A stretch of DNA of 39,971 nucleotides, from NCBI GenBank assembly GCA_017455845.1, contig JAFSYY010000013.1, positions 1 through 39,971 of the forward strand, given 5' to 3'. The position numbers and the translations under genes were made by a program. This DNA is from Prevotella sp. (lineage in GTDB: Bacteria > Bacteroidota > Bacteroidia > Bacteroidales > Bacteroidaceae). The notes below the pieces were generated by a model. The model was given only the letters and a program-made list of their open reading frames with translations. It was not told where the DNA came from and ran no database searches. This document shows positions 1 through 39,971 of the stretch, in pieces; the stretch's first letter is position 1, and each line of letters begins with the position of its first letter.

Positions 1-2
1 CT

Positions 3-536
3 GGCTATGAGGTGGAGAAAGACGGCGACAACGTTGTTGGCATAACGATGCAGTTCACTAAGAACACGAAGGCTGCAAAAATCAATACGCCGTACATCAT
101 CAAGACCAGTCGGGACATCAGCGAGTTTGAAGTGAATGCCAAAGTGAATCCAGGCAATGCAAAGAAGAGCATCGTGATTGAAGACGACGAGACAGGCGAG
201 GAGGTTGAAATTGCCAGTATGACTGGTACATACGCATCTGGAACGGTTGTCCCCAAGAACAGCCTGTTCCTGAGCGATAACAAGTTCTACTACTCAGCCG
301 GCAAGACCAAGATGAAAGCTTTCCGGGCTTACTTCACTCTGAACGAAGTGCTGGCAGATGTCTCTCAGACCGCTGCTCGTGTACGTATCTTTATTGCCGG
401 TGAGACGACTAACATCCAGTCTATAGAGGATGAATTACAGGAGACAGGTCAGGTTTATGACTTACAGGGACGGCTTGTAACGAATCCTGCCAAGGGTATC
501 TATGTGAAGGATGGCAAGAAAATCATCATAAAATAA
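3..536 (+). CDS. C-terminal part of a secreted protein with T9SS-like tail (5' end outside window)
   Basis: The frame is open from the window edge, so the true start lies upstream. The visible 178 residues are mostly polar and beta-rich. The last 30 or so residues carry a VYDLQGR motif, then a glycine-containing KGIYVKDGKK segment, and end in IIIK. Tails of this shape are typical of type IX secretion-like C-terminal domains on Prevotella surface and secreted proteins, so export to the cell surface or medium is inferred. The catalytic or binding part lies outside the window and no function can be assigned. The next gene starts 17 bases after the stop and is probably co-transcribed. Confidence 0.75.
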   Translation, partial: GYEVEKDGDNVVGITMQFTKNTKAAKINTPYIIKTSRDISEFEVNAKVNPGNAKKSIVIEDDETGEEVEIASMTGTYASGTVVPKNSLFLSDNKFYYSAGKTKMKAFRAYFTLNEVLADVSQTAARVRIFIAGETTNIQSIEDELQETGQVYDLQGRLVTNPAKGIYVKDGKKIIIK

Positions 537-553
537 AGAAAGGAGGAATATCC

Positions 554-754
554 ATGATGAAGAATAATTATGTACAGCCGTTGATGGCAATAGTGAAAAT
601 AAACCAGACGAAACTGATTTGTGCCTCAGAGGACATCACCTCCGATGTAGGTATCGGCTATGGCGGAGTAGACAGGGACGGAACGAAGCACGTGGATAGC
701 CGCCGTCATAGCGGCGTGTGTGATGATGAGGAAGAACAGGAAGAGGAGTGGTAA
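554..754 (+). CDS. Small acidic-tailed Bacteroidales peptide, unknown function
   Basis: This is a 66-codon frame. It starts at tandem ATG codons just after a purine-rich AAAGGAGGA stretch, one of the few good ribosome binding sites here. The protein opens with a short basic segment and a YVQP motif. A hydrophobic stretch ends in LICASE, followed by a glycine-rich GIGYGG segment, and the protein closes with a run of acidic residues and a final Trp. Short proteins with a Y-x-x-P start and a small-residue break near residue 25 are common in Prevotella, and I know of no established function. The layout would suit a short exported or processed peptide, but that is inference. A hairpin follows 25 bases after the stop. 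Confidence 0.6.
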   Translation: MMKNNYVQPLMAIVKINQTKLICASEDITSDVGIGYGGVDRDGTKHVDSRRHSGVCDDEEEQEEEW

Positions 755-779
755 AAAGTTCTCCCGTTAATTATCGAAA

Positions 780-810
780 GTAGCCTAATCTTGTAGTAAG
801 ATTAGGCTAC
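780..810 (+). terminator. Hairpin after the small peptide gene, possible terminator
   Basis: A perfect 13-bp stem (GTAGCCTAATCTT and its complement) surrounds a 5-base loop. The downstream bases are TCGTCGT rather than a clean T run, so it is a strong hairpin but an imperfect intrinsic terminator. It lies between a plus-strand unit and the end of the minus-strand MNT gene and could serve both directions. Confidence 0.5.
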
Positions 811-870
811 TCGTCGTATAGCGACCAGGCGGTTCTCTGTTTCCGCCCTTTGTTCCTCCACAATATGATA

Positions 871-1188
871 TTACACCGCCACACCCGTCCGCATCACTTC
901 GCGGTAGAGCATGGAGTCTTCCTGGTCTTCCATCAGTACTGGCTCGATGAGGGTGCTGACTTTACGAACGTCGCCCGCAATGTCGGCCCACTGCTCCCAC
1001 GGGTCTGTGATTTCGCTCTCGGGGACAATGACGGCGACATCAATATCGCTGTCAGGATTGGCATAGCCCTTGGCATACGAGCCGTACATGATGACTTTAG
1101 GCTCAGTCTTGTAGCGCAGGCGAATCACTTGCTTGTAGCGTCGCACGGTGTCGAGGGCTTCTTCTCTGGTAAGCGTTCTTCTATCCAT
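871..1188 (-). CDS. MNT-type minimal nucleotidyltransferase
   Basis: The 105-residue protein has the Pol-beta superfamily nucleotidyltransferase signature GSYAKGYANPDSDIDVAV near residues 36-53: the GS motif followed by D-x-D metal ligands. This compact form is the MNT partner of HEPN/MNT pairs, in which the MNT protein AMPylates and neutralises a HEPN RNase toxin, or it can be a stand-alone enzyme. The N-terminal helix TREEALDTVRRYK fits the family. No intact HEPN gene lies beside it. Upstream on the same strand there is only a short frame that could be a HEPN C-terminus, and then a repeat array. It may therefore be an orphan antitoxin. The family call is firm and the biological role uncertain. 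Confidence 0.8.
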   Translation of the reverse strand: MDRRTLTREEALDTVRRYKQVIRLRYKTEPKVIMYGSYAKGYANPDSDIDVAVIVPESEITDPWEQWADIAGDVRKVSTLIEPVLMEDQEDSMLYREVMRTGVAV

Positions 1189-1250
1189 TGTGTCAGTTCT
1201 TTGGTTGTCTTGATGGCGTGCTCGCAGATTTCCTTTGTCAGCGACTTTTT
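1125..1250 (-). pseudogene. Possible C-terminal remnant of a HEPN toxin gene
   Basis: A minus-strand frame without a start codon reads from the edge of the 22-bp array into the MNT gene, which it overlaps by 64 bases in another frame. Its residues include KSLTKEICEHAIKTTKEL and then TQWIEERL, resembling the charged last helix of small HEPN-domain proteins. Upstream the frame enters the repeat array and soon meets a stop, so any gene has lost its 5' end. The match is short and comes from pattern memory only; it could be chance. Confidence 0.25.
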
Positions 1251-1380
1251 GTATTCAGGCCGAATACAAGTTGTATTCAGGCTGTATACAAAAAGTATTC
1301 AGGCCGAATACAAACTGTATTCAGGCCGAATACAAGTTGTATACAACAGGAATACGAAGTGTATACAGTTTTGATACTCG
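1249..1380 (+). repeat. Array A: six tandem 22-bp palindromic units
   Basis: Six contiguous units of exactly 22 bases start at 1249, 1271, 1293, 1315, 1337 and 1359. Units 1-4 carry GTATTC-N5-GAATAC or a close variant (core GTATTCAGGCCGAATAC). Units 5 and 6 are degenerate and unit 6 begins GTGTATACAGTTTTGATACT. Half-sites recur every 11 bases in alternating orientation. The same six-unit element occurs at 26935-27066 in the same orientation. Because 22 is not a multiple of three, the array is not under coding constraint. It lies directly upstream of the minus-strand MNT gene. Confidence 0.9.
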
Positions 1381-1459
1381 AAAGTTGCGCCTTTTACTGA
1401 AGTCAAGTTAGTTTCAGTATAAGACAAGGCAGGGTTTTGACGTTAATTATTCCAAAATA

Positions 1460-1491
1460 TTTGCAGATGTCAGGGATAATTCGTAATTTTG
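1460..1491 (+). promoter_or_regulatory. Bacteroidota-type promoter for the 815-codon gene
   Basis: TTTG at 1460-1463 and TAATTTTG at 1484-1491 are separated by 20 bases, matching the Bacteroidota primary sigma factor consensus TTTG-N19-21-TAnnTTTG. A start point near 1498 would leave a leader of about 70 bases before the ATG at 1568. Confidence 0.75.
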
Positions 1492-1567
1492 CAAGCAAGG
1501 TCAAGGGGGACTTACTTCTTTTTTCATTTTATGGAATCCAGTCCCCCGATTACCTTTTTATGTGCCT

Positions 1568-4009
1568 ATGAACAAGGAACTGATGAAAGTGTCTCTGCGG
1601 CAGCAGGCACTGTACCTGCCGCAAACAGCGGCCGATGGCCAGCGGTTAACGGCCAATGGCCAGCGGTCAGCGGCCAACGGCCAAGGGGCAGCGGCCAACG
1701 GCCAAGGGGCAGCGGCCAACGGCCAAGGGGCAGCGGCCAACGGCCAAGGGGCAGCGGCCGACAGCCAGGGCTTATCCTCCCGCACGCTGGCCCTTGTTGC
1801 AGAACTGCGTCAACTGGGCTACACCCTTTCCGAAGACTTGCTCCATGCCTTGGACGGCCTCGACGAGGCCGGCCAACAGCAGGTGCTCGATGTCATCAAC
1901 GAGGTGATGGGCACCACGCTGAACTGGGCCTCGCTGGTGCGTGGCTGGCTGACACCTACGGGCGAGTCGGCGTGGGATCATTTCCTGACGCTGCTGGCCA
2001 ACGTGGTGAAAGACGAGGTGGAGGTGCCCGGCACCACGCTGCCGTGCGGCCACCTGATACCTGAAGGCACCTTCCCCCTGGAACGCTACACGGGCTGTCC
2101 TTTCTGCGGCAAGCCTTTCCATACCGCCGATTATGTTAACCTTGGTCAGGGCACCAAACTGCGCCTATTGCGGTTGTGGGGCGACAAAGAGATGGAGGCG
2201 TTCTTCCACGACCTGCTGCTGTCGCCGGTGCCCCTGGATGCCACGCAGCGCGAGTCGCTGAAGACGCTGCTCTCCACGCACCGTTTCCCCCTCACCGCCT
2301 ATCTCCAGTCCATTGAGCAGAAAGAGACGCGCATGATGGTGATTGACGAACTGGTGGATACAGGCCATGACGACGAGGCCGCACAACTGTTCTGCTCGCC
2401 CGTCGACGTGATGCGCTACCTCTGGTATCGGCATACCGGCTACCTGCAACTGCTGGAGCCTCACACCTTATTATATATAAGAGGCAAGAACCAGCGTTAC
2501 GAATGGCATTCGCCCGGCGACATCGCCGACAGCGTGGATGCCAGGAAGCAGGAACTGAAACTGAAATACAGCAGACCCTGGTGCCGCCGCGTGGCCCGCT
2601 GGATGAACGGGCTGACGATGCCCGTAGACCAGCAACTGGAGGCCATGCACCCCAAGCGCGAGATGTGGGTGCGCTTTATCCGAGCCCTGCGCCTCTACGA
2701 GTATGCCAAGCATCCCGGCTACGAGCCGCTGGCCTTGCTGCTCGACCGCTTCTATCGCCGCGACTACAGTGTGTGGCAGGGCCACGTGGATGACTTCCGA
2801 CTGAAAAACGATGCCGAAGAGACGCTTCGCCTGTTGAAGCAGCGTCCGGGACTCTTTGCCCGCTGCCTCTTTTCCACCATGCTCACCTTCGGCCCGGAGC
2901 GGGTGCTCAAAGCCTTCCGGCGGGTGGCAGACAACGTGCCCGCCCGACTGCTGCTCTCGCTCACGGCTCAGGCCGAGATCTATTTCGACCGCAATGGCCA
3001 GCGTGTGGCACGCCCGCTGAGCAGTGTGATGAAGCAGATACCCCAACATCCGCTCCTACAGCATTATTCCGACGCACACCTCTCGCTGATGCAGGACAAT
3101 ATCAGGCAACTGTTCCTGGATGTCATGATGCAGCATTATGCCCACCTCACGCCTCCCGTCACCCAACACTCGGTTTACATCTCCCCCCAACTGGACCATA
3201 TCCCCATGCCCGTGGGCGACAGGAGCAACACCGTGCAGGATGCTTCGGCAGCCTTGCAGGGCACGCGCTTCCCCGTCAGCGGCGACAACGTGAGGCTCTT
3301 CCTGCAATGGGGAAAGGACCTGCCCGCCCAGCATCTCGACATGGACCTGAGTGCCTACATACTGAAGCACCCCACAGAAAAGACTGGCTCCGACGACCGT
3401 CCATCCAAGGCGAACGACCCAGACACCATCACCTGTGCCTATTTCAGCCTCGACGTGCCCGGCGCACGCCATTCCGGCGACATCCGTCAGATACCCGACA
3501 AGGTGGGCACGGCCGAATATATCGAACTGTCGCTGCCAGAACTGCAGCAGTGGGGAGCCGAGCGCGTGGTGTTTACCTGTAATGCCTACACCGCCGGCGA
3601 ACTGTCGCCAAACCTCATGGTGGGATGGATGAGTGCAGACAAGCCCATGACTGTGAGCAATGAGACGGGCGTGGCCTACGACCCCTCGACCGTCGACCAT
3701 CTTGTGCGTATCACTGAGACGAACCTTGCCAAAGGCCTTATCTTCGGCGTTCTCGACGTAGAGAAGCGGGAGATAACGTGGCTTGAGATGCCCTTCGACG
3801 GTCAGACGGTGCTCAGTGTCTCTGCCAAGACCGTGGATGCCTACCTGCGCCGCCTGCAGCAGAAGCCTACCATCGGCCAGTTGCTGCGCCTGCGGGCCGA
3901 GGTTCAGGGCAGCCGGATTGTGGATTCGCCCGAGGCTGCCGACGAGTCCTACACCTTGACTTGGGCACAGAACACGGCGCAGGTAAGCCGATTGCTAATG
4001 CATAATTAA
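1568..4009 (+). CDS. Large protein with zinc-ribbon-like motif and TerD-like region, unknown function
   Basis: The start is taken as the ATG at 1568; an in-frame GTG lies two codons upstream. The 813-residue protein has no signal peptide and looks cytoplasmic. Residues about 20-65 form a low-complexity ANGQGAA repeat encoded by a 21-bp minisatellite. A zinc-binding motif follows, C160-x-H162 and C177-P-F-C180, in the context LPCGHLIPEGTF. The middle is helical and rich in Leu and Arg. Residues about 610-730 contain EYIELSLPEL, then VVFTCNAYTAGELSP and a GWMSAD segment, which resemble the second half of TerD-type calcium-binding domains. TerD and RING-like modules occur together in some multi-gene stress or defence systems, but no AAA ATPase or vWA gene is visible here. 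The function is not recognised; the protein stands alone with its own promoter. Confidence 0.7.
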   Translation: MNKELMKVSLRQQALYLPQTAADGQRLTANGQRSAANGQGAAANGQGAAANGQGAAANGQGAAADSQGLSSRTLALVAELRQLGYTLSEDLLHALDGLDEAGQQQVLDVINEVMGTTLNWASLVRGWLTPTGESAWDHFLTLLANVVKDEVEVPGTTLPCGHLIPEGTFPLERYTGCPFCGKPFHTADYVNLGQGTKLRLLRLWGDKEMEAFFHDLLLSPVPLDATQRESLKTLLSTHRFPLTAYLQSIEQKETRMMVIDELVDTGHDDEAAQLFCSPVDVMRYLWYRHTGYLQLLEPHTLLYIRGKNQRYEWHSPGDIADSVDARKQELKLKYSRPWCRRVARWMNGLTMPVDQQLEAMHPKREMWVRFIRALRLYEYAKHPGYEPLALLLDRFYRRDYSVWQGHVDDFRLKNDAEETLRLLKQRPGLFARCLFSTMLTFGPERVLKAFRRVADNVPARLLLSLTAQAEIYFDRNGQRVARPLSSVMKQIPQHPLLQHYSDAHLSLMQDNIRQLFLDVMMQHYAHLTPPVTQHSVYISPQLDHIPMPVGDRSNTVQDASAALQGTRFPVSGDNVRLFLQWGKDLPAQHLDMDLSAYILKHPTEKTGSDDRPSKANDPDTITCAYFSLDVPGARHSGDIRQIPDKVGTAEYIELSLPELQQWGAERVVFTCNAYTAGELSPNLMVGWMSADKPMTVSNETGVAYDPSTVDHLVRITETNLAKGLIFGVLDVEKREITWLEMPFDGQTVLSVSAKTVDAYLRRLQQKPTIGQLLRLRAEVQGSRIVDSPEAADESYTLTWAQNTAQVSRLLMHN
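1669..1752 (+). repeat. 21-bp coding minisatellite, four identical copies
   Basis: Four perfect copies of a 21-base unit (starting AGCGGCCAACGGCC) sit head to tail. Diverged relatives lie on both sides from about 1627 to 1770, several with a TGGCCA core. The unit is a multiple of three, so copy number can change without shifting the frame; each copy adds one ANGQGAA heptapeptide. Confidence 0.9.
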
Positions 4010-4080
4010 TAATGCATAATGCATAATACATCATTCTTTACATATAATTCTTTGGCTTAATCCTTTTTTTGTCAAAAATA

Positions 4081-4112
4081 TTTGGTTTATTCAGAAAAAA
4101 TCCTTACCTTTG
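4081..4112 (+). promoter_or_regulatory. greA promoter
   Basis: TTTG at 4081-4084 and TACCTTTG at 4105-4112 with 20 bases between them fit the Bacteroidota consensus. The implied transcript starts near 4119 and has an unusually long leader of about 165 bases, including a terminator-like hairpin. Confidence 0.75.
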
Positions 4113-4151
4113 CAGCGGAAAAAGGTAGAAAAGGAAAAAGAGCGATAACGA

Positions 4152-4193
4152 GGATTCCGACTCTGAGAGAACAGTCGGGATTCTTTCTTTTTT
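4152..4193 (+). terminator. Terminator-like hairpin inside the greA leader
   Basis: GGATTCCGACT (4152-4162) pairs with AGTCGGGATTC (4173-4183), largely by Watson-Crick pairs with a G-U in the middle. It is followed at once by TTTCTTTTTT. It lies downstream of the greA promoter and about 90 bases before the greA ATG, so it could end transcription early and control how much polymerase reaches greA. Confidence 0.65.
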
Positions 4194-4211
4194 GCCGACC
4201 AAAGGAAAACG

Positions 4212-4279
4212 TAAAATTGTAAATAGTAAAACAATAAATAGTAATAAATAGTAAATAGTAAATTAGTAAATAGTAAATA
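4212..4279 (+). repeat. Degenerate 7-bp TAAATAG repeat before greA
   Basis: This stretch is built from variants of TAAATAG, with a 7-base period broken by occasional insertions. A related GCATAAT series lies at about 4000-4028. Such 7-base repeats fill many gene junctions in this window. Apart from the promoter and leader hairpin listed separately, I see nothing else in the 4010-4282 gap. Confidence 0.8.
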
Positions 4280-4282
4280 ACC

Positions 4283-4750
4283 ATGGCTTACATGTCACAA
4301 GAGGGCTATGACAAACTCATAGCCGAACTGAAACGTCTGGAGGGTGTGGAACGCCCCAAGGCATCGGCCGCCATCGCGGAAGCACGCGACAAGGGCGACC
4401 TGAGTGAGAACAGCGAATACGAGGCAGCGAAGGAAGCACAGTCGCATCTGGAATCGAAGATAAACCAACTGAAGGTGGCCATCAGCGAGGCAAAGATTGT
4501 GGACACGTCGCGTCTGAGCAGCGACTCCGTGCAGATCCTGTCGAAGGTGGAGATGACCAATCTGGCCAACAAAGCCCGCATGACCTATACCATCGTCAGC
4601 GAGAGCGAGGCCAACCTGCGCGAGGGCAAGATCTCCATTCAGACACCCATTGCCCAGGGCTTGCTCAACCATAAGGTTGGCGACGAGGTGGAGGTGAAGA
4701 TTCCCCGCGGCACCATCAAGTTGAGAATAGAGAAAATCACCGTAGGATAA
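4283..4750 (+). CDS. greA: Transcription elongation factor GreA
   Basis: GreA enters the secondary channel of RNA polymerase and triggers cleavage of backtracked RNA so that elongation can resume. The 155 residues match the family length. The N-terminal coiled coil (residues about 5-75) carries the tip motif ARDKGDLSENSEYEAAKE, whose D39 and E42 correspond to the acidic residues that position the catalytic magnesium. The C-terminal FKBP-like domain follows and ends GTIKLRIEKI. The start ATG lies right after the TAAATAG repeat without a clear Shine-Dalgarno sequence. The leader hairpin suggests attenuation. A HIT-family gene follows after a 16-bp inverted repeat. Confidence 0.97.
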   Translation: MAYMSQEGYDKLIAELKRLEGVERPKASAAIAEARDKGDLSENSEYEAAKEAQSHLESKINQLKVAISEAKIVDTSRLSSDSVQILSKVEMTNLANKARMTYTIVSESEANLREGKISIQTPIAQGLLNHKVGDEVEVKIPRGTIKLRIEKITVG

Positions 4751-4755
4751 TAATC

Positions 4756-4799
4756 AATGTCGTTATATCGAAATTTCGATATATCGATATAACGACATT
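4756..4799 (+). repeat. Perfect 16-bp inverted repeat between greA and the HIT gene
   Basis: AATGTCGTTATATCGA (4756-4771) and its exact complement (4784-4799) enclose a 12-base loop that is itself partly palindromic. The stem is AT-rich and not followed by a long T run. It could act as an mRNA stabiliser or weak terminator, or be one more junction repeat: it shares the ATGTCG and ATATCGA words with the series at 16437-16518. Confidence 0.75.
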
Positions 4800-4815
4800 T
4801 AAAAATCGAAAAAAT

Positions 4816-5205
4816 ATGGACATCTTTTCAAAGATTGCCGCTGGGGAGATACCCAGTTACAAGTGCGCCGAGAGCGAGAAGTTCTATGCTTTCCTCGACA
4901 TCAATCCCGTGGCCAAAGGCCACACGCTGGTTATTCCCCGTCGCGAGATAGACTATATCTTCGACATGGACGACGAGGAACTGGCCGAGTTTCAGGTCTT
5001 TGCCAAGCAGGTGGCCGTAGCGCTGAAGAAGGCGTTCCCCTGCAAGAAGGTGGCCCAGGTGGTGCTTGGCCTTGAAGTGCCCCACGCCCACATCCACCTC
5101 ATCCCCATGAACAGCGAGGGCGACGTAGACTTCCGGAAAGAAAAACTGCACCTCTCCAGTGAAGAGATGCAGCAGATAGCCGACAAGATCCGGTGTGAAC
5201 TATGA
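4816..5205 (+). CDS. HIT family protein (histidine triad nucleotide hydrolase)
   Basis: The 129-residue protein has the histidine triad VPHAHIHLIP near residues 93-102, which in this family forms the active site for hydrolysing AMP conjugates such as adenosine phosphoramidates. The N-terminus DIFSKIAAGEIPSYK and the ALD/GHTLVIPRR segments are standard for Hint-type proteins, as is the length. It follows greA across a hairpin and may share its transcript. It converges with manC, with only one base between the two stop codons. Confidence 0.93.
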   Translation: MDIFSKIAAGEIPSYKCAESEKFYAFLDINPVAKGHTLVIPRREIDYIFDMDDEELAEFQVFAKQVAVALKKAFPCKKVAQVVLGLEVPHAHIHLIPMNSEGDVDFRKEKLHLSSEEMQQIADKIRCEL

Positions 5206-5206
5206 A

Positions 5207-6298
5207 CTAAATAAACTGTTCCCCATAGCGTATGCCAACCTCGTTGACATACTTGCGAATGAGCGACGATGAGTCGCTCTTTTTGCATATCAGGAGCACG
5301 TCGCCTTCCTCGGCCACGATATATCCCTCCAGTCCGTTGATGACACCCACATGTCCCTTCGGCAGTTTGATGATATTGCCTTTGCAGTCCTCCATCATCA
5401 CCTCCGAGTCAATCACTACGTTGTCGTCTTCCGACTTCTGCATGAACTCGTAGATAGAGTGCCACGTGCCCAGGTCGGCCCATCCGAAGTCTACCAGCAT
5501 CACATACACGTTCTTGCTCTGCTGCAGCACGCCCTGGTCTATGGCCAGATTGGGCAGCGATGCATAGTTGCGCTCAATGTAATTGATGATCTGGTCGATG
5601 GTATAGGTGTTGTTCTCGCAGAGTCCAGGCGCAAAGAGTACGAAAAACATCTGGCGCAGACACTGGCGCAGATAGGTGGCGCTGCTAACGATGATGCCCG
5701 TGTTCCAGAGGAACTCGCCGCTCTCCATGAACATGGTGGCAAACTCGCGCTCGGGCTTCTCAACAAACGACTTCACCGTGTACACGCCGTCGTACTTGCC
5801 GTTGGTGCCCATCTGTATATAGCCATAGCCAGGCTCAGAGCGTGTGGGCCTGACGCCCATCACCAGCGCCATGTCGTGCTCGCCGACCAACTGCAGTGCG
5901 TAGACCATGTTACGGCGGAAGGCATCGTCGTCGGTCACATACTGGTCACTGGGCACGATGGCAATGCTTGCATGTTCGTTGCGCTGCTGAATACGCAGCA
6001 TGCCGTGGGCCACGCTGGCTGCCGTGTTACGGTTCACCGGTTCTATCATGAGTCGCGACTCGCTGACTTCGGGCAACTGCTCGCGCACCCAGTGCTTGTA
6101 ATCATGGCTTGTGCAGACATAGATGTTCTCTTTCGGAACAAATGTTGCCATGCGGTCGAAGGTGGCTTGCAACTGTGTGCGCCCCGTGCCGAAGAAGTCT
6201 ATAAACTGCTTGGGACGCTCAGAGCGGCTCGACGGCCACAGGCGCATGCCTCGCCCACCAGCCAGGATAATACAATAATTGCTGTTCGAAAATTCCAT
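5207..6298 (-). CDS. manC: Mannose-1-phosphate guanylyltransferase
   Basis: This enzyme makes GDP-mannose from mannose 1-phosphate and GTP, feeding synthesis of fucose- and mannose-containing glycans. The 363-residue protein opens with the nucleotidyltransferase signature LAGGRGMRLWPSSRSERPKQF in two adjoining parts (LAGGRGMRLWP, then SSRSERPKQF) near residues 13-33. FVEKP at about 171-175 is the sugar-phosphate binding motif. The length matches the single-domain form without a fused isomerase domain. The ATG at 6298 gives the full N-terminus. CAAAAATA at 6340-6347 reads TATTTTTG on the minus strand and could be its -7 box, but no -33 element fits. Confidence 0.92.
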   Translation of the reverse strand: MEFSNSNYCIILAGGRGMRLWPSSRSERPKQFIDFFGTGRTQLQATFDRMATFVPKENIYVCTSHDYKHWVREQLPEVSESRLMIEPVNRNTAASVAHGMLRIQQRNEHASIAIVPSDQYVTDDDAFRRNMVYALQLVGEHDMALVMGVRPTRSEPGYGYIQMGTNGKYDGVYTVKSFVEKPEREFATMFMESGEFLWNTGIIVSSATYLRQCLRQMFFVLFAPGLCENNTYTIDQIINYIERNYASLPNLAIDQGVLQQSKNVYVMLVDFGWADLGTWHSIYEFMQKSEDDNVVIDSEVMMEDCKGNIIKLPKGHVGVINGLEGYIVAEEGDVLLICKKSDSSSLIRKYVNEVGIRYGEQFI

Positions 6299-6389
6299 AT
6301 ATCAGATTTTTAGTTATTACTTTACAGGGTGCTAAATTACAAAAATATTTTGACAAAACAAATTATTTTCACTATTTTTTTCAGAATAT

Positions 6390-6421
6390 TTTGCAGGTTT
6401 CAAATTTTCTTTGTAACTTTG
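6390..6421 (+). promoter_or_regulatory. tRNA-Leu promoter
   Basis: TTTG at 6390-6393 and TAACTTTG at 6414-6421 are 20 bases apart, a full match to the Bacteroidota promoter consensus. The tRNA starts 14 bases after the -7 box. Confidence 0.8.
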
Positions 6422-6435
6422 CACCCGCTTTACGA

Positions 6436-6517
6436 GCCCAGATGGCGGAATCGGTAGACGCGCTGGTCTCAAACACCAGTGGGGCAACCCGTGCCGGTTC
6501 GACCCCGGCTCTGGGTA
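6436..6517 (+). tRNA. tRNA-Leu (anticodon CAA)
   Basis: The 82-base sequence folds as a class II tRNA: acceptor arms GCCCAGA and TCTGGGT, a D arm, anticodon stem CTGGT/ACCAG with loop CTCAAAC (anticodon CAA), a long variable arm, and a T arm with GGTTCGACC. The discriminator is A. The next bases are CGA, so CCA is not encoded. A strong terminator follows. Confidence 0.95.
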
Positions 6518-6534
6518 CGAGGCTGTCGAAAGCA

Positions 6535-6571
6535 AGGTGCTATAGGCCAATGGCTTATGGCACCTTTTTTT
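6535..6571 (+). terminator. Intrinsic terminator of tRNA-Leu
   Basis: A 14-bp stem (AGGTGCTATAGGCC with the complementary arm at 6552-6565, two G-U pairs) has a 3-base loop and runs directly into seven T residues. It is the best intrinsic terminator in the window. Confidence 0.9.
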
Positions 6572-6578
6572 ATTTTGT

Positions 6579-6974
6579 ATGATGGAGAAACTGAAAGAAC
6601 AACACCGGCGTTTCCTGGCATGGCAGAAACGACCCTATCAGGTGGCTGCGCTCTCTGATGAAGAGCACGAGTGTCCTACTTGTGGCACCCGCTACCATGG
6701 CAACTACTGTCCCCGCTGCGGACAGTCGTCGAAGATTGGCAGGTATTCGCTGAAGAAAGCCTTCCTGCTCTTCCTCGATGTATGGGGCCTGGGCAACAGA
6801 GGCATGTTTCGCACCCTGCGCGACCTGCTGTTGCGTCCGGGGTATATGATTTTCGACTATCTCAGCGGCATGCAGATGGCCTATTTTCCGCCATTCAAGT
6901 TACTTTTCCTGCTGGTGGCTTTGTCGCTGCTGATTGATTCGGGATTTAATATCAAGGGAGAAGACCGTGCATAA
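6579..6974 (+). CDS. Short DUF3667-type zinc-ribbon membrane protein, apparently truncated
   Basis: The 131-residue product has a zinc ribbon C-P-T-C near residue 32 and C-P-R-C-G-Q near residue 44. A conserved stretch follows with RTLRDLLLRPGY and YLSGMQMAYFPP, then one hydrophobic segment, KLLFLLVALSLLI, before it ends. This is the N-terminal pattern of DUF3667 membrane proteins, which I recall as two to three times longer with several more membrane segments. The rest is missing and dgt starts 12 bases later, so a 3' deletion is likely. It starts 7 bases after the tRNA terminator with no visible promoter. It may be a decaying gene or a short functional form; its role is unknown. Confidence 0.65.
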   Translation: MMEKLKEQHRRFLAWQKRPYQVAALSDEEHECPTCGTRYHGNYCPRCGQSSKIGRYSLKKAFLLFLDVWGLGNRGMFRTLRDLLLRPGYMIFDYLSGMQMAYFPPFKLLFLLVALSLLIDSGFNIKGEDRA

Positions 6975-6985
6975 AAAAACATACA

Positions 6986-8320
6986 ATGGACTGGATTCAA
7001 CTGATATCAAACTGTCGGCTGGGGCAGGAGCACCGTCACCTGGAACGGCATGACGAGCGGACGGAGTTCAAGCGTGACTACGACCGTCTGATCTTCTCGG
7101 CCCCCTTCCGCCGTCTACAGAACAAGACGCAGGTGTTTCCCCTGCCGGGAAGCATCTTTGTGCACAACCGCCTGACCCACTCGCTGGAAGTGGCCAGCGT
7201 GGGCATGTCGTTGGGCAATGACGTGGCGCGTGTCATTTGTTCAAAAAACCGTGATTTCATCGATACTTTAGTACCGGAGATAGGACAGATCGTGGCTACG
7301 GCATGCCTGGCCCATGATTTAGGCAACCCTCCTTTCGGACATTCTGGCGAAAAGGCCATCCAGACATTCTTCACCGAGGGCAAGGGTGCCTATCTCAAGG
7401 ACCGGGTGTCGACGGCGTTCTGGAACGACATCACCCGCTTCGACGGCAATGCCAATGCTTTCCGCCTGCTGACCCACAGTTTCAAGGGGCGTCGCGAGGG
7501 CGGCTTTGCCATGACCTACAGCACGCTGGCCAGCATCGTGAAATATCCCTTCCCGTCGGGCGCGGCCACGAAAAACAAGTTCGGCTTCTTTACGTCAGAG
7601 CGCATCCACTATGAGGCACTGGCCCATAAACTCGGCATCCCGCAGTTGTCGGCCGAAGAAGGCCAGGAGCGCTGGGCCCGCTATCCGCTGGTCTATCTTG
7701 TGGAGGCTGCCGACGATATATGCTATGAGATCATGGACTTGGAGGATGCCTTCAAACTGAAGATCCTGACCTTCGACGAGACCATGAACCTGATGATGGC
7801 TTTCTTTGACGAAAAAGGCAAGGAGCGCATCTCCGAGCGTATCAACGACGAACATCTGACCGACCAGAACGAGAAGATACAGTACCTGCGTGCCTGCGTG
7901 ATCGGCAAACTGGAGAACGAGTGTGTGAACACCTTCCTGCAGCATGAAGAAGAGATATTGGCCGGCACGTTCGGCGGGTCGCTCATAGACCATATATCAC
8001 CGCTGCAGCGCGATGCCTACGTGGCCTGCACGCGTGTGTCCAAGGCGCGGATATACAAGAGCCGCCCTGTGCTCGACGTGGAACTGTCGGGTTATCGCAT
8101 CATGGCCACACTGATGGAACTCATGGTCGAGGCCATAGAACATCCTGAACGTTATTACTCCCAGCAGTTAATCGACCGTGTGAGCAGCCAGTACGACATC
8201 GACCATCCTGACCTGGAGGCACGCCTCATGGCCGTCATCGACTATATCAGCGGCATGACCGATGTCTACGCCCTGGATGTCTACCAGAAGATCTGCGGCA
8301 TCTCGCTGCCCGTGGTCTAA
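6986..8320 (+). CDS. dgt: Deoxyguanosinetriphosphate triphosphohydrolase-like protein
   Basis: dGTPases of the HD superfamily release tripolyphosphate from dNTPs and help balance the nucleotide pool. The 444-residue protein shows the family order: FRRLQNKTQVFP near residues 40-52, then NRLTHSLEVAS (first metal-binding His), AHDLGNPPFGHSGE (the HD pair plus a further conserved His), and a later YLVEAADDICYEIMDLEDA segment with the last conserved Asp. Length and motifs fit the type 2 dGTPase subfamily. It follows the DUF3667 fragment closely and converges with glsB. Confidence 0.93.
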   Translation: MDWIQLISNCRLGQEHRHLERHDERTEFKRDYDRLIFSAPFRRLQNKTQVFPLPGSIFVHNRLTHSLEVASVGMSLGNDVARVICSKNRDFIDTLVPEIGQIVATACLAHDLGNPPFGHSGEKAIQTFFTEGKGAYLKDRVSTAFWNDITRFDGNANAFRLLTHSFKGRREGGFAMTYSTLASIVKYPFPSGAATKNKFGFFTSERIHYEALAHKLGIPQLSAEEGQERWARYPLVYLVEAADDICYEIMDLEDAFKLKILTFDETMNLMMAFFDEKGKERISERINDEHLTDQNEKIQYLRACVIGKLENECVNTFLQHEEEILAGTFGGSLIDHISPLQRDAYVACTRVSKARIYKSRPVLDVELSGYRIMATLMELMVEAIEHPERYYSQQLIDRVSSQYDIDHPDLEARLMAVIDYISGMTDVYALDVYQKICGISLPVV

Positions 8321-8328
8321 CCTGTCTG

Positions 8329-8344
8329 TAGGCCGAGCGGCCTA
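8329..8344. terminator. Short GC-rich hairpin between convergent dgt and glsB
   Basis: TAGGCC-GAGC-GGCCTA is a perfect 6-bp stem with a 4-base loop. It overlaps the glsB stop codon and lies 8 bases after the dgt stop. There is no T run on either side, so a bidirectional terminator role is only suggested by position. Confidence 0.35.
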
Positions 8345-9334
8345 TGAGCGTTCCTTGTAGATGACTTTATTGGCACCGCTGGTAATCTTCAGAGCCTCGG
8401 GATGCTCCTTGATGAAGGAGTCGATGTGGCGCACGCGCTTTTCCTCCAACACCTCGTCCATGGCAATGAGGATGCCGGTCTCCTCTACGTCGCCAAAGCC
8501 GTAGTTGATAGCCGTGCCGAAGAGTTTCATGGTGGGCGACAGGCTCATGTAAGCGTTCACCAGAGGCGGTATGTTGAAGCCCAGGGCACGGATGCGCTGG
8601 TTCAGGATACGGTAGTCGTCCTTGAAGTTGTTGGCAGTGAAGATGGCGGCCAGTTCGCGCTCGTCGGTTTCAATTTTCAGCGGTTTCATCGGTATGACGA
8701 GCCCTTCCTTGTCGCCGAAATGCTTCTTCAGGAAATAGAGGATCATATCGCGCCCCTCACGGATGTAACTGGGATACATGGTCATCTTGCCGAAGAAATA
8801 CCTGACGTTGGGCATGATGACGGTCAGGGCACCCAGTCCGTCCCACAGGTTGTCCAATGCAAACAGGCTCTTGGCTCCCATTCTGCTGCTCTGGTAGGGC
8901 AGGCTGACAAACGAGCGTCCCAGTTCGATGGTGTAGGGCATGTATTCCTTGAGGAATTTCTCAGAGAAATGGAACATGTGGCTGGTGGCCAGGACGGGTT
9001 GTCCGTTCTGGTCCAGTTCCCAGTTGGTACCTTCCAGATAGCGGTAGCCGCCGATAATCTCCTCGGCCTCGGGGTTCCAGACGATGAGTTGCTTGTAGCA
9101 GTTCTCGCAAGTGTCGAACTCATCGATATCCACCTCCTTGCCTGTGCCGCCCCCAGCCTCGCGGAAGGCAATCTCGCGCAACCGTCCTATTTCGCGCATC
9201 ACATTGGGTGCGTTATGTGCTGTGATGACATAGATTTTGTTGTTGCTCTTGTTGGTCATTCGCAACTGCAGGTCGGGCGTGAGTTCTTTTTTCAGCACCT
9301 CTACAGGAATCGGATCAATTATCGGATGTTCCAT
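8342..9334 (-). CDS. glsB: GNAT-type N-acyltransferase, probable glycine lipid synthase GlsB
   Basis: The start is placed at the ATG at 9334 (MEHPIIDPIPVEVL); the frame extends 31 codons further upstream but without family character. The 330-residue protein resembles the OlsB/hemolysin-like acyltransferases that transfer a 3-hydroxyacyl group from ACP to an amino acid. Visible features are REIGRLREIAFREAGGGTG, a D-x-D-E-F-D acidic segment, IIGGYRYLEG, and ELGRSFV followed by LFALDNLWDGLGA. In Bacteroides, GlsB N-acylates glycine and GlsA adds a second acyl chain to make glycine lipids. The gene lies 50 bases downstream of a PlsC-like gene, matching that pair. The family is firm, the glycine specificity inferred. 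Confidence 0.75.
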   Translation of the reverse strand: MEHPIIDPIPVEVLKKELTPDLQLRMTNKSNNKIYVITAHNAPNVMREIGRLREIAFREAGGGTGKEVDIDEFDTCENCYKQLIVWNPEAEEIIGGYRYLEGTNWELDQNGQPVLATSHMFHFSEKFLKEYMPYTIELGRSFVSLPYQSSRMGAKSLFALDNLWDGLGALTVIMPNVRYFFGKMTMYPSYIREGRDMILYFLKKHFGDKEGLVIPMKPLKIETDERELAAIFTANNFKDDYRILNQRIRALGFNIPPLVNAYMSLSPTMKLFGTAINYGFGDVEETGILIAMDEVLEEKRVRHIDSFIKEHPEALKITSGANKVIYKERS

Positions 9335-9384
9335 GACAAATATGGTTAATGCGTTAAATTCGTTGTAGTAATGAGAGGATTGGT

Positions 9385-10203
9385 CTATTGTAGTTTGTAA
9401 ACTTGTTCTTTGACGGTTTTTGCCCATTCCATCGGTGTTTTTTCGTTGGTGAACGTCTGCCAGGGAATAGGTTTCCCAATGGTGATGGTAAAGGTGTGCC
9501 CCGTGTTCTTATACATTTCATCGGCCAGGAACAGCATGGCGATATTGACTTTTTTCACATAGCGGTCGCAGATGTTAGACAGGCGGTAGAAGAAATTGCT
9601 GTTGTGCCCTTCAATATGTATGGGCACCACGTCGCGATGCGTTTCCACACTCTTGGTAATGAACGTCTTTTTCCAGTCCAAATCGCGTATCACGCCATTG
9701 CGCTTGCGCGAGCACAGACCGGCAGGAAACATCAGGATATGCGTGTCGCCTTTAAAGCCGGCCTCGACCATGGCGGGAAAGTCACGGCCGTTCTTGCCAG
9801 TCTTGTTGATAGGGATGCAGAGCGGTGCCAGTCCGGGCAGGTTCATCAACAGGTCGTTGACCAGATAGCGGAAGTTGTCGTCGTAGTGCTCGCCGATGAC
9901 CGAGCCGATGGCCACACCGTCGATGCCGCCCAGCGGGTGGTTGCTTACGAAGGTATAGCGTCGCGGGTCATCCTTGGCAGGCAGGTTTTCCAGCCCTTTC
10001 ACCTTGATGTTCACCTTGAGGTAGTCGAGCGTGGCCTTCAGCCATGGTGTGCCTTTCAAATCACGCACATTCCATAGGTGTTCGTTGATTTGGTCTTCGT
10101 GCACAATGTGTTTGAGCCACCAAACGAGCGGCCGGGGCACCCAGCGGCTCTTTTTGCCCATCTTTCCCTTAAGGATTCCGTCAATGTCGATTGTTTTCTC
10201 CAT
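9385..10203 (-). CDS. glsA: PlsC-like acyltransferase, probable glycine lipid O-acyltransferase GlsA
   Basis: The 272-residue product, from the ATG at 10203, is a 1-acylglycerol-3-phosphate acyltransferase-type enzyme. The catalytic NHx4D motif appears as SNHPLGGIDGVAI near residue 89, and the downstream FPAGLCSRKRNG segment matches the EGT/FPEG-type substrate motif position. Its pairing with the GNAT gene downstream on the same strand fits glsA-glsB of Bacteroides, in which GlsA O-acylates N-acyl glycine. It is transcribed divergently from the dcw cluster, with a TAACTTTG -7 box upstream. Confidence 0.75.
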   Translation of the reverse strand: MEKTIDIDGILKGKMGKKSRWVPRPLVWWLKHIVHEDQINEHLWNVRDLKGTPWLKATLDYLKVNIKVKGLENLPAKDDPRRYTFVSNHPLGGIDGVAIGSVIGEHYDDNFRYLVNDLLMNLPGLAPLCIPINKTGKNGRDFPAMVEAGFKGDTHILMFPAGLCSRKRNGVIRDLDWKKTFITKSVETHRDVVPIHIEGHNSNFFYRLSNICDRYVKKVNIAMLFLADEMYKNTGHTFTITIGKPIPWQTFTNEKTPMEWAKTVKEQVYKLQ

Positions 10204-10240
10204 TTTTACCACTTCGTTAATGGTATCGTGTTATGACTTG

Positions 10241-10248
10241 CAAAGTTA
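10241..10248 (-). promoter_or_regulatory. Probable -7 box of the glsA-glsB operon
   Basis: CAAAGTTA on the plus strand reads TAACTTTG on the minus strand, 38 bases before the glsA ATG. A matching -33 TTTG is not evident. The 10213-10416 intergenic stretch is AT-rich. It also holds an 11-bp inverted repeat (TTTTTACACAT at 10295-10305 and its complement at 10352-10362), possibly an operator. Confidence 0.55.
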
Positions 10249-10416
10249 CAGAAAAACTTTTAGTTTCATCATTTTTTTTAGATGAAAATGCACATTTTTA
10301 CACATATTAAGGATTCACTTTGCCTATTTTGCATTGCACAAAATAAAGTAAATGTGTAAAAAGCAGGCTCCAAAGGTGGCCAAAAGAAAAAAAAATGCAC
10401 CATTTAATAAAAATTT

Positions 10417-10446
10417 GTGGGGAATTGTGGGGGAATGTGGAGGAAA
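10417..10446 (+). promoter_or_regulatory. MraZ-box-like triple direct repeat
   Basis: Three direct repeats of GTGGGG or a close variant start at 10417, 10427 and 10437, exactly 10 bases apart, just upstream of the mraZ -7 box. MraZ is known to bind TGGGN repeats with 10-base spacing in front of mraZ and to repress the dcw operon, so this is a likely autoregulatory operator. Confidence 0.75.
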
Positions 10447-10451
10447 ATGAT

Positions 10452-10459
10452 TACCTTTG
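10452..10459 (+). promoter_or_regulatory. Probable -7 box of the dcw operon
   Basis: TACCTTTG fits the TAnnTTTG consensus and lies 57 bases before the mraZ ATG. The -33 position is taken up by the GTGGGG repeats rather than TTTG, so promoter and operator overlap. Confidence 0.7.
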
Positions 10460-10508
10460 CAGTCGAAGTCAGTTGGAGATTGAAAATTGAAGATTGAAGA
10501 TTTCTATT

Positions 10509-10958
10509 ATGCGTTTTTTAGGTAACATAGAGGCCAAGACCGACGCGAAAGGTCGTGTTTTTCTGCCCGCCACCTTCCGCAAGGTGCTGCAGGCGGCTGG
10601 CGAGGATATACTTGTGATGCGCAAGGATGTGCATCAGAAGTGTCTGGTACTCTATCCTGAAAGCACATGGAACAGCCGACTGGACTCTCTGCTGGAGCGT
10701 ATTAGTCCGTGGGACGACGAAGGGCAGCAGGTGTTGCGCCAGTATGTGTCGGAGGCCGAGACGTTGTCGCTCGACGGCAACGGGCGTTTCCTCATACCGA
10801 AACGCTACCTGCAGATGGCCGACATAGAGCAGGGTGTCAGGTTTATTGGCATTAACGATGCCATCGAGATATGGGCTGTGGAGAAGACCCAGCAACCGTT
10901 CTTGCCGCAAGCGGACTTTGCGGAAAAACTGAAAGCCATAATGACTGCCGGCCACTGA
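10509..10958 (+). CDS. mraZ: Transcriptional regulator MraZ
   Basis: MraZ is an AbrB/SpoVT-fold DNA-binding protein that forms rings and represses the division and cell-wall cluster. The start at 10509 gives the usual MRFLGNIEAKTDAKGRVFLP N-terminus; the frame also runs back to a TTG five codons upstream. Two copies of the family motif are visible: DAKGRVFLPATFRK near residues 12-25, and DGNGRFLIPKRYL near 85-97. The 149-residue length is normal. It is the first gene of the dcw operon, and rsmH begins two bases after its stop. Confidence 0.95.
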   Translation: MRFLGNIEAKTDAKGRVFLPATFRKVLQAAGEDILVMRKDVHQKCLVLYPESTWNSRLDSLLERISPWDDEGQQVLRQYVSEAETLSLDGNGRFLIPKRYLQMADIEQGVRFIGINDAIEIWAVEKTQQPFLPQADFAEKLKAIMTAGH

Positions 10959-10960
10959 GA

Positions 10961-11935
10961 ATGATGATAAAGACAGCAGAGACATACCACGTATCTGTCC
11001 TTTTAAAGGAAAGCGTTGGCGGGCTGGACATCCAGCCCGACGGCATCTATGTAGATGCTACCTTTGGTGGCGGCGGCCATTCCAAGGCGATACTCAGTCT
11101 GCTGGGAAAGCAAGGCCATCTCTATGGTTTTGACCAGGATGCCGATGCTGAGTTAAATATTGTGAACGATGACAGATTCACTTTTGTGCGCAGCAACTTC
11201 AGGTATATCAAGAACTGGATGCGCTACTACGGAGTGGAGGGTATAGACGGCTTACTGGCCGACCTGGGGGTGTCGTCACACCATTTCGATGACGAGACGC
11301 GTGGCTTCTCATTCCGCTTCGATGCGCCACTCGACATGCGTATGAACCGACGGGCGGGCATGACGGCGGCCGATGTGGTGAACAACTACTCAGAAGAGCA
11401 ACTGGCCGATGTGTTCTACCTTTATGGTGAACTGAAGAATGCCAGGCGGCTGGCGGCGGCACTGGTAAGAGCCAGACAGGATGAGCGCATAGCGACTACA
11501 GGCCAACTGCTGCAAATAGTAACCCCCCAGTCGTTTTCCGAGGGTTTGGTCGCCTGTAAAACTATAGAAGCCCCCTCGGGGGCCGTAGGGGGGGCTTGGA
11601 AAAAGGACGCCGCAAAAATCTTCCAGGCTCTGCGCATTGAGGTAAACCATGAGATGGATGCATTGAGGGAGATGTTGATGGGAGCCTGTAGCCTGTTGAA
11701 GCCGGGAGGAAGGTTGAGCATCATTACCTATCACTCGTTGGAAGACAGGATTGTGAAGAACGTGATGCGTGCAGGCAATGCCGAAGGGAAGATGCAACAG
11801 GACTTCTTCGGAAGGGTGACATCACCATTACACCTTATTAATAATAAAGTGATAGTGCCGTCGGATGAGGAACAGGAGGCAAATCCAAGGAGCCGAAGTG
11901 CCAAACTGAGAATAGCGGAAAAGGTTGAAAGTTGA
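10961..11935 (+). CDS. rsmH: 16S rRNA (cytosine1402-N4)-methyltransferase RsmH
   Basis: RsmH methylates C1402 of 16S rRNA using SAM. The start is set at the ATG at 10961 (MMIKTAETYHVSVLL), two bases after mraZ; a longer in-frame extension runs back inside mraZ. The SAM-binding DATFGGGGHSKAIL is near residues 30-43, and LLADLGVSSHHFD, GFSFRFDAPLDMRM and FQALRIEVNHEM follow in family order. Between the LLQIV and KIFQALRIEVN segments this protein has about 15 residues more than typical RsmH proteins, encoded by a GC-rich palindromic stretch at 11568-11597. The last codons fall in a 7-bp GTTGAAG repeat. Confidence 0.95.
   Translation: MMIKTAETYHVSVLLKESVGGLDIQPDGIYVDATFGGGGHSKAILSLLGKQGHLYGFDQDADAELNIVNDDRFTFVRSNFRYIKNWMRYYGVEGIDGLLADLGVSSHHFDDETRGFSFRFDAPLDMRMNRRAGMTAADVVNNYSEEQLADVFYLYGELKNARRLAAALVRARQDERIATTGQLLQIVTPQSFSEGLVACKTIEAPSGAVGGAWKKDAAKIFQALRIEVNHEMDALREMLMGACSLLKPGGRLSIITYHSLEDRIVKNVMRAGNAEGKMQQDFFGRVTSPLHLINNKVIVPSDEEQEANPRSRSAKLRIAEKVES
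11568..11597 (+). repeat. GC-rich palindromic insert inside rsmH
   Basis: AAGCCCCC (11568-11575) and GGGGGGGCTT (11588-11597) form an inverted repeat around a TCGGGGGCCGTA centre. It encodes the APSGAVGG segment of RsmH, in a loop where homologues are shorter, so it looks like a small palindromic element tolerated in frame. Confidence 0.6.
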
Positions 11936-11962
11936 AGGTTGAAGGTTGAAGGTTGAAGATTG
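11923..11962 (+). repeat. 7-bp GTTGAAG repeat at the rsmH-ftsL junction
   Basis: About five copies of GTTGAAG or one-base variants run from the last codons of rsmH to the base before the ftsL start codon. Confidence 0.85.
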
Positions 11963-12547
11963 ATGACGATGAGCAAAAAAGACAAAGAGCCAGAGATGAT
12001 TATCGAGATTGCCGGCGAGGAACCAAAGGCCGACAGTCAGCCAGCGGATATGCAGCAGGCTGGAGCGGAAGCACAGGCAGATGCGGAAGTGCAGGCTGGT
12101 GCGGAAGCACAGGCAGGAGCAGGAAAGCAGGCAGAGCCGGAGCAGCGGAAAGAGCCGAAAGAGGAAAAGCCCTCGGCCTTGCAGCGTATGAAGGAGTCGG
12201 CCAGCGAGGACGATGATGCGCCTGTCGGTACGCTTACCCTCAAGCAGATTGTGGGCGGCGACTATCTGTTTGCTATGGTTCGTCATCACGTGGCACTCAT
12301 CATGCTCGTCGTGTTGATGCTTGTCATTTATGTGGGCGTACGCTATCAGTGTGAGCAGGATGTGCTGGAGATCAATCAACTGGAGAAGGACTTGGTGGAT
12401 GCGAAATACAAGGCCATGTCGAGTTCGAGCAATCTGACCGAACTGTGCCGCCAGAGCAATGTGCTGAAGGTGCTGCGCGAGAGTCAGGACACGCTGCTGC
12501 AACTCAGTGACCAGCCGCCGTTTATCATTGAGATTCCGGAAGAGTGA
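11963..12547 (+). CDS. ftsL: FtsL-like cell division protein
   Basis: FtsL is a single-pass membrane protein that bridges divisome components through a periplasmic coiled coil. It is called by position (between rsmH and ftsI) and architecture. A long charged cytoplasmic N-terminus (about 105 residues) is followed by one membrane segment, ALIMLVVLMLVIYVGVRY, and a short periplasmic coiled coil with QLEKDLVDAKYKAM. The N-terminal region is longer than usual and contains an 18-bp tandem repeat (12065-12118) coding for AEAQAD-like hexapeptides. The start is ATG 11963 or 11969; both lie right after the GTTGAAG repeat, with no clear ribosome binding site. Confidence 0.85.
   Translation: MTMSKKDKEPEMIIEIAGEEPKADSQPADMQQAGAEAQADAEVQAGAEAQAGAGKQAEPEQRKEPKEEKPSALQRMKESASEDDDAPVGTLTLKQIVGGDYLFAMVRHHVALIMLVVLMLVIYVGVRYQCEQDVLEINQLEKDLVDAKYKAMSSSSNLTELCRQSNVLKVLRESQDTLLQLSDQPPFIIEIPEE
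12065..12118 (+). repeat. 18-bp coding repeat in ftsL, three copies
   Basis: Three near-identical 18-base units starting GCGGAAG encode Ala-Glu-Ala-Gln-Ala type hexapeptides in the cytoplasmic tail. The unit is in frame, so copy number can vary without a frameshift. Confidence 0.8.
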
Positions 12548-12548
12548 G

Positions 12549-12634
12549 GAGAATTGAGAATTGAGAATTGAAAATTGAAAATTGAGAATTGAAAATTGAG
12601 GATTGAGAATTGAGGATTGAGGATTGAAAATTGA
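12549..12634 (+). repeat. 7-bp AATTGAG repeat between ftsL and ftsI
   Basis: About twelve tandem heptamers alternating among AATTGAG, AATTGAA and GATTGAG fill nearly the whole 99-base gap. No promoter or hairpin is visible in it. Confidence 0.9.
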
Positions 12635-12646
12635 GGGGGAAGATAA

Positions 12647-14776
12647 ATGAGTAAGTTTAAGAAAGATAAGGTGTTGCCGCGCTATCTCACTATTGCGGTG
12701 TTGCTGACCCTGATAGGAGTTGCTGTGGTGTTCAAGGCAGGCTATACGATGACTGCCAAGAAGAGTTATTGGGAGACCGTGGCCAACAAACTGAAGAGCG
12801 ACAGCGACAGTGTGCGTCCCAACCGAGGGAATATCCTCAGTTGCGACGGACAGTTGCTGGCCAGCAGCATACCCGAATACAAGATATTCATGGACTACCA
12901 GGCCGGTGGCAACAGCGACACGGCATGGGTGCGTAAGCGCGACAGCATCTGGTATGCCGACCTTGACAGCCTGTGCCGGGGTCTGAGCGTCATCTTCCCC
13001 GGACGCTCGGCCGATGAGTTTAAGGCGCGTCTGGAGGAAGGCAAGCACAAGGTGCTGAGTAATGGCAGCGTGGGGGCCCGTCACTGGGCCGTGTGGCCGC
13101 GCCGCATCAGTTACAACACCTATCGCGAGGTTCAGCAGTTGCCTTTCTTCAACTTGCCCACCCATAAGGGCGGCTTCCATGCGGAGAAGTTCGAGGCCCG
13201 CCGTCGTCCGTTCGGTTCACTGGCCGAGCGTACCATTGGCGATATACGCTCTTTTGAGGGCGGCAAAGATACGGCCCGCTTCGGCATAGAACTCTCTTAC
13301 GACTCCATCCTGCGCGGCAAGTGTGGCATAGAGCGCAAGCAGAAGGTGCTCAACAAGGTGGTGCCCTTCACCGTGACACCGCCCGTCGATGGCAGCGACA
13401 TCGTGACCACGATCGATGTGGGCATGCAGGATCTGGCCGAACAGGCTTTGATAGAGGGACTGAAGAAATGGGATGCCTCCATGGGCGTGACCATTCTGAT
13501 GGAGGTGAAGACAGGCGACGTGAAAGCCATTGTGAACATGCGTCGTAGCGACAATGGTGAGTATTACGAGCGGTTCAACGATGCCATCAGTTACCGTTGC
13601 GAGCCGGGTTCGGTGTTCAAAGTCGCCTCCTTCCTCGTGGCTCTCGACGACGGGGTGGTAGATACCAGTTATGTCATCCATACCGGTTGCGGCATCATGA
13701 AGATGCATGGTGCCAACATGAAGGACCACAACTGGCATCGCGGCGGCTATGGCGACATCAACGTAGCGCGGGCCCTGGAGGTGAGTTCGAATATCGGCGT
13801 GAGTTACGTCATCGACAATTTCTATGGCTCTAACCCCACGAAATATGTGGAGGGGCTTTACCGCGTGGGCATCGGCCAGGACCTGAAACTGCCCATCGTG
13901 GGTTATCTGCCGCCGAAGATACGTATGCCGGACACGAAGACCACCAACAAAGCCCTCTATTGGAGCAAGACCACGCTGCCCTGGATGTCGATAGGCTACG
14001 AGACGCAGATAGCCCCCATCAATACTGTGACCTTCTATAATGCCATTGCCAACAACGGCCGTATGATGCGCCCCCGGTTTGTGAAGGGATTCATGAAAGA
14101 CGGACAGATGGTTTATGAGACACAGCCGGAGGTCATCAAAGAACAGATAGCCAAGCCGCAGACCATCGCCACGATGCAGACAGTTCTGCGCCATGTGGTG
14201 AGTCAGGGTCTGGGTAAGAAGGCTGGCTCGCACTCATTCCAAGTGTCGGGCAAGACCGGCACGGCGCAGGTGGCCAAGGCAGGCGGCTATAAGACGGGCA
14301 CGGTGGAATACTGGCTGTCGTTCTGCGGCTATTTCCCCTCTGACGACCCACGCTACACCTGTATCGTGTGTATCAAGAAGTCGGGTCTGCCCGCCTCGGG
14401 CGGTCTGATGTCTGGCGGTATCTTCCATCATATCTCTGAGGGCGTGATGGCCAAGAGTCTGAAACTCAGCGTGGAGGATGCCCGTGACTCGCTCTCGGTG
14501 TTTGTGCCGGAGGTGAAGAAAGGAGATAATGCCGCAGCATCATACGTATTGAATACACTGGGTGTGAAGGGCGGCACTGATGATGCTGAGCAGCCTGTCT
14601 ATGGCGAGAAACAGATGCCCAGCGTGGTGGGTATGGGCGCTCGTGATGCCGTGTATTGTCTGGAGAGCCGAGGCGTGAAGGCCCGCATTCACGGCACTGG
14701 CCATGTAAAACGTCAGGACATTGCGCCGGGAACGGCCCTGAGTCGTGGCATGGTATGTAATCTGGAACTGAACTGA
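12647..14776 (+). CDS. ftsI: Penicillin-binding protein FtsI (septal transpeptidase, PASTA-containing)
   Basis: FtsI cross-links septal peptidoglycan. The 709-residue protein has a basic N-terminus and one membrane anchor (residues about 12-30), a PBP dimerisation region starting VRPNRGNIL, and a transpeptidase domain. All three active-site motifs are present: S322-V-F-K325, S380-S-N382 and K536-T-G538. The C-terminus (about 650-709) is a PASTA-like domain starting MPSVVGMGARDAV. PASTA domains on FtsI are usual in Bacteroidota. The start follows a GGGGGAAGATAA stretch after the AATTGAG repeat. It belongs to the dcw operon, with murE next. Confidence 0.96.
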   Translation: MSKFKKDKVLPRYLTIAVLLTLIGVAVVFKAGYTMTAKKSYWETVANKLKSDSDSVRPNRGNILSCDGQLLASSIPEYKIFMDYQAGGNSDTAWVRKRDSIWYADLDSLCRGLSVIFPGRSADEFKARLEEGKHKVLSNGSVGARHWAVWPRRISYNTYREVQQLPFFNLPTHKGGFHAEKFEARRRPFGSLAERTIGDIRSFEGGKDTARFGIELSYDSILRGKCGIERKQKVLNKVVPFTVTPPVDGSDIVTTIDVGMQDLAEQALIEGLKKWDASMGVTILMEVKTGDVKAIVNMRRSDNGEYYERFNDAISYRCEPGSVFKVASFLVALDDGVVDTSYVIHTGCGIMKMHGANMKDHNWHRGGYGDINVARALEVSSNIGVSYVIDNFYGSNPTKYVEGLYRVGIGQDLKLPIVGYLPPKIRMPDTKTTNKALYWSKTTLPWMSIGYETQIAPINTVTFYNAIANNGRMMRPRFVKGFMKDGQMVYETQPEVIKEQIAKPQTIATMQTVLRHVVSQGLGKKAGSHSFQVSGKTGTAQVAKAGGYKTGTVEYWLSFCGYFPSDDPRYTCIVCIKKSGLPASGGLMSGGIFHHISEGVMAKSLKLSVEDARDSLSVFVPEVKKGDNAAASYVLNTLGVKGGTDDAEQPVYGEKQMPSVVGMGARDAVYCLESRGVKARIHGTGHVKRQDIAPGTALSRGMVCNLELN

Positions 14777-14819
14777 TAAATTGGTAATATGTAATGCATA
14801 ATTCATAATTCATAATTTG

Positions 14820-14847
14820 TAAATCGAAAATTCGTAAATCGTAAATA
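14820..14847 (+). repeat. 28-bp exact repeat before murE (copy 1)
   Basis: A 28-base stretch starting TAAATCGAAAATTCGTAAAT occurs identically at 17880-17907 before murD. Each copy ends a few bases before a start codon. A CATAATT heptamer series precedes this copy from about 14789. Confidence 0.85.
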
Positions 14848-14850
14848 GAT

Positions 14851-16434
14851 ATGCGGCTGAGTGAATTGTTGAAGAATGTGGAGGTGAAGGCCCTAAGGGG
14901 GGCTGCCGACGTGGAGATTACCGGTGTGGATATTGACTCGCGGCGAGTTGAGGCTGGCCATCTGTTTGTGGCCATCAAGGGCACGCAGACCGACGGCCAC
15001 CAGTATATAGCGAAAGCCATAGAACAAGGGGCAGCGGCCGTGCTCTGCGAGGAGATGCCAGCGGATGTCGGCGGGAAAACCGCCGACCACGGACACGAAA
15101 GCGGAAAAACCGCCGACCACGGACACGAAAGCGGGAAAACCGCCGACCACGGACACGAAAGCGGGGAAACCGCCGGCGTGACCTTTGTACAGGTAGCCTC
15201 TACCGAGGCGGCTGTGGGGCCTGTGGCAACGGCTTTCTACGGCGATCCTACCTCTAAACTGACGCTGGTGGGCGTGACCGGCACTAACGGCAAGACCACC
15301 ATCGCCACCTTATTATATAATATGTTCCGTCGGCTGGGCTATAAGTGTGGCCTGCTTTCCACGGTGTGCAACTATATTGAGGACGAGGCAGTGGCTGCCA
15401 GTCACACCACACCCGATCCTATCGAGTTGAATCAGTTGCTCAAGCGCATGGTGGATGCCGGCTGCCAGTATGCTTTCATGGAGTGCTCCAGCCACGCCAT
15501 CGCCCAGCAGCGCATCGGTGGTCTGCGGTTTGCAGGCGGCATTTTTACCAATCTGACACGTGATCATCTGGACTATCACAAGACGGTGGAGAACTACCGC
15601 GATGCCAAAAAGGCGTTCTTCGACATGCTGCCCAAGGATGCCTTCGCCATCACCAACGCCGATGACAAGAACGGCATGTTTATGGTACAGAACACCAAGG
15701 CTACGGTAAAAACCTACAGTACCCGCACGATGGCCGATTTCCGTGGACGCATCATTGAGTGTCATTTCGAGGGCATGTATCTGGATATTGACGGTCGTGA
15801 GGTAGGCGTGCAGTTCATTGGCAAGTTCAATGTAAGCAATCTGCTGGCCGTCTATGGCACCGCCGTGATGCTGGGACAGAAACCCGAGGATGTGCTGGTG
15901 GTGCTCAGTACGCTGAAGAGCGTAGCCGGGCGCTTGGAGCCTATTCGTTCGCCGGAGGGCTATACCGCCATCGTGGACTATGCCCACACGCCCGATGCGC
16001 TGGAGAATGTGCTGAAGGCTATTCATGAGGTGCTTGATGGAAATCCTCACTCCTCCCCCCTACCCTCTCACCCCTCTGCAAAGATCATCACGGTGTGCGG
16101 TGCCGGCGGCAACCGCGACAAGGGTAAGCGTCCGCTGATGGCTCAGGAGGCTGTCAAGCAGAGCGACCGCGTGATTATTACCAGCGATAATCCCCGTTTC
16201 GAGGAGCCTCAGGATATCATCAACGATATGCTGGCCGGTCTGGATCAGAGGCAGATGAAGAAGGTGGTTAGCATTGTGGATCGAAAGGAAGCCATACGAA
16301 CGGCCTGTATGATGGCACAGAAGGGTGATGTCATCCTTATTGCCGGTAAGGGCCATGAGGACTATCAGGAGATCAAGGGTGTGAAGCACCATTTCGACGA
16401 CCGCGAGGTGGTGAGAGAGATTTTTGGGGCGTAA
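14851..16434 (+). CDS. murE: UDP-MurNAc-L-Ala-D-Glu:meso-diaminopimelate ligase MurE
   Basis: MurE adds the third residue of the peptidoglycan stem peptide in the cytoplasm. The 527-residue protein has the ATP-binding [15 protein letters not shown] near residues 139-153, and D446-N-P-R449, the motif that marks meso-diaminopimelate rather than lysine specificity. [16 protein letters not shown] and the GKGHEDYQ tail are also family features. The length exceeds the usual 480-500 residues mainly because of three tandem [10 protein letters not shown] decapeptides at about residues 75-105, encoded by a 30-bp repeat. A second insertion of Ser/Pro residues near 396 is pyrimidine-rich DNA. It is preceded by the 28-bp repeat. 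Confidence 0.96.
15073..15176 (+). repeat. 30-bp tandem repeat inside murE
   Basis: Three copies of a 30-base unit (starts 15073, 15103, 15133), differing by one base, plus a partial fourth encode [10 protein letters not shown] decapeptides in the N-terminal domain. Near identity at DNA level shows recent amplification. Confidence 0.92.
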
Positions 16435-16436
16435 TA

Positions 16437-16518
16437 TCGGCATGTCGAAATATCGAAATATCAAAATGTCGAAATGTCGAGATGTCGAGATGTCGAAATA
16501 ACGAAATAACGAAAATAA
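16437..16518 (+). repeat. ATGTCGAAAT-type repeat between murE and mraY
   Basis: Variants of ATGTCGAA, ATATCGAA and ATAACGAA follow each other across the whole gap. Individual words match those in the inverted repeat at 4756-4799. No promoter is visible. Confidence 0.8.
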
Positions 16519-16525
16519 CAAGAAA

Positions 16526-17797
16526 ATGCTGTATTATCTGTTTCGATTCCTAGAGCAATTCAATATTCCGGGGGCACACCTCTGGAGTTATATATCTTTC
16601 CGCGCATTGCTGGCCATGATCCTGTCATTGGTCATCTCGGCGTGGTTTGGTGAGTTCTTCATCAAATGGATGAAGCGCAAGAAAATATTCGAGACCGAGC
16701 GCCCTATCGACATCGACCCCTTTGGCGTGGAGAAGAGAGGCGTACCCACGATGGGTGGCATTATCATCATCGTGAGCATACTGGTGCCCGTGTTGTTGCT
16801 GGGTCGCATCCGCAATGTCTATCTTATCCTGATGATCATCACCACGGTATGGCTGGGCTTCCTGGGTTTTATGGACGACTATATCAAGATTTTCCGTCGG
16901 AACAAGGAGGGACTGAAGGGCAAGTATAAGATTGTGGGACAGGTGAGCATTGGCTTCATCGTTGGCCTGGTGCTCTATCTGAGTCCCGATGTGGTGATGC
17001 GTGAGAATATCAGCGAGCCTCAGCAGAACCACAAAGAGATTGTGAAGCACGAGAGCGTGGCGCACAAGAGCCTGAAGACCACCATCCCGTTTTTGAAGCA
17101 TCATAACCTAAGTTACTCTGAGGTGATGTCGTTCGTCGGCAAGCATAAGGTGGCTGCCGGCTGGATTCTCTTTGTTATTATGACCATCTTCGTGGTGACG
17201 GCGGTGAGCAACGGTGCCAATCTGAACGACGGCATGGATGGCATGTGCGCCGGCAACTCGGCCATCATCGGCGTGGCACTGGGTGTCCTGGCCTATTTCT
17301 CGTCGCATATAGGCTATGCCTCCTATTTCGACATCATGTATATACCGCACAGCGAGGAACTGGTGGTATTCCTCAGTGCCTTCGTGGGAGCCATGGTGGG
17401 TTTCCTGTGGTATAACGCTTATCCTGCCCAGATATTCATGGGCGACACCGGTTCGCTGACCATCGGCGGCATCATTGGCGTCTGTGCCGTCATTATCCAT
17501 AAGGAACTGTTGCTGCCTATCCTTTGTGGCATCTTCTTTGTCGAGAGTCTGAGTGTGATTATCCAGACGCAGTGGTTCAAAATAATGAAGAAGAAAGGAG
17601 AGCGTGTGCGTGTGTTCCGTGCAACGCCGATTCATGATACATTCAGAAAACTGGACTCGCAACTCGACCAGACATCGCGCTATATCCTGAAAGGCTGGCC
17701 TCACCGTCCGTTCCATGAGTCGAAGATTACCATCCGCTTCTGGATTACAACGATTATCTTGGCGGCATTAACCATCATAACACTGAAGATAAGGTAG
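16526..17797 (+). CDS. mraY: Phospho-N-acetylmuramoyl-pentapeptide transferase MraY
   Basis: MraY transfers phospho-MurNAc-pentapeptide to undecaprenyl phosphate, forming lipid I. The 423-residue polytopic membrane protein shows the family motifs in order: KRGVPTMGGI near residues 70-80, GFMDDYIKI (paired Asp) near 113-121, NLNDGMDGM near 231-239, and FMGDTGSLTIGG near 309-320. A His-rich cytoplasmic segment, FLKHHNLSY, is also present. About 10 hydrophobic segments are visible. It is slightly longer than the E. coli form because of an extra loop around residues 155-195, as in other Bacteroidota. Confidence 0.97.
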   Translation: MLYYLFRFLEQFNIPGAHLWSYISFRALLAMILSLVISAWFGEFFIKWMKRKKIFETERPIDIDPFGVEKRGVPTMGGIIIIVSILVPVLLLGRIRNVYLILMIITTVWLGFLGFMDDYIKIFRRNKEGLKGKYKIVGQVSIGFIVGLVLYLSPDVVMRENISEPQQNHKEIVKHESVAHKSLKTTIPFLKHHNLSYSEVMSFVGKHKVAAGWILFVIMTIFVVTAVSNGANLNDGMDGMCAGNSAIIGVALGVLAYFSSHIGYASYFDIMYIPHSEELVVFLSAFVGAMVGFLWYNAYPAQIFMGDTGSLTIGGIIGVCAVIIHKELLLPILCGIFFVESLSVIIQTQWFKIMKKKGERVRVFRATPIHDTFRKLDSQLDQTSRYILKGWPHRPFHESKITIRFWITTIILAALTIITLKIR

Positions 17798-17850
17798 TTA
17801 GAGGTAGTTAGAGGGAGTTAGAAGGAGTTAGAAGGAGTTAGAAGTCGATA
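17795..17850 (+). repeat. GTTAGAGG-type repeat between mraY and murD
   Basis: Five imperfect 10-base units (GTAGTTAGAG, then GGAGTTAGAA) follow the mraY stop codon. Next come a possible -7 box, TAGTTTTG at 17849-17856 with no -33 partner, and then the second 28-bp repeat. Confidence 0.75.
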
Positions 17851-17879
17851 GTTTTGCAAATGAGGAAACTAACAAATAG

Positions 17880-17907
17880 TAAATCGAAAATTCGTAAATC
17901 GTAAATA
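17880..17907 (+). repeat. 28-bp exact repeat before murD (copy 2)
   Basis: This is identical over 28 bases to 14820-14847. It ends 7 bases before the murD ATG and replaces any recognisable ribosome binding site. Confidence 0.85.
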
Positions 17908-17914
17908 CTTAATA

Positions 17915-19246
17915 ATGGCAAGGATAGTTATATTAGGAGCAGGAGAGAGTGGAGCCGGGGCAGCAGTACTGGCCAAGAAAGAGGGGTTCGACGTGTTTGT
18001 ATCAGACATGTCGAAGATAGCCCCGCGCTATAAGGAGATGCTCAACAGTCATGGCATCGCCTGGGAAGAGGGTCAGCACACCGAGTCGCTGATACTCAAC
18101 GCCGACGAGATTATCAAGAGTCCCGGCATCCCCGATACAGCCCCGATGATTGTGAAGATCAAGGCGCAGGGCATCGGCATCATCAGCGAGATAGAGTTTG
18201 CCGGCCGCTACACTACGTCGAAGATGATCTGCATCACGGGTTCCAACGGCAAGACCACCACCACCTCTTTAATATATCATATCTTCAAGAAGGCCGGCTA
18301 TGATGCCGGACTGGCTGGTAACATAGGCCATTCGCTGGCATTACAGGTGGCAGAGGATCCGCATGAATACTATATCATTGAACTGTCGTCGTTCCAACTC
18401 GACAATATGTACGACTTCCGTGCCAACATTGCCGTGCTGCTTAATATCACGCCCGACCATCTGGACCGCTATAACTTCGAGATGCAGAACTATGTGGATG
18501 CCAAGATGCGTATCATCCAGAACCAGACACCTCAGGATGCCTTTATCTACTGGAACGACGACCCCATCATCCAGCGTGAACTGAAGAAATACGACATCAA
18601 GGCCATACAGTATCCGTTCTCTGAACTCAAGGAGAAAGGCTCTATTGGCTATATCTCTGAAGGCGAGTACGTTATCGAGCAGCCCGAGCCCTTCAACATG
18701 GAGCAGGAGCAACTCAGCCTGACGGGTCGCCATAATATCTACAACTCGCTGGCCGCCGGCATTGCCGGTAATATCTCCGGTATCAGGAAAGACGTCATCC
18801 GCGAGAGCCTGAGCGACTTCCCCGGCGTGGAGCATCGTCTGGAAAAAGCCGGCATGGTGCGTGGTGTGCAGTATATCAACGACTCGAAGGCCACCAATGT
18901 AGATGCCTGCTGGTATGCCCTCGACTCGATGAAGACCAAGGTGGTGCTGATTATTGGCGGCAAAGACAAGGGCAACGACTATGAGCCTATCAAGCCGCTG
19001 GTCAAGGAGAAGTGCTCGGCACTGGTCTATCTGGGTGCCGACAACCAGAAACTGCACGACAACTTCGACGCGCTGGGCATCCCTGTGCGCGACACCCACT
19101 CGATGAAAGAATGTATAGAAGCCTGCTATGAACTGGCCCAGCCTGGCGAGACGGTGCTCCTGTCGCCCTGTTGTGCCTCGTTCGACCTCTTCAAGAATAT
19201 GGAGGACCGCGGTGAGCAATTCAAGGAACTGGTAAGAAATCTCTAA
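17915..19246 (+). CDS. murD: UDP-N-acetylmuramoyl-L-alanine:D-glutamate ligase MurD
   Basis: MurD adds D-glutamate to UDP-MurNAc-L-Ala. The 443-residue protein begins with ILGAGESGAGAAVLAKK, a Rossmann-like loop. The ATP site CITGSNGKTTTTSLIYH is near residues 108-124, with NITPDHLDRY, HRLEKAGMVRGVQYINDSKATN and LLSPCCASFDLFKN in the usual order. The length is normal. A weak internal promoter box lies upstream. ftsW follows after 4 bases. Confidence 0.97.
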   Translation: MARIVILGAGESGAGAAVLAKKEGFDVFVSDMSKIAPRYKEMLNSHGIAWEEGQHTESLILNADEIIKSPGIPDTAPMIVKIKAQGIGIISEIEFAGRYTTSKMICITGSNGKTTTTSLIYHIFKKAGYDAGLAGNIGHSLALQVAEDPHEYYIIELSSFQLDNMYDFRANIAVLLNITPDHLDRYNFEMQNYVDAKMRIIQNQTPQDAFIYWNDDPIIQRELKKYDIKAIQYPFSELKEKGSIGYISEGEYVIEQPEPFNMEQEQLSLTGRHNIYNSLAAGIAGNISGIRKDVIRESLSDFPGVEHRLEKAGMVRGVQYINDSKATNVDACWYALDSMKTKVVLIIGGKDKGNDYEPIKPLVKEKCSALVYLGADNQKLHDNFDALGIPVRDTHSMKECIEACYELAQPGETVLLSPCCASFDLFKNMEDRGEQFKELVRNL

Positions 19247-19250
19247 AGAA

Positions 19251-20561
19251 ATGGAAAAGAAACTGAGTAATCTCTTCAAAGGCGACAAGGGCATCTGGAC
19301 GGTGTTTCTCTTCCTTTGCCTGATCAGTATCGTCGAGGTCTTTTCGGCTTCGAGCACGCTGACCTACAAGTCGCATAACTACCTGATGCCGCTCATCTAC
19401 CACACCGCCATGATACTGGTGGGCGTGGTGGTGGCTATCGTCACGCTTAACATACCGTGCCGCTACTTCAAACTCATCACGCCGCTGATGCTGGTCATCA
19501 CCTACGCCACGCTGCTGTGGGTGCTCGTGTGGGGCGAGAGCATCAACGGTGCCAACCGCGTGATACAGTTGCCGGGCTTCACTTTCCAGCCGTCTGAGAT
19601 TGCCAAGGGCACGATGGTGCTCACGGCCGCCCAGATCCTCAGTGCCATGCAGCGTGAGGACGAGAGCGGTGCCGACCCCACGGCCATGAAATACGTGCTG
19701 TGGCTCGTCGTGCCTGCCACGTTGCTCATCGGGCTGGAGAACCTCTCTACGGCCGTGCTGCTCTTCTCTGTCATCTTCGTGATGATGTTCATTGGCCGTG
19801 TGCCCATGAAACAGATGGGCAAACTCACGGGAGTATTGGTGCTGCTGGCCGGCATGTTCCTGGGCCTTGTGTTCTGGATGGCAAAGATGGACAAGGAAGG
19901 TCAGGCTTTGGACGAGGCCCGCGCCAACGGCCAGACTGAGCAGGCGGTAAAGACAACGCCCAACAAGGACAAGTCGGGCTGGGAGAAGGTGACGCATCGC
20001 TTCTGGACCTGGAAGAACCGCATTGCCGGTGAGTCGGACAAGAACGTGACGGCCGAGGAATATAAGGTGACGGACAAGAATTTCCAGGTGACCCATGCTA
20101 ATTTGGCCATTGCTTCGTCAGGCGTTATCGGCAAAGGTCCGGGCAACAGTGTTGAGCGTGACTACCTGCCGCAGGCGTTCTCCGACTTCATCTATGCTAT
20201 CATCATCGAGGAGATGGGGCTCATCGGTGCCATTGCCGTGGTGTTCCTCTATGTCATCCTGCTGTTCAGGAGTGCGCGTATAGCCAGTCGTTGTGTGAAC
20301 AACTTCCCCGCCTTCCTGGTCATGGGGCTTACGCTGCTGCTGGTGTTTCAGGCCGTCATCAATATGTGTGTGGCCGTCGATTTCGGCATCGTCACAGGCC
20401 AGCCGTTGCCGTTGGTTTCCAAAGGCGGTACATCGACCATCGTCAACTGTGCCTATATCGGTGTCATCCTCAGTGTGAGCCGCTCGGCAAAGAAGGTAGA
20501 ATCTTCTAAATCCAGCGACTCTAAAGAGTCTAATGAATCTATTCAATCGGAAGAAGCATGA
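19251..20561 (+). CDS. ftsW: SEDS peptidoglycan polymerase FtsW
   Basis: FtsW polymerises lipid II at the septum together with FtsI. The 436-residue protein has about nine or ten membrane segments. Family motifs include NGANRVIQLPGFTFQPSEIAK near residues 100-120 (NGANRVIQL, then FQPSEIAK), a conserved Glu-Asn pair in IGLENLSTAVLLF, and GIVTGQPLPLVSKGGTS near residues 381-397. A long soluble loop of about 80 residues between segments 7 and 8 ends in SGVIGKGPGNSVERDYLPQA, usual for the family. The C-terminus is a Ser/Glu-rich tail. It overlaps murG by 4 bases (ATGA), which suggests translational coupling. Confidence 0.95.
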   Translation: MEKKLSNLFKGDKGIWTVFLFLCLISIVEVFSASSTLTYKSHNYLMPLIYHTAMILVGVVVAIVTLNIPCRYFKLITPLMLVITYATLLWVLVWGESINGANRVIQLPGFTFQPSEIAKGTMVLTAAQILSAMQREDESGADPTAMKYVLWLVVPATLLIGLENLSTAVLLFSVIFVMMFIGRVPMKQMGKLTGVLVLLAGMFLGLVFWMAKMDKEGQALDEARANGQTEQAVKTTPNKDKSGWEKVTHRFWTWKNRIAGESDKNVTAEEYKVTDKNFQVTHANLAIASSGVIGKGPGNSVERDYLPQAFSDFIYAIIIEEMGLIGAIAVVFLYVILLFRSARIASRCVNNFPAFLVMGLTLLLVFQAVINMCVAVDFGIVTGQPLPLVSKGGTSTIVNCAYIGVILSVSRSAKKVESSKSSDSKESNESIQSEEA

Positions 20562-21682
20562 AAGAACTAAGAGTCATCATCAGCGGAGGCGGCACGGGAG
20601 GCCATATCTTCCCTGCCGTATCTATTGCCAACGCCATCCGTGAGTTGCGCCCAGAAGCCAAGATCCTGTTCATCGGTGCACAGGGACGCATGGAGATGCA
20701 GCGCGTGCCGCAGGCTGGCTACGAGATAAAAGGCCTGCCCATCCGTGGCTTCCTTCGTCCGCTGTGGAAGCCGGGGAATATCGGTGTGGCTCTCGACTAT
20801 CTGAAGAGCAAGCGCATGGCGAAGCAGATACTGAAGGAGTTTCAGCCGCAGGTGGCCGTCGGCGTGGGAGGCTATGCCAGCAGTGCCGCCCTCGGTGCAG
20901 CCAACAGTCTGGGCATCCCCACGCTGCTGCAAGAGCAGAACGGCTATGCCGGACTGGCCAACAAGCAACTGGCCGGCAAGGCATCAAAGATATGTGTGGC
21001 CTACGAGGGCATGGAGCGTTTCTTCCCCAAGGAGAAGATCCTGCTGACAGGCAACCCCGTGCGCCAGACCTTGCTCGACACAAAGATTACCCGCGAGGAG
21101 GCGATCGCGTCGTTCGGCCTTCAACCCAACAAAAAGACCATTCTCCTGACAGGTGGCAGCCTGGGTGCACGCACGCTGAACGAGAGTATGAAAAAGAGTC
21201 TGGAGAGGATTGCCGGCAGCAACGTGCAGTTTATCTGGCAGACCGGACGTTATTACTACGACGAGATAGAACGCCTGCTGAAGGAGCAGGCCTCTCGTCT
21301 TCCGTCTCTCGCCTCATTACTCATCGTCACCGACTTCGTGGACATGGTCAAGGCCTATCGTGCCGCCGACCTCGTCATCAGCCGTGCCGGAGCCAGCAGC
21401 ATCAGCGAGATCTGTCTGCTGGGTAAGCCCGTCATCCTGGTGCCCAGCCCCAATGTGGCTGAGGATCACCAGACGAAGAATGCCATGGCACTGGTCAACA
21501 AAGAGGCCGCCCTCTGTGTCAAGGATGCCGAGGCCGCCGACAAACTGATTCCCCTGGCCTTGGATGCAGTGAAGGACGATGCCAGACTGCAGTCGCTCAG
21601 CGCGAATGTGCTGAAGATGGGACTGCCCGACTCTGCGCGTATCATCGCCGAGGAAGTATTGAAACTAGCAAAAGCAGAATAA
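20558..21682 (+). CDS. murG: UDP-GlcNAc:lipid I N-acetylglucosaminyltransferase MurG
   Basis: MurG converts lipid I to lipid II at the inner face of the membrane. The 374-residue GT28 protein starts with VIISGGGTGGHIFPAVSIAN, the N-terminal glycine-rich loop. GVGGYASSAALGAA, LLQEQNGYAGLANK, LLTGGSLGARTLNES and RAGASSISEICLLGKP follow in family order. The length is close to typical. It overlaps ftsW, and murC follows 9 bases later. Confidence 0.97.
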   Translation: MKELRVIISGGGTGGHIFPAVSIANAIRELRPEAKILFIGAQGRMEMQRVPQAGYEIKGLPIRGFLRPLWKPGNIGVALDYLKSKRMAKQILKEFQPQVAVGVGGYASSAALGAANSLGIPTLLQEQNGYAGLANKQLAGKASKICVAYEGMERFFPKEKILLTGNPVRQTLLDTKITREEAIASFGLQPNKKTILLTGGSLGARTLNESMKKSLERIAGSNVQFIWQTGRYYYDEIERLLKEQASRLPSLASLLIVTDFVDMVKAYRAADLVISRAGASSISEICLLGKPVILVPSPNVAEDHQTKNAMALVNKEAALCVKDAEAADKLIPLALDAVKDDARLQSLSANVLKMGLPDSARIIAEEVLKLAKAE

Positions 21683-21691
21683 ACAAAAACT

Positions 21692-23065
21692 ATGGAAGCA
21701 AAGAATATCAGAGCCGTTTATTTCATCGGTGCCGGCGGCATTGGCATGAGTGCGCTGGTGCGCTATTTCATTCATCGTGGACTGGTGGTGGCCGGCTACG
21801 ACAAGACACCGTCGGTACTGACGCGACAGTTGGAGAAGGAAGGTGCCTTGATCCACTACGAGGAGAACGTTGACGAGATTCCCCATCTGTGTAAGAATCC
21901 CGCGCAGTGCCTCGTGGTCTATACACCCGCCATCCCTGCCGAGCACAAAGAACTGCAATTTTTTCGCGACAACGGATTTGAAATCCAGAAGCGTGCACAG
22001 GTCCTGGGCACCCTGACCCGTCAGATGAAGGGCCTGTGTGTGGCTGGCACCCATGGCAAGACCACCACATCGAGCATGTGCGCCCATATCTTGCACCAGA
22101 GCCACATAGACTGCAACGCCTTCCTCGGCGGCATCACCAAGAACTACGGCACCAACTATATCGTCTCTGACTCCGACTACGTGGTCATCGAGGCCGACGA
22201 GTTCGACCGCTCGTTCCACTGGCTCTCGCCGTGGATGAGCGTCATCACCTCCACCGACCCCGACCATCTGGACATCTACGGCACCAAGGAGGCCTATCTG
22301 GAGAGTTTCCGCCACTATTCCGAACTCATCCAGCCGGGCGGCACCCTTATCATCCATCGCGGCCTGGAGATGAAGGAGCACCTGCAGGACGGTGTGCAGC
22401 GCTACGACTATGCACTCAACGAGGGCGACTTCCATGCCGAGAACATCAAGATTGAGAACGGTGAGATTACGTTCGACTTCATCTCGCCCATAGAGTGTGT
22501 GCCGAACATTCAGTTGGGACAGCCCATACCCATAAATATTGAGAACGGCATTGCGGCCATGGCCATGGCGCAGTTGGCCGGCTGCACCGCCCAGGAGTTG
22601 CGCATAGGCATGAAGACCTACGGCGGCGTGGACCGTCGCTTCGACTTTAAGATCAAGACCCCGAAGCAGGTGTTCCTCAGCGACTATGCCCATCACCCTA
22701 TGGAGATATACCAGAGTGCGCGCAGCATACGCCAACTGTATAAGGACCGGCATATCACCGCCATCTTCCAACCTCACCTCTATACCCGCACCCGCGACTT
22801 CTATCAGGAGTTTGCCGATGCCCTGAGCCAGTTGGACGAGGTGATACTGACCGATATATACCCTGCCCGTGAAGAGCCCATCGAGGGCGTCACGTCGAAA
22901 CTCATCTACGACCGGCTGGCTCCCGGCGTGGAGAAGCAACTCATCAGCATGGACGAGGTGATACCGCTGGTGAAGAGCCGTTCGTTTGATGTGCTTATCG
23001 TGCTTGGTGCCGGCGATCTGGACAACCTGGTGCCACAAATAACGAATATCCTGAAACGCAAATGA
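21692..23065 (+). CDS. murC: UDP-N-acetylmuramate:L-alanine ligase MurC
   Basis: MurC starts the stem peptide by adding L-alanine to UDP-MurNAc. The 457-residue protein opens with YFIGAGGIGMSALVRYF and has the ATP site VAGTHGKTTTSSM near residues 118-130. EADEFDRSFHWLSP, TSTDPDHLDIYG, GVDRRFDFK and DYAHHPMEI follow in order. The length is normal. Its stop codon overlaps the ftsQ start by 4 bases. Confidence 0.97.
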   Translation: MEAKNIRAVYFIGAGGIGMSALVRYFIHRGLVVAGYDKTPSVLTRQLEKEGALIHYEENVDEIPHLCKNPAQCLVVYTPAIPAEHKELQFFRDNGFEIQKRAQVLGTLTRQMKGLCVAGTHGKTTTSSMCAHILHQSHIDCNAFLGGITKNYGTNYIVSDSDYVVIEADEFDRSFHWLSPWMSVITSTDPDHLDIYGTKEAYLESFRHYSELIQPGGTLIIHRGLEMKEHLQDGVQRYDYALNEGDFHAENIKIENGEITFDFISPIECVPNIQLGQPIPINIENGIAAMAMAQLAGCTAQELRIGMKTYGGVDRRFDFKIKTPKQVFLSDYAHHPMEIYQSARSIRQLYKDRHITAIFQPHLYTRTRDFYQEFADALSQLDEVILTDIYPAREEPIEGVTSKLIYDRLAPGVEKQLISMDEVIPLVKSRSFDVLIVLGAGDLDNLVPQITNILKRK

Positions 23066-23808
23066 ACTGGAAGAAAAGTGTATTCATTGTATTCAATGCG
23101 GTGCTGGGAGCATACGTAGTGCTGGCCATGACCGCGTTCAACAAGCCTGACCAGAAACAGATTTGCAGGGATGTTGTCATCAGCATCGAAGAAGGTGTCA
23201 TGGACGGCTTCCTCACGACTTCCGACGTGAAACATCTCATGGAGACTGACGGCATTAGCCCCGTGGGACAGTTGATGAGCCGGATAAACCTGCGCACCAT
23301 AGAGGAAACGCTGCAAGCCAAGGAACTTGTTGAGGCGTGCGAGTGCTATAAAGGTCAGGATGGCACCGTATGCATCAATATCCGCCAGCGCATCCCGGTG
23401 ATCCGTGTGATGAACGACAAGGGTGAGGACTTCTTTGTCGATACCCACGGCAAGCCCATGCCGCGCACCGACTATTCCTGCAACCTCATCGTGGCAACAG
23501 GCCATGCGAGTAAGCAGTATGCCGAGAAATGGCTTGCGCCGCTGGCCAATTATGTGCTCACAGACACCTTCTGGAAAAACCAGATTGTGCAACTCAACGT
23601 GCTGGCCGATGGCTCGGTAGAGATAGTGCCACGGGTGGGCGACCATATCGCCTATCTGGGACAGCCTGTTGATATAGACCAGAAACTGGACCGTCTGCGC
23701 AAATTCTACCGCTATGGCCTCAACAAGGCCGGCTGGAACAAATACTCGCGCATCAGTGTGGAGTTCGGTAATCAGATAGTATGCACAAGGAAACCCCTCA
23801 AGCGCTGA
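23062..23808 (+). CDS. ftsQ: Cell division protein FtsQ
   Basis: FtsQ is a divisome scaffold with one membrane segment and a periplasmic POTRA plus beta domain. The 248-residue protein has a membrane segment at residues about 5-23 (VFIVFNAVLGAYVVLAMTA), a POTRA-like part with FLTTSDVKHLM, and the family hallmark IRQRIPVIRVM near residue 110. Its sequence is divergent, as usual in Bacteroidota; the call also rests on position between murC and ftsA. It is translationally coupled to murC by a 4-base overlap. Confidence 0.9.
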   Translation: MNWKKSVFIVFNAVLGAYVVLAMTAFNKPDQKQICRDVVISIEEGVMDGFLTTSDVKHLMETDGISPVGQLMSRINLRTIEETLQAKELVEACECYKGQDGTVCINIRQRIPVIRVMNDKGEDFFVDTHGKPMPRTDYSCNLIVATGHASKQYAEKWLAPLANYVLTDTFWKNQIVQLNVLADGSVEIVPRVGDHIAYLGQPVDIDQKLDRLRKFYRYGLNKAGWNKYSRISVEFGNQIVCTRKPLKR

Positions 23809-23836
23809 GAATTATGAATTAAAACATTAAAAAGAT

Positions 23837-25273
23837 ATGGCAGAAATTAAGGATTTTATCGTAGCAATAGAACTCGGCTCCTCGAAGGTGACGGGTATTG
23901 CTGGACAGAAGAAGCCTGACGGGAGCATCTCTATTCTCGCACTCGTCAGAGAAGATTCGTCGTCGTTCATCCGCAAGGGTGTGGTTTACAACATTGACAA
24001 GACGGCTCAGTGCCTGACGTCGGTCATCAAGAAACTGGAGGCGCAACTGCAGACACGCATCACCCAGGTCTTCGTGGGCGTGGGAGGACAGTCTATCCGC
24101 AGTGTCAAGAACTCTATTGTCAAGGACTTGCCTGCCGACACCATCATCACGCAGGATATGGTGGTGGAACTGATGGATGCCAACTGGAACCTGGACTATC
24201 CCGACCAGAAGATTCTCGACGTGGCCGAGCAGGAATATCGCGTAGACACGCAGATGCAGATGGACCCCGTGGGCATCAGGGCCACACGCCTGGAGGGTAA
24301 CTTCCTCAATATCCTGGAGCGGAAGTCGTTCTTCCAGAATCTGAACAAATGCTTCGAGACAGCAGGCATCAAGGTGGCCGACATGTATCTGGCACCACTG
24401 GCACTGGCCAATGCCGTGCTCACCGAGGCAGAGAAACGCTCGGGCTGTGCACTGGTAGACATCGGAGCCGACACCACCACCGTCTCGGTGTTCTGGAAAA
24501 ATGTGCTGCGCCATCTGGCCGTCATTCCCCTGGGCTCCGACAACGTGACCAAGGACATCGCCTCGCTGCAGATGGAAGAGAGCGATGCCGAGCAGATGAA
24601 ACTGAAGTATGGCTCGGCCTATACCGACAACAACGAGATTGACCCCGACCTGAAATACAGCATCGACCAGGAGCGCCAGGTGGAAAGCCGCCGCTTCATA
24701 GAGATTGTAGAGGCTCGCATAGAGGAGATTATCGAGAATGTGCGCTATCAGATACCTGCCGAATACTACGACAAACTGCTGGGCGGCCTTATCCTGACGG
24801 GTGGCGGCTCCAACATGAAGAACATCGAGCAGGCCTTTATGAAGTACACCCGCATCGACAAGGTGCGCGTGGCCAAGTTCGTCACCACGACCATCAATTC
24901 GGGCAACGACCAGATCAAGGCACGCAACGGCATGCTCAACACCGTGCTGGGACTGCTCGTAAAAGGCGACATGAACTGCGCCGGAAAATTCATCGACCCC
25001 AACGGCAACCTCTTTGAGGAGCAGGAGTCGCCCTCGCAGCCTTTGCAGGAGCGCAAGCCCCGACAAATCCACGAGATGGAGACGGGCACCATACGTACTG
25101 CTCAGGAAGAGGAGAAGGCTGCCGAGGAGGCCCGCCGCAAGAAGGAAGAGGAGGAAAGACTGAAACGCGAGGAAGAGGAGCGTGAGGCCGAGGAAGAGCG
25201 CAGGCGCAAGAAGGAGAACAGCATTTGGAACAAGACCAAGAAATGGCTGGAAAACCTCGCCGCCCCTGAATAG
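23837..25273 (+). CDS. ftsA: Cell division protein FtsA
   Basis: FtsA is an actin-like ATPase that tethers FtsZ to the membrane. The 478-residue protein has the phosphate-1 motif IVAIELGSSKVTGIAG near residues 8-23, VFVGVGGQSIRSV in the 1C subdomain, CALVDIGADTTTVSVF near 211-226, and GGLILTGGGSNMKNIEQAF near 315-333. Beyond the core (from about residue 390) there is a Glu/Arg-rich, probably helical linker. The end, IWNKTKKWLENLAAPE, is an amphipathic membrane-targeting helix. The long charged linker makes it larger than the E. coli form. Confidence 0.96.
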   Translation: MAEIKDFIVAIELGSSKVTGIAGQKKPDGSISILALVREDSSSFIRKGVVYNIDKTAQCLTSVIKKLEAQLQTRITQVFVGVGGQSIRSVKNSIVKDLPADTIITQDMVVELMDANWNLDYPDQKILDVAEQEYRVDTQMQMDPVGIRATRLEGNFLNILERKSFFQNLNKCFETAGIKVADMYLAPLALANAVLTEAEKRSGCALVDIGADTTTVSVFWKNVLRHLAVIPLGSDNVTKDIASLQMEESDAEQMKLKYGSAYTDNNEIDPDLKYSIDQERQVESRRFIEIVEARIEEIIENVRYQIPAEYYDKLLGGLILTGGGSNMKNIEQAFMKYTRIDKVRVAKFVTTTINSGNDQIKARNGMLNTVLGLLVKGDMNCAGKFIDPNGNLFEEQESPSQPLQERKPRQIHEMETGTIRTAQEEEKAAEEARRKKEEEERLKREEEEREAEEERRRKKENSIWNKTKKWLENLAAPE

Positions 25274-25313
25274 CATCCGTATGCATGACGGCTTTCAGCC
25301 CAGGAGGCTGGCA

Positions 25314-25370
25314 TTTCTCATTTCTTCATTTATTATTTCTCATTTCTTATTTCTCATTTCTCATTTATTA
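25314..25370 (+). repeat. 7-bp TTTCTCA repeat between ftsA and ftsZ
   Basis: About seven TTTCTCA-like heptamers (variants TTTCTTA and TTTATTA) fill the last half of the 105-base gap, up to 8 bases before the ftsZ ATG. Confidence 0.85.
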
Positions 25371-25378
25371 AAATAGTT

Positions 25379-26707
25379 ATGGAAGACTTTAACAAGACAA
25401 ACGAAATACTCGACTTCGGCGTTCCCGAAGAGAAGCACAGCATCATCAAGGTCATCGGCGTAGGCGGCGGTGGCGGCAATGCAGTGAACCACATGTATAA
25501 GGAAGGCATCCACGACGTGACCTTCGTAGTATGCAACACCGACAACCAGGCACTCAACGACTCGCCCGTGCCCGTCAAACTGCAACTGGGCCGCGAGGGC
25601 CTGGGGGCGGGCAACAAGCCGGAAGTGGCGCGGGCTGCGGCCGAGGAAAGCCTGCAAGACATACGCAACATGCTCAACGACGGCACCCGCATGGCCTTTA
25701 TCACCGCAGGCATGGGCGGCGGCACCGGCACAGGTGCGGCTCCTGTCATTGCCCGTGTGTCAAAGGAGATGGACATCCTCACCGTGGGCATCGTCACCAT
25801 TCCCTTCCGCTTTGAGGGCAACAAGAAAATAGACCAGGCCCTTGACGGCGTGGAGGAAATGGCCAAGCATGTAGACGCACTGCTGGTCATCAACAACGAG
25901 CGGCTGCGCGAAATCTATCCCGACCTCTCGTTCCTCGATGCTTTCGGCAAGGCCGACGACACCCTCTCGGTGGCTGCCAAGTCGATTGCCGAAATCATTA
26001 CGATTCACGGCACCATCAACCTTGACTTCAAAGATGTGAAGACGGTGCTCCAGGATGGCGGCGTGGCCATCATGTCGACAGGCTATGGCGAAGGCGAGGA
26101 CCGCGTGAAGAAGGCCATCGACGACGCACTCAACTCGCCGCTGCTCAACGACAACGACATCTTCAACTCCAAGAAACTGCTGCTCAACATTTCGTTCTCG
26201 CACCAGAAAGACTCCAAGGACAATTTCATGATGGAGGAGATGAACTACGTACACGAGTTCATGGATCGCTTCGGCAACGACTTCGTCTTCAAGTGGGGCG
26301 TGGCCGTGGACCCCGAACTAGGCAAGCGTGTGAAGGTAACCATCCTGGCCACCGGCTTTGGTATGCAGAACGTGGACGGCATGGAGGAGCGCATGCTGCG
26401 CCAGCAGACCAAGGAGGATGCCAACCGCCTGGCCGAGGAGCAGGAGCGGGCTGCCAAGCGCGAGGAGCGCCGCGGCCATTTCTATGGCGACAGCGACTCT
26501 GCCAAGCGCTATAAGCGTCGCCCCAACATCTATATCTTCAGCCAGGAGGATCTCGACAACGACGATGTGATCTCGGCTGTGGAACAGACGCCCACCTATA
26601 AGCGCACCCGCGAGATACTGGCCAGCATCGGCAGTCAGAACACGCCTGAAGAGCCGCACCACACCGACGCGCCCGAGGTGACGCAGGGTGTCATCAGTTT
26701 TGTGTAA
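25379..26707 (+). CDS. ftsZ: Cell division GTPase FtsZ
   Basis: FtsZ is the tubulin-like GTPase that forms the Z ring. The 442-residue protein has IKVIGVGGGGGNAVNHMY near residues 23-40, the signature GMGGGTGTGAAPVIA near 112-126, TIPFRFEG near 140-147, and NNERLREIYPDLSFLDAF with the T7 Asp region near 172-189. After the core (about residue 330) comes a charged linker rich in Glu and Arg, a conserved-looking KRRPNIYIFSQEDLDNDDV block, and the final PEVTQGVISFV. The 3' end is duplicated just downstream (26714-26760). It is the last gene of the dcw cluster, and a terminator follows. Confidence 0.97.
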   Translation: MEDFNKTNEILDFGVPEEKHSIIKVIGVGGGGGNAVNHMYKEGIHDVTFVVCNTDNQALNDSPVPVKLQLGREGLGAGNKPEVARAAAEESLQDIRNMLNDGTRMAFITAGMGGGTGTGAAPVIARVSKEMDILTVGIVTIPFRFEGNKKIDQALDGVEEMAKHVDALLVINNERLREIYPDLSFLDAFGKADDTLSVAAKSIAEIITIHGTINLDFKDVKTVLQDGGVAIMSTGYGEGEDRVKKAIDDALNSPLLNDNDIFNSKKLLLNISFSHQKDSKDNFMMEEMNYVHEFMDRFGNDFVFKWGVAVDPELGKRVKVTILATGFGMQNVDGMEERMLRQQTKEDANRLAEEQERAAKREERRGHFYGDSDSAKRYKRRPNIYIFSQEDLDNDDVISAVEQTPTYKRTREILASIGSQNTPEEPHHTDAPEVTQGVISFV

Positions 26708-26760
26708 TCACCAACGCGCCCGAGGTGACGCAGGGTGTCATCAGTTTTGTGTAATCACCA
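26667..26760 (+). repeat. Perfect 47-bp tandem duplication of the ftsZ 3' end
   Basis: Bases 26667-26713, covering the last 13 ftsZ codons, the stop codon and 6 further bases, are repeated without mismatch at 26714-26760. The second copy lies after the stop and is not translated in frame (47 is not a multiple of three). The lack of any difference indicates a recent event. Confidence 0.95.
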
Positions 26761-26784
26761 ATCGGACTTTCCGACCTGCAAATG

Positions 26785-26824
26785 AAACTGGCCTATTTAC
26801 GTCGCGAACGAGGCCGGTTTTTTC
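26785..26824 (+). terminator. Intrinsic terminator of the dcw operon
   Basis: AAACTGGCCT (26785-26794) pairs with AGGCCGGTTT (26811-26820), with one G-U pair and a 16-base loop, and the right arm runs into six T residues. A 12-bp perfect palindrome, ACCGCTAGCGGT, follows at 26827-26838. Confidence 0.85.
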
Positions 26825-26934
26825 TAACCGCTAGCGGTCTTTCAAAAAACCAATAAAAACAAAAAAAACAAATAAAAACCGACATTCTTAGCATTGAGTT
26901 CCGGGAGTACGGAGGTGCTAGAATAGAAAAATGT

Positions 26935-27066
26935 TTGTATTCCTGCCGAATACAACTTGTATTCAGGCTGTATACAAAATGTATTCAGGCTGTATACAAA
27001 CTGTATTCGGCCGGAATACAAGTTGTATACAGCCGAAACACTAAGTGTATACAGTTTTGATACTGT
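26935..27066 (+). repeat. Array B: second six-unit 22-bp palindromic array
   Basis: Six contiguous 22-base units start at 26935, 26957, 26979, 27001, 27023 and 27045, in the same orientation as array A. Unit 2 is identical to unit 2 of array A. Units 1, 3 and 4 differ at a few bases. Unit 5 is degenerate in both, and unit 6 shares the first 20 bases (GTGTATACAGTTTTGATACT). No gene is visible between the ftsZ terminator and this array, and the flanks (26839-26934 and 27067-27160) are AT-rich and unlike those of array A. Confidence 0.9.
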
Positions 27067-27161
27067 CATAAACTGCATCGTGAAAATTCGACTGACCCTA
27101 AAAACTTCGTAAATCTCGTTAAAAACAAGAGGGAATAAGTGTTATCACGAAAAAAATATTG

Positions 27162-27169
27162 TACCTTTG
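27162..27169 (+). promoter_or_regulatory. Probable -7 box of the metallophosphoesterase gene
   Basis: TACCTTTG matches TAnnTTTG. No clear TTTG lies 20 bases upstream. Transcription from here would start near 27176, which argues for the ATG at 27181 or 27190 and a very short leader. Confidence 0.6.
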
Positions 27170-27180
27170 TGGCCGGTTTC

Positions 27181-28296
27181 ATGCATGGAATGAAGTATAT
27201 GTGGATGCTGATATTCATGGTGCTGCCACTGGTGGCCCTTGCCTACGTGGGATGGCATGTGTGGACGCTGGTGCCGCTGCCACGCATCTGGCGTGGGGCT
27301 ATCATTGCCTTTGGCGTGGCTTCGTTTCTGATGATATTCCTGAATCTGGGGCATGTCATCGACCGGATGCCGATGTGGCTGGCACGATGGTGCTACGACA
27401 TTGGCAACAGCAGCATCTTCGTGCTGATGTATATGGTTATCATCTTCCTGGTGCTCGACCTGTGCCGGCTTTTGCACCTCCTGCGCCCCGAATGGCTGCA
27501 TCAGAACTTCTACGCCACGGCCATCATCACAGGCGGACTCTTCGTGGTGTTTCTCGCGGGTAATATTATATATAATAATAAGGTGAGGGAGACGCTCACG
27601 CTCACCACGCAGAAGCCGCTAAGCAAGCCGCTGAAACTGGTGATGATGAGCGACCTGCACCTGGGCTACCATAACCCGAAGAAGGAACTGCACCGCTGGG
27701 TGGAGATGATCAACAGCGAGCAACCCGACTATGTGTTCATTGCCGGCGACATCATAGACATGAGCCTGCGGCCGCTCGTCGAGGAGAATATGGCCGAGGA
27801 GTTCCGGCGCATCAAGGCACCCGTCTATGCCTGCCTGGGCAACCACGAATACTACTCCGGCAGGCCGGAGGCACTGCTGTTCTACCGCGATGCCGGCATC
27901 CGCCTGCTGCGCGACACCTGCGAGGTGTCTGGCGACCTGTGTATCATCGGGCGCGACGACCGCACCAACCCGCACCGCAAGTCACTCGACGAGTTGGTGG
28001 CAGAGGCGAAGCCAGCCACCGGCAAATACACCATCGTGCTCGACCACCAGCCTTATCTCCTGGAGGAAGCCGAGCAGGCGGGCATCGACTTCCAACTGAG
28101 TGGACACACGCATCGCGGCCAGGTGTGGCCCATCTCATGGATCACCGACGCTCTCTATGAATGTTCCTTCGGCGAGCATCAGCGTGGCAACACCCGCTAT
28201 TATGTTTCGTCGGGCATCGGCATCTGGGGCGGTAAGTTCCGCATCGGCACGCAGTCGGAATATGTGTGCGCTACATTAGTGAAGAGTGAAGAGTGA
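27181..28296 (+). CDS. Membrane metallophosphoesterase
   Basis: The frame runs back to 27139, but the promoter box at 27162-27169 makes the ATG at 27181 (or 27190) the likely start. The roughly 371-residue protein has four hydrophobic membrane segments in its first 145 residues, then a calcineurin-like phosphoesterase domain. All metal-binding blocks are present: MSDLHLGYH, AGDIIDMS, LGNHEYY, DHQP and SGHTHRGQVWP. This layout is like YkuE/YaeI-type membrane phosphoesterases, some of which cleave UDP-2,3-diacylglucosamine in lipid A synthesis; the substrate here is unknown. The 3' end runs into a GAAGAGT heptamer repeat that also codes for the last residues. Confidence 0.88.
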   Translation: MHGMKYMWMLIFMVLPLVALAYVGWHVWTLVPLPRIWRGAIIAFGVASFLMIFLNLGHVIDRMPMWLARWCYDIGNSSIFVLMYMVIIFLVLDLCRLLHLLRPEWLHQNFYATAIITGGLFVVFLAGNIIYNNKVRETLTLTTQKPLSKPLKLVMMSDLHLGYHNPKKELHRWVEMINSEQPDYVFIAGDIIDMSLRPLVEENMAEEFRRIKAPVYACLGNHEYYSGRPEALLFYRDAGIRLLRDTCEVSGDLCIIGRDDRTNPHRKSLDELVAEAKPATGKYTIVLDHQPYLLEEAEQAGIDFQLSGHTHRGQVWPISWITDALYECSFGEHQRGNTRYYVSSGIGIWGGKFRIGTQSEYVCATLVKSEE

Positions 28297-28325
28297 AGAA
28301 TGAAGAATGAAGAGTGAAGAGTGAA
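28285..28325 (+). repeat. 7-bp GAAGAGT repeat after the phosphoesterase gene
   Basis: Six tandem heptamers (GAAGAGT or GAAGAAT) span the stop codon of the upstream gene and most of the gap to the FMN-binding gene. Confidence 0.85.
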
Positions 28326-28369
28326 TAATTCTCTAATTCGTGATAAAAAAGTGAAATAGAAATAAAGTA

Positions 28370-28768
28370 ATGGATATGAAAAAGATTGCAATGATTTGTG
28401 CGGCCGTAGTGGCCGTGGTGCTGTTGAGCAGTGCCAAGAAGGACGACAAAGTGATGGTCAAGGAGAAGGGCTTGTATATTGTCGATACCACCGAACTGGG
28501 CAAAGGTGTGGACGGCTATGTCGGCCCCACGCCCTTGAAGGTGTATATCCGCAAGAACGTCATCGAGAAGATTGAGTTCCTGCCCAACCAGGAGACGCCC
28601 AAATACTGGAACGCCTGCAAGAAACACCTGCAGAACAAATGGGACGGCATGAAGGTGAAGGACGCCAAGACTGCCGAGATAGACGGCCGTACTGGTGCCA
28701 CCTTCTCGAGCGATGCCGTGAAGCAGAATGTGAAACTGGCCCTCGATTATTACGAGAAAAACAAATAA
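28370..28768 (+). CDS. Small exported FMN-binding domain protein
   Basis: The 132-residue protein has a short basic N-terminus and a hydrophobic segment (AMICAAVVAVVLLSSA) suited to export or anchoring. An FMN-binding domain of the NqrC/RnfG type follows. The motif DGRTGATFSS at residues 105-114 fits the D-x-x-T-G-A-T flavinylation signature, with T111 the expected site of covalent FMN attachment by ApbE. The start is ATG 28370 or 28376. It is an isolated single-domain carrier, without Rnf or Nqr genes nearby, so its redox partners are unknown. No promoter or ribosome binding site is obvious. Confidence 0.82.
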   Translation: MDMKKIAMICAAVVAVVLLSSAKKDDKVMVKEKGLYIVDTTELGKGVDGYVGPTPLKVYIRKNVIEKIEFLPNQETPKYWNACKKHLQNKWDGMKVKDAKTAEIDGRTGATFSSDAVKQNVKLALDYYEKNK

Positions 28769-28803
28769 CTACTAAAACGTATAAATAAAAGAAAAAAGTT
28801 TAA

Positions 28804-30351
<1,548 letters not shown>

Positions 30352-30397
30352 TTTCTTTTACAACGAATTATACGAATTTCACGAATTATCCATAACC

Positions 30398-31816
30398 ATG
30401 AAGTTGAAAATGTTTTTTGCGGCTTGCCTGATGAGTGCAACCGCTATGGCGCAGACCGATGATCCTGTCATCATGACGGTCAACGGCAAGCCCGTGCCAC
30501 GTTCGGAGTTTGAGTATTCTTTCAACAAGAACAATTCCGAAGGTGTTATCGACAAGAAGAATGTAGAGGAATATGTTGACCTCTTCATCAATTATAAACT
30601 GAAGGTGGAGGCTGCCCTTGATGCCAAGTATGACACGCTGCAGTCGTTCAAGGACGAGTTTACGCAGTATCGCGACCAGCAGGTGCGCCCCGCCTTCGTT
30701 ACCGACGAGGACGTGGAGGCCGAGGCTCGTAAGATCTACGACCAGACCGTGGAGCGCATCGGTCCTGACGGACTTATCCAGACGGCCCACATCCTGATAC
30801 GTGCCAACCAGCAGGCACCGCAGGAGGAATGGGATGCTGCCAAGGTGCGCATCGACTCTATCTATAAGGCCCTGAAAGACGGCGCCGACTTCAGCGAACT
30901 GGCCAAGAAGGTGTCGCAAGACCCAGGCTCGGCCCGTCAGGGCGGACTGCTGCCCTTCGTGCAGCACGGACAGTTTGTGAAGGAATACGAGGACGCGGCC
31001 TTCGCCCTGCAGCCCGGCGAGATGTCGGGCATCGTGCAGTCGCCCTTCGGCTACCACATCATCCTGATGAAGGAGCGCAAGATGCTGGAGCCCTTCGAGG
31101 AGCATCATGATGCCATCCTGCGTTTTATCGAGCAACGCAACATGCGCGACCAGATCGCAACGCAGAAGATAGAGAAAATAGTGAAAGAGACGGGCAAGAC
31201 CGAGGCACAGTTGCTGGACGAGAAAACCGCTGAACTGTCGGCCAAGGACGATGAGATGAAGTATCTGGTCCAGGAGTATCACGACGGTCTGCTGCTCTAT
31301 GAGATCAGCAACCAACTGGTATGGGACAAGGCTGCCAAGGATGAGGCCGGACTGGAGCAGTATTTCAAGAAGCACAAGAAGAACTACATGTGGGACGAGC
31401 CTCGCTTCAAGGGCATGGCCTATCATGTGAAGGTGCAGGAGGATGTGCAGGCCGTGAAGGACTGCGTGAAGAAACTGGCTTTCGACAAGTGGGCCGAGGC
31501 ACTGCGCTCAACGTTCAACGCCGACAGCGTGATCCGCATCCGTGTGGAGAAGGGCATCTTCAAGAAGGGTGACAACGCACTGGTCGACAGCATCGTGTTC
31601 AAGAAGGACACCACGGTGAACCACCTGAAGGACTATCCCATCGATGCCGTCCACGGCAAAATCCTGAAGAAAGGTCCCGAGGACTATACCGACGTGCGCG
31701 GCCTCGTGGTGGCCGACTATCAGGAGCAACTGGAGAAGGAATGGGTGGCCGACCTGCGCCGCAAGTACACCTGGACAGTCAACAAGGACATTCTGCAAAC
31801 CGTCAACAAACACTAG
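30398..31816 (+). CDS. Periplasmic peptidyl-prolyl isomerase (parvulin, PpiC/SurA type)
   Basis: The 472-residue protein starts with a signal peptide (MKLKMFFAACLMSATAMAQ, cleavage after AMA likely). A SurA-like N-terminal helical domain is followed by one clear parvulin domain at residues about 125-230. This has TAHILI, FSELAKKVSQDPGSARQGG, and FALQPGEMSGIVQSPFGYHII. The C-terminal half is unlike parvulin cores and may be a chaperone-type extension. It probably helps fold outer-membrane proteins, together with the SurA-like protein encoded after the MITE-like element. Similar pairs next to ostA-like and mutL genes are usual in Bacteroidales. Confidence 0.9.
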   Translation: MKLKMFFAACLMSATAMAQTDDPVIMTVNGKPVPRSEFEYSFNKNNSEGVIDKKNVEEYVDLFINYKLKVEAALDAKYDTLQSFKDEFTQYRDQQVRPAFVTDEDVEAEARKIYDQTVERIGPDGLIQTAHILIRANQQAPQEEWDAAKVRIDSIYKALKDGADFSELAKKVSQDPGSARQGGLLPFVQHGQFVKEYEDAAFALQPGEMSGIVQSPFGYHIILMKERKMLEPFEEHHDAILRFIEQRNMRDQIATQKIEKIVKETGKTEAQLLDEKTAELSAKDDEMKYLVQEYHDGLLLYEISNQLVWDKAAKDEAGLEQYFKKHKKNYMWDEPRFKGMAYHVKVQEDVQAVKDCVKKLAFDKWAEALRSTFNADSVIRIRVEKGIFKKGDNALVDSIVFKKDTTVNHLKDYPIDAVHGKILKKGPEDYTDVRGLVVADYQEQLEKEWVADLRRKYTWTVNKDILQTVNKH

Positions 31817-31864
31817 CGGGCTGCGCCATAGTGAATCAGATTGTTGATTGCTTCTTTAAAACAT

Positions 31865-32068
31865 GAGTCCACTTGAAAAAGTCCACTATCGCGAGAGAGC
31901 AAGCCGCATGGCACTCCCCTCCCCTCCAAGGGGAGGGGCAGGGGTGGGGTCTGTATTTTCCTGTCGCTGAACAAGTTAGTCACCCCACCCCTACCCCTCC
32001 CCTACATGGGAGGGGAGTGCCATGCGGCTTGTTTGCAGGCAGTAGCAGGAACTTTTTAAAGTAGACTC
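31865..32068. mobile_element. MITE-like nested inverted-repeat element
   Basis: The outer arms GAGTCCACTTGAAAAAGT (31865-31882) and 32051-32068 are inverted repeats with 2 mismatches in 18. Inside them, 24-base arms (31900-31923 and 32008-32031, starting CAAGCCGCATGGCAC) are perfect inverted repeats. Inside those, a GGGG-rich 20-mer (31930-31949) faces its complement (31983-32002) with one mismatch. There is no coding frame, and target-site duplication is not obvious. The structure is that of a non-autonomous, MITE-like element; the family was not identified. Confidence 0.7.
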
Positions 32069-32084
32069 AAACGTCAAAAAAAGA

Positions 32085-33512
32085 ATGTATATTATTATGG
32101 AATATGGTATATGTAAGAGCAAAAATCAGGCGGTAGCACTATTCACTATTCTCTTTTCACTATTCACTAGCCCCGCAGGGGCGCAGAGCGTAGTCGACGA
32201 GGTTGTTTGGGTGGTGGGCGACGAAGCCATCCTGAAGAGCGACATTGAGGTGACACGCCTGCAGGCCGCTATGGAAGGCATGCACTGGAAAGGCAACCCC
32301 GACTGTGCCATACCCGAACAGATTGCGGTACAGAAACTGTTTCTCCACCAGGCCGCCATCGACAGTATCGAGGTGACCGAGAACGAGATTGCCACGGGCA
32401 TAGAGCAGCGCATCGACTATATGATCCAGCAGACTGGCTCTCGCGAGAAACTGGAGGAGTATCGTAAGCAGAGCCTCACGCAGATACGCCAGTCGATGCA
32501 CGACGACCTGCGCGACCAGATGCTTATCCAGCGCATGAAGGAACATCTGGTGAAGGACATCAGCGTGACACCTGCCGAGGTGCGCCGCTTCTTCAGGAAT
32601 ATGCCTGCCGACAGCGTGCCTTACGTGCCTACCGAGGTGGAGGTGCAAATCATTGCACAGACACCCAAGATCACGATAGAGGAGGTGAACCGCGTCAAGG
32701 ATGAACTGCGCGAATATACCGACCGCGTGAACCGTGGCGAGACATCGTTCCAGACGCTGGCACGCCTCTACTCCGAGGACCCGGGCTCGCGACGCTCGGG
32801 CGGCGAACTCGACTATACGGGCCGTGGCATGCTCGACCCGGCCTTTGCCGCCGTGGCCTTCAACCTGACCGACCCGAAGAAGATCTCGAAGATTGTGGAG
32901 TCGGAGTTCGGATTCCATATCATACAGTTGGTAGACAAGCGTGGCGACAAGATCAAGGTGCGCCATATCCTACGCAAGCCCGTTGTCAGCGACTCGGCCG
33001 TCAACTCTGCACTCGTGCGCCTCGACTCCATCGCTGAAGATATTAGGGCCGACAGGGTTCCGAAGGCTCTCAGGGCACATCTCGAAGCCCAGCATTTCTC
33101 GTTCGAGGATGCAGTCACGGTGTTCTCCGACGACAAGGACACACGCAACAACCGGGGACTGATGTCCAACCGCTCTGAGCGTGGACAGACCTCGCGTTTC
33201 CGCCTGCAGGACCTGCCGCCAGAGGTGGCCAAGGTGGTCGACACACTCAAGATTGGCGAGATCTCAAAGGCGTTCCCCATGATCAACGAACGGGGAAAGA
33301 CCGTCTGCGTCATTGCCAAACTGAAGAACCGCATAGAAGGCCATAAGGCTACCATCACCGAGGACTTCCAGGTGATGAAGGACATGGTGCTCGACAAACG
33401 GCGCGAGGAGACCCTGCACAACTGGGTGGTCAACAAGATCAAGAGCACCTACGTGCGTATAGGCGACGAATACCGCGACTGTCAGTTTGAATACGAGGGA
33501 TGGAAGAGATAG
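32085..33512 (+). CDS. surA: SurA-like periplasmic chaperone and peptidyl-prolyl isomerase
   Basis: The 475-residue protein has an N-terminal export signal. Its hydrophobic core, ALFTILFSLFTSPAGAQS, is largely encoded by a 7-bp TTCACTA repeat (32137-32169). The mature part begins VVDEVVWVVGDEAILKSDIE, the SurA N-terminal signature. A parvulin domain at about residues 180-285 includes TLARLYSEDPGSRRSGGELD, and a second, diverged parvulin-like region begins KVRHILRKP near 293. This is the SurA layout for outer-membrane protein folding. ATG 32097 is an alternative start. It lies after the MITE-like element and before the ostA-like gene. Confidence 0.88.
   Translation: MYIIMEYGICKSKNQAVALFTILFSLFTSPAGAQSVVDEVVWVVGDEAILKSDIEVTRLQAAMEGMHWKGNPDCAIPEQIAVQKLFLHQAAIDSIEVTENEIATGIEQRIDYMIQQTGSREKLEEYRKQSLTQIRQSMHDDLRDQMLIQRMKEHLVKDISVTPAEVRRFFRNMPADSVPYVPTEVEVQIIAQTPKITIEEVNRVKDELREYTDRVNRGETSFQTLARLYSEDPGSRRSGGELDYTGRGMLDPAFAAVAFNLTDPKKISKIVESEFGFHIIQLVDKRGDKIKVRHILRKPVVSDSAVNSALVRLDSIAEDIRADRVPKALRAHLEAQHFSFEDAVTVFSDDKDTRNNRGLMSNRSERGQTSRFRLQDLPPEVAKVVDTLKIGEISKAFPMINERGKTVCVIAKLKNRIEGHKATITEDFQVMKDMVLDKRREETLHNWVVNKIKSTYVRIGDEYRDCQFEYEGWKR
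32137..32169 (+). repeat. 7-bp TTCACTA repeat coding for the surA signal peptide core
   Basis: About four and a half heptamers of TTCACTA type (one unit TTCTCTT) lie in frame within the hydrophobic core of the signal peptide. Gain or loss of one unit would shift the frame near the start of the gene. Confidence 0.75.
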
Positions 33513-33516
33513 TGCA

Positions 33517-33562
33517 CAATTGAGAATTGGGAATTGGGAATTGAGAATTGGGAATTGAGAAA
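33517..33562 (+). repeat. 7-bp AATTGGG repeat between surA and the ostA-like gene
   Basis: Six heptamers (AATTGAG, AATTGGG) fill the gap up to the start codon of the next gene. Confidence 0.85.
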
Positions 33563-35335
33563 ATGAAGTTAAAACCGTTTACTTTTTTTTTCTTTTCAAT
33601 TATTATCGGTTTGTTCGTATGCACTCCGATAATACAAGCATACATCCTGTCCTCTCACCTCTCATCTCTCACCTCTTCTTCCCCTAAGAAGGACAAGGAT
33701 CGCGTCTATCTGATTCATGCCGACGAACTGCACTACGACCGCTGGATGAACGACGACGCCCAGGTGCTGCGCGGCAATGTGCATTTTGAGCACGACGGCG
33801 CCAACCTCTATTGCGACAGTGCCAACTTCTATGAGGCCAGCAACTCGTTCGAGGCGTGGGGGCACGTGAAGATGCTGCAGGGCGACACCCTCTCGCTCAC
33901 CAGCGACTATGGCTACTACGACGGCAACAGCAAAACCATGGAGGCCAAGACCTTTACCGAGGGCAAGCAGGTGATGCTGAAAAACCGCACCACCACACTC
34001 TATACCGACACGCTCTATTTCGACCGCCTGGACAATATGGGCTATTACAACGAGGGCGGACGGCTGGTTGACAAGACTACCACGCTCACCTCGGAACACG
34101 GCGAATACCATACCGACTCGAAGGATGCCTTCTTCACGGACGATGTCAAGATGGTGGACAAGAAATTCACGCTGACTACCGACACCCTGATCTATAACAC
34201 CAAGACAAAACTGGCCAATATCGTGGGACCCTCGGACATCATCTCGGGCAACAGTCAGATATGGTCAGACATGGGCTATTACAACACCGACACCGAACAG
34301 GCACAACTACTCAACAGGTCACGACTGAGAAACGAAGGGCGCACGCTCATTGGCGACAGCCTTTGGTACGACGGCAAGACGGGCGTCAGCGAGGCGTTCA
34401 TGAACGTGGTGTTTACCGACACTGTGAACAACAGCGGACTGCTTTGCAACTATGGCTACTATGACGATACCACCGGCTATGCCCTTGCCACCGACAGTGC
34501 CGTGGCACTGGACTTCTCACAGCGCGACACGCTCTATATCCATGCCGACACGCTGAAGGTCTTTACCTATAACATGGATACCGACTCGGTCTATCGCGTC
34601 ATGCATGCCTATCACAAGGTGCGGGCCTGGCGCATCGACGTGCAGGCCGTGTGCGACTCGCTGGTGTATAACTCGAAGGACTCCTGCATGACCATGTACA
34701 CCGACCCCATCGTGTGGAACATCAACCAGCAACTGCTGGGCGAGGAGATACAGGTGTTTATGAAGGATTCGGTCATCGACCGCGCCCACGTCATCAACCA
34801 GGCTTTTTCCATTGAGGAACTGGGCGGCAAGGACATGTACAACCAGGTGTCGTCGAAGGAGATGTTTGCCTTCTTCCAGAATGGCGACATACACGAGGCA
34901 CAGGCCGTGGACAATGTGCTGGTGGCCTACTATCCGCTCAACGAGTCCGACAGCACCTACGAGGGACTGGTCAGACTGGAAACCAGCAAGATGCGCATGA
35001 TCATGGAGCAGCGCAAACTGAGCAGCATCTGGACGCCGAAAGCCGACGGCATGATGTATCCCATGACGCAGATACCGCCCGACAAACGCTTCCTGGAAGG
35101 CTTCAACTGGTTTGACTATGTCAGGCCGCTCTCACGCGAGGACATCTTCAACTGGCGACCCAAGAAAGAGGGCACCGAACTGAAACCGTCGCGGCCCAAG
35201 ACGCTGCCACACACCTCGCTCAACAACAAACCCTCAACGCCTCAACCTTCAACGCCTCAACCCTCAACGCCTCAACCTTCAACGCCTCAACCCTCAACGC
35301 CTCAACCTTCAACGCCTCAACCCTCAACGCCCTAA
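33563..35335 (+). CDS. OstA-like LPS export-related protein
   Basis: The start is placed at ATG 33563 ([18 protein letters not shown]); the frame runs 5 codons further into the repeat. The 590-residue product has a hydrophobic export signal. A Ser/Leu-rich stretch encoded by a CTCTCAC heptamer repeat (about 33650-33690) follows. The protein then has many beta-strand repeats of the OstA/LptA type, for example [29 protein letters not shown] and [20 protein letters not shown]. This is the OstA-like family of Bacteroidota, thought to act in LPS transport across the periplasm. The C-terminus is (PSTPQ)6-PSTP, encoded by a 15-bp repeat. mutL starts 2 bases after the stop. Confidence 0.82.
35231..35332 (+). 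repeat. 15-bp coding repeat at the ostA-like 3' end
   Basis: Six full copies and one partial copy of a 15-base unit encode PSTPQ, ending at the stop codon. Units alternate between two near-identical forms (CCCTCAACGCCTCAA and CCTTCAACGCCTCAA), which points to expansion of a 30-base pair of units. Confidence 0.92.
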
Positions 35336-35337
35336 TC

Positions 35338-37335
35338 ATGTCCGACATCATACAACTGCTGCCCGACTCGGTGGCCAATCAGATAGCGGCAGGCGAGGTG
35401 ATACAGCGCCCGGCCTCTGTCATCAAGGAACTGGTAGAGAATGCCGTCGATGCTGGGGCACGCAATATCCGTGTCATCGTGCTCGATGCCGGGCGCACCT
35501 CCATACAGGTCATCGACGACGGTTGCGGCATGTCGGAGACCGACGCACGACTGGCCTTTGAGCGCCATGCCACGTCGAAGATACGGCAGGCCGACGACCT
35601 CTTCTCTTTGCATACCATGGGCTTCAGGGGCGAGGCACTGCCTTCGATTGCTGCCGTGGCACAGGTGGAACTCGTCACGCGCATGGCCTCCGAGGATATC
35701 GGCACCCGGCTGACGCTGCAGGGCTCGCGTGTCATCGGACAGGAGCCGGCGGCATGTCCCGTGGGCAGTAACTTCAAGGTGGAGAACCTCTTCTTTAATG
35801 TGCCTGCACGACGTAAGTTCCTGAAGACCAACGCCACCGAACTGAACAATATCCTCACGGCCTTCGAGCGTATCGTCCTCGTCTATCCTGACATCAACTT
35901 CACGCTCTTCAGCAACGGCATGGAACTGCAAAACCTCAGGGCGGGCAACCTGCGCCAGCGTATTGCCGACGTATTCGGCAAGAAAGCCAGTCAGGAACTG
36001 CTGCCCGTGGATGTGCAGACGGCCTTCTGCCGCATTACCGGCTTCGTGGGAAAACCGGAGACGGCACGTAAGAAAGGCGCACACAACTACTTCTTCGTCA
36101 ACGGACGATACATGAAGCACCCCTACTTCCATAAGGCGGTGGCCAGTGCCTTCGAGCGGTTGGTGCCTACGGGCACGATGGTGCCCTATTTCATCTATTT
36201 CGAGGTGGAGCCGGCCGACATCGACGTCAACATCCACCCCACCAAGACGGAGATCAAGTTTGAGAACGAGCAGAGCATCTGGCAGATACTGCAGGCAGCC
36301 GTCAAAGATGCTATCGGCAGATTCTGCGAAGTACCTTCTATAGATTTCGACACCGAGGGCAAGCCCGACATCCCCGTCTTTGACCCGCACCGCGACGCGA
36401 TAGAGATGCCACGCGTGCACTATAACCCGGAATACAACCCGTTCTCCGGCCCGTCCAAGCCCCACACCTCCGACTATGCTCGCACCCCCGACTATTCTCG
36501 TACCTCGTACCTCGCACCTCGTACCTCGAATAATCCCCCCTCCAACTGGCAGGTACTCTACGAGCCGAAGCCTGCGCCAGCCTTGCCTGAAGACAACCTT
36601 TTCCCTGTGGAAGAGGCTCCCACCGATGGCTCCATCCTTCCTCCCTCCTCCTTCCTCCCCTCTCCCTCCTCCCATTATCAGTACAAGGGCCGCTATATCA
36701 TGACTGCCGTGAAGTCAGGACTGATGATCATCGACCAGCAGCGAGCCGACATCCGCATACGCTATGAACGCTATATGGCCCAGATAGAGCAGAAGGCGGG
36801 CAACACGCAGAGGCTGCTCTTCCCGGAGGTGATAGAGTTCCCGCTGTCAGACAGCGTGATGGTGGATCGCTTCATACCCGACCTCACCCGCATGGGCTTC
36901 GAGATAACGTCGCTGGGAGGCGGCTCCTACGCCATCAACGGCATCCCTGCCGGACTGGAAGGCATGGATCCCGTCCATCTGCTGCGTAACGTGGTGGCCG
37001 ATGCCATCGAGAAAGGCGATGCCGATGTTCCTTCCTCCGTCCTCCCTTCTCCTTCCTCCACCACCCCTTCTCCATCCTCCACCACCCCTCCTCCATCCTC
37101 TACCACCCCTCCTCCATCCTCTACCACCCCTCCTCCATCCTCCACCACCTCCCACTCCCTCGCATTGAGCCTGGCCCGCCACGCGGCCATCCCACAGGGA
37201 CAGGTGCTCGACAACGAAGAGATGGAGCGCGTGGTCAACGAACTCTTTGCCTGTTCAAATGTCAACTACACCCCCGACGGCCGCACCATCCTCGCCATAC
37301 TGCCGCAGGGTGATATCGAGAAACTTTTAGGATGA
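35338..37335 (+). CDS. mutL: DNA mismatch repair protein MutL
   Basis: MutL couples mismatch recognition by MutS to strand removal. The 665-residue protein has the GHKL ATPase blocks [26 protein letters not shown], and [24 protein letters not shown] in two adjoining parts. VNVHP-type motif [12 protein letters not shown] is near residue 300. The C-terminal dimerisation domain begins near residue 440 ([12 protein letters not shown]). Its motif reads [15 protein letters not shown], where related proteins have IDQHRAH, so both histidines are replaced; an endonuclease function is unlikely. Two linkers are built from short DNA repeats: a CTCGTAC heptamer series (36497-36528) and an 18-bp SSTTPP repeat (about 37050-37150). 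Confidence 0.95.
36497..36528 (+). repeat. 7-bp CTCGTAC repeat inside the mutL linker
   Basis: Four to five heptamers (CTCGTAC, CTCGCAC) encode part of the linker between the ATPase and dimerisation domains. The unit is not a multiple of three. Confidence 0.8.
37050..37150 (+). repeat. 18-bp SSTTPP-coding repeat in mutL
   Basis: About five copies of an 18-base pyrimidine-rich unit (ACCCCTCCTCCATCCTCC and variants) encode Ser-Ser-Thr-Thr-Pro-Pro within the C-terminal domain. The non-coding strand is almost all purine. Confidence 0.85.
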
Positions 37336-37391
37336 TTGAAGATTGAAAAATGAAGAATGAAGAATGAAGAATGAAAAATAAAAATAATAAT

Positions 37392-38219
37392 ATGATGAAG
37401 AAGTTCTTTATGATGCTGGCCATTGCCGGCTTCTCCGTAACAGGAATGGCCCAGAGCGAGATACCTGGGCAGAAATACAGTGTGAGCACCAATTCGTTTT
37501 GGAACAACTGGTTCGTTCAGGGACATATTACCTGGAACGCATTTTATCCGGGCGACGCCAACGGACAGCACAACGGCTTTATGAGCGCACCCTTCCGGAA
37601 ATTCCCTACAGGGGAAGGCTATACGGGACTGGGCATGGCCGTTGCACTGGGCAAATGGTTCACACCCGGACTAGGACTGCGCACCAAGGTGAATATGGGA
37701 CGATGGGGCAGTAAGGTGACCGTTGCCGGCCATGACATCGACCCCGTGAAATACTGGACGGCCAACGAGCAGATCCTGTTTAACCTGACAAACATGTTCA
37801 AAGGCTATGACCCCAACCGCCTCTGGCATCTCATACCGTTTGCTGGTGCTGGCTTCAGCCGTAACATGACTGACAATGAGTACAGGACGCAGTTCTCATG
37901 GGGCTTCCTCAACACATTCCGCCTCAACAACAAACTCACGGCCAACGCCGAACTGGCCTGGAACAACTACGAAAGCGGACGGTTTAGCCTGGCCAACAAC
38001 AACCGTCACCATCAGTTCTCCTTCGAGATAGGCATCACGTATTCCATAGGTAGCGGGCGCTTCTCGAAGACGCCAGACCTCGAAAGCGTCAACGCCCTGA
38101 TGGAGTCGCAGATCTCGGCACTCGAGGCGCAACTCGAAGATGCCAACGCAGAGATAGAACGCCTGAACGGCGAACTGGAGGGCCAAGCCTCCGATTCCGG
38201 CGATGCACCCGCCGAATAA
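37392..38219 (+). CDS. Outer-membrane beta-barrel protein without OmpA-like domain
   Basis: The start is taken as ATG 37392 (MMKKFFMMLAIAGFSVTGMAQ), giving a standard signal peptide; an upstream in-frame ATG lies in a GAAGAAT heptamer repeat (37340-37380). The 275-residue protein has alternating aromatic and glycine-rich strands typical of an 8-strand barrel. Examples are NNWFVQGHITWNAFY, GLGMAVALGKWFTPGLGLRT and HHQFSFEIGITYSIG. A short coiled coil near the end (LMESQISALEAQLEDANAEIE) is followed by a Gly/Asp/Ala tail and the stop. Related Bacteroidales proteins, as I recall, continue after such a coiled coil into a peptidoglycan-binding OmpA domain, absent here. Confidence 0.8.
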   Translation: MMKKFFMMLAIAGFSVTGMAQSEIPGQKYSVSTNSFWNNWFVQGHITWNAFYPGDANGQHNGFMSAPFRKFPTGEGYTGLGMAVALGKWFTPGLGLRTKVNMGRWGSKVTVAGHDIDPVKYWTANEQILFNLTNMFKGYDPNRLWHLIPFAGAGFSRNMTDNEYRTQFSWGFLNTFRLNNKLTANAELAWNNYESGRFSLANNNRHHQFSFEIGITYSIGSGRFSKTPDLESVNALMESQISALEAQLEDANAEIERLNGELEGQASDSGDAPAE

Positions 38220-38310
38220 TTCAGGGATGCCCCCGCACAAACTGAATAGCGTCCGTGTCCGGCGGTTTTCCCGCAGGAATCCCTCTTAATAAATAAAAAA
38301 TGTGAAAATA

Positions 38311-38342
38311 TTTGGTGCTTTCCGAAAAAGTGCGTACCTTTG
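38311..38342 (+). promoter_or_regulatory. tRNA-Val promoter
   Basis: TTTG at 38311-38314 and TACCTTTG at 38335-38342, 20 bases apart, are a full consensus match, 19 bases upstream of the tRNA. Upstream (38220-38310) there is a loose AGGGAT/ATCCCT inverted repeat but no clear terminator. Confidence 0.8.
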
Positions 38343-38361
38343 CACCCGCTTACGAAAAGCA

Positions 38362-38436
38362 GGGCGTTTAGCTCAGTTGGTTTAGAGCATCTGCCTTACA
38401 AGCAGAGGGTCGGCGGTTCGAATCCGTCAACGCCCA
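38362..38436 (+). tRNA. tRNA-Val (anticodon TAC)
   Basis: The 75-base class I tRNA has acceptor arms GGGCGTT and AACGCCC. The anticodon stem TCTGC/GCAGA has the loop CTTACAA (anticodon TAC), the T arm is GGCGG-TTCGAAT-CCGTC, and the discriminator is A. CCA is not encoded (CAA follows). Confidence 0.95.
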
Positions 38437-38448
38437 CAAAAAAGAGAG

Positions 38449-38478
38449 AAGAGGTTGCAGCGGATGTTGCAACCTCTT
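38449..38478 (+). terminator. Hairpin after tRNA-Val
   Basis: AAGAGGTTGCA and its perfect complement (38468-38478) form an 11-bp stem with an 8-base loop, 13 bases after the tRNA. The bases after it (ATGGTTTG) are not a full T run, so termination efficiency is uncertain. Confidence 0.55.
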
Positions 38479-38555
38479 ATGGTTTGACAACATTTGACCC
38501 TATTTATCATCGCTTGACACCTTATTTTTAGTTTAACAACCAAAAGAAACAGAAT

Positions 38556-39725
38556 ATGATAGACGTAAAAGAAACCTACGACGCACTCATGGCCAGCGGC
38601 GTAGACATGTTTACAGGTGTGCCCGACTCATTATTGAAGAACATCTGTGCCTATATCACCGACACCGCTCCCCGCGAAAAACATATCATCGCGGCCAACG
38701 AAGGCAACGCCGTGGGCATCGCGGCCGGACATTATCTGGCCACAGGCAAGCCCGCACTGGTGTATATGCAGAACTCCGGCCTGGGCAACACCGTGAACCC
38801 GCTGCTGTCGCTGGCCGACGAGAAGGTGTACAGCATCCCCATGGTGCTGATGATTGGCTGGCGCGGAGAGCCCGGCGTGCACGACGAGCCGCAGCACGTG
38901 AAGCAGGGCGAGGTGACGCTGGCACTCCTCGACGCCATGCAGATACCCTATATCATATTAGAAGAGGTGGCGCAGATTCCTGCACACGTGGCACTGGCCA
39001 TGCAGCGCAAGGCACCCGTGGCCCTCGTCATCCGCAAAGGCACCTTTGGCAGTTACAAACTGAAGAACGCTCGCTCCAACGACAACCCGCTGAGCCGTGA
39101 GGAGGCCATGAAACTGGTGGTAGACCATTTGCACACCACCGACATCATCGTTTCCACCACAGGCAAACTGTCGAGAGAACTCTTTGAATACCGCGAGGCC
39201 GCGCACCCCTCCCCTCTCACCTCTCACCCCTCACCTCTCACCTCTCACCCCTCACCCTCCACCCTCCACTCCCACGACTTCCTGACCGTGGGCAGCATGG
39301 GACATAGCAGCAGCATTGCACTGGGCATTGCACTGGAGAAGCCCGGCCGGCGCGTGTTCTGCTTCGACGGCGACGGGGCCTTTATCATGCACGCCGGGGC
39401 ACTGGGCATCGTGGCCAGCATGAAGCCCCACAACTTCTTCCATATCCTCTTCAACAACAACGCCCACGAGAGCGTAGGCGGACAGCCCACCGTTGGCTAT
39501 GAGATAGATGCCACAGCCATGGCCAAGGCCAGCGGCTATCAGCACGTCATCAGGGCTGCCACCCGCCAGGAGATGCTCACCGCCCTGCAGCAGTTGGAAC
39601 ACCTTGAGGGCCCCGTCTTGCTGGAACTGCGCGTCAAGATAGACTCCCGCGACGACCTGGGCCGCCCCACTACCACGCCTATCGAGAACAAAGAAGCCTT
39701 CATGCAGTTCTTAGGCGGCATGTAA
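38556..39725 (+). CDS. aepY: Phosphonopyruvate decarboxylase
   Basis: AepY is a thiamine-diphosphate enzyme that decarboxylates phosphonopyruvate to phosphonoacetaldehyde, the step that pulls phosphonate synthesis forward. The 389-residue protein has TGVPDSLLKNI near residue 20, the catalytic-Glu segment AANEGNAVGIAAGHYLATGKPA near 46-67 (AANEGNAVGI, then AAGHYLATGKPA), MQNSGLGNTVNPLLSL, and MIGWRGEPGVHDEPQH. The TPP/Mg motif is FDGDGAFIMHAGALG ending NNNAHESVGGQ. Between the PYR and PP halves, residues about 217-240 (HPSPLTS repeats) are encoded by a CACCTCT heptamer series. Normally it sits beside aepX and an aminotransferase; neither is visible here. Confidence 0.92.
   Translation: MIDVKETYDALMASGVDMFTGVPDSLLKNICAYITDTAPREKHIIAANEGNAVGIAAGHYLATGKPALVYMQNSGLGNTVNPLLSLADEKVYSIPMVLMIGWRGEPGVHDEPQHVKQGEVTLALLDAMQIPYIILEEVAQIPAHVALAMQRKAPVALVIRKGTFGSYKLKNARSNDNPLSREEAMKLVVDHLHTTDIIVSTTGKLSRELFEYREAAHPSPLTSHPSPLTSHPSPSTLHSHDFLTVGSMGHSSSIALGIALEKPGRRVFCFDGDGAFIMHAGALGIVASMKPHNFFHILFNNNAHESVGGQPTVGYEIDATAMAKASGYQHVIRAATRQEMLTALQQLEHLEGPVLLELRVKIDSRDDLGRPTTTPIENKEAFMQFLGGM
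39203..39273 (+). repeat. 7-bp CACCTCT repeat inside aepY
   Basis: About nine pyrimidine-only heptamers (CACCTCT, CACCCCT, CACCCTC) run through the aepY interdomain segment. Three units equal seven codons; gain or loss of one or two units would shift the frame and remove the whole PP domain. Confidence 0.85.
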
Positions 39726-39789
39726 ACGTTTGCACGGACTGTGCAACGATTTATTATTGTCAGAAGATACATGGAAAGTGTAAAAACCT

Positions 39790-39797
39790 TAACTTTG
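39790..39797 (+). promoter_or_regulatory. Probable -7 box of the last gene
   Basis: TAACTTTG followed by CAACGG, 49 bases before the ATG at 39846, fits the consensus. No TTTG at the right distance upstream. Confidence 0.6.
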
Positions 39798-39845
39798 CAA
39801 CGGAAAAGTATGCAAACGCCTAAACAATAATAAATATTATATAGT

Positions 39846-39971
39846 ATGAAAAGAATCTTTACCTTTATGATGCTGCTCATGGCCTCGACGGCCATCAGTT
39901 TGGCACAAGACACATGGACCGTGGCCGGTACGGCTGCCGCCCTCAACGGCACCAAGGACTGGGCAGAGACC
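39846..39971 (+). CDS. N-terminus of a secreted protein (3' end outside window)
   Basis: The frame starts at ATG 39846 and is still open at the window end (42 codons). The first 21 residues form a classic signal peptide: basic MKR, a hydrophobic core IFTFMMLLMASTAISLA, then a likely cut before QDTWTV. The mature part begins TWTVAGTAAALNGTKDW. Too little is visible for a family call; an exported or surface protein is all that can be said. It has its own promoter box. Confidence 0.75.
   Translation, partial: MKRIFTFMMLLMASTAISLAQDTWTVAGTAAALNGTKDWAET

Follow-up and report, generated by a model that had tools for sequence, protein, structure and literature searches.

Two phased repeat arrays beside ftsZ and a nucleotidyltransferase-domain gene

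The window, the whole stretch of 39,971 nucleotides of Prevotella DNA that we analysed, contains two arrays of six 22-bp units, each standing between protein-coding genes. Copy A (1249..1378, forward strand; units at 1249-1270, 1271-1292, 1293-1314, 1315-1336, 1337-1358 and 1359-1378) ends in the motif GTATACAGTTTTGATACT and is recognisable to about position 1380. On one side lies a gene for a nucleotidyltransferase-domain protein (871..1188, reverse strand; PF01909 and PF18765) whose start is 60 bp from the array, and on the other an 815-aa ORF (1562..4009, forward strand) that has no Pfam match above cut-off and starts 183 bp away. The 5' part of this ORF carries a tandem 21-bp repeat, CGGCCAACGGCCAAGGGGCAG (1650-1767).

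Copy B (26935..27064, forward strand) is 89% identical to copy A and follows ftsZ (25379..26707, forward strand; PF00091 and PF12327), the stop codon of which is 227 bp before the array. Beyond it is a calcineurin-like phosphoesterase ORF (27139..28296, forward strand; PF00149), whose called GTG may lie upstream of the true start. The 3' end of ftsZ has a 47-bp tandem duplication (98% matches; 26662-26761) that repeats the C-terminal-tail codons and the stop immediately after the gene. Directly upstream of copy B (26766-26934) is a member of a second dispersed intergenic repeat family, R2, with further matches on contigs C11, C30, C2 and C122 of the same genome. An Rfam scan of the window at gathering thresholds returned two tRNAs only, and the arrays matched no curated RNA family.

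Both arrays consist of GTATNC-type half-sites (GTATTC or GTATAC and the complement) that are alternately inverted, with the final half-site of unit 6 degenerate. TRF found a period of 22 bp with an 11-bp sub-period at both, and the dyad GTATTC-N5-GAATAC (up to two mismatches) occurs 11 times in the window, nine times inside the two arrays, against an expectation of 0.77 and with none of 100 shuffles reaching 11. The sequence as read, TRF and the dyad count thus agree with an earlier note on this DNA, which had described two arrays of alternating half-sites with a strict 11-bp period. Copy B repeats the unit number, order and orientation of copy A, degenerate units 5 and 6 included, as that note had also claimed, and its statement that CRISPR spacers are absent stands, the units being contiguous without unique spacers between repeats. 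Its description of six 22-bp palindromic units needs to be divided: the 11-bp spacing of the GTATNC half-sites is strict, but the units are not strict palindromes. Among the 38 copies described below, one pair is missing from unit 2 (GTATTC...GTATAC) in 34, from unit 5 (GTATAC...GAATAC) in all 38 and from unit 3 in 15.

A dispersed intergenic element of fixed order

The genome from which the window comes (G000) is a draft of 2,433,443 bases in 124 contigs and is 68.14% complete. Searching it with the 130-bp element yielded 84 matched pieces, and the whole or nearly whole element occupies about 38 places (reverse-strand pieces of the same arrays left out). Short fragments lie besides on C122, on C56 and beside the copy on C76. 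A two-unit pattern had 123 forward matches in this genome, and its reversed control had none. The element is therefore far from confined to the two copies in the window.

For comparison between copies, matches were extended to 130 bases without internal gaps, and one copy (C75:65677) was shifted by one base by hand. Compared pairwise, the 38 copies are on average 86.6% identical (range 68-96%). Between copies, a given unit position is 87.1% identical, versus 75.3% for different units within one copy (units 1-5), and the left end is intact in 37 copies and the right terminal motif in 31. This unit-position-specific sequence, recurring in 38 places, bears out the view that we are dealing with a fixed multi-copy element and not a drifting satellite. 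Arrays in G000 mostly hold 9-11 regular half-sites. When read antiparallel, unit 5 pairs best with unit 2 (83%) and unit 3 (81%), so that unit 5 runs in the opposite sense and the element as a whole is a loose quasi-palindrome. The copies on C30 and C36 are flanked by the same 121 bases, which lie at contig ends, and in the C36 copy unit 1 is not array sequence; one of the two may be an assembly chimera.

Thirty-four of the 38 arrays are free of any called ORF and are thus intergenic. The four overlaps comprise calls that start inside the array (C15 and C67), a low-scoring ORF (C111:22303), and an array inside a called ORF on C114 whose Pfam match begins after the array. A simple gene caller supplied flanking genes for 71 of the 76 flanks, five having no called gene. 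With the four ORF-overlapping cases excluded, gene 3' ends lie nearer to the arrays than gene starts do (median distances of 54 and 183 bp for 36 and 31 genes, respectively; p 3e-5), as would be expected if insertions near or into promoters are purged. Flanking sequence is not always unique to a copy, as other repeat families occur there repeatedly and give about 80 pairwise matches at E 0.001.

Insertion history

At two loci the surroundings of an array could be compared with those in other genomes. Copy C9:10415 (locus 1) lies between a TMEM260-like gene and a VTT gene, and these flanks occur together in 7 of 12 genomes searched, none of which has an array in the gap. The edge-to-edge gaps, in each case given as relative/own, are 104/405 bp in G031, 142/415 in G033, 119/423 in G035, 148/470 in G037, 133/450 in G083, 186/473 in G051 and 289/429 in Prevotella sp. 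HAN020. The other five genomes offer no comparable gap: the flanks are about 5 kb apart in G050 and about 2 kb apart in G058, and they lie on separate contigs in G034, G072 and G081. Copy C83:6381 (locus 2) lies between an outer-membrane protein gene and priA in a gap of about 310 bp, and the corresponding gap in six relatives (G031, G034, G035, G037, G050 and G051) is roughly 5-80 bp, as extrapolated from alignment ends. At both testable loci, then, the array sits in DNA that is absent from relatives, and the shorter, array-free gaps indicate that the element inserted and spread in this lineage, a history supported at both loci tested. Elsewhere the comparison was uninformative: the relatives read differ in the gene that follows ftsZ, and at guaA the two flanks match different contigs among the matches listed. 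HAN020 has a different repeat cluster in its TMEM260-VTT gap (GAGGACTATACTC type, by eye; G398:C45, about 14764-15053, L305).

The extra DNA at locus 1 amounts to about 300 bp and exceeds the array in length, so what moves there may be larger than the array itself. This array has a 48-bp repeat, R3, on both sides, and the whole insertion lies between the copies of a candidate 11-bp direct repeat (by eye). R3 lies at L065 5856-5904 and 6048-6095, in L056, at L075 near 13712-13760 and at L074 6373-6415; it flanks the array on both sides at two loci and lies beside a partial array at a third. Six copies were found in 412 kb, one of them away from any array, and the moving unit may sometimes be R3-array-R3. 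Another intergenic repeat, with a GTGAAGA heptamer stretch, is found at about 5758-5834 of L065, and it had many matches, spread over most of the 12 relatives searched, among the matches listed.

The best counts of target-site duplications at the array ends fall within the shuffle range for k=3-10, and the longest repeats in the 150-bp flanks are no longer than those in mismatched flank pairs (mean 7.0 versus 7.1). Terminal inverted repeats are not clear, units 1 and 6 being only 59% paired antiparallel. Carriage by phages or plasmids found no support: none of 50,697 phage and 72,556 plasmid records matched at the DNA level (E 0.01), and one exact element pattern had no match among viral contigs. 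The generic pattern of five GTATNC half-sites at 11 bp occurs in two viral contigs (L132 199-248 and L133 119-168).

Distribution in other genomes

The genus and phylum samples were drawn evenly, and a still closer relative may lie outside them. The two-unit pattern was present in 3 of 398 genomes of the genus sample, namely the own genome, G034 and G227, and the reversed control matched one other genome, G166. G034 holds a single array relic with a similar right end; G059 and G085 hold none. Of 149 genomes searched, G033, G072 and G050 gave the best full-length matches to guaA (85-86%; ftsZ 82-83%), and no match to the element was found in them. In G034, G059 and G085 guaA was matched in two pieces at 87-89%, and the nearest relative is therefore not settled. 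None of the 394 other genomes in the phylum sample had even three half-sites.

A scan of GTDB r220 for five half-sites found 40 stretches in eleven assemblies: Prevotella sp. HAN020, Solitalea agri, S. longa, Paraflavisolibacter caeni, Chitinophaga ginsengisoli, C. vietnamensis, the MAGs RUG414, RUG12008 and RGIG1804, a Vibrio and a Syntrophobacteraceae MAG. Because their places and sequences are identical, RGIG1804 seems to be the same genome as G227, and RUG414 the same as G034. Three-half-site forward matches, which are overlapping matches and not arrays, numbered 86 in HAN020, 24 in S. agri, 19 in S. longa, 40 in P. caeni, 11 in C. ginsengisoli, 3 in C. vietnamensis, 5 in RUG12008, 12 in RGIG1804, 2 in RUG414, 3 in the Vibrio and 1 in the Syntrophobacteraceae MAG. 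The reversed motif was matched once in C. ginsengisoli and in none of the other ten. Because these genomes were picked by the motif, the matches themselves are no evidence; their concentration in a few many-copy genomes is.

A profile of the 38 copies matched the HAN020 array L111 (the same place as L188) over positions 1 to 111 with 65 bits, versus 37 reversed, and L101 from position 1 with 62 bits, versus 34 reversed. Other HAN020 arrays gave forward/reversed scores of 46/33 (L131), 50/41 (L127), 48/45 (L116) and 30/30 bits (L121), and the periodic arrays of RUG12008 scored 43 bits in both orientations. For HAN020, these alignments support descent from a common ordered element. Spacer sequences differ between species, and for the more distant ones the comparison shows a common half-site and pitch only. 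Arrays contain 6-9 regular half-sites in HAN020 (some being cut by contig ends) and 12-13 in RUG12008. A variable unit number in close relatives had been named in the earlier note as evidence against a fixed element; HAN020 does differ in this way from the 9-11 half-sites usual in G000, and the close relatives sampled are without the element. In the RGIG1804 (G405) family, 3 of 10 fetched copies (L171, L173 and L178) have inverted ends of about 28 bp (by eye).

Conserved half-sites and the search for a mover or partner protein

Across the 38 copies, the columns of the GTATNC half-sites carry a mean of 1.83 bits of information versus 1.45 for other columns. None of 20,000 column permutations reached this excess; as the copies are related, this proportion should not be read as a true probability, but relatedness favours no phase, and among the 11 phases the maximum falls exactly at GTATNC. 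Such half-site conservation fits the proposal in the earlier note of a cooperative site for a dimeric protein, the bound protein itself not having been found in the searches that follow.

Of the 12 array genomes, 6 had a match to the Y1/RAYT family (PF01797) that reached its cut-off, G000 only just doing so (23.3 bits; threshold 23), and no such match was found in HAN020, S. agri, P. caeni, RUG12008, RGIG1804 or the Vibrio. The RAYT-like protein of G000 was matched in 9 of 19 genomes searched: G000, G034 and seven of ten array-free relatives (G033, G072, G050, G037, G051, G081 and G083). No match was found in the array-free G035, G031 and G058 or in any of the seven further array genomes reached (HAN020, G405, S. 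agri, S. longa, P. caeni, C. ginsengisoli and RUG12008). We therefore rejected a RAYT as the general mover on co-occurrence; for G000 alone, where a RAYT-like protein is present, it may still be the mover. No half-site dyad lies in the 2.9 kb around the gene for that protein. The protein (368 aa, L139 898-2004) has a Y1/RAYT-like region, a longer C-terminal part and a short in-frame tandem repeat, and it is found in many Prevotella relatives.

A partner gene beside the arrays was likewise rejected: no ORF family reached four of the seven locus sets, and the two that reached three are large neighbours, taken to be RNA polymerase subunits. No transposase common to the array neighbourhoods was found when the neighbourhood ORFs, as opposed to whole proteomes, were compared. 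A CBM26-type 500-aa protein beside the copy on C65 resembles proteins beside the HAN020 arrays L121 and L111 (37-39% over 184-190 aa), and the L121 neighbour also resembles a protein beside the copy on C116. These belong to a multi-copy protein family (500-680 aa; a CBM26 domain in one member) encoded within 400 bp of arrays in both genomes (L051 4116-5618, L121 1935-3467 and L111 3154-5196). MotA/ExbB proteins adjoin a partial array in G000 and an array in P. caeni, and P. caeni and Solitalea have in common a 251-aa protein beside their arrays (40%). Among the shared neighbours none looks by Pfam to be a DNA-binding partner, though three proteins (L097, L102 and L121) have no Pfam match.

Interpretation

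The element is a real, dispersed intergenic repeat, undescribed within the literature searched, and its conserved core is a helically phased half-site array. Given its copy number, fixed order, common ends, intergenic placement, absence from the gaps of relatives at two loci and half-site conservation, our leading interpretation, which we hold tentatively and at a little under an even chance, is that of a non-autonomous REP/MITE-like mobile repeat whose array docks a putative oligomeric DNA-binding protein. A noncoding intergenic repeat of about 130 bp would have spread through the genome as one unit, with enzymes provided in trans doing the copying or insertion. A dimeric or oligomeric protein would assemble cooperatively on its twelve half-sites, which fall on the same face of the DNA at one per helical turn. 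We infer this binding and oligomerisation, and likewise that the protein, or a partner of it, would drive the spread.

A wider claim is possible and distinctly speculative: GTATAC half-sites at one-turn phasing might be the signature of an undescribed trans-acting system with a DNA-polymerising protein, sporadic in Bacteroidota, in which the multi-copy arrays and spacers would be host specific and the half-site and its 11-bp pitch the conserved code.

The most serious alternative, which we nevertheless think unlikely, is that the arrays are chromosome-organising or topology sites under selection, a nucleoid protein or gyrase binding or wrapping the phased, TA-step-rich 130 bp, possibly with spread coming first and host use second. 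BIMEs of Escherichia coli are bound by gyrase and IHF. The dispersed intergenic copies, the helical phasing, the near-constant length in G000, the length of the RUG12008 arrays and the low GC content of the element (38%, versus 54% for the surrounding loci) would all suit such a role. Its lack of a match in close relatives and in the other genomes of the phylum sample argues against it, as do the variation of array length between species and the strand of the copies, which does not correlate with GC skew (17 of 30, after 8 of the 38 copies with a skew of 0.01 or less were dropped). No replication-strand polarity of the arrays was seen in G000.

That the arrays act as local regulators, whether as operator, promoter or bidirectional terminator for the neighbouring genes, is improbable. 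They do lie in gaps near promoters or gene ends, and the P. gingivalis BrickBuilt element is reported to have promoter activity (PMC4596501). However, 36 flanking genes point towards an array and 35 away, with no bias in direction, and a Pfam scan of 32 of the 71 flanking genes revealed diverse functions (among the products are FtsZ, ribosomal protein S10, GMP synthase, PriA, a trypsin/PDZ protease, a phosphoribosyltransferase and CstA), which makes the ordinary operator suggested in the earlier note unlikely. Nor was a promoter- or terminator-like site found in the array of copy A with E. coli-type consensus sequences, which do not cover Bacteroidota promoters.

We give still less credence to an RNA element, in which transcribed arrays would fold into hairpins and act as RNA, or to extrusion of the DNA as a cruciform. 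Copies A and B fold far better than shuffles on both strands (z -8.8 to -9.9), and units 5 and 2 pair antiparallel as noted above; such strong folding follows from the inversion of the units. Against column shuffles, however, no excess of pairing appeared on 12 axes (z -3.0 to +1.2 for Watson-Crick pairs, -2.4 to +1.4 with G-T) or inside any single unit, and units 2 and 5 have fixed mismatches, so the RNA of repeated hairpins proposed earlier finds no backing in covariation. Half-site conservation together with the lack of covariation on hairpin axes favours a DNA site over an RNA and points to the element being the former.

Neutral minisatellite drift, with 11/22-bp slippage arrays of repeated origin, is scarcely credible: simple direct 11-bp repeats at Solitalea, Paraflavisolibacter and Vibrio loci do look slippage-made (by eye), but the same order in 38 places, the position-specific units, the half-site-specific conservation and the near-empty reversed-motif control all stand against it.

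Small dispersed repeats shape bacterial genomes, and many have no known mover. The mobile-repeat interpretation that we prefer concerns an unusually legible family: its length hardly varies, its units keep their order and helical phase, and it is distributed in a sharply patchy way. With such architecture and distribution the putative partner protein should be findable by setting array-rich against array-free sister genomes. The binding model is directly testable with a single 130-bp probe.

Comparison with known repeat families

No description of this element, and no match to a described repeat, was found in open-licence PMC papers, among the matches listed. Among its closest known relatives in kind, PINSR of P. 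intermedia is described in the part of the source available as a 188-bp intergenic repeat of 177-184 copies without terminal inverted repeats (PMC4755523). On that partial description, with which the element was compared in place of the sequence, both are dispersed, intergenic, noncoding, restricted to a Prevotella sublineage and free of terminal inverted repeats, and neither has a known function; PINSR differs in its length and copy number, and a phased half-site array does not figure in the same text. BrickBuilt of Porphyromonas gingivalis has 23-nt direct repeats (AGAYCATARTATCCTCTCRTRTG), 1 to 22.8 per element, in a MITE-like frame whose leader and tail carry terminal inverted repeats that resemble those found on IS elements of this species (PMC4596501). 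It too is an intergenic Bacteroidota element with short tandem units in a dispersed frame (19 segments in one strain), whereas the present element has alternating inverted half-sites, a fixed unit number, another sequence and no clear terminal inverted repeat.

REPs are tagged with GTAG or CGTC and associated with RAYTs (PMC3733652). REPs, BIMEs and REPINs resemble the element as palindromic extragenic repeats in alternating orientation, but the element is a fixed six-unit array in place of singlets or doublets and has no consistent RAYT co-occurrence. Neither GTAG nor CGTC stands at the unit feet in the column consensus of the 38 copies. Like a MITE, the element is short (130 bp), noncoding, multi-copy (38 places) and intergenic (34 of 38); terminal inverted repeats and target-site duplications, which also define MITEs, were not found. 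It thus falls short of the definitions of both MITEs and REPs in one or more of the features tested, yet is of the same broad kind. Centromere iterons of the ParR/parC type are direct repeats beside plasmid par genes, with sites about 11 bp apart that bind an oligomerising ribbon-helix-helix protein. The present element matches them in its site spacing of about 11 bp and differs in that its sites are inverted and dispersed on the chromosome.
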